A DNA stretch of 64,000 bases from Thiohalobacter sp. GTDB taxonomy: Bacteria; Pseudomonadota; Gammaproteobacteria; DSM-19610. Both the position numbers and the translations under genes were made by a program. The stretch lies in NCBI GenBank assembly GCA_026984515.1, contig JALSRZ010000059.1, forward strand, positions 1 to 64,000, in the 5' to 3' direction. Shown one piece after another: positions 1 to 64,000 of the stretch (within the stretch, counting starts at the first letter, position 1; each line of letters opens with the position of its first letter). The notes under the pieces were generated by a model. It did not search any database and was not told where the DNA came from. It saw only the letters and a list, made by a program, of their open reading frames with translations.

Positions 1-1
1 A

Positions 2-166
2 GCCATCCTGTCGCATGCCCGTGCGCGACAGAACGCCCGGCTGCAGACCCTGGTATGGAACGAATATTTCTACTGGTTGCTGATTCCGGCCATGCTGACC
101 CTGCTGTACCTGTATCGACCCGGTGCCGGCCCGGCAGGCACTGCCAGACCGGGAGGTATAGCATGA
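2..166 (+). CDS. C-terminal end of a BatA/BatB-like VWA-domain membrane protein (5' truncated by window)
   Basis: Open frame from base 2 (AILSHARARQNARLQTLVWNEYFYWLLIPAMLTLLYLYRPG...) ends at TGA 164-166. It has a terminal TM helix and overlaps the start of the TPR gene followed by BatD, which is Bat operon order. Confidence 0.55.
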   Translation, partial: AILSHARARQNARLQTLVWNEYFYWLLIPAMLTLLYLYRPGAGPAGTARPGGIA

Positions 167-1644
167 TGCGTGCTTACTCAGCCTTGCTCTGCTCCCTGCT
201 CTGTTTTGTCCCCTTGTGCCAGGCGAGCCTGTTTGACAACCAGCAGCAACAGGCCGGCAAACTGTTCCAGCGGGGCGACTACGAAGCCGCGGCAGAAACG
301 TTCAGCGACCCCTACCGGCGTGGTGTTGCCTGGTACCGCGCAGGCCACTATGACCAGGCCGCGGAATCCTTCCGTCGGGTCGAACGTACAAGCGTCCGCA
401 CCGATGCCCTGTACAACCTGGGCAACAGCCTTTTCCAGTCCGGCGAACTGGAAAAGGCAGCCGAAGCCTACCGCGAAGTGCTGTTACGTGAACCCGGCTA
501 CGAGGATGCACGCCATAACCTCGGACTGACCAGCGCCATGCTGGCGGAAGCCAGGCAGACCGCCGGGGAAGTGCAGAAGCAGGAGAAGAAGAACCCGAAA
601 AAGGAAACACAGAAGCAACAGCAATCAGCGGAAAAACAGCAGAAGAAACAGCAGAAGAAACAGCAGAAGAAACAGCAAGAGCAACAGCAACAACAGCAAG
701 AGCAACAACAGCAAGAGCAGGGACAGGAGCAGGAGCAGGAGCAGGAGCAACAATCCTCATCCGGCTCTGAACAAAAGGAGCAACAATCATCCGGAGATGA
801 AGCGTCGGAACAGGAATCATCCAGCGATAATCAGACGCAGGAGGCGTCACAGGGACAACAACAGAACCGGCAAGCTTCGTCCGGCGATGAACAGCAGGAA
901 CAGCAAGACGCGTCCGGCGACGAAACCTCGCAAACGTCTCAACAGCAGGACGGAGACCGGCAGGAGGAGGAATCGTCCCTGGATCAGGAAAGCGATGAAC
1001 AACAGCGCACCTCCTCCGCAAAGCCATCAGACCGGCTATCATCGTCCGATGAGTATCGATCGGGCGAGCCACAGGCTGACGCCGACGACGAGTCCTCCCG
1101 GCAACAGGATCAATCCGAACAGACGGTCACCGACACCGGTGACGAGCCAGCGCAGGAATCGGGTGGCGGCAAGCTGTCTGCGGAACAAAACCGGGGAGAC
1201 AAGCCGCAAACGGAGCAAGCCGATAGCGCTGCAGGTAAACCCGGCGAGGCAGAAAAAACCGCCGGTAGCGAGCGTAACGAAGCACTGCAAGCGACAGCGG
1301 GCGGTATTACCGGGCACGATTCACCCACCGACGGCAGCCCCCGGGAACGACGCACGGGCCCGGCCGGCGACCCCCGTGACTTTGATCCTTCCCGGATCAG
1401 CGCAAACAGGGGCGCTGTAGACCAGTTCGATCAACTCGGCAAGCAGGAAGATCCGGGCAGGGAAGCGGCAGCACTGCCCGGTGAAGTCCCGGGCGCGGAA
1501 GGCCACCGCACGGTCATCGGCATGGAGCAGCTGCTCGACCAGGTGGAAGGCAACCCCGCCTACCTGATGAGAAACCAGTTCATGCTGGAAGAGCAGCGCA
1601 TGAACCGAAACGGCGAGCGGCCGTATGAGCCGCGTCCCTGGTGA
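163..1644 (+). CDS. BatC/BatB-type TPR protein with very long Gln/Glu/Ser-rich low-complexity region
   Basis: ORF 55..1644. The likely start is M37 (163), followed by a signal peptide, TPR-like repeats (ALYNLGNSLFQSGELEKAAEAYREVL) and a Q/E/S-rich tail. It lies between VWA and BatD genes. Confidence 0.75.
   Translation: MMRAYSALLCSLLCFVPLCQASLFDNQQQQAGKLFQRGDYEAAAETFSDPYRRGVAWYRAGHYDQAAESFRRVERTSVRTDALYNLGNSLFQSGELEKAAEAYREVLLREPGYEDARHNLGLTSAMLAEARQTAGEVQKQEKKNPKKETQKQQQSAEKQQKKQQKKQQKKQQEQQQQQQEQQQQEQGQEQEQEQEQQSSSGSEQKEQQSSGDEASEQESSSDNQTQEASQGQQQNRQASSGDEQQEQQDASGDETSQTSQQQDGDRQEEESSLDQESDEQQRTSSAKPSDRLSSSDEYRSGEPQADADDESSRQQDQSEQTVTDTGDEPAQESGGGKLSAEQNRGDKPQTEQADSAAGKPGEAEKTAGSERNEALQATAGGITGHDSPTDGSPRERRTGPAGDPRDFDPSRISANRGAVDQFDQLGKQEDPGREAAALPGEVPGAEGHRTVIGMEQLLDQVEGNPAYLMRNQFMLEEQRMNRNGERPYEPRPW
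573..760 (+). repeat. Low-complexity CAG/CAA/AAG-rich coding repeat (polyQ/K/E)
   Basis: Tandem units such as cagcagaagaaa and caagagcaacagcaa visible directly; the translation gives KKQQKKQQKKQQEQQQQQQEQQQQEQ. Confidence 0.9.
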
Positions 1645-1651
1645 ACGCAGT

Positions 1652-3223
1652 ATGATCACGACATCACAGTTGGCACGATCGTTCTCGTATCTGTTCCTGT
1701 TCACCCTGCCGGTGATGGTCAGCGCCCGGGCGCCGGCGTACTACCCGCCGTACGGGTACCAGCCAGCGGGCAGATACACACAACCCTACCCCGACCGACA
1801 GCCTCGTCCCTACTGGTATCCACAGCAAGCACAGGCGCCGCAGTACGCACCCACGCCGCCTCGTGTTGAAACGCTGGTCAACGACACCGCCCCCTATGAA
1901 CAACAGAGCCTGGTGTACCGGGTTCGGGTCATCAGCAGCGGCAACCTCAGGAGCGTGACGCCGCTGCTGCCTGAAGACAGTGCAGTTATCCTGCGCCCGC
2001 TCGGCGAACCGCTGAGTGAAAACCGGCAACAGAACGGAACCCGCGAGCTGGTTACCGAATACCGTTACCTGCTGATGCCACTTTCCGGCGGCGTCATCGA
2101 AATCCCGCCCGTGCGGGTCACTGGCCACTTCTCCGGCAGTAACGGTAAGGACGGCCCGACCTTTGATGTAGCCGGCAAGCCCGTCGTTCTGCACGTACGG
2201 CCGGCGACCGACGCGGTACAACCCTGGTTACCGCTCTACCGGCTGCAGATTACCGCCCGTGTGCGCGGCGGTGAGGCACCAGCCGCCGGCAATCCCATTG
2301 AACTGGAAATCGAAACCCGGGCGGTCGGCGCCACCGGGGCCCAGATACCGTCGGTCGCAAACCACCTGGAGAGCACGGATTTTCACATCTATCCCGGTGA
2401 AAGCAGCAGCGAGGGCAAACTGTCCGCCGACGGCAAGACCTTACTGGGCAGTCGTGTGGAAACTTTTACCCTGGTACCACGCTACGGAGGCTGGCTGCAG
2501 CTACCGGGTGTCAGCATCAACTGGTGGAACGTGCGCTACAATCGTCCCGAGGTGGCCACACTGCTTACCGACCGGATCCACGTCATGGGCCCGACCGATC
2601 CGCAGCACCGCGGACACGGCAATGACCGTGTAGTGCGTTCCGCTGTCTACTGGCTGCCGATGGTCTTTGCGGTGGGCGTTCTGCTGTTCGGCTGGCTAAG
2701 CGCTTTCATGGGGGATGGCAGGCTGCCCGGCGCCGAATCGGTCAGAAAGCTGTTTAAAGCGCGGCTTGGTAAACTGTACCCGCCACTGGTGGCGCTCGCC
2801 GAACGACTCTCGCCACGACGCAGCTTTCATCGCCTGCGCACCTGGACCGGACGTCGCCTGCCGGTATCCTGGAAACTGTGGTTCTGTCTGCGTGTCGTCG
2901 CACGCGAAAACGACCCGGCCGAATGGGCGCAGGCGCTCCAGTTCCTGGCGGCCAGGCACCTGGGCGCCAGGCCGCAGGCGCACCTTCGGCAGCTGGGCAG
3001 AACGATCGCCCGCTGCCATCCCCGCGCCAATGCCGCCGAACTCGACCACCTGCTTGCGGAACTCGACCAGGCGGTCTACGGCAACCGGCCGGTACAGGAT
3101 TTTCAGCGCTGGAAACAGGAATTCAGGAAACAGATCAAGCCGGGCCTGCTTCCCGTGCGCTTTCGTCGCCGCGGTATTGCTGCTGCGCTATCGGCACCAC
3201 TGCCGGGGCTGAACCCGCCCTGA
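1652..3223 (+). CDS. BatD-like oxygen tolerance / BatD family protein
   Basis: ORF 1625..3223, likely start M10. It has a signal peptide, beta-rich ectodomain (LVYRVRVISSGNLRSVTPLLPEDSAVILRPLGE...ELVTEYRYLLMPLSGGVIEIPPVRV) and a TM near the C-terminus, and follows the TPR gene. Confidence 0.75.
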   Translation: MITTSQLARSFSYLFLFTLPVMVSARAPAYYPPYGYQPAGRYTQPYPDRQPRPYWYPQQAQAPQYAPTPPRVETLVNDTAPYEQQSLVYRVRVISSGNLRSVTPLLPEDSAVILRPLGEPLSENRQQNGTRELVTEYRYLLMPLSGGVIEIPPVRVTGHFSGSNGKDGPTFDVAGKPVVLHVRPATDAVQPWLPLYRLQITARVRGGEAPAAGNPIELEIETRAVGATGAQIPSVANHLESTDFHIYPGESSSEGKLSADGKTLLGSRVETFTLVPRYGGWLQLPGVSINWWNVRYNRPEVATLLTDRIHVMGPTDPQHRGHGNDRVVRSAVYWLPMVFAVGVLLFGWLSAFMGDGRLPGAESVRKLFKARLGKLYPPLVALAERLSPRRSFHRLRTWTGRRLPVSWKLWFCLRVVARENDPAEWAQALQFLAARHLGARPQAHLRQLGRTIARCHPRANAAELDHLLAELDQAVYGNRPVQDFQRWKQEFRKQIKPGLLPVRFRRRGIAAALSAPLPGLNPP

Positions 3224-3246
3224 ACCGGGTCGAAAACCGGCAGGCC

Positions 3247-3666
3247 TCATTCCCAGAAACGCTGCATCTCGTAGTATAAAAAGGAAGCCGTCCAGGTGAT
3301 GAGCACCAGCCCGGTCAGTGATTCTATACCGGTCAGGTAGCGCAGGTTGCCGATCGGCTCTATGTCACCGAAACCCAGGGTGGTGAAGGTCGTGAAGGAA
3401 AAATAGGCGCAGTCCATCAGGCTGCCGGTGAAATTCCCTTCCAGGTGCCCCCATCCTTCCTCCCAGTGCATGAAATAATAGGCAAACGCAAATATCCAGA
3501 TCTCGATGCCATGCGCTACCAGCGCGCCGAATACCCCGATCACAATCCTGAACCGGTGCATACCCCTCATCCGCTGGATCAGCGAGGACATCTGGAACAG
3601 GAATTCGTAGTGGACGATGACAGCCACCGCCACCACCACGCTGTTGAGCAGAATTACTTTTACCAT
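3247..3666 (-). CDS. Two-TM potassium/ion channel family protein
   Basis: MVKVILLNSVVVAVAVIVHYEFLF...CAYFSFTTFTTLGFGDIEPIG..., with a selectivity-filter-like TTLGFGD; start ATG at 3664-3666. Confidence 0.75.
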   Translation of the reverse strand: MVKVILLNSVVVAVAVIVHYEFLFQMSSLIQRMRGMHRFRIVIGVFGALVAHGIEIWIFAFAYYFMHWEEGWGHLEGNFTGSLMDCAYFSFTTFTTLGFGDIEPIGNLRYLTGIESLTGLVLITWTASFLYYEMQRFWE

Positions 3667-4961
3667 TACCTTTCCTGAAGCCCGTCTGCCTGCGCTGTTT
3701 TTCCCTGCCCGTTGAAGTCGAGCCGGAAACGGGTGCCCTTGCCTACCCGGCTGCTGACCTTGATCACCCACCCGTAATGCTGGCAGATTCTTCTCACCAG
3801 GGACAGGCCGATACCCTCCCCGCTGCCGGTGCTGTAAAAAGGTTTGAACACCGATTCCAGTTGTTCCGCGGGAATCCCCACACCGGTGTCGGAGACGCTG
3901 AGGCTGCAGTTGTCCAGCGTGATCCTGACACAGCCTTCCGGGGTGTATGAAAAGGCATTGCGAATCAGGTTGCCGATCACAATGCGCAACAGGGCGCACT
4001 CCACCGACAGGACCGGCGTCGAATGCACCGTAATATCTACATCGACCCGGCTGGATTCCAGCAAGTGACGATGGCTGTCCACCACTTCACGTAACAGCTT
4101 GTCGACCTCACAACCCGAGGTCAGCCGATCCGGTTGCTGCTCGCGGGCGAGTTCCAGCAGGGCATAGGTCACTTCTGACATTTCCCGGGCCGCGCGCGCA
4201 ATGCGTCGCACGCGAGTGTGCTGGGCATCGTCCAGCGAAGCGTCTTCCCGCAACACCTCTGCCGCGCCCTCGATCACCGCCAGCGGGGTACGCAGTTCGT
4301 GGCTGATGTCAGCGGTAAAGGCCTGCTCACGATCGATGAAGGCGCGCAGGCGATCCTGATAGGCGTCGAACTCCCGCGCGAGAATACCTGTTTCGTCACG
4401 CGGAAAATCATCGGCAAGCGCGGTAGAACGATTGCGGGGCTCAAGATTACCCACCCGTCGTGCCAGCTCTCCCACCGGGGAAACCACACGCTCAGCGAGC
4501 CACAGGCCCAGCGCGGCCGACAGGCCGATCATGATCAGCACACCGCCGGTGAGATAGGCCCTGAACTGGCGCTCCTTGTGCTGAATCTGCGCATCGTCGT
4601 AGAGCAGGGCGAACTGCCGGCCGTCCTGAACACGAACCGCGGCGAAGTAATGGCCGCCTGCAAACGATAACTGGTGCAGACCGGCCGGCATACCCTGCAG
4701 CGCCTCCGGCATCGAGGTACGCCCTTCGCTGCCCTGCACGTAGGTGCGCAGAATCGAGCTGCCCGGCGTCTCGGTGGACGGGTCGTCCCCGTAGCGTTCG
4801 ATAAAATCGTCCAGCTCCGAGGACAGGGTTTCAGCGAGCAGCCGCTCTTCCATGTTGAGGGTAAGCCAGTAGAGTATCCCGGCCAGCGCCAGGCTGATGA
4901 CACCGCCCAGCAACGCAAAGGCGATGCTGATGCGGTAGCGCAGGCTAGTCCTGAACCTCAT
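3666..4961 (-). CDS. Sensor histidine kinase (HAMP, HisKA, HATPase)
   Basis: DISHELRTPLAVIEGAAEVL H-box, NLIRNAFSYTPEG N-box, SDTGVGIP G-box. Start MRFRTSLRYRISIAF at 4961. Confidence 0.9.
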   Translation of the reverse strand: MRFRTSLRYRISIAFALLGGVISLALAGILYWLTLNMEERLLAETLSSELDDFIERYGDDPSTETPGSSILRTYVQGSEGRTSMPEALQGMPAGLHQLSFAGGHYFAAVRVQDGRQFALLYDDAQIQHKERQFRAYLTGGVLIMIGLSAALGLWLAERVVSPVGELARRVGNLEPRNRSTALADDFPRDETGILAREFDAYQDRLRAFIDREQAFTADISHELRTPLAVIEGAAEVLREDASLDDAQHTRVRRIARAAREMSEVTYALLELAREQQPDRLTSGCEVDKLLREVVDSHRHLLESSRVDVDITVHSTPVLSVECALLRIVIGNLIRNAFSYTPEGCVRITLDNCSLSVSDTGVGIPAEQLESVFKPFYSTGSGEGIGLSLVRRICQHYGWVIKVSSRVGKGTRFRLDFNGQGKTAQADGLQER

Positions 4962-5631
4962 CGGGCGCTGCCAGCTGGTAACCCATACCGTGTACGGTGC
5001 GCAACAGCTGGGTTTTGAAAGGCTTGTCGATGGCACTGCGCAACACATGCAGGTGGGTACGCAAGGCGTCGCTGTCCGGCCGTTCATTGCCCCAGATGCG
5101 ACGTTCCAGTTCGCGTTTCGGCACCACGCGCGGTGACTGACGAATCAACAGGGTCAGCAGTTTGAGCGGAATCGGCGGCAGGGTGATCGTCTGACCGGCA
5201 CGTTCCACGCGCAGCGTGTCCGGGTCAAAAACCAGGTCGGCCACCTGCAGCGCTTCCCGTTCCTGTTCGCCGCGCGCACGTCGCACCAGCGCCCGCAACC
5301 GGGCTTCCAGCTCCTGCAGGGCAAAAGGTTTTACCAGGTAGTCATCGGTACCGGCAGCGAAACCCTCGAGCTTGGCGTCCAGGGTATCGCGTGCCGTAAG
5401 CATCAGGATCGGCACGGTCACACCGGCATCGCGAATACGGCGACAGAGTTCCAGGCCGTCCATACCCGGCAGGGTCAGGTCGAGCACCACGGCGTCATAC
5501 ACCTTGTCCTGGATAAACTGCATGCCGGTTCTCGCGTCATAGGCGGCATCCAGTATGTACCCCTTTGGTTCGAGGTAATCATAGAGGTTGGCAACCAGGT
5601 CCGGATTGTCTTCAATAACCAGTATATACAC
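4945..5631 (-). CDS. OmpR/PhoB-family response regulator
   Basis: MYILVIEDNPDLVANLYDYLEPKGY...VVLDLTLPGMDG...LVKPFALQELEARLRALVRR plus a winged-helix C-terminus. Overlaps the kinase start. Confidence 0.92.
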   Translation of the reverse strand: MYILVIEDNPDLVANLYDYLEPKGYILDAAYDARTGMQFIQDKVYDAVVLDLTLPGMDGLELCRRIRDAGVTVPILMLTARDTLDAKLEGFAAGTDDYLVKPFALQELEARLRALVRRARGEQEREALQVADLVFDPDTLRVERAGQTITLPPIPLKLLTLLIRQSPRVVPKRELERRIWGNERPDSDALRTHLHVLRSAIDKPFKTQLLRTVHGMGYQLAAPDEVQD

Positions 5632-5640
5632 GATGTCCTG

Positions 5641-7422
5641 TCACTCCGGTGCTGCCTCGCGCGGTACAGAGGCACATTCCCTGAAAATGCGTTTATCACA
5701 GGTCCTGCAGACCGACTTGTCCAGTTTCTGGAAAATACCGATGATCGCTGCCGTCTTGGACTGGAACACATTATTGGACCCGATTGCATCCAGGCAACCG
5801 CAGCTTTCCAGTGATTCCCACAGGCCTTTCTTGACCTTGATCAGGTACAGGTCACCGCCCCTGGCCCTGCGCTTGCGGGCTTCCGCCACCAGCGTGGAAC
5901 CACCGGTAATATCCGCAAAGTTGATGCCCTGTGCGACCACCGCCAGGTGTTTCTGTTCCGGGTGGTTTTCCTCCAGGTCGGCAAACACTTCCTGTACATG
6001 GTTGATGGAACCGAAGAACAGGGAACCATCGATGCGCAGGATATGCAACTGCGGGCACTGCGGCAGGTCCGGGCCGGTCGCGAATTTCCGCCCGTACTGG
6101 CGCGGATCCGGCACGCGCGAAATGATACGTGGCCGGGATACCCGCATCAGGTACAGGATCAGCGACAGCATGACACCCGCAATAATGGCGAACTCCAGTT
6201 CCAGGAACAGCGCACCGAAAAAGGTCACCGCCATGATGCCGGTCTCGCGACGGCTGGATTTAAGGATATGGCCGATTTCCCTGAAATCGATCAGGCCCCA
6301 GGCCACCATGAACAGGATACCCGCCATCGCACCATTCGGCAGCCAGGCAGCCAGGGGGGCCACCAGCAATACGATCAGCATTAGTAACAGGCCGGCGAAC
6401 ATGGCCGCCAGCGGTGTTTTGGCACCGGCCTGGTAATTCAGGCCACTGCGGTTGAAAGAGCCGGTAGCCACATAGCCGGAGAAAAAACTGCCGGCAATAT
6501 TCGAAAGCCCCTGGCCAATGAATTCCTGGTTACCGTCGATACGCTGACCACTGCGCGCACCCAGCGAACGACCGATGGACACCGCCTCGGTCAGCGCGAA
6601 CAGGGTAACGGCCACGGCAGTGGGCGCCAGGTTCTTGATGGTGGTCAGGGAGAAATCAGGCGAGGAAAGCGGCGGCAGCGTCTGTGGCAGTGCGCCGACG
6701 TTTTCGATGCCGGTTACTACCGTACCGAATACCTGGTTCAGCACCGCGGCCACCAGGCTGCCAAGGATCATGGCAATGATCAGGTAGGGCAAGCGCGGCC
6801 ACAGGCGTTTTACCAGGATGCCCGACAGGAGGGTCGACACGGCCACCGTGGTGACATAGCTGTTGATATACGGAATCTGGTGCCAGAAGGAAACCAGTAC
6901 ATCCTGCACGTGACCGCCGCGCGGGATCTCCACACCAAAAAAGTTTTTCAGCTGCTTGGCGGCAATCAGAATGGCCGCACCCGCGGTGAAACCGACGATG
7001 ACCGAATGGGAGATAAAATTGACCAGCGCGCCCATGCGCGCGAACCCCAGCACGATTTCGATCACACCAACCATGAAGGTCAGGGTCAGCGCCAGGGTCA
7101 CGTAATCCATGCTGCCGGGCTCTGCATAGACGCTGAGCGAGGAAAACAGCACGATCGACGCTGCGGTAGTGGGTCCCGAGACCAGGTGCCAGGAAGAACC
7201 GAACAGGGCCGCCACGATGGCGGGCACCATACCCGCGTACAGGCCGTATTCCGGCGGCATGCCGGCGATGGTTGCGAAGGCCACGCCCTGCGGCAATACG
7301 ACAATGGCGCCGGTCAGCCCGGCGATCAGGTCGCCGCGCACCGTTTCCCGGTTCAACAACGGCCACCAGCTCAGGAAAGGAAAATACCGGATAATGGAAT
7401 CAGTCCAGCTCGCTTGTTTCAT
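5641..7422 (-). CDS. SulP family anion (sulfate/bicarbonate) transporter with STAS domain
   Basis: GDLIAGLTGAIVVLPQGVAFATIAGMPPEYGLYAGMVPAIVAALFGSSWHLVSGPTTA N-terminus; C-terminal STAS-like region (LRIDGSLFFGSINHVQ...LAVVAQGINFADITGGSTLV). Confidence 0.93.
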   Translation of the reverse strand: MKQASWTDSIIRYFPFLSWWPLLNRETVRGDLIAGLTGAIVVLPQGVAFATIAGMPPEYGLYAGMVPAIVAALFGSSWHLVSGPTTAASIVLFSSLSVYAEPGSMDYVTLALTLTFMVGVIEIVLGFARMGALVNFISHSVIVGFTAGAAILIAAKQLKNFFGVEIPRGGHVQDVLVSFWHQIPYINSYVTTVAVSTLLSGILVKRLWPRLPYLIIAMILGSLVAAVLNQVFGTVVTGIENVGALPQTLPPLSSPDFSLTTIKNLAPTAVAVTLFALTEAVSIGRSLGARSGQRIDGNQEFIGQGLSNIAGSFFSGYVATGSFNRSGLNYQAGAKTPLAAMFAGLLLMLIVLLVAPLAAWLPNGAMAGILFMVAWGLIDFREIGHILKSSRRETGIMAVTFFGALFLELEFAIIAGVMLSLILYLMRVSRPRIISRVPDPRQYGRKFATGPDLPQCPQLHILRIDGSLFFGSINHVQEVFADLEENHPEQKHLAVVAQGINFADITGGSTLVAEARKRRARGGDLYLIKVKKGLWESLESCGCLDAIGSNNVFQSKTAAIIGIFQKLDKSVCRTCDKRIFRECASVPREAAPE

Positions 7423-7672
7423 GAAGGTACCAGGTTACTGTCAGAAAAGGCCGGGTCGCGCGGTTACCCCGCTCCCGGAGCGCCGCGCAAGGTACCATTA
7501 CATTAATTAAGTTTTTGTTAAATCAAAACCCGGGGACGAAGCCCGCAATACGCCTGCAACGCCCTGATTACCCCGTTTCCGGTCGCCGGACCAGCCTCCG
7601 TTTCAGACCCGGGACTTGGCAAACCTGTCCGATACCGCTAAACTGCATGCCAATCCAGCCGCTAACGCCCCT

Positions 7673-7993
7673 ATGTTTTTCAAGCGCTTACTCACTATAT
7701 GGTTTCTTCTGTTCACCCTGAACAGCAGCGTGGCGTGGGCTTTTCCCGATCACCTCCCGGTTGCCGGCAGTGACCATGCGCAGACCGATGACGGTCAGCA
7801 CAAGCACCCGCTGCCCTGGCAATTTGACGAAACCTGCGATGACCATTGCGGGCATTTCAGTGCCCACGTGGTTGCGCTGATTTCCACCAGCGCCGCACTC
7901 CAGCCCGCGCCCCGCTCCACCGTATTCTACTTTTACCAGCGTATTCCCGGTTCACGCGACCCGGTTCCACCCTTTCAACCCCCCATCGGCTGA
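7673..7993 (+). CDS. Small exported His-rich protein preceding RND efflux operon (CzcI/CopL-like by position)
   Basis: MFFKRLLTIWFLLFTLNSSVAWA signal peptide, then FPDHLPVAGSDHAQTDDGQHKHPLPWQFDETCDDHCGHF and a Pro-rich C-terminus. Immediately upstream of a TolC-like gene. Confidence 0.6.
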   Translation: MFFKRLLTIWFLLFTLNSSVAWAFPDHLPVAGSDHAQTDDGQHKHPLPWQFDETCDDHCGHFSAHVVALISTSAALQPAPRSTVFYFYQRIPGSRDPVPPFQPPIG

Positions 7994-8067
7994 ATCCCTG
8001 TTGTGACGCCCTGCGCCGCGCATGACGCGGTGCGGTTCCCTGTTTGACGTTTACAGGATTCACCCTG

Positions 8068-9288
8068 ATGCAAAATGTATCCACCTGGCCGCGAGCGCTG
8101 CTCGTTTGCCTGTTACTGGTCCCGTCGCTGCCCCTCGCCGCGGCGGGTGCAGCGCCCGCCCTGCAACAACTGGCGCGGGATTATCTCGCCGAACACCCGG
8201 CCGCGCAGGCAGCCCGTGCCGACCTGGAGCGTGCACTGGCCGAAGCGCGCGCCGTCGGTCAACCGCTGTACAACCCGGAAATCGAGCTGGACTACGAGGA
8301 CGCCACCGACGTCACCAAAACGATCGGTTTCTCCCAGACCCTCGACTGGGCCGGCAAACGCCGCGCACGGGATACCGCCAGTCAGGATTCGGTCCGTGCT
8401 GCGCAGGCCGCGCTGGCTGCAACCCGGCAACAGATGCTGGGTGAATTACTGACCGAACTGAGCAGCGTGGTCACGAATGCGGAGGCTGCCCGACTGGCCC
8501 GGCGGCGCGTACAACTGCTGGATGAGTTCCTGCAGCTCGCGAAACAACGCTACGCGGCAGGCGACGTCGGGCAGACCGATGTGGACCTGGCACAGCTGGC
8601 CGTATCCGAGGCGCGTATGCAGGCAGCATCCATCCGCGCTGACGCCATGGCTTCCGAGGCCCGCCTGGCCACCCTGGTCCCGACACCGGCCGGGGGCTGG
8701 CCGGCCCTGCCGCCGCTGCCGCGTGCTATCACGGCATTCAATGCGGACGAGTTGTTGCAGCAACACCCCGGCCTGCGCCAGGCACAGGCGGAAGCCGCCG
8801 CCGCCAGGGCGAGCGTGGATATCGCCCGGCGCGACCGTCGACCAGACCCCACCATCGGCATACGCGGCGGCGAGGAAGACGACGACACCCTGCTGGGCGT
8901 AACCGTCTCGATCCCTCTGTTTGTACGCAATTCCTTTCGCGCTGAACTGGACGCCGCCAACGCGGAGGCCACGCGTGCGGAACAGGCATACCGGCGTGAC
9001 CTGCGTCGCGCCAACGGCAGCTTGCAGTCAGCGGCCCAACGCTATCGCCTGACCCGCGTCGCGCTGGCGTACTGGGAAAAGACCGGGAAAACCAGCCTGC
9101 AGGACCGCATCGAACTGCTCAAGCGCCTGTGGGAAAGCGGTGAAATCAGCACCACCGACTACCTGGTCCAGTTACAGCAAACCCTGGATACCCGGGCTTC
9201 AGCCGTCGAACTGCAAGGCGCTGCCTGGTCCGCCTGGATTGCCTGGCTGACGGCATCCGGCACCACCGAACACTGGCTGGGCCTGTAG
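8068..9288 (+). CDS. TolC/CzcC-family outer membrane efflux protein
   Basis: Signal peptide; LQQLARDYLAEHPAAQAARADLERALAEARAVGQPLYNPEIELDYEDATDVTKTIGFSQTLDWAGKRRAR. Followed by adaptor and RND permease. Confidence 0.88.
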   Translation: MQNVSTWPRALLVCLLLVPSLPLAAAGAAPALQQLARDYLAEHPAAQAARADLERALAEARAVGQPLYNPEIELDYEDATDVTKTIGFSQTLDWAGKRRARDTASQDSVRAAQAALAATRQQMLGELLTELSSVVTNAEAARLARRRVQLLDEFLQLAKQRYAAGDVGQTDVDLAQLAVSEARMQAASIRADAMASEARLATLVPTPAGGWPALPPLPRAITAFNADELLQQHPGLRQAQAEAAAARASVDIARRDRRPDPTIGIRGGEEDDDTLLGVTVSIPLFVRNSFRAELDAANAEATRAEQAYRRDLRRANGSLQSAAQRYRLTRVALAYWEKTGKTSLQDRIELLKRLWESGEISTTDYLVQLQQTLDTRASAVELQGAAWSAWIAWLTASGTTEHWLGL

Positions 9289-9323
9289 TACAGCGCCCTG
9301 GCATCCAACGGAGTACGAATATC

Positions 9324-10475
9324 ATGCGTTCCATACACCCTGTACACCTGATCGTTTTACTGCTGGCCCTGGTTTCAGCAAACCCTTTGTCGGCAGCAGG
9401 CCATGATCACGAAGAAAGCGGGCATGGCGAAGAAGGACACGGCGGCCACGATGAAACGGAAGGCGCTGCGAAACTGAGCGCAACACAGATCCGCACCGCC
9501 GGCATCGAAACGCTGGCGGTGCAGCGCAGCGAGCTGGCTGACATCATTGTTGCGCCCGGCGAGGTCGCGCTGAATGCCTACCATACCTCCAAGGTGGCAC
9601 CGCGTATCGAGGCCCAGATCGTACAGCGGCATGCCCGGCTCGGCGATACGGTAACCGCCGGCCAGCCGCTGGTCACCCTGTCCAGCGTCGCAGTCGCACA
9701 GGCGCAGGGCGAACTGCTGGTCAGGGACCGCGAGTGGAAACGGGTCAAAAAACTGGGCCGCAAGGTGGTCTCGGAGCGGCGTTATGTCGAGGCCCAGGTT
9801 GCACGCCAGCAGGCCCACGCCAAACTGCTTGCCTTCGGCATGAGCGACGAACAGATCGACAAACTGCTGAAGCAGGCGGATGCTTCCCGCGCCACCGGTG
9901 AACTGGTCTTGCTGAGTCCCCAGCAGGGCACGGTCATCCACGATGACTTCATCATCGGCGAGCTGGCGCAACCCGGGCGTGAACTGTTCGTGATCACCGA
10001 CGAAAGCACACTCTGGGTGGACGCGCGCCTGACGCCGGAAGATGCCGTCCATGTCCGCATCGGCGCCCGGGCACGCGTGCAGGCCGACGGTCACTGGATC
10101 GATGGTGAAGTCACCCAGGCCCGGCACGCCCTGGATGAGAATACCCGCACACTGCCAGTACGCATCCGGATCGCCAATCCCGGTGACCGGCTGCACCCCG
10201 GTCAGTTCGTGCGCGCTGAAATCCAGAGCACGCAGCGCAAAGCGGGGATCGCGGTCCCGGTAGCCGCAGTACTGCGCAGCCCGGACGGTGACTGGCAGGT
10301 GTTCGTGGAGGAAACCCCGGGGCGCTATGTGCCGAAAGAAGTCGAGGTGCTGCGCACGGTCGGCCGGCAAATGGTCATCGACGGCCTGCAGGACGGCGAA
10401 CGCATTGTCAGCAAGGGTGCCTTCTTTATCCAGTCTGAAATCGCCAAGGGTGGTTTCGAAGTCCACAACCACTAG
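9324..10475 (+). CDS. Efflux RND periplasmic adaptor (CzcB/CusB-type), His-rich N-terminus
   Basis: Signal peptide; AGHDHEESGHGEEGHGGHDETEG; VAPRIEAQIVQRHARLGDTVTAGQPLVTLSS lipoyl-like half-motif. Confidence 0.9.
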   Translation: MRSIHPVHLIVLLLALVSANPLSAAGHDHEESGHGEEGHGGHDETEGAAKLSATQIRTAGIETLAVQRSELADIIVAPGEVALNAYHTSKVAPRIEAQIVQRHARLGDTVTAGQPLVTLSSVAVAQAQGELLVRDREWKRVKKLGRKVVSERRYVEAQVARQQAHAKLLAFGMSDEQIDKLLKQADASRATGELVLLSPQQGTVIHDDFIIGELAQPGRELFVITDESTLWVDARLTPEDAVHVRIGARARVQADGHWIDGEVTQARHALDENTRTLPVRIRIANPGDRLHPGQFVRAEIQSTQRKAGIAVPVAAVLRSPDGDWQVFVEETPGRYVPKEVEVLRTVGRQMVIDGLQDGERIVSKGAFFIQSEIAKGGFEVHNH

Positions 10476-10487
10476 GAGCGATACGCC

Positions 10488-13400
10488 ATGCTGAACAAAC
10501 TCATCGACCTGGGGGTTGAAAACCGCCTGCTGGTGGTACTGGCTTTGCTGGCCACCATCGCCGGCGGCGTACTGATACTGCCAAAGCTGAATCTCGATGC
10601 CTTTCCCGACGTCACCAACGTCCAGGTACAGATCAACACCGAGGCACGCGGCCTGGCCGCAGAAGAAGTCGAACAATTGATTACCTTCCCCATCGAGGCA
10701 GTGATGTACGCGCTGCCGGACGTAGAGGAAGTGCGCTCGATCTCCAAGACCGGTCTGTCGGTCATCACGGTGGTGTTCAGGGAAGGCACCGACATCTACT
10801 TCGCCCGCCAGCTGGTATTCGAACGCCTGCAGACCGCGCGTGAACAGATACCGGAAGGCATCGGCACCCCGGGTATCGGGCCCAATACCTCGGGGCTGGG
10901 GCAGGTCTACCAGTACATCCTGCGGGCCGAGGACCCGGAAAAATACGATGCCATCGCCCTGCGCAGCCTCAACGACTGGATCGTCAAGCTGCTGCTGATG
11001 CCGGTAGGCGGTGTCACCGAAGTGCTGTCTTTCGGTGGTGAAGTACGCCAGTACCAGGTGCAGCTCGACCCGCAGCGACTGCTTGCCTACGGGCTGAACG
11101 GTGACGACGTGGCCGAGGCCATCGAAGCCAACAACCGCAACGCCGGTGGCTGGTACATGAACCGGGGAGAGGAACAACTGGTGATTCGCGGCGTTGGCTG
11201 GGTGCGCAGCGGTGAAGACGGCCTGCGTGACATCGGCAATATCCCGCTCAAGGATGTCGATGGCGTGGTAGTACGGGTACGCGACGTAGCGCGTGTCGCC
11301 TTTGGCCCGGAAATCCGCCAGGGCGCGGTCAGCATCACACGCAAGGATGCCGACGGCAAACCGGAAGCGCTGGGGGAAGTGGTCGCCGGGGTGATTCTCA
11401 AGCGCCTTGGCGCCAACACCAAGGCCACCATCGACGGTATCGAATCACGCCTGCCGGCGATCCGCACCGCCCTGCCGGACGGGGTGACACTGGAACCCTT
11501 TTACGACCAGGCCAGTCTCGTTGACCAGGCGGTGAACACTGTAGCCAAAGCGCTGCTGGAAGCTTTTGTACTGATCGTCATTGTACTGATGCTGTTCCTG
11601 GTCAACCTGCGCGCCACCCTGCTGGTGCTGATCTCGGTCCCCATCTCCATCGGCCTGGCACTGATGGCCATGGCCTACTGGGGCGTGTCGGCCAACCTGA
11701 TGTCGCTGGGCGGCCTGGCCATCGCCATCGGTATGATGGTGGACGGCTCGGTGGTAATGATGGAACACATCTTCAGTCACCTCACCACCCCGGATGCCGA
11801 ACACCGCGAAAAGGTCCAGCGTGAGATTGCCCCGGGAGATAAAGCGCCCTATGACGCGGCCCACGACACACACGGGATTGCCCTGCGCATCCAGGAGTCG
11901 GCGCGCGAGGTCGGTCGCCCGGTGTTCTTTGCCGTGCTGATCATCATCATCGTGTTCGCACCGCTGTTCAGCCTGCAGGGTGTCGAGGGCAAACTGTTCC
12001 AGCCCATGGCGATTTCCATTGTGCTGGCCATGCTGGCCTCGCTGATGGTGGCACTGGTCGTGGTGCCGGCGTTGGCGACGTACCTGTTTACGCGCGGCGT
12101 ACAACACCGCGATAGTCTGGTCATGCGACCGCTGGAAACACTCTACCGCGGTGCGTTGCCCTGGGCACAACAGCACCGCAACACGGTGGTGATCAGCGCC
12201 CTGCTGCTGTTCACCGGGTCACTGGCCATGGTGCCCTTCCTCGGCACCGAGTTTGTGCCGGAACTGGAAGAAGGCACCCTCAATATCCGCGTCACCCTGG
12301 CGCCTTCCGCCAGCCTGGATACCGCGCTGGAAGTGGCCGGCAAACTGGAGGCTGAACTGATCCGCTTCCCGGAAGTGCTGTATGCCACCAGTCGCGTCGG
12401 CCGCCCGGAGATCGGTGGCGACCCGGAACCGGTATCCAATGTGGAAATCTTTGTCGGCCTGAAACCGGTGTCGGAATGGACCAGCGCCTCCAACCGCCAG
12501 GAACTGCAGCAGCTGATGGAAGAAAAGATGTCCAGCCACCCCGGCCTGCTGTTCTCCTTCTCGCAACCGATTGCCACCCGCGTGGATGAACTGTTATCCG
12601 GTGTGCGGGCCCAGCTTGCCATCAAGCTGTTTGGCGCGGATCTCGACGTACTGGCACAGAAAGGCAGTGAAATCGAAGCGCTGGTGAAAAAGGTCGAGGG
12701 CACCCGCGGCGTGGCCATGGAACAGATTGGTGGCGAATCCCAGCTGGCGGTGCGTCCTGACCGGGATGCGCTGGCGCGCTACGGTATCCCTGTGGCACAG
12801 GTCATGGACCTGGTGGCGGACGCCATCGGTGGCCGCGCTGCCGGCCAGGTCATCAAGGGCAATGAACGCTACGATATCTACGTACGCCTGGCGAAGGAAT
12901 ACCGTGACAGCGTTGAAGCCATTCGTGGCCTGATGCTGCAGGCGCCCGGTGGCGCCTGGGTACGCCTCGGCGATGTGGCGCAGGTCGCCATCGAGTCCGG
13001 CCCGCCACAAATCCGCCGCGATGACGTGCAGCGCCGTGTGGTCATCCAGTCCAACGTCGAGGGCCGCGACATGGGTGGCCTGGTGGCGGAACTGCAACAG
13101 CGTATCGACGAGGAGATCGACCTGCCGGCCGGTTATACGGTGGTGTTCGGCGGCCAGTTCGAGAACCAGCAACGCGCCCAGGCGCGCCTGATGATCGTCG
13201 TGCCCCTGTCACTGGGGCTGATCTTTCTGCTGCTGTACTTCGCCTTCAGTTCCGTCGGCCAGGCACTATTGATCATGCTCAACGTACCACTGGCGCTGAT
13301 CGGCGGCATCGCTGCGCTGTTCATCTCCGGGCAGTACCTGTCGGTTCCGGGTTCCATCGGCTTCATTGCACTGTTTGGTGTCGCGGTACTGAACGGGGTG

Positions 13401-13694
13401 GTTATGGTAAACGCCATCAACCAGCGGCTGTTCGACGGTAAGGGTCCGGACCAGGCGGTATTCGAGGGCGCCCTGTCACGCCTGCGCCCGGTATTGATGA
13501 CCGCTTCGATCGCTGCTCTCGGCCTGATACCCATGCTGCTCTCCAGTGGAGTCGGTTCCGAGGTACAGCGGCCGCTCGCCACCGTGGTGGTCGGTGGCCT
13601 GTTCTCTTCCACGCTGCTAACCTTGTTCGTGCTGCCGGTACTGTACAAGGTGTTCTCGCGCCCGGCGCTGAGTGAGGACAAAGCTGCGGGCTAG
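10488..13694 (+). CDS. Heavy-metal efflux RND permease (CusA/CzcA family)
   Basis: 1068 aa: LPKLNLDAFPDVTNVQVQINTEARGLAAEEVEQLITFPIE...LGGLAIAIGMMVDGSVVMMEHIF...FGVAVLNGVVMV. Confidence 0.95.
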   Translation: MLNKLIDLGVENRLLVVLALLATIAGGVLILPKLNLDAFPDVTNVQVQINTEARGLAAEEVEQLITFPIEAVMYALPDVEEVRSISKTGLSVITVVFREGTDIYFARQLVFERLQTAREQIPEGIGTPGIGPNTSGLGQVYQYILRAEDPEKYDAIALRSLNDWIVKLLLMPVGGVTEVLSFGGEVRQYQVQLDPQRLLAYGLNGDDVAEAIEANNRNAGGWYMNRGEEQLVIRGVGWVRSGEDGLRDIGNIPLKDVDGVVVRVRDVARVAFGPEIRQGAVSITRKDADGKPEALGEVVAGVILKRLGANTKATIDGIESRLPAIRTALPDGVTLEPFYDQASLVDQAVNTVAKALLEAFVLIVIVLMLFLVNLRATLLVLISVPISIGLALMAMAYWGVSANLMSLGGLAIAIGMMVDGSVVMMEHIFSHLTTPDAEHREKVQREIAPGDKAPYDAAHDTHGIALRIQESAREVGRPVFFAVLIIIIVFAPLFSLQGVEGKLFQPMAISIVLAMLASLMVALVVVPALATYLFTRGVQHRDSLVMRPLETLYRGALPWAQQHRNTVVISALLLFTGSLAMVPFLGTEFVPELEEGTLNIRVTLAPSASLDTALEVAGKLEAELIRFPEVLYATSRVGRPEIGGDPEPVSNVEIFVGLKPVSEWTSASNRQELQQLMEEKMSSHPGLLFSFSQPIATRVDELLSGVRAQLAIKLFGADLDVLAQKGSEIEALVKKVEGTRGVAMEQIGGESQLAVRPDRDALARYGIPVAQVMDLVADAIGGRAAGQVIKGNERYDIYVRLAKEYRDSVEAIRGLMLQAPGGAWVRLGDVAQVAIESGPPQIRRDDVQRRVVIQSNVEGRDMGGLVAELQQRIDEEIDLPAGYTVVFGGQFENQQRAQARLMIVVPLSLGLIFLLLYFAFSSVGQALLIMLNVPLALIGGIAALFISGQYLSVPGSIGFIALFGVAVLNGVVMVNAINQRLFDGKGPDQAVFEGALSRLRPVLMTASIAALGLIPMLLSSGVGSEVQRPLATVVVGGLFSSTLLTLFVLPVLYKVFSRPALSEDKAAG

Positions 13695-13876
13695 CCCGCA
13701 TTTCTCACCGGGTTCCGTAGCGAGGCGGTGGCAGGTCGTATGATAAGCGGCGTTCGCGACCGAGGGCCGCGCAGGCATAGTCGACACGATGTCGAGCAGC
13801 CCGACCGAGTGAACGCCGCTTAGCGCGCGGCATGACGCCGCCGCAGCAGGAAGTCGGTGGGAAATCCGGGCTAGCA
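13690..13876. repeat. MITE-like nested inverted repeat (~187 bp)
   Basis: Outer arms GCTAGCCCGCATTTCTCACC (13690-13709) and GGTGGGAAATCCGGGCTAGC (13857-13876) pair 18/20. Inner arms TAAGCGGCGTTC (13744-13755) and GAACGCCGCTTA (13811-13822) pair perfectly. Near the centre is TCGACA-CGA-TGTCGA (13781-13795). Confidence 0.75.
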
Positions 13877-13905
13877 GCCTGTCATTGCGGGCAGGGAGAC
13901 AACAT

Positions 13906-15801
13906 ATGGCATGTACTGACTGCGACGACGGTTTTACCGGCCCCTGGTGGCACTACCCGCCACTCCGTAATGCGCTGCTGGCCGGCGTGATCGCCCTCGG
14001 TGCCTGGCTGCTGATGCTGGCAGGCATCATCGATACTGCGCTGGAGACGGCACTGTACTGGCTTGCCATCCCGCTCGGCGGTTACCTGTGGGCCAGGGAG
14101 GGCCTGGAAGAGGTGTTCGAGAAACACCAGGTCGGCATCTCGCTGCTGATGATCGCAGCCACCGCCGGTTCCGGGATCCTCGGTCTCTGGGAAGAAGCCG
14201 CTGCACTGGTGGTACTGTACGGTGCCGCGGAAGGCATCGAGGAATACACCTTTGCGCGTACCCGCACCGCGATACGTGCACTACTGGACCTGGCACCGAA
14301 AGAGGCCCGCATGCTGCGCGACGGCGAGGAAACCACCGTGCCTGCCGAATCCCTGCAGCCCGGCGACCATTTCGTGGTCCGCCCGGGCGAATCGCTGCCG
14401 ACGGACGGCGTCATCGTCAGCGGTGCATCAGGGCTGGACGAATCACCGGTGACCGGCGAATCCATCCCGGTCGACAAGGGGCCGGGGGACCCGGTGTTTG
14501 CTGCCAGCATCAACGGCCAGGGGATGCTGGCCATCGAAGTGACGGCCGCTTTTGCCGATAACACCCTGTCACGCATCATCCACCTGGTCGAAGAAGCACA
14601 GGACCAGAAAGGTCGCGCCCAGCAATGGATGGAACGCTTCGGACGCCGCTACAGCCCGGCGGTGCTGGCAACGTCGGCCCTGTTCCTGCTGGTGCCCTGG
14701 CTGGGTCCGGGTGACAGCGGAATCTGGGCCGAGCGCGCTGTCATCCTGCTGGTCGCCGCGGCACCGTGTGCACTGGTCATCTCCCTGCCCATCACCATGG
14801 CGGCCGGCATCGCCGGCGCCGGCCGACGTGGCATCCTGATCAAGGGCGGCGCCCACCTCGAACACCTGGGGATCATCCATACCATTGCCTTTGACAAGAC
14901 CGGCACCCTGACCTACGGCAAGCCACGCGTCACCGAGATCACTGTCCTGAACGGGAAGGAAGAGGATTTGCTGGCGGTGGCCGGCGGACTGGAATCCTCC
15001 TCCGGCCACCCGCTGGCACGCGCCATTGTCGACTACGTTGCCGCACGCGGCATCACGGCATTGCCCCCGGCCGGCTTCGTCTCCCTCACGGGTTCCGGTG
15101 TACAGGCGGAAATCGATGGCGTCCTGCACTACATCGGCAAACCGGAGCTGTTCAGCGAACTGGGGATACCGCTGGCAAGTATCCAGAACCGCCTCAATGA
15201 CTTGCAGGCAGACGGCAAGACCGTGGTGCTGGTCGGTTCAGGGCAACAGCTTACCGGTCTGATTGCCCTGCAGGACACCTTGCGTGACGACGCCCGGGAG
15301 GTAATCGCACGCCTGCACGACATGGACATCCGCACCGTCATGCTCACCGGCGACAACCGGCGCACGGCACAACGCGTGGCGGCTCAACTCGGCATCGACG
15401 ATGTGCGTGCCGACCTGAAACCCGAAGACAAGGTAAGCGCGGTTACGGCGCTGCTGAACGACGGCCCGGTACTGATGGTCGGCGACGGTGTCAACGATGC
15501 ACCCGCGCTGGCGGTGGCCACCTGTGGTGTGGCCATGGGGGCAGCCGGTACAGACGCCGCCATCGAGGCCGCGGACATCGCGCTGATGGCCGATGACCTC
15601 GACAAACTGGAGGAAGCCCTGCGCCTGGGACACAAGGCGCGCAGGATCAGCCTGCAGAATATCGTATTCGCCATCCTGGTGCTGGCAATACTGATACCGG
15701 CCGGTGTCGGCGGCTTCATCAGCATCGCCGTCGCCGTGCTGGCGCACGAAGCCAGCGAACTGCTGGCCGTCGCCAACGGCCTGCGTGCGGCAAAACATTG
15801 A
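13906..15801 (+). CDS. Heavy-metal P1B-type ATPase without N-terminal HMA domain, APC membrane motif
   Basis: TGES, DKTGTLT, SGHPLARAI, MVGDGVNDAPALA motifs; membrane motif VAAAPCALVISLP. Confidence 0.9.
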   Translation: MACTDCDDGFTGPWWHYPPLRNALLAGVIALGAWLLMLAGIIDTALETALYWLAIPLGGYLWAREGLEEVFEKHQVGISLLMIAATAGSGILGLWEEAAALVVLYGAAEGIEEYTFARTRTAIRALLDLAPKEARMLRDGEETTVPAESLQPGDHFVVRPGESLPTDGVIVSGASGLDESPVTGESIPVDKGPGDPVFAASINGQGMLAIEVTAAFADNTLSRIIHLVEEAQDQKGRAQQWMERFGRRYSPAVLATSALFLLVPWLGPGDSGIWAERAVILLVAAAPCALVISLPITMAAGIAGAGRRGILIKGGAHLEHLGIIHTIAFDKTGTLTYGKPRVTEITVLNGKEEDLLAVAGGLESSSGHPLARAIVDYVAARGITALPPAGFVSLTGSGVQAEIDGVLHYIGKPELFSELGIPLASIQNRLNDLQADGKTVVLVGSGQQLTGLIALQDTLRDDAREVIARLHDMDIRTVMLTGDNRRTAQRVAAQLGIDDVRADLKPEDKVSAVTALLNDGPVLMVGDGVNDAPALAVATCGVAMGAAGTDAAIEAADIALMADDLDKLEEALRLGHKARRISLQNIVFAILVLAILIPAGVGGFISIAVAVLAHEASELLAVANGLRAAKH

Positions 15802-15826
15802 TCCCCGTTGTACCCCGGCAACGCAA

Positions 15827-16726
15827 CTACCCGGCAGAAAACAGCGCCTCTCGGGCTGCCTCCACCACTGCCGATACCACCGGGTGTGTCACCCGCCGCT
15901 CGACAGAGATTGCATAGAAATGTTCTTTTACTGTATCGACCCGGCCAATCGCACTCACTTCGTATTGCCACTCCACCTCGGCTTCTATGGCCGCGGGCGC
16001 AATAAAGATGCCGGCACCCTGCTGCCCGAAGGCCTTCATCAGGGCGCTGTCGTCAAACTCGGCGATCACCCGGGGATGAATACGATGTTTGTCCAGCCAC
16101 TGGTCAATCCCGGAACGCAGCTGGGTACCGTTGCCGGGCAATAAAAGCGGCGCGCCTTCCAGACAGGCGGGGAAATCACCGGCACAGGTTCTGGCCAGCT
16201 TTTGCGTGGCAAAGAAGCTTACCGCGCATTCACCGAGCTTGTGACTGAAACCCCGGGTACTGACCGTGGAAGGAATGGGACGGTCCGCCAGCACCAGATC
16301 CAGCCGGTGCACAGCCAGTTCCGCCAACAGCATATCCAGACTTGCCTCGCGGCAAATCATGCGCACCGGCTCTGCCAACTGCAACGCAGGCTCCAGGATA
16401 CGATGGGTGATGGACTTGGCCAGCACATCGACCACGCCCACCCTGAACAGTTGCGGGCGCCCTTCCGGCAGCTGGCGGATGACTTCCTCCAGCTCACCGC
16501 CAAGCGAAAATATTTCGTCCGCATAGCTCAGTACCAGCCGCCCGGTCTCGGTAAGTTTCAGGTTACGCCCCACCCGGGTAAACAACTCCACCCCGAGATG
16601 ATCTTCCAGCAGGTTCAGTTGCCCGCTGATCGTTTGCGGCGTCAGATTTAACCGTTCACTGGCCCGGGCCACGCCACCCTCCCTGGCTACCGCCCAGAAG
16701 TAGTGCAGGTGCCTGTAATTAACCAT
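15827..16726 (-). CDS. LysR-family transcriptional regulator, NhaR-like
   Basis: MVNYRHLHYFWAVAREGGVARASERLNLTPQTISGQLNLLEDHLGVELFTRVGRNLKLTETG; strongly NhaR-like N-terminus. Confidence 0.82.
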   Translation of the reverse strand: MVNYRHLHYFWAVAREGGVARASERLNLTPQTISGQLNLLEDHLGVELFTRVGRNLKLTETGRLVLSYADEIFSLGGELEEVIRQLPEGRPQLFRVGVVDVLAKSITHRILEPALQLAEPVRMICREASLDMLLAELAVHRLDLVLADRPIPSTVSTRGFSHKLGECAVSFFATQKLARTCAGDFPACLEGAPLLLPGNGTQLRSGIDQWLDKHRIHPRVIAEFDDSALMKAFGQQGAGIFIAPAAIEAEVEWQYEVSAIGRVDTVKEHFYAISVERRVTHPVVSAVVEAAREALFSAG

Positions 16727-16848
16727 CGCCACTCCAATACATCGGTTTTTTCGAATATATAAGCAAGAATAATCGACTTTTAACGAGTTTGTAAACCACC
16801 TAGCATGCCTGTACTTCCAGCAACCCGCGCACTACACCGGAGGACGCT

Positions 16849-17205
16849 ATGCAGATTGATATCCAGGCACGTAATTTTCCCCTGACAGACGCCCTGCGCA
16901 GCCACGCTGTTCGACGATTGCGTTTCACCCTGGCCTGTTGTGACCAGTATATCCAGCGGGTTGTCATGCGGCTGTCCGACATCAACGGCCCACGCGGCGG
17001 AGAGGATAAACGCTGCCATGTGCAGGTGGTGCTGGATGGCCTGGGGAACGTAGTGGTCGAAGACACTGAAGCCGACCTGTACGTCGCCATCGACCGTGCC
17101 AGCGATCGTGCCGGGCGTACCCTGGTGCGCAGGATCGACCGTCAGAAAACGCTGTCCAGGCGGAGCCACCCGATCGAAACGGGTGCCCAGGCGGCAGATT
17201 ACTAA
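16849..17205 (+). CDS. HPF/RaiA-family (ribosome-associated sigma-54 modulation-like) protein
   Basis: MQIDIQARNFPLTDALRSHAVRRLRFTLACCDQYIQRVVMRLSDING...DLYVAIDRASDRAGRTLVRRIDR. Confidence 0.7.
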   Translation: MQIDIQARNFPLTDALRSHAVRRLRFTLACCDQYIQRVVMRLSDINGPRGGEDKRCHVQVVLDGLGNVVVEDTEADLYVAIDRASDRAGRTLVRRIDRQKTLSRRSHPIETGAQAADY

Positions 17206-17211
17206 CCGGTT

Positions 17212-17281
17212 CCCGTCATTCCGGCCTGCGCCGGGATGACGGTCGTGCTTTTGGCCTGACTTCAGTGCCATTTAGCGCACG
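17212..17281. repeat. Small hairpin element flanked by 8-bp direct repeats
   Basis: Hairpin CGTCATTCCGGC-ctgc-GCCGGGATGACG followed by ttggcctgacttcagtgccattt. Flanked by AACCGGTT at 17204-17211 and 17282-17289. Its end resembles the TIR of the 43991-44134 element. Confidence 0.5.
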
Positions 17282-17324
17282 AACCGGTTAATAACGCGTT
17301 CACAAACCACCAGAGGCGACCACC

Positions 17325-17996
17325 ATGAACAACCCAGGCATACTCGCAACGAGCCGGCAACAGGCCGGCGCGCTCGCCACCAACAAGGTGATCCGCAATA
17401 CTTATACCCTGTTATCCATGACGCTGCTGTTCAGCGCACTGACCGCCGGCGTCAGCATGGCACTGAACCTGTCCCACCCCGGGCTGTTACTGACACTCGG
17501 CGCTTACTTTGGCCTGCTGTTTGCCACTACCAGATTCCGCAACAGCAGCCTGGGTCTCGTTTTTGTGTTCGCCCTGACCGGCTTCATGGGGTATACCCTG
17601 GGACCGATCCTCAACGCCTACCTGGCCCTGCCCAACGGTGGACAGGTCGTGATGACGGCAATGGGCGCTACCGGTGCCATCTTCCTCGGCCTGTCAGGTT
17701 ACGCCCTCACCACCCGCAAGGATTTCAGTTTCATGGGCGGGTTTCTGCTGGTGGGCATCCTGGTGGCCTTTCTGGCCGGACTGGGCGCGGTATTTTTCGA
17801 GATCTCCGGCCTGTCGCTGGCGGTATCTGCCATGTTTGTGCTCCTGATGGCCGGGCTGATCCTGTACCAGACCAGCCAGATCATCCACGGCGGCGAGACC
17901 AATTACATTATGGCTACCGTCACCCTTTACGTCTCGATTTTCAACCTGTTCACCAGTCTGTTGCATCTGCTGGGGTTCATGAGCGGTGATGAATGA
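17325..17996 (+). CDS. Bax inhibitor-1/YccA-family membrane protein
   Basis: MNNPGILATSRQQAGALATNKVIRNTYTLLSMTLLFSALTAGVSMAL...; seven-TM hydrophobicity; LILYQTSQIIHGGETNYIMATVTLYVSIFNLFTSLLHLLG. Confidence 0.92.
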   Translation: MNNPGILATSRQQAGALATNKVIRNTYTLLSMTLLFSALTAGVSMALNLSHPGLLLTLGAYFGLLFATTRFRNSSLGLVFVFALTGFMGYTLGPILNAYLALPNGGQVVMTAMGATGAIFLGLSGYALTTRKDFSFMGGFLLVGILVAFLAGLGAVFFEISGLSLAVSAMFVLLMAGLILYQTSQIIHGGETNYIMATVTLYVSIFNLFTSLLHLLGFMSGDE

Positions 17997-18211
17997 GCTC
18001 GACGCATGTCATCCGTCCGACACCGCGATTACGTACACGAGTCGAACTCCTTTACCGTGTCGGCACACCATGCCAACCGGCCGCATGCAGCGCCCTGTTG
18101 AAACTCACAGGTCGGGTCAGCCTCCGCGCAATACGACAAAACCGCCGAATCCCGGCATGAGCGCCGCGCCGCCGGTTGGGTTAACCGGCGGGTGCGGGTA
18201 CACTCGCCGGT

Positions 18212-18622
18212 ATGGCAGAAACACCCCGCAAACTCACCATCGGGCGTCTCGCCGGCCAGGCCGGCGTCAATGTCGAAACCGTGCGCTATTACCAGCGCAT
18301 CGGCCTGATCGATGAACCGCTAAAGCCTGCACAGGGTTACCGGGTTTACCCGCAGGAGACAGCATCCCGCATCCGTTTCATCAAACGCGCCCAGGACCTG
18401 GGATTCACGCTCCGGGAAGTAACCGACCTGCTGGCGCTGAACGATGGCGACTGCGCCGAAGCGCGCAGCATGGCGGAACAGAAACGTGCGGTGATCGAAG
18501 ACAGGATACGCGACCTGCGACGCATACAGAGCGCACTGGACGACATGGTATCGGCCTGCCGAAAAAGTGAAGCGGAATGCGCCCGTTGCGCCCTGATCGA
18601 GACCCTCAACAGCCCCGACTGA
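18212..18622 (+). CDS. MerR-family metalloregulator (mercury-type Cys pattern)
   Basis: LTIGRLAGQAGVNVETVRYYQRIGLIDEPLKPAQGYRVYPQETASRIRFIKRAQDLGFTLREVTDLLALNDGDCAEA...ACRKSEAECARC. Confidence 0.88.
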   Translation: MAETPRKLTIGRLAGQAGVNVETVRYYQRIGLIDEPLKPAQGYRVYPQETASRIRFIKRAQDLGFTLREVTDLLALNDGDCAEARSMAEQKRAVIEDRIRDLRRIQSALDDMVSACRKSEAECARCALIETLNSPD

Positions 18623-18629
18623 GCGACCG

Positions 18630-19436
18630 TCAGGCCTTGCGTGCCTCGATTACCGCCGAGATCACGTAGTCCTCCACACCGCTGCCCGGCGCCCAGTCGC
18701 GGATGAATTCCCTGGACTCGTCTTTGGGTTCGATACGAATATCGACAAACCCCGCCGCATGGAGCAAAGCCTCCAGGTCATCGATTTTCGACGCGCCCGC
18801 CACACAGGCGGAGTGCAGGTAGGGGTCGTTGCGCATCGATTCGGGCAGATCGGCGCTGGCAACCACGTCCGAGATCGCCAGCCGGCCACCGGGCTTCAGC
18901 ACCCGCTGCGCTTCGCGGAACACCCGACCCTTGTCCAGCGAAAGGTTGATCACGCAGTTGGAAATAATCACGTCGATGCAGCTGTCGGCTACCGGCAGGT
19001 TCTCGATTTCCCCCAGCCTGAACTCGACATTCCCGAACTGTGCCTTTTCGGCGTTGTCACGCGCCTTGCTGATCATGGCCGGCGTCATGTCCACGCCAAT
19101 CACACGACCTTCCCGCCCTACTTCCTGCGCGGCCAGGAAGGCATCGAACCCGCCGCCGCTGCCCAGGTCGAGCACGGTCTCACCGCTGCGCAGACTGGCG
19201 ATAGCGCGCGGGTTCCCGCATCCCAGGCCCATATCGGCACCCTCCGGCACGCTGTCCAGCTCCTGTTGCGAATACCCCAGGCGGGTGGAGATCAGGCTGT
19301 TGATCTGCGCGTCGTCCGACACCCCGCAGCAGGACGCCGCCTCACCGCAGCAATCCGCACTGCTACTTGCCTCGGCAACTTCCGCGTAGGCACTGCGCAC
19401 CGTTTGACGTATTTGATCCTGCTTTGCCTGACTCAT
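18630..19436 (-). CDS. arsM: Arsenite methyltransferase
   Basis: DCCGEAASCCG N-terminal Cys pairs; GADMGLGCGNPRAIASLRSGETVLDLGSGGGFDAFLAA; VINLSLDKGRVFREAQRVLKPGGRLAISDV. Confidence 0.92.
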   Translation of the reverse strand: MSQAKQDQIRQTVRSAYAEVAEASSSADCCGEAASCCGVSDDAQINSLISTRLGYSQQELDSVPEGADMGLGCGNPRAIASLRSGETVLDLGSGGGFDAFLAAQEVGREGRVIGVDMTPAMISKARDNAEKAQFGNVEFRLGEIENLPVADSCIDVIISNCVINLSLDKGRVFREAQRVLKPGGRLAISDVVASADLPESMRNDPYLHSACVAGASKIDDLEALLHAAGFVDIRIEPKDESREFIRDWAPGSGVEDYVISAVIEARKA

Positions 19437-19477
19437 TTTCCATCACTCCTGTTTGGCTGTTTCGGCCTGATACTGAC

Positions 19478-20119
19478 TCATACTTTCACCGACCCGGACA
19501 GCGCATGCAAGCGCTCCAGATCCTCGCGGGTATCCAGGTCCCACAGGGTGTCCAGTTCGGTACAGCTCCTGTTCAACCAGCGCAGGCGCCTGCGTGTCTG
19601 CTGCATGACATGCGCGGTGCTCCAGCACATGGCGCTGAACAGCTTTGGCTCGGCACGGCGTGCACCTGCCAGCACGTAACCGCCATCCTCCGCAGGGCCG
19701 AATACGAATTCGCTGCCACGACGCAGTGATTCACAGGCCTGAGCCAGGTAGTCCGCGCTCATGAGCGGACAATCCGTGCCGATCAGCACCGCGAAATCCG
19801 CCTGTTGCAGTGCATTGCGGATGGCCTGGTACATCCGCATACCGAGGTCCGTGCCCTGCTGGCCGGCGATCGCAAGGTCGTAACGTTCACCCAGCGCAAT
19901 AAAGTCGGGGTGGGCCCGGTCCACACACAGGGTTACCGGTGCCAGCGCAGCCTGTACAGTCGTGCAGACGGTATCTTCCATCAGCCGTGCGTAGAGGTCG
20001 GCAGCCGCCTGCCCACCGATACCGGCCGCCAGCCGGGTCTTGACCCGTCCTGCCAGTGGCGCTTTGGCGAACACCAGTATGCGTCCTTCCGGGTAACGGC
20101 AGGCACGCGGATCAGGCAT
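19478..20119 (-). CDS. Arsenosugar-locus glycosyltransferase (TIGR04282-like, CofC/NTP-transferase fold)
   Basis: ILVFAKAPLAGRVKTRLAAGIGGQAAADLYARLMEDT...AVLIGTDCPLMSADYL...FGPAEDGGYVLAG; adjacent to TIGR04283-like gene and ArsS. Confidence 0.82.
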   Translation of the reverse strand: MPDPRACRYPEGRILVFAKAPLAGRVKTRLAAGIGGQAAADLYARLMEDTVCTTVQAALAPVTLCVDRAHPDFIALGERYDLAIAGQQGTDLGMRMYQAIRNALQQADFAVLIGTDCPLMSADYLAQACESLRRGSEFVFGPAEDGGYVLAGARRAEPKLFSAMCWSTAHVMQQTRRRLRWLNRSCTELDTLWDLDTREDLERLHALSGSVKV

Positions 20120-20777
20120 AGTATCGCGCCAGGCGCGCGGCCGGGACCCCCAGGAACCAGGCCAGCCGCAGCGACCACATCAACACAATCGTGCGCACTA
20201 CGCCCCGTGCTTCCCAGCGCCGACTGGACGTGGTCAGCACCTGCCGCACAAAAACCGGCCGCTGGATGTGCTTCAGGCGTTTGCTGAGATCGATATCCTC
20301 CATCAGCGGCAAATCGGCATAGCCGCCAATGCGAGCAAACAGGTCACGCGCAACAAACAGGCCCTGGTCGCCGGTGGCAATCCCGGTAACGCGCGAACGC
20401 AGGTTCATCAGGCGGGCCACGCAACGTAACAGCAGACGGTTCCCCGACAGGCGAACGTCAAAGCGCCCCCAGGCCGGTGTGGTACCGGCGAGCACATACG
20501 CATCCGCGTCGGCCGGGATGCAGCTGTCGGCGTGCAGAAACCAGAGCACCTGTCCGCCGGCGATTTCCGCACCGGCGTTCATCTGGCGGGCACGGCCTGC
20601 CGGGGCACGCAGCACCCGGTCCACCCATGGTGCAGCCATCACAGGGGTCGCGTCCGTGCTGCCGCCATCCACCAGGATCACTTCGTGCCCGCGGCGGCGC
20701 AATGGCTGCAGCTGCTGCAACAGCACACCAAGCGTATCCGCCTCGTTGAGCGTCGGAATGATTATCGACAGCCGCAC
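20112..20777 (-). CDS. Arsenosugar-locus glycosyltransferase (TIGR04283-like, GT2)
   Basis: MRLSIIIPTLNEADTLGVLLQQLQPLRRRGHEVILVDGGSTDAT...GRARQMNAGAEIAGGQVLWFLHADS. Confidence 0.85.
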   Translation of the reverse strand: MRLSIIIPTLNEADTLGVLLQQLQPLRRRGHEVILVDGGSTDATPVMAAPWVDRVLRAPAGRARQMNAGAEIAGGQVLWFLHADSCIPADADAYVLAGTTPAWGRFDVRLSGNRLLLRCVARLMNLRSRVTGIATGDQGLFVARDLFARIGGYADLPLMEDIDLSKRLKHIQRPVFVRQVLTTSSRRWEARGVVRTIVLMWSLRLAWFLGVPAARLARYYA

Positions 20778-20904
20778 GCGAATACTCCATTGGCCGGCTC
20801 AACCCGGTCGCTGCAGTTTCCTGACCGCAACAGGAAGGTCGCAGACACTGCGCTGCAAACCGGCATTCCTGCAACAAGCACCCTGCACTGCCCTGGAAAG
20901 CCCG

Positions 20905-21867
20905 TCAATCCAGCGCCCCGCCACAACTGCTGCCCTGCCCGGCCGTGCAACCGTAGCAGTGGTCGGCGACCGCTATGCGGCAACCGTCCAGCGCATCTAC
21001 CGGCAGCTCGCTGATGTGCACACGCGGGCGATCCGCCAGTTCCAGCGGCAAATCCAGCATCTGGTTGAAGTCGCAGTCGAACACAAAACCCTGCCAGTCG
21101 ACGCTGATCAGTGAGCGACACATGACGGTATCCAGGTTGCAGTCCCGGTGAGCGGACTTGAGCAGTGCCATGTACGCGGCAAACTGTCCTTTCGATACCA
21201 GCGTGCTGCCAAAGCGCTGGATCGGCATATTCGCCAGCACAAACAGCCGGTTGAAAACCACACCCGCGCGCGTATTCAACTCGCGGCGATAATCCGCCTC
21301 CAGCTGCGGCTGGGGCGGCGGCAGCTCCGCGCCGGCCGGGTTATACATGAGGTTCAGCTGCAACCCGCTGCCCGCCTGCCCGTAACCGAGCGCGTTGAGT
21401 TTGCGCAGTGCCGTGATGCTGGACCGGTACACCCCCTTGCCGCGCTGTGACTCGACATTTTCTTTCAGGTAACAGGGCATGGAGGCGACGATTTCCACCT
21501 CCTGCTGCGCCAGGAACGCAGCCATGTGTTCGAAACCGGGTTCATTGAGAATGGTCAGGTTGCAGCGGTCGATCACGTGCACGCCCTGTGCGCGGGCAGC
21601 TTCAACCAGGCGGGTAAACCCGTCGTGCAGCTCCGGTGCGCCACCGGTAATATCCAGCACCCGGATGCCGGAATTCGCTACAAAGGCAAGGACGTCATCC
21701 AGGGTCTGCACCGACATCTGTTCGCTGCGCGTCGGTCCCGCGTTGACGTGGCAATGCAGGCAGGACTGGTTACAGCGGTAACCCAGGTTGACCTGCAGAA
21801 CCTCCAGCCGGGTACGTGTCAGGGGCGGGAAATCGGTGTGTTGCAGGAGCGGTAAAGTAGCGTGCAT
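20905..21867 (-). CDS. arsS: Arsenosugar biosynthesis radical SAM protein ArsS-like
   Basis: LQVNLGYRCNQSCLHCHVNAGPTRSE (CxxxCxxC), LDITGGAPELHDGFTRLV, MYNPAGAELPPPQPQLEADY, C-terminal DHCYGCTAGQGSSCGG. Confidence 0.88.
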   Translation of the reverse strand: MHATLPLLQHTDFPPLTRTRLEVLQVNLGYRCNQSCLHCHVNAGPTRSEQMSVQTLDDVLAFVANSGIRVLDITGGAPELHDGFTRLVEAARAQGVHVIDRCNLTILNEPGFEHMAAFLAQQEVEIVASMPCYLKENVESQRGKGVYRSSITALRKLNALGYGQAGSGLQLNLMYNPAGAELPPPQPQLEADYRRELNTRAGVVFNRLFVLANMPIQRFGSTLVSKGQFAAYMALLKSAHRDCNLDTVMCRSLISVDWQGFVFDCDFNQMLDLPLELADRPRVHISELPVDALDGCRIAVADHCYGCTAGQGSSCGGALD

Positions 21868-21888
21868 CAGTCAGGCAATCATCGGTGC

Positions 21889-23301
21889 TTACGGCAGCAA
21901 ACGGTGGATCCATCCTACCAGACGACGGGTGCGTGCGCTAAACAGCTTTGCGCCGTACCAGGTATTCACCGTGCGACGGTGAACCTGTGCCAGCGTGGGG
22001 TAGGCATGGATGGTGGCGGATATAGCGCCGATGCCGGCGCCGGTCTTCATGGCCAGCACGATTTCGTGAATCAGTTCGCCGGCGTGCGGCCCCAGGATGG
22101 TCGCACCGAGTATTTTTCCCCTGTGCACCACGAACTTTGTCAGCCCCCAGGGTTCGACTTCGGCCAGCGCCCGGTCAATATCGCTGAACGGGAAACGCAG
22201 TACCGTTGGCTCGATCCCCTGCGCCCGCAGCTGCTGTTCCGTCATACCGACCCGAGCCAGCTCCGGGTCGGTATAAGTGACCCGGGGGACTACCCGGTAA
22301 TCGACCTTTTTCGGGAAACGGAACACCAGGTTACTGATGACAATGCCGGCCTGGTACTCCGCCATGTGTGTGAAAGGATACGGTCCGCACACATCACCGC
22401 AGGCATAGATGTGCTTTTGCGAGGTGCGCATGCGCCGGTCTACCCGGATACCCTGCTGATTAACTTCCACGCCTGCTGCCTCCAGGCCAAGCTGCTCCAC
22501 AACGGGCCGCCGTCCGACCGCGACCAGCACCTGGTCGGCTTCCAGACACACGCCGCTATCGCACTCGACACGCCAGGTATCGCCCTCCCGGGTGACATGC
22601 TCCGCGCTGGTCGAGGTGTGCACCGCGACACCTTCAGCCAGCAGTCGCTGGCGGAGAGCGTCCGCGATTTCCGGATCCTCCTGCGGCAGCAGGTGCGGCA
22701 GGCGTTCCACTACGGATACCTTGCTGCCCAGCCGGGCAAACGCCTGCGCCATTTCCAGGCCGATGGCGCCACCGCCCAGTACCACCAGGCGCTGCGGCAG
22801 TTGATCCAGGGTAAACAGGTCCTCGTTGGTCAGGTACCCCGCCTGCTCAAGGCCTTCTATCGGGGGGACGAAGGGGCGCGAACCGGTGGCGACCAGGAAG
22901 CGCCTGGCCTGGATCTGCCGGTCATCGATGCGTACCGTATGTGCATCGACAAATTCCGCATGGCCGAACAACACCTCGCAACCATAGGCCCGAAACCGTT
23001 CAGGGTCATCGTGTGGCTGGATCTGGTCGATCACTGACTGCACGTGCGCATTGACCCTGGCCATATCCACAGCGGGATGCACGGACTCCAGGCCGAACTC
23101 ACCGGCGCGGCACATCAATGATGCAACTTTGGCGGCGTGTATCAGTGTCTTGCTGGGCACACAACCGGTGTGCAGGCAATCACCACCGAGCTTTGCCTGT
23201 TTCTCGATCAGGGTGACTTGCAACCCCAGTTGCGACGCGACGCTCGCAACCACCAGCCCGCCTGCGCCGCCGCCGATGATGACCAGATCACGTTTCCCCA
23301 T
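21889..23301 (-). CDS. MerA-like FAD-dependent NAD(P)-disulfide oxidoreductase (no C-terminal Cys pair)
   Basis: MGKRDLVIIGGGAGGLVVASVASQLG...GGDCLHTGCVPSKTLI redox disulfide. Start M61 of ORF. C-terminus ...WYGAKLFSARTRRLVGWIHRLLP has no vicinal Cys. Confidence 0.85.
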   Translation of the reverse strand: MGKRDLVIIGGGAGGLVVASVASQLGLQVTLIEKQAKLGGDCLHTGCVPSKTLIHAAKVASLMCRAGEFGLESVHPAVDMARVNAHVQSVIDQIQPHDDPERFRAYGCEVLFGHAEFVDAHTVRIDDRQIQARRFLVATGSRPFVPPIEGLEQAGYLTNEDLFTLDQLPQRLVVLGGGAIGLEMAQAFARLGSKVSVVERLPHLLPQEDPEIADALRQRLLAEGVAVHTSTSAEHVTREGDTWRVECDSGVCLEADQVLVAVGRRPVVEQLGLEAAGVEVNQQGIRVDRRMRTSQKHIYACGDVCGPYPFTHMAEYQAGIVISNLVFRFPKKVDYRVVPRVTYTDPELARVGMTEQQLRAQGIEPTVLRFPFSDIDRALAEVEPWGLTKFVVHRGKILGATILGPHAGELIHEIVLAMKTGAGIGAISATIHAYPTLAQVHRRTVNTWYGAKLFSARTRRLVGWIHRLLP

Positions 23302-24523
23302 CAGCCGTCCCCACCCCTTTCTGTTGCAATTCGACACGCTGTTTGAACACTTCGTAGTGTGTCGGTTCCGTATTGTCATAGCCAATCCGTTTGCGACGGC
23401 TTTCCGCCACCAGGTAATAGTGTACATACACCTGCAGAACCGCGGGCGGCGCTGAGCCGGTGGTCGAAAACCCGAAGTCATCGCTGCGCGGTTGCCAGCG
23501 CGGCAGGCGCGTATCGCTCAGGTCGACAATAAACGGGCGCCACAGCACGGTGCGCACCAGGCGGTGTTCCTGCGTTGCCAGCAGCCTCCCCCCTGCATCC
23601 ATAAGACGGAAACGCACCACCAGGTGCCGGTCCGGGGTGCCCGTGGGCAAATAGTGCGCCGCACCGACGTTGGTGAGGGTGAGCCGGAACACGCGCTTGC
23701 CCGGCCGCTCCGATTCGACTTCTTTCAACTCTGCCTTCAGCCCGCGCTTCACCATCTGCGGATCATGTCCGCCACGCCAGAGGTGTTGGCGTACCGTGCG
23801 CACGTCGCCTCCTTCCACCAGCGGCCGTTCCACCGCTGGCATGTGACACGCCACGCAGCCCAGCTCGGCCGTGCTCTGCACGGCAAGCTCCCCGCTGAAT
23901 CCGGGTGACTGGATGCCTGCTTCGATTTCAGCAACCGTTCCGCAGGGCGGGAAGCGAAAAAAGGTATCCCAGCGGTCTCCCTCCACCACGTGACAGCGCA
24001 CACAGACCTGGTTGGGATCGTCCAGCAGCCTGACCGGGTGTGGTGGGCGGGTGTTACCCAGCACCCCGATGATCTTCCCGGCGCGCAAATGACAGGCTGC
24101 GCAGGTCACGCCTTCGTGTTGCAGGTCTGTATCGAAGTCCGGGTTGGGTTCCAGCACGGGATCCCATTTATCCCGGTCACGAAAACCCAGCACCCGCTCC
24201 GGTTGCTGCCGGTCCAGCGGCGTGTGGCAGTTGCGGCAAATCTGCTGCGCGTTGTCGAACTGCCAGTCGGTCTGGAAATACGGATCGGTCCAGGCACGGC
24301 TGTGGATAGTGGTACGCCACTCGGCGTAGAAATCCGGGTGACAGGCACCGCACTCCGCGGCACTCAGGGTCTGCAGCGGTGCGGGAACCTCTCGGGTATC
24401 GATGGGCCGCTCAAAGGCATCCGAGACAATAAAAATGTTCAGCGGCCGGAGCAGGCGCCAGGCCAGGAAAACCAGGGCAACAAGCACCAGCACAGTAATG
24501 ATACGCCTGCGGTTCATAATCAT
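23288..24523 (-). CDS. Multiheme (five CXXCH) c-type cytochrome, membrane-anchored
   Basis: CXXCH motifs: CGACH, CRNCH, CAACH, CVRCH, CVACH. N-terminal TM RRRIITVLVLVALVFLAWRLL. Confidence 0.88.
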   Translation of the reverse strand: MIMNRRRIITVLVLVALVFLAWRLLRPLNIFIVSDAFERPIDTREVPAPLQTLSAAECGACHPDFYAEWRTTIHSRAWTDPYFQTDWQFDNAQQICRNCHTPLDRQQPERVLGFRDRDKWDPVLEPNPDFDTDLQHEGVTCAACHLRAGKIIGVLGNTRPPHPVRLLDDPNQVCVRCHVVEGDRWDTFFRFPPCGTVAEIEAGIQSPGFSGELAVQSTAELGCVACHMPAVERPLVEGGDVRTVRQHLWRGGHDPQMVKRGLKAELKEVESERPGKRVFRLTLTNVGAAHYLPTGTPDRHLVVRFRLMDAGGRLLATQEHRLVRTVLWRPFIVDLSDTRLPRWQPRSDDFGFSTTGSAPPAVLQVYVHYYLVAESRRKRIGYDNTEPTHYEVFKQRVELQQKGVGTADGET

Positions 24524-24608
24524 CGGCACCTGTCTTGCGTTCCCGGCTGTCGACAAATCAACAGAACGATCACACGGTCAGGGAGACCCGGATTCATCCG
24601 GGATTCCA

Positions 24609-24748
24609 GTCATTGCGAGCAGCCCGCCACCGCCTGCGGCGGATCACAGGTACTTCCTGCGTTACGCTACGGTCGCGAAGCGCGGCAATCTCGTAGCGTA
24701 GCATCAGGCACTTCAAGATGGCTGCGCCACTTCGTGATGCGCAATGAC
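24609..24748. repeat. Dispersed GTCATTGCGAGC-type intergenic repeat
   Basis: GTCATTGCGAGC at 24609-24620 and GCAATGAC at 24741-24748 in inverted orientation; intervening GC-rich palindromic segments (ccgcctgcggcgg, gctacggtcgcgaagcgcggcaatctcgtagc). Confidence 0.55.
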
Positions 24749-24779
24749 GAAGTGGTCAGCGATTCCCTCGCGGCACCAC

Positions 24780-25748
24780 TCATCTCTCTGCCAGCGGATA
24801 GCCATGCTCATTCCAGCCGGTCATGCCATTCGTAACCACGTGGACGTCTGCAAATCCTTTTTGCGCCAGCAGCTCGGCCGCTTTGGCGGAACGACGGTCG
24901 GTGCGACACACGGTCACGACCGGTTTTTCCTGGTAGGAGACAATATCGTCCAGTCGTTCTGCCAGTTCCTCCAGCGGCAGGTTGGTGGCACCCGTGATGT
25001 GTCCCTGTTCACCGACAAAATCCGCCGCGCTGCGCACATCCAGCACCAGCAGATCCTCACCGCGGTCGAGACGCTGTTTCAGTTCCGGCACCGTCAGTGA
25101 CGGCCGCTTGCGGAAGTGGCCGATCAGGCGTGGCAGAAAGGCCACGGCGGCGAGCAGGGTCAGTGCCAGCAAGGCCTTTTGAATGAGACCTTCACCGCCG
25201 CCCACCGCTTCCCTGCCGGCGTAGCCCAGATAGGTATAGGCGAAAGCACCCGGCAGCATGCAGAGGTAGGTGGCCAGTACATAGTGGCTGAAACGGATAC
25301 GCGTCAGCCCCAGGGCATAGTTGAGCAGGTTAAAGGGAAACAGCGGCACCAGGCGGACAAAGGCTACAAAACGCCAGCCTTCGCTTTCGACCCCGTTGAT
25401 CAGTTGTTTGAGCCGCCCGCCGGTTCGCCCGGCCACCCAGTCTGACGCCAGGTAGCGGGATACCAGGAAAGCCAGTGCCGCACCGAGAGTAGCACCGGTC
25501 AGGTTATAGAAGGTACCGAGCACCGGGCCGAACAGCGCACCGCCGGCAAGCGTCAGTACCGTCCCCGGCAGGAACAGGACCGCACCAAGCGCATACACCG
25601 CCATAAACAGCAGCGGCGCCAGCACGCCGGCATCCCGGACCCAGCCTTCGATTGCCGCGGCATCGAAACGGTCCCGGTAACTGACCGCGATGGCGATGGC
25701 CGCCACCAGCAGCAGGAATACAGCAACCCGTGCCCGTTTAGCCTTCAT
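24780..25748 (-). CDS. TVP38/TMEM64-family membrane protein fused to C-terminal rhodanese domain
   Basis: VLFLPGTVLTLAGGALFGPVLGTFYNLTGATLGAALAFLVSRYLA, then LDVRSAADFVGEQGHITGATNLPLEEL...KPVVTVCRTDRRSAKAAELL. Confidence 0.9.
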   Translation of the reverse strand: MKAKRARVAVFLLLVAAIAIAVSYRDRFDAAAIEGWVRDAGVLAPLLFMAVYALGAVLFLPGTVLTLAGGALFGPVLGTFYNLTGATLGAALAFLVSRYLASDWVAGRTGGRLKQLINGVESEGWRFVAFVRLVPLFPFNLLNYALGLTRIRFSHYVLATYLCMLPGAFAYTYLGYAGREAVGGGEGLIQKALLALTLLAAVAFLPRLIGHFRKRPSLTVPELKQRLDRGEDLLVLDVRSAADFVGEQGHITGATNLPLEELAERLDDIVSYQEKPVVTVCRTDRRSAKAAELLAQKGFADVHVVTNGMTGWNEHGYPLAER

Positions 25749-26601
25749 CCTGCCCGCTCCACTCCCGTCGGTTGATGGCATAGCCGGTTATCCTGCCGAT
25801 AAAAGGCAGCACCAGCATACCCGGAAGCCAGGCTACCAGTTTCGGTTGCCGGTACGTGTGAATACCGATGGTCATGCCTTCATGCCCGGCGCGTGGCTGG
25901 TCGCGGTAGGTGCCAAACAGGCGATCCCACCAGGGCAGGTTGAACCCGAAGTTACTGTTGGCCTCATCGTCTTCCACTGAATGGTGTACCCGGTGCATGT
26001 CCGGCGTAACAAGCAGCCAGCGGACAACACGATCGAGTGCTTTCGGAATACGGATATTGCTGTGGTTGAACATGGCCGTTGCATTCAGCACCACTTCAAA
26101 AATCACCACGGCCACCACCGGCGGCCCCAGCACCACGATGGTCGCAAACTTGATCAGCATGGAGAGAATGATTTCCAGGGGGTGGAAACGTGCACCGGTA
26201 GTGACGTCGAAATCGACATCGGCATGGTGCACCCGGTGCAATCGCCACAGCGCCGGTACCGCGTGCACCATCACGTGCTGCAGGTAGATCACGAAATCCA
26301 TGGCGACGATGGAGGCCAGGATCGCGACCGCAGCGGGCACATCATAATAGTTGAAAAGTCCCCACCCCTGTTCGGTGGTAAAAGCCGCCATGCCGACTGC
26401 AGCAGCTGGGAACAGCAGGCGCAACACGAAACTGTTCAGGAACACCAGGCCAAGGTTATTCAGCCAGCGTACGGTCCTGCTCAATACCCGTTGACGACGT
26501 GGCGCCAGCACTTCCCACACAGCCATCACGGCAAACGTGCCAAAAAAGAATCCAAGCCGGACCGGGACTTCGTTCTGCAGTACAAACTCACTGATATTCA
26601 T
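25738..26601 (-). CDS. Sterol desaturase / fatty acid hydroxylase superfamily protein
   Basis: His-box motifs: HVMVHAVPALWRLHRVHHADVDFD, FNHSNIR, HRVHHSVEDDEANSNFG. Confidence 0.9.
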   Translation of the reverse strand: MNISEFVLQNEVPVRLGFFFGTFAVMAVWEVLAPRRQRVLSRTVRWLNNLGLVFLNSFVLRLLFPAAAVGMAAFTTEQGWGLFNYYDVPAAVAILASIVAMDFVIYLQHVMVHAVPALWRLHRVHHADVDFDVTTGARFHPLEIILSMLIKFATIVVLGPPVVAVVIFEVVLNATAMFNHSNIRIPKALDRVVRWLLVTPDMHRVHHSVEDDEANSNFGFNLPWWDRLFGTYRDQPRAGHEGMTIGIHTYRQPKLVAWLPGMLVLPFIGRITGYAINRREWSGQDEG

Positions 26602-26678
26602 CTGGACAGGGGGCCTCACAGCGGACACAGATTGTCACACTCCGGAACGCTGCTATAATAAAAATTATCAGATCTACT

Positions 26679-26698
26679 ATTCAATAGATTAGTTGAAT
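26679..26698. promoter_or_regulatory. Candidate ArsR-type operator
   Basis: Inverted repeat ATTCAA-N8-TTGAAT in an AT-rich intergenic region, just upstream of the ArsR-rhodanese start and between divergent genes. Confidence 0.45.
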
Positions 26699-26706
26699 TA
26701 AATACA

Positions 26707-27369
26707 ATGTCAAGCGCAAACTTCAAACACGATCTGTTTACCCAATTCGCCCGGGTAGGAAAAGCCCTGGGGAACGGTAACCGGCTGGAATTACTGGAAT
26801 ATATTGCACAGGGCGAACGCAGTGTCGACCAGCTGGCCAAGGTGTCGGGGTTAACCGTTGCCAACACCTCGCAGCACCTGCAGCAACTACGCCAGGCGGG
26901 CCTGGTCGTTTGCCGGAAACAGGGTCTGCAGGTGCTCTATCAACTGAGCGGCAACGATGTCATCGACCTTCTCGATGCGCTTCGCAACGTCGCCGAACGC
27001 CATATTGCCGAAGTAGACCAGCTGGTAGATACCTACCTCACAGTAAAAGATGAACTGGAAGCCGTGCCGCGCGACACCCTGATGGAACGTGTCAAGGAAG
27101 GCCTGGTAACGGTTCTCGATGTACGGCCTGGAGAGGAATACGAGGCCGGCCATGTACCGGGCGCCGTCAATGTCCCGCTGTCAGAACTTGAAGGGTACCT
27201 GAAACACTTGCCCAAAAAGCAGGATGTGGTCGCCTATTGTCGCGGTCCGCATTGTGTGCTGGCGTTCGACGCTGTGGCCCGGCTCAGGCAGCGGGGTTAC
27301 TCGGCGCAACGCATGGAGGACGGATTTCCCGAATGGAAATCCGCCGGTTACCCGGTCGATACGGCCTGA
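26707..27369 (+). CDS. ArsR/SmtB-family regulator fused to rhodanese domain
   Basis: Winged helix: LFTQFARVGKALGNGNRLELLEYIAQGERSVDQLAKVSGLTVANTSQHLQQLRQAGLVVCRKQG. Rhodanese: VLDVRPGEEYEAGHVPGAVNVPL...DVVAYCRGPHC. Confidence 0.92.
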   Translation: MSSANFKHDLFTQFARVGKALGNGNRLELLEYIAQGERSVDQLAKVSGLTVANTSQHLQQLRQAGLVVCRKQGLQVLYQLSGNDVIDLLDALRNVAERHIAEVDQLVDTYLTVKDELEAVPRDTLMERVKEGLVTVLDVRPGEEYEAGHVPGAVNVPLSELEGYLKHLPKKQDVVAYCRGPHCVLAFDAVARLRQRGYSAQRMEDGFPEWKSAGYPVDTA

Positions 27370-27477
27370 TTTGCCGGTGAACCATGCTCTGATGCAGCGG
27401 TCAAACGCTCACGCTGACCGCGTAGCGGCTAACGATTCTTGCACTTTTGTCGATAACTCCGTAGATTAAAAAGCGAA

Positions 27478-27822
27478 ATGTGTAAATTGTCGAAAATCAT
27501 GGCTTCCATCTGGCTGGCAATCAGCCTGGCAACCGTGCCTTTACAGGCGCTGACGGCCCCGCCGGACCAGTCCGGTTCGGGTCCCTGCCTGATGCATAGC
27601 GGTGATACCGGCCAGTCATCTTCAGATTGCCCACACTGCGGCGACAAGTCCTGCGGCAGTGATACCTGTACCCACAAGAGCTGCACATCGGCCCATATGC
27701 AACCAACCAGTGTTGCCACCGGGCACACGTTCCCGGTCTACCTCGCCGAATCCTTTCGCCCCTCGCCGCATTTTCACACGGACTCCAGAACCTCCCCCCC
27801 CCTGATCCGACCTCCCGCCTGA
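27478..27822 (+). CDS. Small exported Cys/His-rich protein preceding Cus-like operon
   Basis: Signal peptide; CLMHSGDTGQSSSDCPHCGDKSCGSDTCTHKSCTSAHMQP; Pro-rich C-terminus ending LIRPPA. Confidence 0.65.
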   Translation: MCKLSKIMASIWLAISLATVPLQALTAPPDQSGSGPCLMHSGDTGQSSSDCPHCGDKSCGSDTCTHKSCTSAHMQPTSVATGHTFPVYLAESFRPSPHFHTDSRTSPPLIRPPA

Positions 27823-27915
27823 TATCCATAATCAGGAGTTCGCCCTTTGGTCGCACGCGTTCCCCGCCAGGAACGTTATGCTGTATGCGTTGTTATCCGA
27901 TTATGGAGTTTTGTT

Positions 27916-29199
27916 ATGTCGCTCTCCGATACAGGCAAACGGCGGTTTATCTGCCGTATAATATGTGTAATTCTGCTGCAGTCCGTCCTGTTCACCGGCG
28001 CACGCGCAGAACTGGGTCTGTCCGATGCCCTGCAAATGGCCCTCGAGGCCGATCCTGCTGTGTCCGCAAGCCGCTTCCGCGCCGTCGCGCTGCAGGAACA
28101 ATCGGTTGCCGACGGACAGCTTCCGGACCCGCGCCTGACCCTTGGTGTCTTCAACGTTCCGCTCGACGACCTCAGCATGAAAAAGGAAGGCTCCTCGCAG
28201 TTGCGCACCGGGATAAAGCAGGCCTTTCCGCGTGGCCAGACCCTGCGCTACCGGAAACATCGCACCGAATGGCTGAGTAAGGCGGAACAGGCCCGTACCC
28301 GGCTCACAGAGCAACAGATTACCCGCGACGTCAGGGAAACCTACCTGGAACTCTATTACCAGGAGCAAGCGGCAGAGATCATCGAGCAGAACCGCGATCT
28401 GTTTCAGCAGCTGGTCGATATCACGCGTGCACACTATGCCTCCGGCCGTGTCAGTCAGCAGGATGTATTGCAGGCACAACTGGAACTGTCGCGCCTCGAT
28501 GATCGGGCCACCCAAATCAGCGCACAGGCGGATGTGCAGAGAGCAAAGCTGACACGCTGGATCGGCAGCGCGGGCTGGCAACCGATAGCGAAGACATTTC
28601 CGGCCCTCCCGGAACCCGCCCCGAAAGCCGAGCTCAGAGCAGCGCTTGCCAGGCACCCGGCTGTTGCCTCAGCCAGCGCACAGGTAGAAGCAGACCAGCA
28701 GATGGTCAAAGCCGCCCGCGAGCAATACAAACCCGGTTTTGATGTCGGCCTTGAATATCGCAAACGTTTCGGCAATGAAGCCGATGGTGGAGACCGCCCC
28801 GATATGATGGCTGCCATGGTTACCATGGACCTGCCACTGTTCACCGGCAAGCGGCAGGACAAACGTCTGGTCGCAAGCCAGCAACAGACAGAAGCCGCCA
28901 TGCAGGTACGGGAACAGCGCCTGCGCGAAATGCAGCGCCTGCTAGAATCGGACTATGCGCGCTGGCAACGACTCGGTGAGCAGCAAACCCTGTACCGCGA
29001 ACACCTGCTGCGTGAAGCCAGTGAAAATTCCGAAGCTGCGCTGACTTCCTACCAGAACGGGATCAATGAATTCAACACACTGATGCGCGCACGCATTACC
29101 GAACTGGATGTGCGTTTGCAGGATATCCGAATCCGGGTTGACCGCAGCAAGGCGCAGGCGCGCCTGCTGTTTCTCGAAGCCGATGGAGAAGCACAATGA
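27916..29199 (+). CDS. TolC-family outer membrane efflux protein (CusC-like)
   Basis: Signal peptide; GLSDALQMALEADPAVSASRFRAVALQEQSVADGQLPDPRLTLGVFNVPLDDLSMKKEGSSQLRTGIKQAFPRG. Confidence 0.88.
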   Translation: MSLSDTGKRRFICRIICVILLQSVLFTGARAELGLSDALQMALEADPAVSASRFRAVALQEQSVADGQLPDPRLTLGVFNVPLDDLSMKKEGSSQLRTGIKQAFPRGQTLRYRKHRTEWLSKAEQARTRLTEQQITRDVRETYLELYYQEQAAEIIEQNRDLFQQLVDITRAHYASGRVSQQDVLQAQLELSRLDDRATQISAQADVQRAKLTRWIGSAGWQPIAKTFPALPEPAPKAELRAALARHPAVASASAQVEADQQMVKAAREQYKPGFDVGLEYRKRFGNEADGGDRPDMMAAMVTMDLPLFTGKRQDKRLVASQQQTEAAMQVREQRLREMQRLLESDYARWQRLGEQQTLYREHLLREASENSEAALTSYQNGINEFNTLMRARITELDVRLQDIRIRVDRSKAQARLLFLEADGEAQ

Positions 29200-30635
29200 G
29201 TATCCGACCTGTCCTCCTGTTTCTCGCCAGCCTTGGCCTGTCTGCCGGGCTCCCCCTGTCCACGGCATTGTCAGCCGGCGATGATGAAGCGGAGATTCTT
29301 TACTGGGTGGCCCCCATGAACCCTTCCTACCGCAGTGACAAACCGGGCAAATCACCCATGGGCATGGATCTGGTGCCGGTGTATGCCGGCGCAGAAGGCG
29401 CTGATGCCGATATTGTCAGTATCAACCCCGCCGTGGTCCAGAACCTCGGCGTGCGTACGGCACAGGCCGAACGCGGCAAGCTGTGGCGCCGTATCGATAC
29501 CGTGGGTTACGTGGCGTTCGATGAACGCAGGCTCAGCCATGTACACCTGCGCACCGATGGCTGGATTGAAAAACTTTACGTCAAATCAGACGGTGAGAGA
29601 GTCCGTAAAGGCGAGGTCCTGTTCGAACTGTATTCACGCGAGGTCGTCAATGCCCAGGAAGAGTATATCCAGGCACTGCGCGGCAAGAACGACTATCTCA
29701 AGCGCGCCTCCCGCGAACGGCTGGAATCCCTGGGTATGAGCAAGGACCAGATCAGCGAAGTCTCCAAAAGACGGCGGGCATTCCAGCGCATTCGCATACT
29801 GGCTTCACAGGACGGCATCGTGGACGGGCTGAATGTGCGCGAAGGCATGTATGTCAAACCGGCAACCGAGGTCATGACGCTGGCAGACCTGTCCAGCATC
29901 TGGCTGCTGGTCGATGTTTTCGAGCGCCAGTCGGAATGGGTCGCAGTCGGTCAACCTGCTGATGTCCGCCTGAACTACCTGCCGGGCAAGGCATGGGAAG
30001 GCAAGGTCGAGTTCGTCTACCCGACCATCGATCCCAAGACCCGCACCCTGCAGGTACGCCTGCGTTTCGATAATCCCGACGAAGCGCTCAAACCCGACAT
30101 GTATGCGAACGTGCATATCTATGCCGGACCCAAAGAGGGTGTATTGAGTATACCGCGGGAAGCGCTGATCAATACCGGGGAGGAGCAGCGCGTGGTCCTG
30201 GCACTGGGTGACGGGCAGTTCAGGGCCGTCAATGTCGTAGCCGGCATGGAGAGCGGTGACAGAGTGGAGATTCTCAAAGGACTGAACGACGGTGATACGG
30301 TAGTGACTTCCGGCCAGTTCCTGCTCGATTCCGAAGCCAGCCTGCGCGCCAGCTTCACGCGCATGGATCCGACCGACAGCACGGACCAGGACCAGGCTGC
30401 TGATGAACCGGCGATGGGTATGGGAACCGTGAATGAAGTCTTTGCCGACGAACGCAGGATAAATATTTCCCACAGTGCTATCGAAGCGCTTGGATGGCCG
30501 GAAATGACCATGGACTTCAAGCTGGACGATAACGCCAGCCTGGATGGCATCGAGTCTGGTGCCAGGGTCCACTTCACCCTGGTCAGGGATGCGAACGGCA
30601 ACTACCTGATCGACTCGATCCAGCTGCAGCAGTAA
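29196..30635 (+). CDS. CusB-like RND adaptor with N-terminal heavy-metal-binding motif and C-terminal CusF-like domain
   Basis: [30 protein letters not shown]; adaptor core; C-terminal [34 protein letters not shown]... Confidence 0.92.
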
Positions 30636-30655
30636 CCGGAAAGGGATACCTGAAT

Positions 30656-33600
30656 ATGATTGCCAATATCATCCACTGGTCCATCAGAAACCGTTTCCTG
30701 GTCATCCTGCTCACCCTTGCGCTGGTCGGCTGGGGAGTGTACTCGATCAAGAACACTCCACTGGACGCACTGCCGGACCTGTCCGACGTGCAGGTCATCA
30801 TCAAGACCAGTTTCCCGGGACAGGCGCCCCAGGTGGTGGAAGACCAGGTCACCTACCCGCTGACCACTACCATGCTGTCGGTGCCCAAGGCCACCACCGT
30901 ACGCGGCTATTCTTTTTTCGGGGACTCTTTTGTCTACATACTGTTCGAAGACGGCACCGATCTGTACTGGGCGCGTTCGCGGGTACTGGAATACCTCAGC
31001 CAGGTGCAGAACCAGCTGCCTTCCAACGCGGTCACAGCGCTGGGCCCTGACGCGACCGGCGTCGGCTGGGTCTACGAGTATGCGCTGGTGGATCATTCCG
31101 GCCAGCTGGATATCTCACAGCTGCGCAGCCTCCAGGACTGGTTCCTGAAATATGAACTGCAGACCGTGGACGGCGTTTCCGAGGTCGCCACCATCGGCGG
31201 CATGGTCAAGCAGTACCAGGTGGTCGTGGACCCCGACAAGCTGCGTGCCTACGGCATACCGCTGGCGAAAGTACGAACGGCCATCCAGCGCGGCAACCAG
31301 GAAGTCGGCGGGTCAGTCATCGAAATGGCCGAGGCGGAATACATGGTACGTGCCACCGGCTATATACAGGGCATCGAGCAACTGGAAAAAATACCACTGG
31401 GGCTCAACGCGCACGGCACCCCGATCCTGCTGCGGGATATCGCGGATATCCGCCTCGGCCCGCAGATGCGCCGCGGTATCGCCGAACTCGACGGTGAAGG
31501 GGAAGTCGTCGGCGGCGTCATCATTATGCGCTGGGGCGAAAATGCCCTCACCACCATTGAAGGCGTACAGGAAAAACTGAAGGAATTGCAGAAAAGCCTG
31601 CCTGAAGGGGTAGAAATTGTCCCGACCTATAACCGTGCCAGCCTGATTGATCGGGCCATCGACACCCTGAAGGACAAACTGGTCGAAGAGTTTATCGTGG
31701 TCATCCTGGTGTGCCTGGTGTTCCTGTTTCATATGCGCTCCGCGCTGGTGGTCCTGTTCAGTCTGCCGGTGGGTATCCTGGTGGCCTTTATCGTAATGCA
31801 TGCAAAGGGGGTCAACGCCAACATCATGTCGCTGGGCGGCATTGCGATCGCCATTGGCGCCATGGTGGACGGTGCCATTGTCATGATCGAGAATGCGCAC
31901 AAGCACCTGGAACACAACGAGGTCACCGATGCCAACCGCTGGGACCTGATGGCGAAGGCGGCCTCTGAAGTCGGCCCGGCACTGTTCTTTTCGCTGGTGA
32001 TCATCACCCTCAGTTTCCTGCCCGTGTTTACACTGGAAGCACAGGAAGGCCGCATGTTTTCCCCGCTGGCCTTCACCAAGACCTTTGCCATGGCCGGTGC
32101 CGCCGGACTGGCGGTTACCCTGGTGCCGGTACTGATGGGATACTTTATCCGCGGGAAAATCGTCGCCGAAGACAAAAACCCGGTCAATCGTCTGCTGATC
32201 GCCGGTTACCGGCCGGTCATAGACAGGGTGCTGCACATGCCCAAAACCATCATCCTGCTTTCAGCGCTGGCTGCAGGCTCCATGATGTGGCCGCTGAGCG
32301 GCTGGTGGCCGATGGATAAAGGCCTGGGTTCGGAGTTCATGCCTGAACTGGATGAAGGTGATCTGCTGTATATGCCCAGTGCCTTCCCGGCCGTATCGAT
32401 CGGCAAGGCACAGGAAATCATCCAGCAGACCAACAAGCTGATCATGACCGTGCCGGAAGTAAAGAGCAGTTTCGGAAAAATGGGCCGCGCGGAATCCGCC
32501 ACCGACCCGGCGCCGCTCACCATGATCGAAACCACCATCCAGCTCAAGCCGCGCGACCAGTGGCGGCCCGGCATGACCACCGACAAACTCAAACGTGAAC
32601 TGGACGCACTGGTCAAGATCCCGGGCATGAGTAACGCCTGGGTCATGCCGATCAAAAACCGTATTGATATGCTGGCAACCGGCATCAAGACACCTGTTGG
32701 TGTCAAGGTGGCCGGTCCCGACCTGAAGGTCATTCAGGAGATCGGCAAGGACATCGAACGGGTGCTTACACCGGTACCGGGTACAGTATCGGTATTTTCG
32801 GAACGTGTGGTGGGCGGGCGCTATGTACTGGTGGATATCGATCGTACAGCCGCATCGCGCTATGCGCTCAATATCGCCGATGTGCAGGAAATCGTCAGTA
32901 CCGCGGTGGGCGGTATGCAGGTCACCGAAAGCATCGAGGGCCTGGAGCGTTACCCGGTCAACCTGCGTTACCCGCGCGACGTGCGCGACTCGGAGGTAAA
33001 ACTTGCCGAGTTACCGATACAGACACCCATGGGCGCCCAGATCACCCTGGGTGACGTTGCAAAAGTCAGCATTGTCAGCGGGCCGGGGGTCATCAAGAGT
33101 GAAAACGCCCGCCTCAACGGCTGGATCTACATCGATATCCAGGACCGGGACCTGGGTTCCTACGTCGAGGAGGCTAAACGGGTGGTGGCCGAGCAGGTGA
33201 ATCTACCGGCCGGCTACTCGCTGCACTGGTCCGGCCAGTACGAGTTCATGGAACGCGCCAAGAAAAAGCTGGCTTTGGTGGTGCCGGTGACGCTGGGCAT
33301 CATCGTGGTACTGCTGTACCTGAACTTCGGCCGCCTCGCCGAGGTCATTATCATCCTCGGCACCCTGCCGCTGGCGCTGGTGGGTGGCATCTGGCTGCTG
33401 TACTGGCTCGACTATGACATGTCCGTGGCGGTCGGTGTCGGATTCATTGCGCTGGCTGGCGTGGCAGTGGAAATCGGGGTTATCATGCTGGTCTATCTCA
33501 ATCAGGCCTATCGCCAGCACGAGGACAAGGCATTTCTGGAAAAACGCAGGGTGGACATGAGCGAACTCCGTCAGGCCGTGATCGAGGGTGCACTGCTGCG

Positions 33601-33811
33601 TGTGCGCCCGATCATGATGACAGTGGCCGCCATCATTGCCGGCCTGTTGCCCATCATGCTGGGTAGCGGCACCGGCTCCGAAGTCATGCGACGTATTGCA
33701 GCACCGATGGTCGGCGGCATGATCAGCGCCACCATCCTCACCCTGCTGGTCATTCCGTCAGCCTTCCTGGTCTGGCGTGGCGCACAGATCAAGCGGAGCC
33801 ATAAGGGGTGA
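30656..33811 (+). CDS. cusA: Cu/Ag-type RND efflux permease (CusA-like)
   Basis: [96 protein letters not shown]; downstream of the CusB-CusF fusion. Confidence 0.95.
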
Positions 33812-34218
33812 GCAGGGCGATCACGCCACTCCTTGTGTTCCTGTGCGGAACAGCGGCAGCACACGGACCGGAAAACCGGCCGGACCTGGACTGGCGTGGT
33901 CCCGTGTCCAGTTTTGATCCATCCACCGCCACAACTGCGCACGCTGATACCGTCAAGCTGGACCTGGACATCGACGGACAAACGATAAAACTCTTTGTCA
34001 GCGATGGCGAAGGCAATCCTGTTGATGTCGGGATTGCCGAAGCGAAAGCATTTATCACCTCGGCGGGAAAAACTTCCTGGTGTACACTGCAGCCGGCCGG
34101 TATGAACATGCTGAGCGGTGAAGGCGCGTTTACCCGTGAACCCGCTACACGTATCGATATCAGTCTGCGTCTTCCCGGCCGCAAACCGATCAACCAGGAC
34201 TTCAGACCCTTCCGGTAG
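33808..34218 (+). CDS. Putative exported protein of unknown function, translationally coupled to CusA
   Basis: GTG start overlaps the CusA stop (GTGA). Signal peptide [20 protein letters not shown]; no family recognised. Confidence 0.6.
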
Positions 34219-34219
34219 C

Positions 34220-34921
34220 ATGAAAAAGGTCACTATCGAACTGTTTTCGGATGTCCTGTGCATCTGGGCGTATGGTGCACAGGCGCGTATCGACCAGCTC
34301 AAGGCAGATTACGGGGATCAGATCGAACTGCACTACCGCTTCATTCCGGTGTTCGCTGCGGCGCACCGGCGTATCGAGCAGGCGTGGCAGGACAAGGATG
34401 GCTATGCCGGCTTCAACCGCCACCTGCGTGAATCCGCCGGTGACTGGGAACACGTCACACTGCATCCTGATATCTGGTTGGTCGACCCGCCGCAGTCATC
34501 ACAACTCGCCCACCTGTACCTCAAGGCCCTGCAACTGCTGGAAGAACAGGACGCGCCTTCGCCACCGGCGACAGGCGGTCAATCCGCCCGTACCCGCTTT
34601 GAGGAATTTCTCTGGCGGGTACGCTGCGCCTTTTTCCAGGACGCCGAAAACATTTCCCGGCTGGCTGCGCTCGATGCCCTTGCGCAAAACATGAATTTTC
34701 CGCTCCTCGATATTCACCGGAAAATGGATGACGGCAGCGCCCACGCCGCCCTGCATCTGGATACCGAAGCCCGTGACCGTTACCTGGTTCCAGGCAGCCC
34801 GACGCTGGTGTTCAACGAGGGTCGACAACGCCTGTACGGCAACGTTGGCTACCGCATCATCGACGTAAATATCCACGAGTTGCTGCGCGACACCCGGTCC
34901 GGTGAGGCCAGCTGGTGCTAA
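34220..34921 (+). CDS. DsbA-family (FrnE/HCCA-isomerase-like) thioredoxin-fold protein
   Basis: MKKVTIELFSDVLCIWAYGAQARIDQLKADYGDQIELHYRFIPVF...; C-terminal VPGSPTLVFNEGRQRLYGNVGYRII. Confidence 0.78.
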   Translation: MKKVTIELFSDVLCIWAYGAQARIDQLKADYGDQIELHYRFIPVFAAAHRRIEQAWQDKDGYAGFNRHLRESAGDWEHVTLHPDIWLVDPPQSSQLAHLYLKALQLLEEQDAPSPPATGGQSARTRFEEFLWRVRCAFFQDAENISRLAALDALAQNMNFPLLDIHRKMDDGSAHAALHLDTEARDRYLVPGSPTLVFNEGRQRLYGNVGYRIIDVNIHELLRDTRSGEASWC

Positions 34922-35042
34922 GCCCCCGCTGTCGGTATGATTACTTTCCCGGTATTTCTTGAGCCAGATCAAGGATGAGCGATAGCCATTGGAAGTAGCC
35001 TTCTGCACACCGTTTGTAAACCTGCAACAACTTGCCGATGCC

Positions 35043-35438
35043 ATGCTGACACATCGTACAACACATCACCGATGGATCGACTGCCTGCTGGTGCTGGCAA
35101 TTGCCTTCGCTCCCCTGCGGGGTGCGTTATCAGCCTACCAGGACGGCTGTGAGCATGCATCAGACACTGTCGCAACCCAGATGAATGGCCTCGCCGCCGC
35201 TGCGGACACTGTCACCGGTCACGATCATAGCGGCGCTGCCCATGATTGCTGCAAGCAGGGCTGCGATTGCAATGATTGCGCCGGCGCCTGTTCGCTGGTA
35301 CACGCCACCTTTTATTTACCCTCACCAATATTGGTGTTTTTGAACACTCACCACACCGCTTACGAAGCTCAATCCATGACCTTTCATATCGGTCGAGCGT
35401 TTCCCCCACTGTTTCACCCTCCCCGCGTCTCCACCTGA
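35043..35438 (+). CDS. Small exported Cys/His-rich protein
   Basis: Signal-like RWIDCLLVLAIAFAPLRGALSA; HDHSGAAHDCCKQGCDCNDCAGACSLVH; C-terminal AFPPLFHPPRVST. Confidence 0.6.
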   Translation: MLTHRTTHHRWIDCLLVLAIAFAPLRGALSAYQDGCEHASDTVATQMNGLAAAADTVTGHDHSGAAHDCCKQGCDCNDCAGACSLVHATFYLPSPILVFLNTHHTAYEAQSMTFHIGRAFPPLFHPPRVST

Positions 35439-35595
35439 CACCGGTCCCGCGCCAGGCCTGCCGGCCGATGCGCGGATAACACCCTGATAAACCGACTGCC
35501 GTTTGCCGGCAGAAATCGACTGATCGTCCGAACCGGACGCAACGGGCTGAATGTCCTGACCCGTGTCATCCGGAACAGGCGTGGGAGAGATACCG

Positions 35596-36906
35596 ATGAA
35601 AGACCGAAACTTTACACTGAAACCCGTCGTACTTGCGACATTGATGGCGCTTGGCCCAACCGCCGTTTTCGCCGCCAGTGAAATGGACGAACTGCGGAAA
35701 ACCGTGGATATGTTGCAGAAACAACTCCAGCAGGTCCAGGAGCAACTAAAAACGCAGGAACAGAAAGCGACCAGCAATGCCCCGCCACAGGCTACCGGTG
35801 AAGCCCCGGTTACGCGCCGGGAAATGGAAGCACTGCGCAAGGAAGTCGCTACCGCCTCGGAATGGCGTTCACCGAACACCCTGGTTCACCTGGCAGGGTA
35901 TTCCAGTGTCGGATACGAAAAGTCACAGGGCAATGACGATGACGGCAGCTTTACCGTCGGGCAGTTCTCGCCCATCTTCCACTTCCAGTACCGCGACCTG
36001 GTCATGCTTGAATCGGAACTGGAGTTCGAGATCGAAGACGACGGCAGTACCAATACCAACCTGGAATACCTGACTATCGACTGGTTTATGAACGACTACG
36101 CGACACTGGTAGCCGGCAAGTTCCTCAGCCCGGTAGGACAGTTCCGGCAGAATCTGCACCCCACGTGGATCAACAAAATGGCTTCCGCACCACCCGGATT
36201 CGGCCATGATGGCGCAGCACCGGTGTCTGATATCGGCGTGCAGATTCGCGGCGGATACCCGATCGGGCAAGTGCGCACCAATTACGCCCTGTTTGTCAGC
36301 AACGGGCCGGAACTCAGTTCCGGAACCGAAGATGGTATCGGGTTCGAGCTGGAGGGCGTCGACGCCGAAGGATTTAACAAGGACGCCGACGGCACCAAGG
36401 TGTTTGGTGGCCGCCTGGGTATATTACCCGTGGCAGGGCTGGAACTCGGTATATCCGGCGCGACCGGCAAGGCCATGGTTACCAAAGTCGAAGGCGATCT
36501 CCTGCCCGGGGATAACCTCGATGATGAAAGCAAGCGTGATTATGATGTCTACGGTGCTGATTTCAATTTCCAGTACCGCTCCTTCGGCGTCCGTGGTGAA
36601 TATGTAAAGACCAAGGTGGGTTCTACCAGCCAGGGACTTACTGCCTCCGGCAGCGCCAACTGGGAAACCTGGTACACCCAGGCCGCGTACCGTTTCCTTC
36701 CCACCCGCTTTGAAGCGGTGGCACGTTACACGGACTTCGACTCGGCAGTCGATGCGAACGACCAGGAACAGTGGGCCGTAGGACTGAACTACCTGTTTAC
36801 CAGTAATTTCATTGCCAAGGTGAACTACGAGTTCAACGATGGTAAAGACGGTGCCACCACCCAGGATGACAACCGCTTCCTTGCCCAGCTCGCGTACGGA
36901 TTCTAG
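35596..36906 (+). CDS. Outer-membrane porin-like beta-barrel with N-terminal coiled coil
   Basis: Signal peptide; SEMDELRKTVDMLQKQLQQVQEQLK coiled coil; alternating beta strands; terminal ...RFLAQLAYGF (C-terminal Phe). Confidence 0.8.
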   Translation: MKDRNFTLKPVVLATLMALGPTAVFAASEMDELRKTVDMLQKQLQQVQEQLKTQEQKATSNAPPQATGEAPVTRREMEALRKEVATASEWRSPNTLVHLAGYSSVGYEKSQGNDDDGSFTVGQFSPIFHFQYRDLVMLESELEFEIEDDGSTNTNLEYLTIDWFMNDYATLVAGKFLSPVGQFRQNLHPTWINKMASAPPGFGHDGAAPVSDIGVQIRGGYPIGQVRTNYALFVSNGPELSSGTEDGIGFELEGVDAEGFNKDADGTKVFGGRLGILPVAGLELGISGATGKAMVTKVEGDLLPGDNLDDESKRDYDVYGADFNFQYRSFGVRGEYVKTKVGSTSQGLTASGSANWETWYTQAAYRFLPTRFEAVARYTDFDSAVDANDQEQWAVGLNYLFTSNFIAKVNYEFNDGKDGATTQDDNRFLAQLAYGF

Positions 36907-36911
36907 GAGAT

Positions 36912-37535
36912 ATGAACATGAAACCTTTAAATCAGAGTATGCTTAAAACCAGTCTGGCTGCTACCGCGATTTCCCTGGCAGGCAGCCTGTTCCCCGCCAG
37001 CGTCCTGGCCTTTGACTACCCGAAGCCGGGTAATTTCGCCCTCGGCGCCCAGCAGTGGGCGGACAACTGCTCACGCTGTCACAATATTCGTCCCGCCAAC
37101 GAACTGCGTGACGACCAGTGGATCACTACCATGTTCCACATGCGGGTGCGTGCCGGACTGACCGGGCAGGAAATGCGCAATATCCTCACCTTCCTGCAGA
37201 AATCCAATGACAACGCCGGTGCGGCACAGCTGGTGAAAACCTCCGCTACCCCGGCCACCGGGGGCAGCAGTCTGTCCGGCAAGGAGATCTATGCCGGTAC
37301 CTGTGTCGCCTGTCACAGCGCCGACGGCAAGGGTGCATTCCCCGGCGTGCCGGATTTCACCCGCAAGGACGGGCGTCTGTCCAAGGCGGACGATGTACTG
37401 TTCAGGCACGTGATGGGCGGGTTCCAGAGCCCGGGCTCGCCGATGGCCATGCCACCCAGGGGCGGCAATGCCAACCTGACAGACAGAGATATCCGGAACG
37501 TCATCCAGTACCTGCACGAGGAATTCGGTTCCTAG
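36912..37535 (+). CDS. Diheme c-type cytochrome
   Basis: Signal peptide; NCSRCHN and TCVACHS heme motifs; C-terminal LTDRDIRNVIQYLHEEF. Confidence 0.85.
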   Translation: MNMKPLNQSMLKTSLAATAISLAGSLFPASVLAFDYPKPGNFALGAQQWADNCSRCHNIRPANELRDDQWITTMFHMRVRAGLTGQEMRNILTFLQKSNDNAGAAQLVKTSATPATGGSSLSGKEIYAGTCVACHSADGKGAFPGVPDFTRKDGRLSKADDVLFRHVMGGFQSPGSPMAMPPRGGNANLTDRDIRNVIQYLHEEFGS

Positions 37536-37613
37536 CGCAGGTGGTCAACGCCGCTCCTTCAACATACTGGAGCGGTGTTGATCTATACTCTCAGTCATTC
37601 CTGGAGGAAACCC

Positions 37614-38117
37614 GTGGATTCGATATCACCACAGAAAGTAACCGGCAATACCAGCGCGGCCACCTCTGGAAAACCGAAAGGTAACCTGGGTGCCATGATG
37701 GTGACCGAGCTGGCCCGCGCCGCCTCGGTAACCCCTCATGTCGTGCGCCATTACACCCGTATCGGGCTCCTGAAACCGTTTCGGAACGAGGAAAACGGCT
37801 ACAAGCTGTATAACCGCCATGACCTCAACCGGCTGATGTTCATCCGCCGGGCGAAGTACCTTGGTTATACCCTGGCGGACATACGCGGGATCCTGGACGA
37901 GGCCCGCCACGGTAACTCACCCTGCCCGCACGTGCGCCGGATTATCCAGAAGCGTATCGAGGAGAACCGCGCTAAACTCTCGGAACTGGCCTTGCTTCAG
38001 GATAGAATGGAAGACGCTCTCAATGAGTGGCGCAAGCTGCCGGACGGCATGCCGGACGGCGACAGTGTCTGCTATCTGATCGAGTCGATGGCGGAACTGC
38101 CGGAAGACGGGAAGTAG
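37614..38117 (+). CDS. MerR-family transcriptional regulator
   Basis: ORF 37575..38117. GTG at 37614 has a good GGAGG RBS; the alternative ATG is at 37695. VTELARAASVTPHVVRHYTRIGLLKPFRNEENGYKLYNRHDLNRLMFIRRAKYLGYTLADIRGIL. Confidence 0.88.
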   Translation: MDSISPQKVTGNTSAATSGKPKGNLGAMMVTELARAASVTPHVVRHYTRIGLLKPFRNEENGYKLYNRHDLNRLMFIRRAKYLGYTLADIRGILDEARHGNSPCPHVRRIIQKRIEENRAKLSELALLQDRMEDALNEWRKLPDGMPDGDSVCYLIESMAELPEDGK

Positions 38118-38148
38118 CCTGCTTTCAAAACCGGAGGAGGAAACAACC

Positions 38149-38376
38149 ATGAACGTAAGCATTATTGCCACCCGGGGTTGCAGTCACTGCCCGAACCTCG
38201 CCAGGGAGCTGGACGACCTGGGCATCGACTATGACGTCCGGTATGTCGAAGACCACCCTGACATCGTCGAGAAGTACACCATACGCCATTCACCCAATCT
38301 GCTGATCGATGGTGAGATTGTCTGCCGCAAGCAGCCGACAGAATCTGAACTGCGCTCCTATCTCAAGCTGGAATAG
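38149..38376 (+). CDS. Small glutaredoxin/thioredoxin-like protein
   Basis: 75 aa, MNVSIIATRGCSHCPNLARELDDLGIDYDVRYVEDHPDIVEKYTIRHSPNLLIDGEIV; CxxC motif and cis-Pro-like SPNL. Confidence 0.8.
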   Translation: MNVSIIATRGCSHCPNLARELDDLGIDYDVRYVEDHPDIVEKYTIRHSPNLLIDGEIVCRKQPTESELRSYLKLE

Positions 38377-38391
38377 CAAGCGACGTCTGCC

Positions 38392-38781
38392 ATGCATATT
38401 CAGCACTTCAGTCTACAGGCAATGGGCGCCACCGGCAGGCAGCGGCGCTTACTATGGCCGTTGCTCACCCTGCTGGCGCTGATGCTGCAACCGGTCCAGG
38501 CCTGCTGCACACTGACAGATGCCCCGACCGAAAGCGGGCACCACGCCGACACACATCACACGGCGCCGGATTCACATTGCGACATGGAAGTCGCAAACAG
38601 CGGTCATTTTGCCGTTGCCTTCAGGGTCCGTACCGGCTCTGGTGACATCGTTCCGGGTACGCCCTTCTTTCCGCGTATCGCGTCAGCCTGTTATACGGCA
38701 GGCCCCTCTCTCCCGCCCTTCGACCGGGTTATCCCCGCTTATCCGCCTCCCTGGCTATTGACACTTCGACTGCGCATCTAG
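38392..38781 (+). CDS. Small exported Cys/His-containing protein
   Basis: Hydrophobic N-terminus ending VQACCTLTDAPTESGHHADTHHTAPDSHCDMEVANSGHF; C-terminal LPPFDRVIPAYPPPWLL. Confidence 0.55.
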   Translation: MHIQHFSLQAMGATGRQRRLLWPLLTLLALMLQPVQACCTLTDAPTESGHHADTHHTAPDSHCDMEVANSGHFAVAFRVRTGSGDIVPGTPFFPRIASACYTAGPSLPPFDRVIPAYPPPWLLTLRLRI

Positions 38782-38896
38782 CCACTGGTTAATTATTTAT
38801 CAGCACCTTGACCTGTGAGTTACACACAGGCTCTATCTTTTATCCAGTTGCAGAAGGCAGGCCCCGGAAACCGGCATTCCCGCCAGGAGGTTCACG

Positions 38897-39223
38897 ATGA
38901 AATTCAGCAAAATCACCGCCATTATCCGCCTCGACCGGGCTGAACAGGTAGAAGGAAAACTCAAATCCATCGGCGTTCCCGGCATGAGCTGCACACACGT
39001 AAACGGCTACGGAGAGTATGCCGACTTCTACAGCTCGGACTGGAAGGTAAAACATGCGCGGGTGGAAATTTTTGTCCGCGCCGACCAGGTTCAGGAAATT
39101 GTTAACGCCATCCTGGAAGCAGCCGGCACCGGAACCAGCGGTGACGGTATCATCGCCGTGCTGCCTGTCGAGCACCTCTACCACATCCGTTCCGGCAATG
39201 CAGCGACGGATACGGCTACCTGA
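38897..39223 (+). CDS. PII-like (GlnB superfamily) signalling protein, possibly the metal-efflux-associated PII-NG type
   Basis: KFSKITAIIRLDRAEQVEGKLKSIGVPGMSCTHVNGYGEYADFYSSDWKVKHARVEIFVRADQVQEIVNAILEAAGTGTSGDGIIAVLPVEHLYHIRSG. Confidence 0.82.
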   Translation: MKFSKITAIIRLDRAEQVEGKLKSIGVPGMSCTHVNGYGEYADFYSSDWKVKHARVEIFVRADQVQEIVNAILEAAGTGTSGDGIIAVLPVEHLYHIRSGNAATDTAT

Positions 39224-39244
39224 CACCGCCGGCAGGAGAACACC

Positions 39245-40594
39245 ATGGATACTGGATATTTTGAACACCGTTTCCTGACAGAAACATCCGCGGCAACTGC
39301 GTCTGTATCCGCCCGCGCATCAAAAACTGAACGATACGCCACCAATATCCTGCACGCATTGATGCGCACCTACACGGGTCCGGTGGCCATACGCCTCTGG
39401 AACGAAAAACCCGTCATCGGGAAACCGGCGGCCCCCTGCACGCTGGTATTCAGGCATCCCCGGGCTTTGCGCGACCTGGTGCTGCATCGCGATATAATGC
39501 GTTTGGCTGAAAGCCACCTGGAAGGTGCCATCGACGTCGAGGGGGATATGGAACTGCTGTTCGGCCTGGGTGTATTTCTGCAACAGACCGGATGGTCACT
39601 GAAACAACGACTGACTGCACTGTGGAACGCACTGCGACTACCCTCCGGGCCATACCGGAAAACCACGCCGGCGGCGGGCACCGCTCCCAGGCCAGCAGCA
39701 AACTCGAAACACAGCATTGCGCACCACTACGATGTGGGCAATGACTTCTACCACCTTTGGCTGGACCCGGAAATGGTCTATTCCTGCGCCTATTTCAGAG
39801 ACAGCCGGCAAAGCCTCGCCAGCGCCCAGGAAGACAAGCTGGATTACATCTGCCGCAAGCTGCGCCTGGAGCCGGGCCGGACACTTCTGGATATCGGCTG
39901 CGGCTGGGGTGCACTGCTGCTGTGGGCGGCACGACGCTATGGCGTACGTGCACACGGCATCACACTCAGTGAAGAACAGTACCGCTACGCCCGGCAGCGC
40001 ATTCGGGCCGAAGGGATGGGCGAACAGCTTACCGTGGAGCTGCGTGATTACCGGGATCTTCCCGACCAGCCACAGTATGATCGCATTGTCAGTGTCGGTA
40101 TGTTCGAGCACATCGGCCGCAGAAATTTCGAACTGTATTTCAAAACCGTACGCCGACTGCTCAAGCCGGACGGCCTGTTTCTCAACCATGGGATCACCAG
40201 CGACAGCGGCTGGAAAAGAACCCCTCTGACCCGCTTCATCAATCGCTATATCTTCCCGGACGGTGAACTGGCGCGCATCAGTGATGTCCATGATGCCATG
40301 GAAAAAGCGGGGTTCGAGTTACTGGATGTGGAAAGCCTGCGGCGTCACTACGCGCTCACCCTGAGGCACTGGGTGAAATCGCTGGAATTACACAGCAGCC
40401 AGGCCATCCAGGCTACTGACGACCGTACCTACCGCTTGTGGCGACTTTACATGGCGGGCTGCGCCTGCTACTTCGAACGCGGCAATATCAACATTTACCA
40501 GGTCCTGGCCGGGCAGGTGGGGTCATCGCTGCCAACCCCCCTGCGGCGGGATGATCTCTATTGCAATCGAGCGCCTGGCCTGTATCAGGCTTGA
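39245..40594 (+). CDS. Cyclopropane-fatty-acyl-phospholipid synthase family protein
   Basis: SIAHHYDVGNDFYHLWLDPEMVYSCAYFRDSRQSLASAQEDKLDYICRKLRLEPGRTLLDIGCGWGALLLWAARRYGVRAHGITLSEEQ. Confidence 0.95.
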   Translation: MDTGYFEHRFLTETSAATASVSARASKTERYATNILHALMRTYTGPVAIRLWNEKPVIGKPAAPCTLVFRHPRALRDLVLHRDIMRLAESHLEGAIDVEGDMELLFGLGVFLQQTGWSLKQRLTALWNALRLPSGPYRKTTPAAGTAPRPAANSKHSIAHHYDVGNDFYHLWLDPEMVYSCAYFRDSRQSLASAQEDKLDYICRKLRLEPGRTLLDIGCGWGALLLWAARRYGVRAHGITLSEEQYRYARQRIRAEGMGEQLTVELRDYRDLPDQPQYDRIVSVGMFEHIGRRNFELYFKTVRRLLKPDGLFLNHGITSDSGWKRTPLTRFINRYIFPDGELARISDVHDAMEKAGFELLDVESLRRHYALTLRHWVKSLELHSSQAIQATDDRTYRLWRLYMAGCACYFERGNINIYQVLAGQVGSSLPTPLRRDDLYCNRAPGLYQA

Positions 40595-40733
40595 TGAACA
40601 GATAGCGGAGAGGAAATTGACTACACTTGATATTTATCACCCCGCCTGATTACGGTCAGGCAAGGAAATATCCAGCAGGGGTGAACGAACGCATCCTGAC
40701 TGGCATCAATAAACTAAAAACAGGAGTCCGATC

Positions 40734-43319
40734 ATGGCCATTGAAAAAGACCCGGTGTGCGGTATGGAGGTCGATCCGGCATCTGCTGCGGCACAGGAAG
40801 AATACCAGGAAAAGACCTGGTATTTCTGCTCCGAACACTGTCACAGCAAGTTTCAGGAAGAACCCGGCCGCTACACACAGCTCACTGAACTGAAGGACCC
40901 GGTATGCGGTATGACCGTGTCGGCAGACTCGGAACACCACTCAACACTCAACGGGAAGGAGTACTACTTCTGCAGCAGTTCCTGCCTGGGGAAATTCACG
41001 GCCAACCCGAACCAGTATACCGGGGCAACCACATCGCCGCCGATTGAGAAAACTTCAGCCGCCATTTGCCCTGACGGCAGCTGCAACATCGATGACACCC
41101 TCTATACCTGCCCCATGCACCCCGAGATCGAACAGAAAGGGCCGGGGAGCTGTCCGAAATGCGGCATGGCGCTGGAACCGAAAAGTGTCCCCCTGGTGGC
41201 CACCAGGACCGAGTACACCTGCCCCATGCACCCGGAAATCGTCCAGGAGGAACCCGGCAGCTGCCCAAAATGCGGCATGGCGCTCGAACCCCGCACCGTG
41301 GAAGCGGAGGAAGATACCAGCGAACTCGATTACATGACACGCCATTTCCGGGTCAGCACTTTTCTGGCGGTGCCGGTATTTCTCAGCGCCATGGCTGCCG
41401 AATTCTGGCCGGACGCCATGGCGGAAATCATCCACCCGCGTTATCGACAATGGTTTGAAATGATACTTGCCACACCGGTCGTGGTCTGGGGCGGCTGGAT
41501 TTTCTATGTACGCGCCTGGCAGTCGCTGGTAACACGCAACCTCAACATGTTCACCCTGATCGGCCTGGGTGTAAGTGTAGCCTGGATTTACAGTATGGTT
41601 GGCGTTCTGCTGCCCGGACTGTTCCCGGCATCGGTATTCAACAAGTTCGGCGTAGTACCGGTTTATTTCGAAGCGGCGGCCGTCATTACCGCGCTGGTAT
41701 TGCTGGGCCAGGTACTGGAGCTGCGCGCCCGCAGCCAGACCAACGCGGCCATAAAAATGCTGCTGGGACTCGCTCCCAAGACCGCGCGTATCGTCCGGGA
41801 AGACGGTAGCGAAGAAGACATCCCGATGGAGCATGTCAAGCCGGGCGACATCCTGCGCGTCCGCCCGGGTGAAAAAATCCCCGTAGATGGAACCGTCATC
41901 GAAGGCGAAAGCAACGTGGATGAATCCATGGTTACCGGGGAACCCCTGCCGGTAGAAAAATCCACCGGTGCAAAACTGATTGGCGCCACGGTCAATGGCA
42001 CCGGCAGTCTGCTGATGAAAGCAGAAAAAGTCGGCGCTGACACCCTGCTGTCACAGATCGTACAGATGGTGGCGGACGCACAACGCTCGCGGGCACCGAT
42101 CCAGAAACTGGTGGATATCGTCGCCGGCTATTTTGTACCCGTTGTTGTACTGGTGGCGATCATCACCTTCATTGTCTGGAGTATCCGGGGTCCCGAGCCG
42201 GCGCTGGCCTATGCCATCATCAACTCGGTCGCGGTATTGATCATTGCCTGCCCCTGTGCGCTGGGTCTGGCCACCCCCATGTCCATCATGGTAGGCACCG
42301 GCAAGGGCGCAATGCTGGGTGTACTGATCAAGAATGCCGAAGCGCTGGAGGTCATGGAGAAGGTCGATACACTGGTGGTCGACAAGACCGGCACCCTTAC
42401 CGAGGGCAAGCCAAAACTGGTGACTGTCATCGCGACACCGGATTTTGAAGAACAGGAAACACTGCGTCTTGCCGCCAGCCTGGAGCGCGCCAGCGAACAC
42501 CCGCTGGCGGAAGCCATTGTACGCGGAGCCGGCGAACGCGGCGTCGAACCGGTCAGGGCGGATGAATTCCAGTCGGTAACCGGCAAGGGAGTAACGGGTG
42601 CTGTGGAAGGTCACACTGTCGCACTGGGCAACCTCAGGCTGCTGGAAAGCCTGGGTATCGATGCCGGCGACCTGCCCCGCCAGGCGGATGCCCTGCGCGC
42701 CGATGGCCAGACCGTGATGCTGCTGGCCATTGACGGTAAAGCCGCCGGCCTGATCGGCGTGGCCGACCCCATCAAGGACTCCACCCCTGAAGCCATTCGC
42801 GACCTGCACAGCGAAGGCATACAGGTCGTTATGCTCACCGGCGACAGCCGGAAAACCGCCGAGGCCGTCGCGGCAAAGCTGCACATCGACCAGGTGCAGG
42901 CGGAAGTGTTGCCCGACCAGAAGGCCGAGGTGGTCAAGGCATTGCAGGCGGACGGACGAACCGTGGCCATGGCCGGTGACGGGATCAACGACGCACCCGC
43001 CCTGGCCCAGGCCCACGTCGGCATCGCCATGGGTACCGGGACCGATGTCGCTATGGAAAGCGCCGGGGTCACGCTGGTCAAGGGCGACCTGCGCGGCATT
43101 GTCCGGGCACGGCGCCTGAGCCGTGCCACCATGCGCAATATTCGCCAGAACCTGTTTTTCGCCTTTGTGTACAACTCGGTCGGCGTGCCGATCGCTGCCG
43201 GTGTACTGTACCCGGTATTCGGGTTGCTGCTGTCACCGATTATTGCGGCGGCCGCCATGAGTTTCAGCTCGGTATCGGTAATCACTAATGCTCTGCGTCT
43301 GCGCAGGGCAAAAATCTAG
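40734..43319 (+). CDS. Copper-type P1B ATPase with four N-terminal metal-binding modules (YHS-YHS-HMBD-HMBD)
   Basis: [11 protein letters not shown]...[18 protein letters not shown]...YYFCSSSC; two [22 protein letters not shown] units; [34 protein letters not shown]. Confidence 0.95.
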
Positions 43320-43328
43320 GGAGGCCGT

Positions 43329-43565
43329 ATGATGGGCGACAGTGGCAACATGCTTTCAGGGGGCGGGTTGTTCATGTGGTTATTCTGGCTCCTGCTGATC
43401 GTAATCATTGTGGCCGTCGCGAGAGCGCTGGTCGGCAACCGTTCGGCAACCGGCCCGGCTGCGGGAGGAAGCCCGTTAGAAATACTGCAAAAACGCTATG
43501 CACGCGGTGAAATCGATGAACAGGAGTTCAAACGCAGACGCCGCGAACTCAAAAGTCAACCCTGA
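43329..43565 (+). CDS. SHOCT-domain small membrane protein
   Basis: One TM helix (FMWLFWLLLIVIIVAVARALV), then SPLEILQKRYARGEIDEQEFKRRRREL. Confidence 0.85.
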   Translation: MMGDSGNMLSGGGLFMWLFWLLLIVIIVAVARALVGNRSATGPAAGGSPLEILQKRYARGEIDEQEFKRRRRELKSQP

Positions 43566-43677
43566 ATTTTTACGAGCGACTGCGCTCGCTTTCCAGGCGG
43601 CTGCCGCACACGGACACCACTACGCCGTGACCGGAAAAACGGCTGCTGCTTTACTCCAACCACGAGGACTTGTTTAA

Positions 43678-43992
43678 ATGAACGGAAAAAGCCTTTACAC
43701 AAAAACCACACTGCTCACAGGTTCCCTGCTGATGCTGGCCAGCGGGTTGCCAATCAGCGCGAATTGCGCTGAAAATCCTTTTGTCATAACCGACCTGCCT
43801 TCCGGCTACCAGCTGGCCCATAAAGGACAGGAAGACACCCCGGCGAAAGATGATAAAAATGAACCCGTCAGAAGCAAAAAACACCACGGGGATGAAAAAG
43901 AAAACCGCGGCCATGACAGCAAATCCCAGGAAGGAAAATGTGGTGCAAGTCACATGAAAGAAAATGAAGGGAAGTGTGGCGGCATGAAATGA
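43678..43992 (+). CDS. HvfA/bufferin-like precursor peptide with EGKCG motifs
   Basis: Signal peptide LLTGSLLMLASGLPISANCA; ENPFVITDLPSGYQLAHKG; SQEGKCGASHMKENEGKCGGMK at the C-terminus. Confidence 0.72.
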   Translation: MNGKSLYTKTTLLTGSLLMLASGLPISANCAENPFVITDLPSGYQLAHKGQEDTPAKDDKNEPVRSKKHHGDEKENRGHDSKSQEGKCGASHMKENEGKCGGMK

Positions 43993-44134
43993 ATGGCACT
44001 AAGCTAAGCCCAAAAGCCCTGTCATTGCAAGGAACGCAGTGACGTGGCAATCCCTGAATGATGAAGATATCGTCATGAGATTGCCGCGCTACGCTCACAA
44101 TGACGGCTATTTTTACTTAACTTTAGTGCCATTC
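43991..44134. repeat. Small TIR-bounded element (144 bp)
   Basis: Perfect 12-bp terminal inverted repeats GAATGGCACTAA (43991-44002) and TTAGTGCCATTC (44123-44134), enclosing an inverted GTCATTGC...CAATGAC core. Confidence 0.75.
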
Positions 44135-44207
44135 GTGGCCTGAAATAACTTCCCCGGCGATACCGGGGCCGGAAATCACTGGATCATCCCCCAGATGGAG
44201 ACCCGCA

Positions 44208-45131
44208 ATGAATAAAATTACTATTGTCGGCTGTGGCCGGGTCGGCGAATCGACGGCACAGATCCTGGCCAAGGAAGAGTTGTGCCGGGAGATACTCCTT
44301 CTGGATGTACAGCCGGGTGTACCTGAAGGCGTAGCACTGGACCTGCAACAGTCCGGTTCCCTGCTGCGCTTCGACACCCGGGTAAGCGGCGCGACCGACC
44401 CCGCCGCCATGTCCGGATCGGAACTGGTCATTGTCACCGCGGGCTTTCCACGCAAACCGGGCATGTCGCGCTCGGATGTGCTGGATTCGAACCTGGCCAT
44501 TATCGACACGATTGTCGACAACACCCTGCACCATGCGCCTGAGGCCATGCTGATGATGGTCACCAACCCGGTCGACGTACTGACCTGGCGCGCCTGGCAA
44601 CGCACCGGCTGGCCACGGCAACGCGTATTCGGCCAGTCCGGCGCGCTGGATACCGCCCGCATGGCCAGCTTCATCGCTGCAGAGACGGGGTACTCGGTAA
44701 AGGATATTTCCGCCCTGGTACTGGGCGGCCATGGCGACGCCATGGTTCCGCTGGCGCGCTTTACCGATATCGCCGGCATCCCCATCGAACACTTCCTGGA
44801 TGACACGGCGATCCGCAGGATTGCCGAGCGCACACGCCAGGGCGGCGGTGAGATACTGGCACTGAAAAAGCACAGCAGCGCCTACGACTCCCCTGCTGCA
44901 GCCATTGCCTCCATGGTCGATGCCATCAGCCACAACCGCCGTCGCATCCTGCCCTGCGTGGCCATACTGGATGGCGAATACGAACAGCACGCCACGGCTA
45001 TGGGTGTGCCTGCAGTGCTGGACCGGAACGGCCTGGTGGACATTGTAGAGCTGAAACTGAGCCGGGAGGAACGGGACGATTTCGAGCGTTCCGCCGCGCT
45101 GGTACGTGCGGATATCGACCACTTGACATGA
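44208..45131 (+). CDS. Malate/lactate dehydrogenase family protein (malate dehydrogenase probable)
   Basis: MNKITIVGCGRVGESTAQILA, VTAGFPRKPGMSRSDVL, NPVDVLTWRAWQRTG, VFGQSGALDTARM, LGGHGDAMVPL. Confidence 0.9.
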   Translation: MNKITIVGCGRVGESTAQILAKEELCREILLLDVQPGVPEGVALDLQQSGSLLRFDTRVSGATDPAAMSGSELVIVTAGFPRKPGMSRSDVLDSNLAIIDTIVDNTLHHAPEAMLMMVTNPVDVLTWRAWQRTGWPRQRVFGQSGALDTARMASFIAAETGYSVKDISALVLGGHGDAMVPLARFTDIAGIPIEHFLDDTAIRRIAERTRQGGGEILALKKHSSAYDSPAAAIASMVDAISHNRRRILPCVAILDGEYEQHATAMGVPAVLDRNGLVDIVELKLSREERDDFERSAALVRADIDHLT

Positions 45132-45241
45132 GAGCTGCACACAGGTTCTACCCTAAACTCCAGGGCATCTACAAACCATTGCCGTAACACGCGGACCATC
45201 AGGATAGCCGCTTACGGCAGACCGATGAAAGGAGGTGCATC

Positions 45242-45565
45242 ATGAACACCAGGGTTCCCGTAGCGGCTGTCGGTCATGCCAGCAGCCTGTTTCTGTGTCT
45301 CACATTCACCCTGTGCGTGGTCTGGGATCTGCTGTTCCCGAACTACGCCATGTACCCGGCCTGGCGCGTCCTGCTGCCGGGATTCGAATGGCTGAGCTGG
45401 CCGGCTTTTGCACTGGGTCTGCTCGAATCCTACGCGTACGGGTGGTTCTTTGCGCTGGTCTGGGTTCCCGCCTACAACCGGTTTGCGCAACGCGGCTCGC
45501 GACGGTCAGAACACAGTGAGGGCGGTAGTGCGCATTCGGCAGGACACCACCATGACCACGCCTGA
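45242..45565 (+). CDS. Small membrane protein, DUF5676-like
   Basis: [66 protein letters not shown]; His-rich tail [10 protein letters not shown]. Confidence 0.65.
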
Positions 45566-46178
45566 CACCCCGCAGGTTCCGGCCGGCAGTACCGACCCCG
45601 GTCGGCGCAAACTGCTGATTGCAACCGCATCAGTGATTGGCGCAGCCGGTCTGGTGGCCGCCGGGATCCCTTTCATCGACAGCTGGTGGCCCAGTGAACG
45701 CGCGCAGGCGGCAGGTGCTCCGGTACAAATAGATGCCAGCAAGCTTGAACCCGGGCAACAGCTTACTGTAGCCTGGCGCGGTCGCCCGGTGTGGGTACTG
45801 CGGCGCACACCGGAGATGCTGCAGCGCATGCATACTCCGCAACACCTGCAGCGCCTGCGCGATCCTGATTCCTCTGTTGAAAGCCAGCAGCCGTCGTATG
45901 CCAGGAACGAATTCAGGTCCATACACAAGGAACACCTGGTGGTGATCGGTATCTGTACACACCTCGGCTGTGTGCCTGCCTTCCGGCCGGAGGTGGCCCC
46001 TGCGGATCTCGGGGCGGACTGGATCGGGGGTTATTTCTGCCCCTGTCACGGTTCCCGCTTCGACCTCGCCGGGCGGGTATTCGTGCAAGTTCCGGCCCCG
46101 ACCAACCTGGTCATCCCGCCGTATCACTATCTTTCGGATACACTCATTGAGGTGGGGGTAGACAGCGAACTGACCTGA
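45552..46178 (+). CDS. Rieske iron-sulfur protein (ubiquinol-cytochrome c reductase Fe-S subunit-like)
   Basis: TAT-like/TM N-terminus [41 protein letters not shown]...CPCHGS. Confidence 0.92.
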
Positions 46179-46282
46179 CCGGCATTCACCCGGTCAGGAT
46201 ATTCGACGTAGTATAAACTGCGCCTGCGCGCCCCTCGGCCGCGAACGCCGGTGAAGAATCCCGACCAGACCCTCAAGCAGCC

Positions 46283-47431
46283 ATGAACAGAAACAGACAA
46301 ACCGGGAGCATCGAAATCTCTGGCGCCGGTCCGGCAGGACTGGCGGCGGCACTTGCGATTGCACATGGTGGCGGACGGGCATGCGTCCACGAGCGGCGGG
46401 ACGATGTCGGTACCCGTTTCCACGGCGATTTTCAGGGGCTGGAAAACTGGACCAGGAAAACCGACGTTCTGGCGGAATTGCAGACAGTTGGCATTGCCGC
46501 GGATTTCGAGCACACGCCGATCAACCAGGTCATCTGTTATGGGCCGAACGGTGAAATCGAGCGCAAGGTTCATTCACAACTACCGCTTTTCTACCTGGTA
46601 CGAAGGGGCAGTGAACCCGGCACCCTGGATTGCAGCCTCAAGCAACAGGCACTGGCTGCGGGCGTTGACATCCGCTTTGGTGAAACCCTGCGTAACCTTC
46701 CTGCGGGAGGCATCGTCACCGAAGGCCCGCACCGCGCCGACGCCATTGCGGCGGGTTACCTGTTTGAAACCGATATGGAGAACGGGGCCTGGGCCATCGT
46801 GTCAGAGCAACTGGCACCGGGCGGCTATGCCTACCTGCTGGTTTGCAACGGCCGTGCGACCCTGGCAAGCTGCCTGTTCAGGGATTTCCATAATGAAAAA
46901 CGGTATCTGCAGCGTAGCGCAGACTTCTTTAGCGAGCGACTCGGAGTGCAATTGAACAACCCACGCCGCTTCGGTGGCACCGGAAATTTTGCCCTGCCCA
47001 AATCAGCCCGCAAGCGTAATATCCTGTACGCCGGGGAGGCCGCCGGGTTCCAGGACCCGTTGTTCGGCTTTGGCATCCGCTTCGCCATCGTATCGGGCGC
47101 TGCGGCGGGACGAGCTCAGTTGAGTGGAGACCTTGAGCAATATGAGTCCTTCTGGAAACACCGTTTACGCGATTACCACAAGACCGCCGCCGTTAACCGC
47201 TGGTTTTATGAACGGCTAGGTAACCGCGGGTACAACCGGCTGCTGAAACACTACCCGGAAGGATGGGACATCCGCGAACGCATGCAGCGATCCTATGCGC
47301 CCCGCCTGTGGAAACGGATCTGGTATCATCTCACGGTCGCACGGCACCACACCCCGTTGCTGAATCCACGCGCGGACTGTGACTGCACCTGGTGCCGATG
47401 TTCATCCAGCACCCGGCCTTCCGGTGCATGA
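46283..47431 (+). CDS. FAD-dependent oxidoreductase, geranylgeranyl-reductase-like
   Basis: IEISGAGPAGLAAALAIAHGGGRACVHERRDDVGTRFHGDFQGLENW; ILYAGEAAGFQDPLFGFGIRFAIVSGAAAG. Confidence 0.78.
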   Translation: MNRNRQTGSIEISGAGPAGLAAALAIAHGGGRACVHERRDDVGTRFHGDFQGLENWTRKTDVLAELQTVGIAADFEHTPINQVICYGPNGEIERKVHSQLPLFYLVRRGSEPGTLDCSLKQQALAAGVDIRFGETLRNLPAGGIVTEGPHRADAIAAGYLFETDMENGAWAIVSEQLAPGGYAYLLVCNGRATLASCLFRDFHNEKRYLQRSADFFSERLGVQLNNPRRFGGTGNFALPKSARKRNILYAGEAAGFQDPLFGFGIRFAIVSGAAAGRAQLSGDLEQYESFWKHRLRDYHKTAAVNRWFYERLGNRGYNRLLKHYPEGWDIRERMQRSYAPRLWKRIWYHLTVARHHTPLLNPRADCDCTWCRCSSSTRPSGA

Positions 47432-47640
47432 AGTCCGCTGCCGGCAGACCCGGTTCCGGCTAAGGAAAAACAGCCAGCGCGACGCTATATAAAGGAGCGC
47501 AGTGCAATATACCCGCCACAATTGTGGAAAATGGATTAGATAATCTCTTTAATATACTGATATTTATAGATATACTATTTTTACTGGCATTATTTTATGC
47601 TTGGCAACCTGTTTCCGGAACCCGTATTAACTGAAAGCCA

Positions 47641-50127
47641 GTGACCTCCTCTCCCCCTCCAATTCGATTGCTGCTTGCCTGTACCCGACCGCTGGCCACC
47701 GATATCCGCCAGTGCCTCGACCGGAACACGGAAACGCAGGTCTGCGCACAGGTTGAATCGCTGCCTGCACTGCGTACCGCGCTGGATACGCAAACACCGG
47801 ATCTGCTGGTCTGCGAACTGCAACTTGACCGGCTGGATGCACTGGAGGCAACCGCGGAACTCCGCTCTCGCAAGCTGAACGTGCCGGTGGTTCTGCTGGC
47901 CAGCACCGGTGTTGAGGAAATCGCCCTGCGCTGCCTTGAACAGGGTGTTGACCAGTTCATTACCCCGGATGCCAACGGCTTCCGGCGCCTGCCTGTGCTG
48001 GCGCGCAACCTGTTCGAACGTACCGCCAGGGAAAACAGTCTGCTGCTGAAAAAATCCGAACTGCGCGAAAGCCATGAACGCTATATCGACGTATTCGACA
48101 ACACCAGTGACCTGATCCAGTGCCTGGCTGCGGATGGCCGTTTCCTGTATACCAACCGCGCGTGGCGCGAAACCATGGGGTATACGGAAAAAGAAGTCGA
48201 GTCGCTGACCCTGACGGATGTATTGCACCCGGACAGCCAGCTATGCTGCCAGGATCGTTTCAACCGTCTTCAGCAGGGGGAGGAACTCAGCCGTATACAC
48301 TTCAAGTTCCTGACCAAATCCGGGGAAGTCGTCCACCTCACGGGCGACTGCGGCTCCCTGATCAAGAAAGGCGAAGCCGTTTCTACCCGCGGCATTTTCA
48401 AAAATGTCACGGACACGGTCCAGGCCGAACAGGCGCTGCGCGCCAGCGAGGCACGCTACCAGACCCTGTACGAACACGCCCCCGATATCTACACTACGAT
48501 CAGCAAGGAAGGCACCATACGCTCGATCAATCGTACCGGTGCCGGCATACTGGGCTATTGCGTGGAAGAACTGATCAACCGGTCAGCGGCCCGCGTCATC
48601 TATCCCGACGATCTGCCGGTCGTACTGGAACACATGGAGAGGCTGTTCGCCGGCCAGGAATCCGGACAGGGGGTCGAATACCGGAAGGTCCGCAAGGATG
48701 GTTCCCTGTTGTGGGTGCACCAGCGCGCCAGCCTGGACCCCGGTGAAGGCGAACCCCGCCTGCTGGTGGTATGCAGGGATATTACCGATCGCAGGCACCT
48801 CGAAGACCAGCTGGCCTACCAGGCTACCCACGATGCACTGACCGACCTGATCAACCGCCGGGAATTCGAAAAACGACTCAGCCGCATCCTGTCTTCCACA
48901 CACAAGGGCGAACACGCCCTGTGTTACCTCGACCTGGACCAGTTCAAGTTTGTCAACGACTCCTGCGGGCACATCGCCGGCGACGAGCTGTTGCGCCAGG
49001 TATCAGAGTTGCTTGCCGGGCAGATCCGCTCACGCGATACCCTGGCGCGGCTGGGTGGCGACGAATTTGCTGTACTGATGGAACATTGCCCGACAGATCG
49101 GGCTGCCGCGCTTGCCGAGCAGCTGCGCAAGTCCATCGAGAATTTCCAGTTCCAGTGGCGCGAACGCCGTTTCTCCCTGGGCGTCAGTATCGGGCTGCTG
49201 CCCCTGCAGGGCATCTCCTCGTTGAAAGATGCACTCAGCCTGTCCGACGCCGCCTGTTTTGCCGCCAAGGCCAGGGGCCGCAACCAGGTGCACGTCCATG
49301 ACCGGGACAGCAACGTGCCGGACAGTCCCGCCAGCGACGTGCACTGGGCGCCCAACCTGACCACCGCACTGGAGCAGGATCTCTTCTGCCTGTACGCCCA
49401 GCCCATTCTTTCCTGTGACGACAGCGACCGGGGGAGCCGCTATGAAATACTCATCCGGCTGCGCGATAACGGGAAGATCGTACGACCCGGCGCGTTCATG
49501 CCTGCTGCCGAACGTTATAACCTGTCGCCGCGACTGGATCGCTGGGTGTTCGACCACGTGCTGCAATGGTTTGCTGAACACCCCGAAGCGCTGGCACAGA
49601 CCGAACTCTGTTCGCTCAACCTGTCCGCTCTTTCCCTGTGCGACAAGGCGTTCCGCGCCCACCTCCTGGAACAGATAAAAGACACCGGCTTCCCCCCGCA
49701 AAAGCTGTGTTTCGAGGTGACAGAAACCGCGGCGATTGCCAATCTCCCGCAGGCCATGGAGTTCATGAACGCACTGCGACAGGCAGGTTGCCACCTTGCA
49801 CTGGATGATTTCGGCAGCGGACTGTCCTCCTATGCCTACCTGAGAAACCTGCCGGTGGACATGGTCAAGATCGACGGTATTTTTGTCCGCAATATTGCCA
49901 CCAATGAGGTGGACCGCATGATGGTCAAATCCATTTGTGAGATTGTCCGCATGATGGGCAAGCAAACGACAGCCGAGTACGTGGAAAGCGCCGAGGCCCT
50001 TGAAATACTCCGCCGGATCGGCGTCGACTATGTGCAGGGATATCACCTGGGCCACCCTGCCCCGCTGGACAAGCTCGAATTCAGCATGCGGACACCGGGA
50101 CAGTCTGTGCTTTCAACCAGCGAGTAA
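47641..50127 (+). CDS. REC-like/PAS-PAS-GGDEF-EAL c-di-GMP signalling protein
   Basis: GTG start. PAS motifs, RDTLARLGGDEFAVLMEHC, EAL-type domain YEILIRLRDNGKIVRPGAFMPAAE...LDDFGSGLSSYAYLRNLPVDMVKIDG. Confidence 0.92.
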   Translation: MTSSPPPIRLLLACTRPLATDIRQCLDRNTETQVCAQVESLPALRTALDTQTPDLLVCELQLDRLDALEATAELRSRKLNVPVVLLASTGVEEIALRCLEQGVDQFITPDANGFRRLPVLARNLFERTARENSLLLKKSELRESHERYIDVFDNTSDLIQCLAADGRFLYTNRAWRETMGYTEKEVESLTLTDVLHPDSQLCCQDRFNRLQQGEELSRIHFKFLTKSGEVVHLTGDCGSLIKKGEAVSTRGIFKNVTDTVQAEQALRASEARYQTLYEHAPDIYTTISKEGTIRSINRTGAGILGYCVEELINRSAARVIYPDDLPVVLEHMERLFAGQESGQGVEYRKVRKDGSLLWVHQRASLDPGEGEPRLLVVCRDITDRRHLEDQLAYQATHDALTDLINRREFEKRLSRILSSTHKGEHALCYLDLDQFKFVNDSCGHIAGDELLRQVSELLAGQIRSRDTLARLGGDEFAVLMEHCPTDRAAALAEQLRKSIENFQFQWRERRFSLGVSIGLLPLQGISSLKDALSLSDAACFAAKARGRNQVHVHDRDSNVPDSPASDVHWAPNLTTALEQDLFCLYAQPILSCDDSDRGSRYEILIRLRDNGKIVRPGAFMPAAERYNLSPRLDRWVFDHVLQWFAEHPEALAQTELCSLNLSALSLCDKAFRAHLLEQIKDTGFPPQKLCFEVTETAAIANLPQAMEFMNALRQAGCHLALDDFGSGLSSYAYLRNLPVDMVKIDGIFVRNIATNEVDRMMVKSICEIVRMMGKQTTAEYVESAEALEILRRIGVDYVQGYHLGHPAPLDKLEFSMRTPGQSVLSTSE

Positions 50128-50228
50128 CAGGGACGCCCGCCTGCCGGTGCCGGCTGTGCCACGACCCCTGCACCTGTTTACCCGCACCGTCCGCATCAGA
50201 ATGAACAGATCCAACAGGAGAGTGATCG

Positions 50229-51524
50229 ATGCCTGAAGACACTGTCACCGTAATCGACAACCGAACCGGTCGTCAGATTGAGCTGCCGGTACGGACCGCC
50301 ACGATGGGACCCGATGCCGTCGACATCGGCCGTTTTTTCCGCGAGCTGGGCTACTTCACCTATGATCCCGGCTTCCTGTCTACCGCCAGCTGTCACAGCA
50401 AACTGACCTACCTGGACGGCAAACAGGGCATGCTGATGTACCGTGGTTACCCGATCGAACAGCTCGCCGAACACAGCAGTTTTATCGAGGTCGCACACCT
50501 CATGCTGTACGGGGAGCTACCGAAGCGCCAGCAGCTGGAAGACTTCAACAGCATCATCACCCACCACAGCATGCTGAACGAAGCGCTAAAAAGCTTTTTC
50601 CGCGGCTTCTACCATGACGCACACCCCATGGCGATCATGGTCGGTGTGGTGGGTTCGCTGTCCGCTTTCTACCACGACTCCACCGACATCTCGAACCCCG
50701 TGCACCGGGAGATTGCCGCCCACCGCCTGATCGCCAAAATGCCCAGCATCGCCGCCGCCAGCTACAAGCATTCGATTGGCGAACCCCAGGTCTACCCGGA
50801 CAATTCCCTGAGTTACGTCGGTAACCTGCTGCACATGATGTTTTCCGTGCCCTGTGAAAAATTTGAGGCCGACCCGGTGGCCGAAAAGGCGCTCGACCTC
50901 ATTTTCATCCTGCACATCGACCACGAGCAGAACGCCAGCACCTCCACCGTGCGCCTGGCCGGCAGTTCCGGCGCCAACCCCTTTGCCTGCATTGCTTCGG
51001 GTATCGCCGCCCTGTGGGGACCGGCGCACGGCGGCGCCAATGAAGCGGTACTCAGCATGCTGGAGAAAATCGGCGATGTAAAAAACATACCCGCCTACCT
51101 GGCCCGCGCCAAGGACCGCGATGACCCGTTCCGACTGATGGGCTTCGGCCACCGGGTATACAAGAACTATGACCCGCGCGCGCGCATCATCCGCGAGATG
51201 TGTCACGAGGTGCTGGCCAAACTCGGGAATGAAAACGACCCCCTGTTCGAGCTGGCGCTGAAGCTGGAGGAAATCGCACTCAGCGACGACTATTTTATCG
51301 AGCGCAAGCTCTATCCCAATGTCGACTTCTATTCAGGACTGATCTACAAGGCGCTGGGAATCCCCACCAACATGTTTACCGTCATGTTCTCCATCGCCCG
51401 TACCGTCGGCTGGGTTGCGCAGTGGATGGAAATGATCAGCGAGAAGAACCAGCGCATCGGCAGACCGCGGCAGCTGTACGTGGGAGAAACCCGGCGCGAC
51501 TACGTACCTATCGACCAACGCTAG
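50229..51524 (+). CDS. gltA: Citrate synthase
   Basis: [89 protein letters not shown]. Confidence 0.97.
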
Positions 51525-53112
51525 GAGCCTGTCGGGTTCCGCTCCGGGCTGCGCCCTGCCCTGCCTTTTCGCAGCCTTCGGTATTCATGCGGATGCAATT
51601 GCGTCCTTCCCGCTTGGCCGTGTAAAGGGCGCGGTCGGCAAGCGATACCAGGTGTGACAGGGTCGGGTGGAAAGAAGGCGAGCTGCGCACACAGCTGATA
51701 CCGCAACTGACGGTGAAGTGTATGGCGTGACCGCCATACTGCACTTCTTCCGCTTCGGTCGATACCAGGATCTTCTCCGCCAGCGTGGACACGTTCTCCG
51801 CCCTGCGGCCAAGGCTGAGAATCAGGAATTCCTCCCCGCCCATGCGGAACACGAAATCACTGGTGCGGCTGTTCTTTCTTAACAGCGTGGCGAATTTCAC
51901 CAGGCAGGCATCGCCCGCATTGTGCCCGTAGCTGTCGTTGATATTCTTGAAATAGTCAAGGTCGAGCAACACCGCCGACAGCACCAGTCCTTCACGCTCG
52001 GCCTGGGCCAGCATCTTCGGGTAGATTTCGTTCAGGTAGCGCCGGTTGTACAGGCCGGTCAGGTCATCTGTGATCGCGGAGACTTTCAGCTTCCCGTGTA
52101 CTTTCTGCACCTCCTCCCGACCCGCGCGCAATGCGTCGACCAGCTCGATAAACTGGTTGAGCAGCTGGTCGATCTCACTGTCTCCCTTGCCCCGCTTGAT
52201 GGTCGGCAACTGCCCGCTGGCCATTTCCCGGGTCAGGCTGATGAGTTTCCTGATCGGCTGGCTGAAACGGTTGACCGCAATCAGGCCGGCCACCAGCATC
52301 AGCGCCAGGGTAAGCAGGGCCAGCCCGATCATGATGCGGTTATAACGACTCAGGGTTTCGATCTGCGCCGTATCCGAACGCGCGATCCAGAAGCGGGCGC
52401 GTACTCCTTTCGCAGCCGGGAGGCCGACCTGTTGCAGGCGGTAGGTATCGGTTACCGTGGCCAGCGTTCCAGCCCCCGTATCGATACTCATGTTCATGAA
52501 TTCCGGGGCAGTACTGGCGATCACCCGGCCGTCACGTTCCACGAACAGCTGCGTTTGCCGGTCTCTCGTTTGCCCGGTCACCCAGCTGTTACTGATATTC
52601 TGCGCAACCGCCACCCGCCCCAGGTGTTCCCCCTGGTACACCAGTGGCAGGATGGCAACCAGGTATACATCGTCACCGGTTTCGATATACGCAGTACTGT
52701 TGCCGCGCAGCAGTGGGTAATTGCGAATTTCCCGTTCCGGGAAGCCGTCATTGCGGCCACGCACAATCAGCCCGTCGTCCCAGATCAACAGGATCGCGTC
52801 CAGCGGCATGCGCTCCAGGTAGTCGTCGATCAGGCTGACCAGCGGCTGTTTATCTGCGCCGATTCGCAGCACGGCGAAGCTGTAATCCCGGAACAGGCTG
52901 TCGTTGCGTATGGTACCCGCGTAACGGGCCAGTTCGATCCGCTGACTGGCGAGGTTGCGCTCGTACAGCTGCACCGTCTGCTGCAGGTGCAGTGAGGCAT
53001 CCTCCCAGATCACCCAGCGCGCGCTCAGGTAGGAAACAAACAGCAGCAGGACCATCAACCCGGTGACGGCCGTCAGTAATGCGATAAGACGCGAACGATA
53101 TGACGCAAACAT
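51508..53112 (-). CDS. Membrane sensor diguanylate cyclase (Cache-like/HAMP/GGDEF)
   Basis: N-terminal TM and ectodomain, [23 protein letters not shown]...[13 protein letters not shown]. Confidence 0.92.
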
Positions 53113-53366
53113 GGCTGGTTTCTCTGGCTGCCACCGGATCGGCCCGCGGGTACAGAGGCGGTAACGATCCGGGTGCGGACAAGCTCGTTATCGAGCTGCC
53201 CCGGTACAGGAACTAGCGGCGAAATATAGCAATTTCTGAACCTGGGCGCCCGTCACTTACAGCACCCTGCCGTTAAATTCCGGTCCTGACCGGCCGCTAT
53301 CCACGGGAGGACCGGTCGCTATGGGGAAAAGCTGTCGCCGGTCCAGTCATCATTGGGGGACCTGTA

Positions 53367-53585
53367 ATGAAACTTGAGCAGAATATTGGCAAACTGGACC
53401 GTATACTACGGATCGGGATCAGTTCGGTGCTGATCTATATCAGCCTGATTGACACCGAATTCATCGCCGACCCGGTAAGCTCCGGTGTGCTGGCATTTTT
53501 CGGGCTGGCCAACCTGTTTGTCGCCCTGATCCGGATTTGTCCACTCTACACACTGGCCGGCATCAATACCTGCAAGCTTAACTGA
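53367..53585 (+). CDS. DUF2892/YgaP-type inner-membrane protein
   Basis: MKLEQNIGKLDRILRIGISSVLIYISLIDTEFIADPVSSGVLAFFGLANLFVALIRICPLYTLAGINTC. Confidence 0.85.
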   Translation: MKLEQNIGKLDRILRIGISSVLIYISLIDTEFIADPVSSGVLAFFGLANLFVALIRICPLYTLAGINTCKLN

Positions 53586-53591
53586 GTCCGG

Positions 53592-55520
53592 ATGCGACTA
53601 TCCACTCAATTGCTGCTGGGGATTGTAGGCATTACCGTGATCACCCAGAGTATCCTGGGGCTCATTGCCTACTGGATCATCGCGGATGTCGATAAAACCT
53701 ATGCCTTCCAGACACTCCGTCAGCAGGCAGAGGATGTCGCCCACAACGTAGCCATCCCGCTGGTCACCGGCGATACCGACAGCCTCGCCCTGGAACAGAC
53801 CCACCGCTACTTTGCCCCGACAGCAGACCTGTCGCTGATCATGGACCGCAACGGCCTGCGCGGTGCAGCCGGGCCGGCACTCGCGGAAATCGATCAGGCA
53901 TCGCTGGCGGAACGCCTGCGGAAGGCACTGGCCGGCAGCGACAGGAGCAGTGGCCAGATCGAGCTGTCTGCGGGGGAATTCCGCTGGGTCGCAACCCCGG
54001 TAGTCGGGCTGCCGCTCCAGCTGGTGCTGCTGCATCATGCCGGCGCAACCGGCAGCGCCCTGACCGCGACGCTCAACAGCCGGTTTTTTTCCACCAGCCT
54101 GGCCATCCTCTGGGTAGCCGTGTGGATTGCCCTGCTGTTTGCATCGGTAATCTCCCGCAAGCTGGATGAAAAAACTGCCGCGCTCCGCCACCAGGTCACC
54201 CACGATACCCTGACCGGCCTGCCCAACCGTTCCCGGCTGTACGAAGAACTGTCCGGCGCCATCACTACAGCCGAGCCGACCACCAATATCGCCCTGCTGG
54301 TAATCGACATCAACCGCTTCAAGCAGATCAACGACACGCTGGGCTATGACCTCGGCGACCAGCTGCTGCTGGAAATCGGTGCCCGCATCCGGCAGACGCT
54401 TCCGGAACACACCTTTCTGGCGCGCCTGGGCGGAAATGAATTTGCCGTGTACCTCAGTGACACCAGCGAACAGCAGGCCACCGCCTGCACCCAGCACATA
54501 ATGGCCGCCATGCACAGGCCCTTCAATGTCAACCAGGTGGAACTGGAAGTCAGCCTGAGCATTGGCCTGGCCCTGTTCCCGCAACACGCCGATGACGCCG
54601 ATACACTGGTCCGCTGCGCTGACGTGGCCATGCACCAGGCCAGGGAATCGCACACCTCGTGCAGTATCTACAACGGTGAAAAGGACAGCCACAGCGTGCG
54701 CACCCTGTTACTCGGCGCAGAACTCCGCAGCGCGATCAGCGCCGGTCAGCTGGTGCTGTTCTACCAGCCCAAAATCTCGCTGGATACTGGCGAGGTTACC
54801 GGCTTTGAAGCACTGGTGCGCTGGGATCACCCGACCCTCGGACTAATCCCCCCCGACGAGTTTATCGATCTCGCCGAACAGACCGGCGCCATCCAGGACC
54901 TGACCAACTGGGTGCTCGAGGAAGCGCTGTATTTTCTCAGGAAACTGCACCGCAACGGGTTCCCGCTGGGGGTCGCCGTGAACATATCCACCCAGTCCCT
55001 GCGTGACTTCCAGCTGAAACCGCACATCATGGAACTGCTGAAGAGCACCGGCATAGCCAGCCATCACCTTACCCTGGAGATCACCGAAAATGTCATGATG
55101 CAGGACATCGACTTTGCACAGGAAGTGCTGGAGTCCCTGCATAAACTGGGGCTACGCATTTCGATCGATGACTTCGGTACCGGCTTCTCGTCACTGGCCT
55201 ACCTCAATCACCTGCCCGTGGACGAACTCAAGGTGGACCGCAGCTTTGTGCTGCGCATGATGAACAGCAGTGAAGACCTGGCCATCGTCGAATCGGTCGT
55301 GGAGCTGGCGCACACGCTCGGCTGCTCGGTGGTGGCGGAAGGCGTGGAAGAACGGGAAGTACTGACCGCGCTGGGCCACATGCGTTGTGACAGTGCGCAG
55401 GGCTACCATATCGGCAAACCACAAGCGGCCGAGCGCATACCGTCGTGGCTGGAAGACTATCACGCCCGGATGGCACAGCGGGCCAAACCCTGTACGGCCA
55501 CAGAATCGCCGGCTACCTGA
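53592..55520 (+). CDS. Membrane GGDEF-EAL protein with degenerate GGNEF motif
   Basis: TGLPNRSRLYEEL...TFLARLGGNEFAVYLSD; EAL: GFEALVRWDHPTLGLIPPDEFIDLAEQTG...IDDFGTGFSSLAYLNHLPVDELKVDRSFV. Confidence 0.93.
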   Translation: MRLSTQLLLGIVGITVITQSILGLIAYWIIADVDKTYAFQTLRQQAEDVAHNVAIPLVTGDTDSLALEQTHRYFAPTADLSLIMDRNGLRGAAGPALAEIDQASLAERLRKALAGSDRSSGQIELSAGEFRWVATPVVGLPLQLVLLHHAGATGSALTATLNSRFFSTSLAILWVAVWIALLFASVISRKLDEKTAALRHQVTHDTLTGLPNRSRLYEELSGAITTAEPTTNIALLVIDINRFKQINDTLGYDLGDQLLLEIGARIRQTLPEHTFLARLGGNEFAVYLSDTSEQQATACTQHIMAAMHRPFNVNQVELEVSLSIGLALFPQHADDADTLVRCADVAMHQARESHTSCSIYNGEKDSHSVRTLLLGAELRSAISAGQLVLFYQPKISLDTGEVTGFEALVRWDHPTLGLIPPDEFIDLAEQTGAIQDLTNWVLEEALYFLRKLHRNGFPLGVAVNISTQSLRDFQLKPHIMELLKSTGIASHHLTLEITENVMMQDIDFAQEVLESLHKLGLRISIDDFGTGFSSLAYLNHLPVDELKVDRSFVLRMMNSSEDLAIVESVVELAHTLGCSVVAEGVEEREVLTALGHMRCDSAQGYHIGKPQAAERIPSWLEDYHARMAQRAKPCTATESPAT

Positions 55521-56034
55521 GTGCGCGTATTTTCCGCAACAGCCCCGCCGCACTCCAGTCGCGGCCACCAATCGCCCGGTAGGCGATCCTGCCCTGTGGA
55601 TCGATCACGAAGGTGGTCGGCAATCCGCGTACCGGCCAGTTACCGATCACCGCGGAATCCAGGTCGAGCAGCAGTGGAAAATCGACCGGGTAACTGGCGG
55701 TAAACTCGAAAATACGGTCTTCGTCCTCGCCCACGTTGACAGCCAGCATCACGATGTCCTCGTCCTTCAACTGCTGCCAGGCGCGCTGCATCGAAGGCAT
55801 TTCCTCCCGGCACGGCGGGCACCAGGTCGCCCAGAAATTCAGAATCACCACCTTGCCGCGATACGCGGACAGCCGGTGTTCGACACCGTCCATATCCCGC
55901 AGCGAAAAGTCCGGTGCCTGCGGCCGTTCCGGAATTTCCTTCAGGCGCTGGGGTGGCTGCCCGGCAAACAGTGCAGACGACGCAAGAAGGGTAAACAAGG
56001 CAAGGAGCGCAGGTGTCGGGTGCCAGGGCATCAT
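55513..56034 (-). CDS. TlpA/ResA-like thioredoxin-family protein
   Basis: Signal peptide; APDFSLRDMDGVEHRLSAYRGKVVILNFWATWCPPCREEMPSMQRAWQQL; GLPTTFVIDPQGRIAYRAIGG. Confidence 0.9.
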   Translation of the reverse strand: MMPWHPTPALLALFTLLASSALFAGQPPQRLKEIPERPQAPDFSLRDMDGVEHRLSAYRGKVVILNFWATWCPPCREEMPSMQRAWQQLKDEDIVMLAVNVGEDEDRIFEFTASYPVDFPLLLDLDSAVIGNWPVRGLPTTFVIDPQGRIAYRAIGGRDWSAAGLLRKIRALR

Positions 56035-56651
56035 GGTTGCGGTTCCGGGTGAATATCCGCTGCGCACTCTACACCGTTCAGGCGCCCCTGCAAACGCCGC
56101 CCCTCGCGTATCCAGGAAAATGCCAGGTCAAACACGGTCCCCGGCGCCAGGCCGTAACTGCTCATGCCCCAGTTGTAATCACCCGGCGCGTACTCCTGCT
56201 GCGTGGGCAGCAACGACCATTCGAGCGCAATGGCCGCGGCTTTGGGAAGCGCGCTGCCCGGGAAGTTCTGCCGCCACTGTTCCCGGGTAAGCAGGCGACT
56301 CTCCCTGCCGGCATGGCGTACCCGCCAGTCCGCCAGGTCGATCGTAACGGACGGCGCCCCGGCCACAGCAGTATTTTTAAACATGGACTGGAATACGCAG
56401 CGCCGGGCAATGCGGTCCGCCTGGTCCGGTGCAAACCCGCGCGCCATGAAATAAGCGCGCGTCTGGTCCGGCAGCCGCTGGGTGAGCCGGAACAGGACCC
56501 CTTCGCCGTCCCATTCCCAGTAGCGCAAGCCCGTTTCCGCAACGACACCGCGGTGCACCGGCGGATCCGCCATCACTGCGGCGCCGGCCAGCAACAGTAC
56601 GGCGGGAAGGAGCTGTCCCGAAAAACGGATAGCGGACGGTTTCATCACCAA
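56031..56651 (-). CDS. Exported protein of unknown function
   Basis: Signal peptide LLPAVLLLAGAAVMA; no family recognised; overlaps the start of the TlpA-like gene. Confidence 0.6.
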   Translation of the reverse strand: MVMKPSAIRFSGQLLPAVLLLAGAAVMADPPVHRGVVAETGLRYWEWDGEGVLFRLTQRLPDQTRAYFMARGFAPDQADRIARRCVFQSMFKNTAVAGAPSVTIDLADWRVRHAGRESRLLTREQWRQNFPGSALPKAAAIALEWSLLPTQQEYAPGDYNWGMSSYGLAPGTVFDLAFSWIREGRRLQGRLNGVECAADIHPEPQP

Positions 56652-56701
56652 ATCATGTTTTAATACGGGTCTTCAGTCTACCGCTTCTCTGGCCCGACAT
56701 C

Positions 56702-57829
56702 ATGACAAAAAACGAATTTAACCTGGCTGATGACCTCTGTTACCTGAACCATGCTGCGGTCTCCCCCTGGCCGGTGCGCACGGTGGAGGCCGTACAACGC
56801 TTTGCGGCCGAAAACGGCCGGCTCGGTTCACGCCGCTACGAACACTGGCTGGACACCGAGCAGGCGCTGCGCAGACAGCTGCAAACCCTGGTCAATGCCG
56901 CGGATGTCAACGAAATAGCGCTCATGAAAAGCACCTCCGAAGCCCTGTCGGTGATCGCCTGGGGCTTCCCCTGGCAAGCCGGCGACGAAGTGCTCATCAG
57001 CAACCAGGAGTTCCCCTCCAACCGCATCGTCTGGGAATCCTTGCACAGCCTCGGGGTAAGCGTACGCAGCGTCGATATCGACCGGGTCCGTGACCCGGAA
57101 CAACGCATCATCGAGGCCATGACGCCTGCAACCCGCCTGGTGGCACTCAGTTCCGTGCAATACGCCAGCGGGCTGGCGCTGGATCTAGAGGCGATTGGTG
57201 CTGCGTGCAGGCAGCGAGGTGCAGCCTTCTGCGTGGATGCCATCCAGAGCCTGGGCGTGAAACCACTGGATGTACAGGCCTGCCAGGCGGACTTTGTGGT
57301 GGGCGACGGGCACAAGTGGATGTTGGGGCCGGAAGGACTGGCCCTGTTTTACTGCCACAGTGACTGGCTGGAACGGCTGGCGCTCAGGCAGTATGGCTGG
57401 CACATGGTGGAAGCACTGGGTGACTACGACCGCCGCGACTGGCAACCCGCCGCCAGCGCGCGTCGTTTCGAGTGCGGCAGCCCGAACATGCTGGGTATCC
57501 ACGCCCTGCACGCCAGCCTGGGCCTGCTGCTGGAAACCGGCATTCCGGCCATATTTAATTTAGTTTCGGCAAAAATTCAATATCTAATTGATAATATAAT
57601 AAATAATGGTGGAATTATCGTCTCAGAAATCACGCCGGACAGACGCGCCGGGATTGTCACATTCCGATATCCACAGGAAAACCTCGAGGCGCGCTACCGT
57701 TACCTGCAGGAAAACGGGGTGATCTGCGCCCTGCGCGGCGGCGGCATCCGTTTTTCACCGCATTTCTACACCCCGGAATCCGTGCTGGAACGCGCGCTGC
57801 GCCTGGCACACAAGCCACTGAATTGCTAG
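56702..57829 (+). CDS. Class-V aminotransferase (cysteine desulfurase-like fold)
   Basis: YLNHAAVSPWPVRTVEAVQRF; ALMKSTSEALSVIAWGF; FCVDAIQSLGVKPLDVQACQADFVVGDGHKWMLGPEGLALFYC (PLP Lys). Confidence 0.9.
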   Translation: MTKNEFNLADDLCYLNHAAVSPWPVRTVEAVQRFAAENGRLGSRRYEHWLDTEQALRRQLQTLVNAADVNEIALMKSTSEALSVIAWGFPWQAGDEVLISNQEFPSNRIVWESLHSLGVSVRSVDIDRVRDPEQRIIEAMTPATRLVALSSVQYASGLALDLEAIGAACRQRGAAFCVDAIQSLGVKPLDVQACQADFVVGDGHKWMLGPEGLALFYCHSDWLERLALRQYGWHMVEALGDYDRRDWQPAASARRFECGSPNMLGIHALHASLGLLLETGIPAIFNLVSAKIQYLIDNIINNGGIIVSEITPDRRAGIVTFRYPQENLEARYRYLQENGVICALRGGGIRFSPHFYTPESVLERALRLAHKPLNC

Positions 57830-57947
57830 TGCTTGCGGCGCCCCGGATTCACTGCTCAGACTATCTATAAAGTGGCCGCTAATCTTGCATATAGCTCCCG
57901 AACGGGGGCCCGACCCTGAATACGATCTACCGAACGGAAGCTGAAGC

Positions 57948-58856
57948 ATGCTCAATCCTGCGGCCTGGCTGGGAAAGAAAGTTGTCGGTTGGCTGACTGC
58001 TGAACAGCAGCCGGCCAACCCGCCGCTGTGTGACTTCGAGCGCATCCGCTACGAAATCCGCCCCTGCGATGTGGTGCTGGTCGAAGGACGCAGCCGTATA
58101 TCGGAAATCATCCGCACGATTACGCAAAGCCCGTGGTCACATTCCGCGCTCTATATTGGCCGTGTACATGACATCGATGACGAGGAACTGCGGGACAAAG
58201 TACTCTCTTTCTACAGTGGGGACCCCAATGAACAGCTGATCATCGAAGCCTGGCTGGGTGAAGGCACCGTGGTGGAACCCTTGAGCAAGTACTGCGCGGA
58301 TTCGCTGCGGGTCTGCCGGCCCACCGGACTGACCCGGCAGGACGCGCAACAGATCATGAAGTTCACCCTGCAACACCTGGGTTTCGAGTATGACCTGCGC
58401 CAGCTCATGGACCTGGGTCGCTTCCTGTTCCCGTACAGCATCATCCCGCGCCGCTGGCGTTCGAGCCTGTTTGAACACAATGCCGGGGGGCCGACGCGCT
58501 CCGTATGCTCTTCGATGATTGCCGCCGCGTTCGCTTCGGTCAACTTCCCGGTGCTGCCCATGCTGGAAGAACGGCGCGATGGCTCGCTGCGCATGGTGCC
58601 GCGCAACACGCGTCTTTTCACCCCGCGCGATTTTGACTATTCACCCTACTTTGACATCATCAAGTGCCCGCACCTGGATTTTGCCAAACACCCGACCTAC
58701 CGTGAAATGCCATGGGACCGCAGCGGCCGCATCTGTGATTCCGACGGGGAATGTTACCTGCCTGCAGGGCAACCCGACCCGCAACCCGGAGAAGCGAACT
58801 ACAATGAGGAAGTCGAGGTCGAAACAGAAGCAGAAGGCGTTATAAAAACCACCTGA
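57948..58856 (+). CDS. YiiX/YebB-like NlpC/P60-superfamily cysteine hydrolase
   Basis: CDVVLVEGRSRISEIIRTITQSPWSHSALYIGRVHD; TRSVCSSMIAAAFASVNFPVLPML. Confidence 0.75.
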   Translation: MLNPAAWLGKKVVGWLTAEQQPANPPLCDFERIRYEIRPCDVVLVEGRSRISEIIRTITQSPWSHSALYIGRVHDIDDEELRDKVLSFYSGDPNEQLIIEAWLGEGTVVEPLSKYCADSLRVCRPTGLTRQDAQQIMKFTLQHLGFEYDLRQLMDLGRFLFPYSIIPRRWRSSLFEHNAGGPTRSVCSSMIAAAFASVNFPVLPMLEERRDGSLRMVPRNTRLFTPRDFDYSPYFDIIKCPHLDFAKHPTYREMPWDRSGRICDSDGECYLPAGQPDPQPGEANYNEEVEVETEAEGVIKTT

Positions 58857-58873
58857 ATCACAGGAGCAATACC

Positions 58874-61348
58874 ATGGTGCTACTCATCGAATCACTGATC
58901 GTACTGGCCGTCGTCTGGAGCCTGGCGGCACGGCGCGCACCGGCCTGGGCCTGGAGTGGCGCGATTGCCCTGTACCTGCTGGCCTGGCCCGGGATACACC
59001 AGGTCAGTGCCTGGGCACTGACACCCGTATGGCTGGTATTTATTCCCGCTGCCGTCCTGCTGGGGGTGCCCGCGGTGCGCCGCAGCGTCATCAGCACACC
59101 GGTGATGGAAATGTTCCGTCGCATGATGCCGAGCGTATCCGACACCGAACGCGAAGCCCTGGAAGCCGGCAGCACCTGGTGGGAAGCCGAACTGTTCAGC
59201 GGTCAGCCCGACTGGGATACCCTGCTTGGTTACGCGGCGCCTGCGCTCAGCAAGGAAGAACAGGCCTTCCTCGACGGCCCGGTCAATGAACTGTGCCGCC
59301 TGATCGACGACTGGGAAATTACCGAACACCTGCACGACCTGCCGCAACCGGTGTGGGATTTCCTCAAGCAGCAACGCTTCTTCGGCATGATCATTCCCAA
59401 ACAGTACGGCGGCCTGGAGTTCACCGCCTACGGTCACTCCTGCGTGGTCATGAAGATTGCCAGCCGCAGCATCTCGGCTGCGGTCACCGCCATGGTGCCA
59501 AACTCACTGGGACCCGCCCAGCTGTTGCTGCATTATGGAACCGATGCGCAGAAACAATACTACCTGCCGCGCCTGGCCTGCGGTGATGAAATTCCCTGCT
59601 TCGCCCTGACCGGGCCCGAGGCCGGCAGCGATGCCGCCGCCATGCCCGACCGCGGTGTGGTCTGCCGTGCGCCTTTCGAAGGCGAAGAACGGCTCGGCAT
59701 CCGCCTGAACTGGGAAAAACGCTACATCACGCTGGGCCCGGTCGCCACCGTGCTCGGCCTGGCCTTCAGGCTGTACGACCCGGATCACCTGCTGGGCGCG
59801 AAAGAAGAGCTAGGCATTACGCTGGCGTTGATTCCCACGGACACGCCCGGCGTCAAGATCGGCGAGCGGCACTTTCCGCTCAACCAGGCCTTCATGAACG
59901 GCCCCAACAGCGGCAAGGATGTCTTCATCCCCATGGACTGGATCATCGGTGGGCAGGCGCGCATCGGCGAAGGCTGGCGCATGCTGATGGAATGCCTGGC
60001 CGACGGCCGCTCCATCTCACTGCCCGCACTCGGCACCGGCGGTGGCAAACTGGCTGCACGCGCGGGCGGCGCCTATGCCGCGGTACGCAAACAGTTCAAG
60101 ACGCCCATCGGTCGCTTTGAAGGCATCTCCGAAGTGCTGGGCCGCATTGCCGGCAACGCCTACGCCATGGACGCCGCCCGGGGCCTGACCACTCTGGCCG
60201 TCGACCGCGGCGAAAAGCCATCGGTCGCTTCCGCCATCGTCAAGTACCACCTGACCGAACGCGGACGCCGGGTGATGGATGATGTCATGGATATTCACGG
60301 TGGCCGCGGCATCTGTATGGGACCGCGCAACTACCTGGGGCGCTTCTACCAGAGCATACCCATCAGCATCACGGTAGAGGGCGCCAATATTCTTACCCGC
60401 AGCCTGATCATCTTCGGCCAGGGCGCGATCCGCTGTCACCCCTACCTGCTGAAAGAAATGGAAGCGGCGCAGCGCCGTGACGCAAACCGTTTTGACCTCG
60501 CCCTGTTCGGACATATCAAACTGCTGCTGGGCAACCTGGCGCGCGCCGTGTTCCACGGCCTGACCCGCGCGCGTTTCGCAGGCACTCCCACAGACCGGGA
60601 GGAGGCCCGCTACTACCGGCAGCTGACGCGCATGAGCGCGATGTTTGCGGTCTCCGCGGAAGCCGCCCTGCTGACCCTGGGCGGGGCACTGAAGCGCAGG
60701 GAGTCGCTGTCCGGACGGCTCGGTGACGTATTGAGCCAGCTGTATATCGCCTCGGCCGCGCTCAAGCGCTATGCCGACCAGGGCCGTCAGCCGGCGGACC
60801 GGCCGTTACTGGAATGGGCGGTACATGACGCCCTGTTTGAGGCCCAACAAAAGCTGTTTGAAGTCTATGCCAACCTGCCCAACCGCTGGCTGGGCAGAGC
60901 GCTGAAATGGATGCTGTTCCCTTTTGGCGCCAGCTACCGCGCACCCGACGATGCACTGCTGCAACGCGCAGCCAGTGTCATCCTGCACTGGGGCAGCGCG
61001 CGCGAACGCCTGACGGAAGGCCTGTACATACCACAGGATGAGCGCGAGTCGCTGGCACAACTGGAGACGGCTTTTGAAAAAGCCGCGGCCGCCCAGTCTA
61101 TTCTTTCGCACTTGCGAAAAGCCATGCGCAGTGGTCAACTTGCATCCGGGGATCCGGAGCACTGCCTGGTGGAAGCGGTTTCCGCCGGCGTAATCGACGA
61201 ACGTGAAGCGGCACAGGTGCGTGCCGCGGCAGCCGCACGACAACAGGTCATCGGTGTCGATGCATTCCCCGCCGACTACTGGAAGGAGACAGACAGCTCA
61301 TGGCAGCGCAACCCAACCCCCTCGCAACAGGCCGGCCGGTCTTCGTAG
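58874..61348 (+). CDS. fadE: Acyl-CoA dehydrogenase
   Basis: 824 aa with an N-terminal TM; PVNELCRLIDDWEITEHLHDLPQPVWDFLKQQRFFGMIIPKQYGGLEFTAYGHSCVVMKIASRSISAAVTAMVPNSLGPAQLLLHYGTDAQKQYYLPRLA; FALTGPEAGSDAAAMPD. Confidence 0.95.
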   Translation: MVLLIESLIVLAVVWSLAARRAPAWAWSGAIALYLLAWPGIHQVSAWALTPVWLVFIPAAVLLGVPAVRRSVISTPVMEMFRRMMPSVSDTEREALEAGSTWWEAELFSGQPDWDTLLGYAAPALSKEEQAFLDGPVNELCRLIDDWEITEHLHDLPQPVWDFLKQQRFFGMIIPKQYGGLEFTAYGHSCVVMKIASRSISAAVTAMVPNSLGPAQLLLHYGTDAQKQYYLPRLACGDEIPCFALTGPEAGSDAAAMPDRGVVCRAPFEGEERLGIRLNWEKRYITLGPVATVLGLAFRLYDPDHLLGAKEELGITLALIPTDTPGVKIGERHFPLNQAFMNGPNSGKDVFIPMDWIIGGQARIGEGWRMLMECLADGRSISLPALGTGGGKLAARAGGAYAAVRKQFKTPIGRFEGISEVLGRIAGNAYAMDAARGLTTLAVDRGEKPSVASAIVKYHLTERGRRVMDDVMDIHGGRGICMGPRNYLGRFYQSIPISITVEGANILTRSLIIFGQGAIRCHPYLLKEMEAAQRRDANRFDLALFGHIKLLLGNLARAVFHGLTRARFAGTPTDREEARYYRQLTRMSAMFAVSAEAALLTLGGALKRRESLSGRLGDVLSQLYIASAALKRYADQGRQPADRPLLEWAVHDALFEAQQKLFEVYANLPNRWLGRALKWMLFPFGASYRAPDDALLQRAASVILHWGSARERLTEGLYIPQDERESLAQLETAFEKAAAAQSILSHLRKAMRSGQLASGDPEHCLVEAVSAGVIDEREAAQVRAAAAARQQVIGVDAFPADYWKETDSSWQRNPTPSQQAGRSS

Positions 61349-62613
61349 TCGACGGCAGCCGCTCGCCGTTTTTGCGCGCGCGCGGCAGGCCCGGCCCCCT
61401 GCACGCTTCCGACCTGGCGTTCCAGGCCGGTCGTGCCCTGCTCTACCGTCAGCCGTTTGCACCCCGGGATCTGGACCAGGTCATCATGGGTTGCGTCATG
61501 CCCGGGCCGCAGGAAGTCAATATCGCCCGGGTGGTCGCACTGCGACTGGGGTGTGGCGACCGGGTACCGGCATGGACCGTACAGCGCAACTGCGCCTCCG
61601 GCCTGCAGGCACTGGACTGCGCTGCCCAGGATATCGCCGCCGGGCGCTCCGAACTGGTGCTGGCCGGCGGCGCGGAAGCCATGAGCCATGCACCGCTGCT
61701 GTTCGGCACCGCCATAGTCAACTGGCTGAGCGCGCTCAACAGCGCACGCAGCACCGGCGCCAGGCTCAAAACCATTGCCGCCTTCCGACCCGCGTTCCTG
61801 AAGCCCGTCATCGGCCTGCTGTGCGGCCTGACCGATCCCATCGTCAGCCTCAACATGGGCCAGACCGCCGAGATCCTTGCACACCGCTTCAACATCAGTC
61901 GCGAGGCGATGGACGCCTACGCCCTGCGCAGCCACCAGCGGCTGGACCAGGCGCAGCAACAAGGCCACCTGGAAGAAATCGAACCGGTCTATGACGAACG
62001 GGGCAAGTACTATGCTGCCGACGACGGGCTGCGTGCCGACAGCAGCCTGGAAAAACTGGCCAGACTGAAACCGGTGTTCGACCGGCCGTTCGGCAAGGTC
62101 ACCGCCGGCAACAGCGCGCAGATCACCGATGGTGCCGCCTGGCTGGTACTGGCCTCCGAAACCGCTGTAGAGAAATACGGTCTGCCGGTCATCGGCCGCA
62201 TTACCGACAGCCAGTGGGCTGCGCTGGACCCCAGCCAGATGGGACTGGGACCGGTGCACGCCATGGCGCCCATCCTGAAGCGCAACGGGCTCAACAGTAG
62301 CGATATCGACAACTGGGAAATCAACGAAGCCTTCGCCGCCCAGGTGCTGGCCTGCCTGAGCGCCTGGCAGGATGAGGACTACTGCCGGCAGGAATTACAG
62401 CTCGATGCCGCCTTCGACCCGATCGACGAACAACGCCTGAACATCGATGGTGGCGGTGTCGCCATCGGCCACCCGGTGGGTGCCAGCGGTGCACGCATCG
62501 CCCTGCACGCACTGCGGACCCTGCAACGCACGGGTGGTCAACGCGCAATCGCCAGCCTCTGCATTGGCGGCGGCCAGGGCGGTGCCCTGCTGCTGGAAAG
62601 GGAAACCGCCTGA
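61300..62613 (+). CDS. fadI: Acetyl-CoA C-acyltransferase (thiolase)
   Basis: PVFVVDGSRSPFLRARGRPGPLHASDLAF; QRNCASGLQALDCAAQDIAAGRSELVLAGGAEAMSHAP; NINGGGVAIGHPVGASGAR-type thiolase motif (NIDGGGVAIGHPVGASGAR). Confidence 0.93.
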   Translation: MAAQPNPLATGRPVFVVDGSRSPFLRARGRPGPLHASDLAFQAGRALLYRQPFAPRDLDQVIMGCVMPGPQEVNIARVVALRLGCGDRVPAWTVQRNCASGLQALDCAAQDIAAGRSELVLAGGAEAMSHAPLLFGTAIVNWLSALNSARSTGARLKTIAAFRPAFLKPVIGLLCGLTDPIVSLNMGQTAEILAHRFNISREAMDAYALRSHQRLDQAQQQGHLEEIEPVYDERGKYYAADDGLRADSSLEKLARLKPVFDRPFGKVTAGNSAQITDGAAWLVLASETAVEKYGLPVIGRITDSQWAALDPSQMGLGPVHAMAPILKRNGLNSSDIDNWEINEAFAAQVLACLSAWQDEDYCRQELQLDAAFDPIDEQRLNIDGGGVAIGHPVGASGARIALHALRTLQRTGGQRAIASLCIGGGQGGALLLERETA

Positions 62614-64000
62614 TGGATACCAAAAACGAAAAGCGCGACCTCTACACGGTCATCGATGAAGACAACATCGCCTGGCTGCATTTCGACAAACAGGGCAGCA
62701 GCACCAATGTCCTGTCCGCTGCCGTCCTGGAAGCCTTCTACGAAGAACTGCTGGAACTGGTGGAACGCGCACCGCGCGGCCTGGTGATCCTTTCCGACAA
62801 ACCCAACGGCTTCATTGCCGGCGCCGATGTGCGTGAATTCACCCAACTGGAAAACCACGACCAGGCACTCAGTGCCATCCAGCGCGGCCAGGCCGTGTTC
62901 GACCGGCTTGCGGCCCTGCCGTTTCCCAGTGTGGCGCTGATCCACGGCTTTTGCCTGGGCGGCGGCCTGGAAATGGCGCTGGCCTGCCGGTACCGGGTGG
63001 CCAGGGATGATCCCGGTACGCGCCTGGGCCTGCCCGAAGTCCGGCTCGGCATCCACCCCGGGTTCGGCGGCTCCGTGCGCCTGACCCCGCTGGTTGGCGC
63101 CCTGCACGCCATGGACCTGATGCTCAGCGGCCGCACCGTCGACGGCCGTACCGCCCGACGCATGGGTTTCGTGGATCATGCCGTCCCGGAACGACACCTG
63201 CATACGGCGGCGCGCGCGATGATCATGGAGCCGCCGTTCCCCCACCGGCCCGGCAAATTGCAGGCACTCAGCAACCATCCCTGGGCACGCCCCCTGCTGG
63301 CGCGCGTATTCCGCCACCAGGTCAGCAAAAAGGCGCGCGAAGATCACTACCCTGCACCGTACGCACTGATCGATGTCTGGCTGGAACACGCCGGGGACGA
63401 GCGCGCCATGCTGCACGCCGAAGCGGCATCAGTGGCCGACCTGATCGTCGGCCCGACCGCGCAGAACCTGATCCGCGTATTCCTGTTACAGGAGACGCTC
63501 AAGGCGCTGGGGCAGAAATCGGATTTCAAACCGGCACACGTGCACGTCATCGGCGCCGGTATCATGGGCGGTGATATCGCGGCCTGGTGCGCACTGCGCG
63601 GCATGCGTGTCACGCTGGCGGACCAGTCGCCGGAGCGCATTGCACCGGCCGTAAAGCGGGCGCAGCGGTTATTCAAACGCCGCCTGAAACGACCACGCCC
63701 CATCCAGGAAGCCATGGACCGGCTGATGCCGGACCACAGGGGCATCGGTGTAGAGCACGCGGACGTGGTGATCGAAGCCATCTTCGAAGACGCGGACGCC
63801 AAGCGCAGCCTGTACCAGGAACTGGAACCGCGCATGCGCGCGGACGCGGTGCTGGCGACCAATACCTCCAGTATTCCACTGGCCGAACTGCGTGACGTGC
63901 TCAGCAAGCCCGCACGCCTGGTCGGCATCCACTTTTTCAACCCCGTGGCGAAAATGCAGCTGGTGGAAATTGTCCGCGACGACAGCACGGACCCGGAGGT
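62613..64000 (+). CDS. fadJ: Bifunctional enoyl-CoA hydratase/3-hydroxyacyl-CoA dehydrogenase (3' truncated by window)
   Basis: ATG overlaps the fadI stop (TGATG). MDTKNEKRDLYTVIDEDNIAWLHFDKQGSSTNVLS...DKPNGFIAGADVREF; downstream HVIGAGIMGGDIAAWCALRGMRVTLAD Rossmann motif. Open to the window end, so absent from the ORF track. Confidence 0.93.
   Translation, partial: MDTKNEKRDLYTVIDEDNIAWLHFDKQGSSTNVLSAAVLEAFYEELLELVERAPRGLVILSDKPNGFIAGADVREFTQLENHDQALSAIQRGQAVFDRLAALPFPSVALIHGFCLGGGLEMALACRYRVARDDPGTRLGLPEVRLGIHPGFGGSVRLTPLVGALHAMDLMLSGRTVDGRTARRMGFVDHAVPERHLHTAARAMIMEPPFPHRPGKLQALSNHPWARPLLARVFRHQVSKKAREDHYPAPYALIDVWLEHAGDERAMLHAEAASVADLIVGPTAQNLIRVFLLQETLKALGQKSDFKPAHVHVIGAGIMGGDIAAWCALRGMRVTLADQSPERIAPAVKRAQRLFKRRLKRPRPIQEAMDRLMPDHRGIGVEHADVVIEAIFEDADAKRSLYQELEPRMRADAVLATNTSSIPLAELRDVLSKPARLVGIHFFNPVAKMQLVEIVRDDSTDPE

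Follow-up and report, generated by a model that had tools for sequence, protein, structure and literature searches.

A stand-alone two-Cys HvfA-type precursor in Thiohalobacter sp., probably modified in trans by HvfBC

One gene in the window, the 64,000-nucleotide stretch of a Thiohalobacter sp. contig (JALSRZ010000059.1) analyzed here, encodes a small two-Cys relative of the copper-binding HvfA (oxazolin) precursors that is predicted to be exported. Its product is best read as an oxazolin-type precursor in which HvfBC probably installs two copper-binding thiooxazoles in trans; the copper reading derives from the family to which the peptide is assigned. The initial annotation had described the gene as an orphan with neither a DUF692 nor a DUF2063 partner next to it. 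This description is correct locally, as no modifying enzymes are adjacent, but not genome-wide, as one complete hvf locus is present on another contig (C131). That locus largely resolves the puzzle of the absent enzymes.

Architecture of the precursor gene

The features of the locus and its surroundings are as follows (strand in brackets where assigned).

40734..43319 (+): P1B ATPase of the CopA type, its N-terminal part containing two YHS and two HMBD domains (TIGR01511, 608.8 bits, cut-off 397)
43329..43565 (+): small membrane protein with a SHOCT domain, immediately behind copA (domain search)
43664..43668 (+): GAGGA, putative ribosome-binding-like site 9 nt upstream of the ATG (sequence reading)
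43678..43992 (+): gene for a 104-aa stand-alone precursor of the HvfA/oxazolin type with two EGKCG motifs (ORF, NF050137 match, HvfA alignment, relatives)
43678..43770 (+): signal-peptide-like N-terminus (Sec), residues 1-31, with a predicted cleavage site (inspection and alignment with relatives)
43774..43821 (+): NPFVITDLPSGYQLAH, the conserved leader motif NPF-x5-L-x2-GY, residues 33-48 (alignment, pattern search)
43822..43929 (+): variable charged linker, residues 49-84 (composition count)
43930..43980 (+): core unit EGKCGASHMKENEGKCG, residues 85-101 (NF050137, alignment; also inside MNIO-linked precursors)
43991..44134: element outside the system, MITE-like, whose terminal inverted repeats are GAATGGCACTAAG / CTTTAGTGCCATTC (sequence comparison)
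44208-45131: malate/lactate dehydrogenase family protein, downstream neighbor of the precursor

The ORF starts with ATG and is bounded exactly by 43678 and 43992 on the + strand, and the 104-residue length, signal-peptide-like start, charged linker, and two EGKCG motifs initially attributed to it are all present. By inspection, its N-terminus has the composition typical of a Sec signal peptide, with a Lys-containing n-region, the hydrophobic stretch TLLTGSLLMLASGLP, and small residues, and is separated from the linker by ENPFVITDLPSGYQLA. The linker consists of 58% D/E/K/R/H and includes 3 His. The protein contains two EGKCG motifs in total, with Cys88 and Cys100 as the candidates for modification. 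A third and last Cys (Cys30) is located at the inferred end of the signal peptide and is missing from the relatives in the alignment.

Membership in the HvfA family

The C-terminal unit scores 22.5 bits against NF050137, the NCBIfam HvfA-family domain model, and surpasses its curated cut-off of 19.5; the ORF is therefore not a chance product. The full-length HvfA equivalog model, NF050188, is failed (13.7 bits against 95), but since the operon-linked HvfA of the same genome likewise fails it (29 bits), this model seems too restrictive to settle whether a protein belongs to the family and is set aside. The precursor and the operon-encoded HvfA are 32% identical over the whole length (E 7e-14) and have AENPF..T.LPSGY in common, and the leader segment is also found in MNIO-linked precursors, both family-wide and class-wide.

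No Pfam family matches the precursor at E<=1. Identity with the bufferin Buf1 (DUF2282, four conserved Cys) is rejected on the basis of this result and of the Cys count, which is three with one in the signal-peptide region. The resemblance to HvfA or bufferins initially proposed, for which a profile comparison had been suggested, thus holds for HvfA, through NF050137 and the alignment, but not for bufferins proper, as DUF2282 gives no match. Adjacency to MNIO or DUF2063 genes is absent at the precursor locus, where the neighbors are copA, SHOCT, and mdh. Such adjacency is not strictly defining, since members can be stand-alone according to a published survey (PMC12452194).

Modifying enzymes encoded elsewhere in the genome

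The genome, rated 99.99% complete, was searched for DUF692 and DUF2063 genes, a step already proposed in the initial annotation, and yields one hvfA-hvfB-hvfC-doxX locus on contig C131, in the gene row nth, DUF1841 gene, hvfA, hvfB, hvfC, and doxX. HvfB and HvfC exceed their NCBIfam equivalog cut-offs (455 bits vs 360 and 327 bits vs 142, respectively). The hvfB gene is the sole match to PF05114 (DUF692/MNIO) in the genome, and hvfC is the sole DUF2063 match above cut-off. The operon hvfA encodes 126 aa with seven KCG motifs. Because the genome has one complete hvf locus, whose precursor bears the same leader, modification in trans is now the clearly favored reading among the three options originally left side by side (unmodified, modified in trans, or served by an unrecognized enzyme).

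Across 229 genomes of the class, MNIO genes are found in 66 of the 67 that encode EGKCG proteins vs 78 of the 162 that do not (Fisher p 1.5e-15, a value that ignores kinship), a comparison that covers EGKCG proteins in general and not the two-Cys subtype. The sole EGKCG-bearing genome with no detected MNIO is G155, whose repeats could be those of an unrelated protein. Within the family, co-occurrence carries no weight for the subtype because nearly all genomes (19/20) have MNIO.

The leader motif

A DNA pattern for NPF-x5-L-x2-GY, which provides a test independent of the EGKCG motif, was scanned in the 20 genomes of the family; the order-level search gave the same 20 genomes. All 32 matches are in frame in EGKCG-type precursors, while the reversed pattern, used as a control, has 0 matches in these genomes. 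Exactly two of the matches belong to the present genome, namely hvfA and the stand-alone precursor. On comparing contigs and coordinates with MNIO positions, about half of the 32 adjoin an MNIO gene and the rest do not. The same segment is found in MNIO-linked EGKCG precursors of many other families of the class as well as in most class EGKCG precursors that have no MNIO in the flank examined.

As a conserved feature of enzyme-linked precursors beyond the signal peptide, this segment could serve as a recognition element; it is positioned after the inferred cleavage site. The HvfA signal sequence functions as a leader, and its removal strongly reduced modification (PMC13419390), which indicates that the signal peptide itself matters. 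FonBC, in turn, tolerated single Ala changes upstream of the core (PMC12668002), and the NPF motif is for this reason not a proven recognition site.

Carriers of the leader in the family include operon HvfA, the two-Cys subtype, a four-Cys type with EAVCGIYQIGSSHKDP that neighbors a DUF302 gene, and EF-hand fusions, and they are mostly unlinked to MNIO. The four-Cys type, a second MNIO-unlinked precursor kind, is represented by L031:5414-5752 (G004), L034:1829-2161 (G013), L035 (G012), L080 (G019), and L024 (G003, altered leader) and has a conserved EAVCGIYQIGSSHKDPxKVKDGKCGGHKVVEALCGG-like segment. The DUF302-family gene stands beside it in G004, a gene resembling this one does so in G012, G013, and G019, and an NCBIfam scan of the G004 copy returned 0 matches at E<=0.01. 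The EF-hand fusions L081 (G015), L082 (G010), L083 (G007), L084 (G006), and L114 (G016) likewise carry this leader and lack a neighboring MNIO gene.

The two-Cys subtype in relatives

Five subtype members were aligned, comprising the stand-alone precursor, one protein each from G005 and G007, and two from G003. They share 24 invariant columns, with the leader and core being kept and the linker diverging. A sixth member is encoded on MAG contig JAJRUG010000150.1 and a seventh in G140, a single-contig genome of another family. In every member the leader is followed by GYQ[LV]AH, the linker varies, and the C-terminus carries EG[KR]CGxxHMKx[NR]EGKCG. No MNIO gene was found in the DNA examined around the seven members from the two families; in G140, MNIO (600849) and the subtype gene (about 1476000) are 875 kb apart. 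Some of the members outside G140 lie on short contigs or close to a contig end, so that the lack of linkage is less firm there.

The unit EGKCGxxHMKxxEGKCG is also present inside precursors of MNIO-containing loci (the G019 HvfA at L104, and L173) and is thus a sequence that enzyme-linked precursors already use. The hvf loci at L078:7974-9057, L173, and L174 have two tandem precursor genes ahead of MNIO, and the core unit of the stand-alone precursor recurs as EGKCGAGHMKSNEGKCGAMK at the end of the first L078 precursor. In the leader and core blocks, dN is well below dS for most member pairs (Nei-Gojobori), an estimate biased by the choice of blocks for their conservation and in which many dS values are saturated.

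Genomic neighborhood

The neighbors initially named, a CopA-type ATPase, a SHOCT protein, and a malate dehydrogenase, are those found at the locus. The "copper island" to which the gene had been assigned is real insofar as CopA is a neighbor, but a close relative (G006, HvfB 96% identical) has mdh right behind copA-SHOCT, at a distance of about 60 bp, and subtype members elsewhere have different neighbor genes. The slot between SHOCT and mdh holds a phospholipase-D-like gene in G003, and another small gene follows SHOCT in G010. Owing to this variability and to the other contexts of subtype members, the copper-island argument should carry little weight. Inheritance of the island as a conserved feature is ruled out by the variable slot, and the place of the precursor beside copA is lineage-specific.

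A promoter common to the precursor and hvfA or copA was considered and rejected, with only 6-9 base matches. No sigma-70-like site was found on the + strand of the 112-bp gap upstream of the precursor, and the sole + strand terminator-like site in the region examined falls inside the precursor ORF. The MITE-like element opens inside the precursor stop codon, such that the GA of TGA constitutes its first two bases; the genome has two further near-full-length copies of it, and relatives contain many partial matches. Elsewhere in the window, the gene for a P-II-like protein (PF00543, 38897-39220) stands in line with those for a MerR regulator, a glutaredoxin-like protein, and a CopA-type ATPase, which is an unusual setting for a protein of the nitrogen-regulator family.

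Proposed mechanism and alternatives

It is likely, on the sequence evidence, that the gene is a stand-alone HvfA paralogue (Buf_EGKCG/oxazolin, captophorin class) whose product is modified in trans by HvfBC and acts as a periplasmic Cu(I) ligand. The predicted steps are recognition in trans, thiooxazole formation, export, and copper binding. The signal peptide and NPF-x5-L-x2-GY segment would be recognized by the HvfC partner and the HvfB iron enzyme, both supplied from the single hvf locus on the other contig. HvfBC would then convert Cys88 and Cys100 to 5-thiooxazoles, with an expected change of -8 Da, and the peptide would be exported by Sec and act beside the 7-Cys HvfA as a small periplasmic ligand that contains His and has two sites for Cu(I).

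The oxazolin modification was first called oxazolone/thioamide, the chemistry quoted in the initial annotation, and has since been reassigned to 5-thiooxazole, while the loss of 4 Da per Cys is unchanged (PMC12668002, PMC13419390). FonBC fully modifies a substrate that has only two Cys, with a change of -8 Da (PMC12668002), and MmrBC does likewise (PMC12538549). In these minimal substrates the Cys are 5 residues apart (PMC12668002, PMC12538549), vs a Cys88-Cys100 spacing of 12 residues, which counts against the HvfBC reading. The variable CopA neighborhood, the lack of a promoter element in common with hvfA, and the position of the NPF motif beyond the inferred cleavage site count against it as well.

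An exported metal-binding HvfA descendant that is no longer modified, and that coordinates Cu(I) or other metals directly through two free thiols, five His, and two Met, is an unlikely alternative given what the subtype conserves. The presence of only two Cys, the invariant His-Met pair in the core, the charged linker with some His, and the lack of an enzyme gene nearby all agree with such a protein. However, the leader motif, which is unneeded for export alone, is kept in all members found, the Cys still stand in the Cys-Gly context that the enzyme prefers, and MNIO is present in 5/5 subtype genomes checked. It is very improbable that the gene is a functionless, degenerating hvfA duplicate. 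The locus has been disturbed, as evidenced by the MITE-like element that begins inside the stop codon, and the gene is missing at this place in the close relative; yet the frame is open, a ribosome-binding-like site is present, the leader and core show the low dN relative to dS noted above (with its bias), and the same architecture recurs in two families. Least credible is a different, unrecognized modifying enzyme near copA, for which no supporting evidence was found among the neighbors (a P-type ATPase, a SHOCT protein, and a dehydrogenase), since the neighbors differ in relatives and no conserved candidate enzyme therefore travels with the gene, and since HvfBC of the same genome is a sufficient candidate.

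Relation to known systems

The precursor resembles HvfA/oxazolin and the Buf_EGKCG (captophorin) peptides FonA, NgoA, and MmrA, as far as the sources describe them (PMC12452194, PMC12668002, PMC12538549, PMC13419390), in its signal-peptide-like N-terminus and EGKCG motifs. It also has the NPF-x5-L-x2-GY leader in common with the operon-linked precursors examined, and HvfBC is encoded in its genome. Unlike these peptides, it is encoded outside the hvf operon, its two EGKCG motifs are 12 residues apart in one conserved C-terminal unit, and a long charged linker, not tandem repeats, extends from leader to core.

A 2025 study of the MNIO landscape (PMC12452194) reports sizeable proportions of Buf1 and Buf2 precursors that are unlinked to MNIO genes, and the legend to its Fig. 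3 covers stand-alone precursor genes, with panels that include Buf_EGKCG. These genes are like the present one in having no adjacent MNIO gene. The passages of that study cited here describe neither a two-Cys charged-linker subtype nor a test of trans modification. Stand-alone EGKCG precursors are hence already published, and the two-Cys charged-linker form is, relative to those passages, a distinct new subtype with a candidate trans enzyme.

The published Buf_EGKCG|EF-hand_5 fusions, which the EF-hand proteins listed above resemble, share the leader motif and have no adjacent MNIO in several relatives, but they carry Ca-binding EF-hand repeats, of which the stand-alone precursor has none. Prochlorosins and ProcM, as presented in PMC10783134, are similar by analogy only, in that one enzyme acts on several precursors, whereas their enzymes, precursors, and chemistry are unrelated to the HvfBC system.

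Implications

The chances are about even that one HvfBC pair serves dispersed precursors, with a shared address tag leading to several metal-binding products that are separately placed and regulated. The leader motif is a cheap way to find such precursors, being 32/32 specific in this family, and the precursor, with only two candidate Cys, would be a convenient natural substrate for studies of HvfC recognition and Cys-spacing limits. If HvfBC does modify the precursor in trans, mining only beside DUF692 genes would miss substrates, and the copper peptides of such bacteria would not be defined by operon neighborhood.
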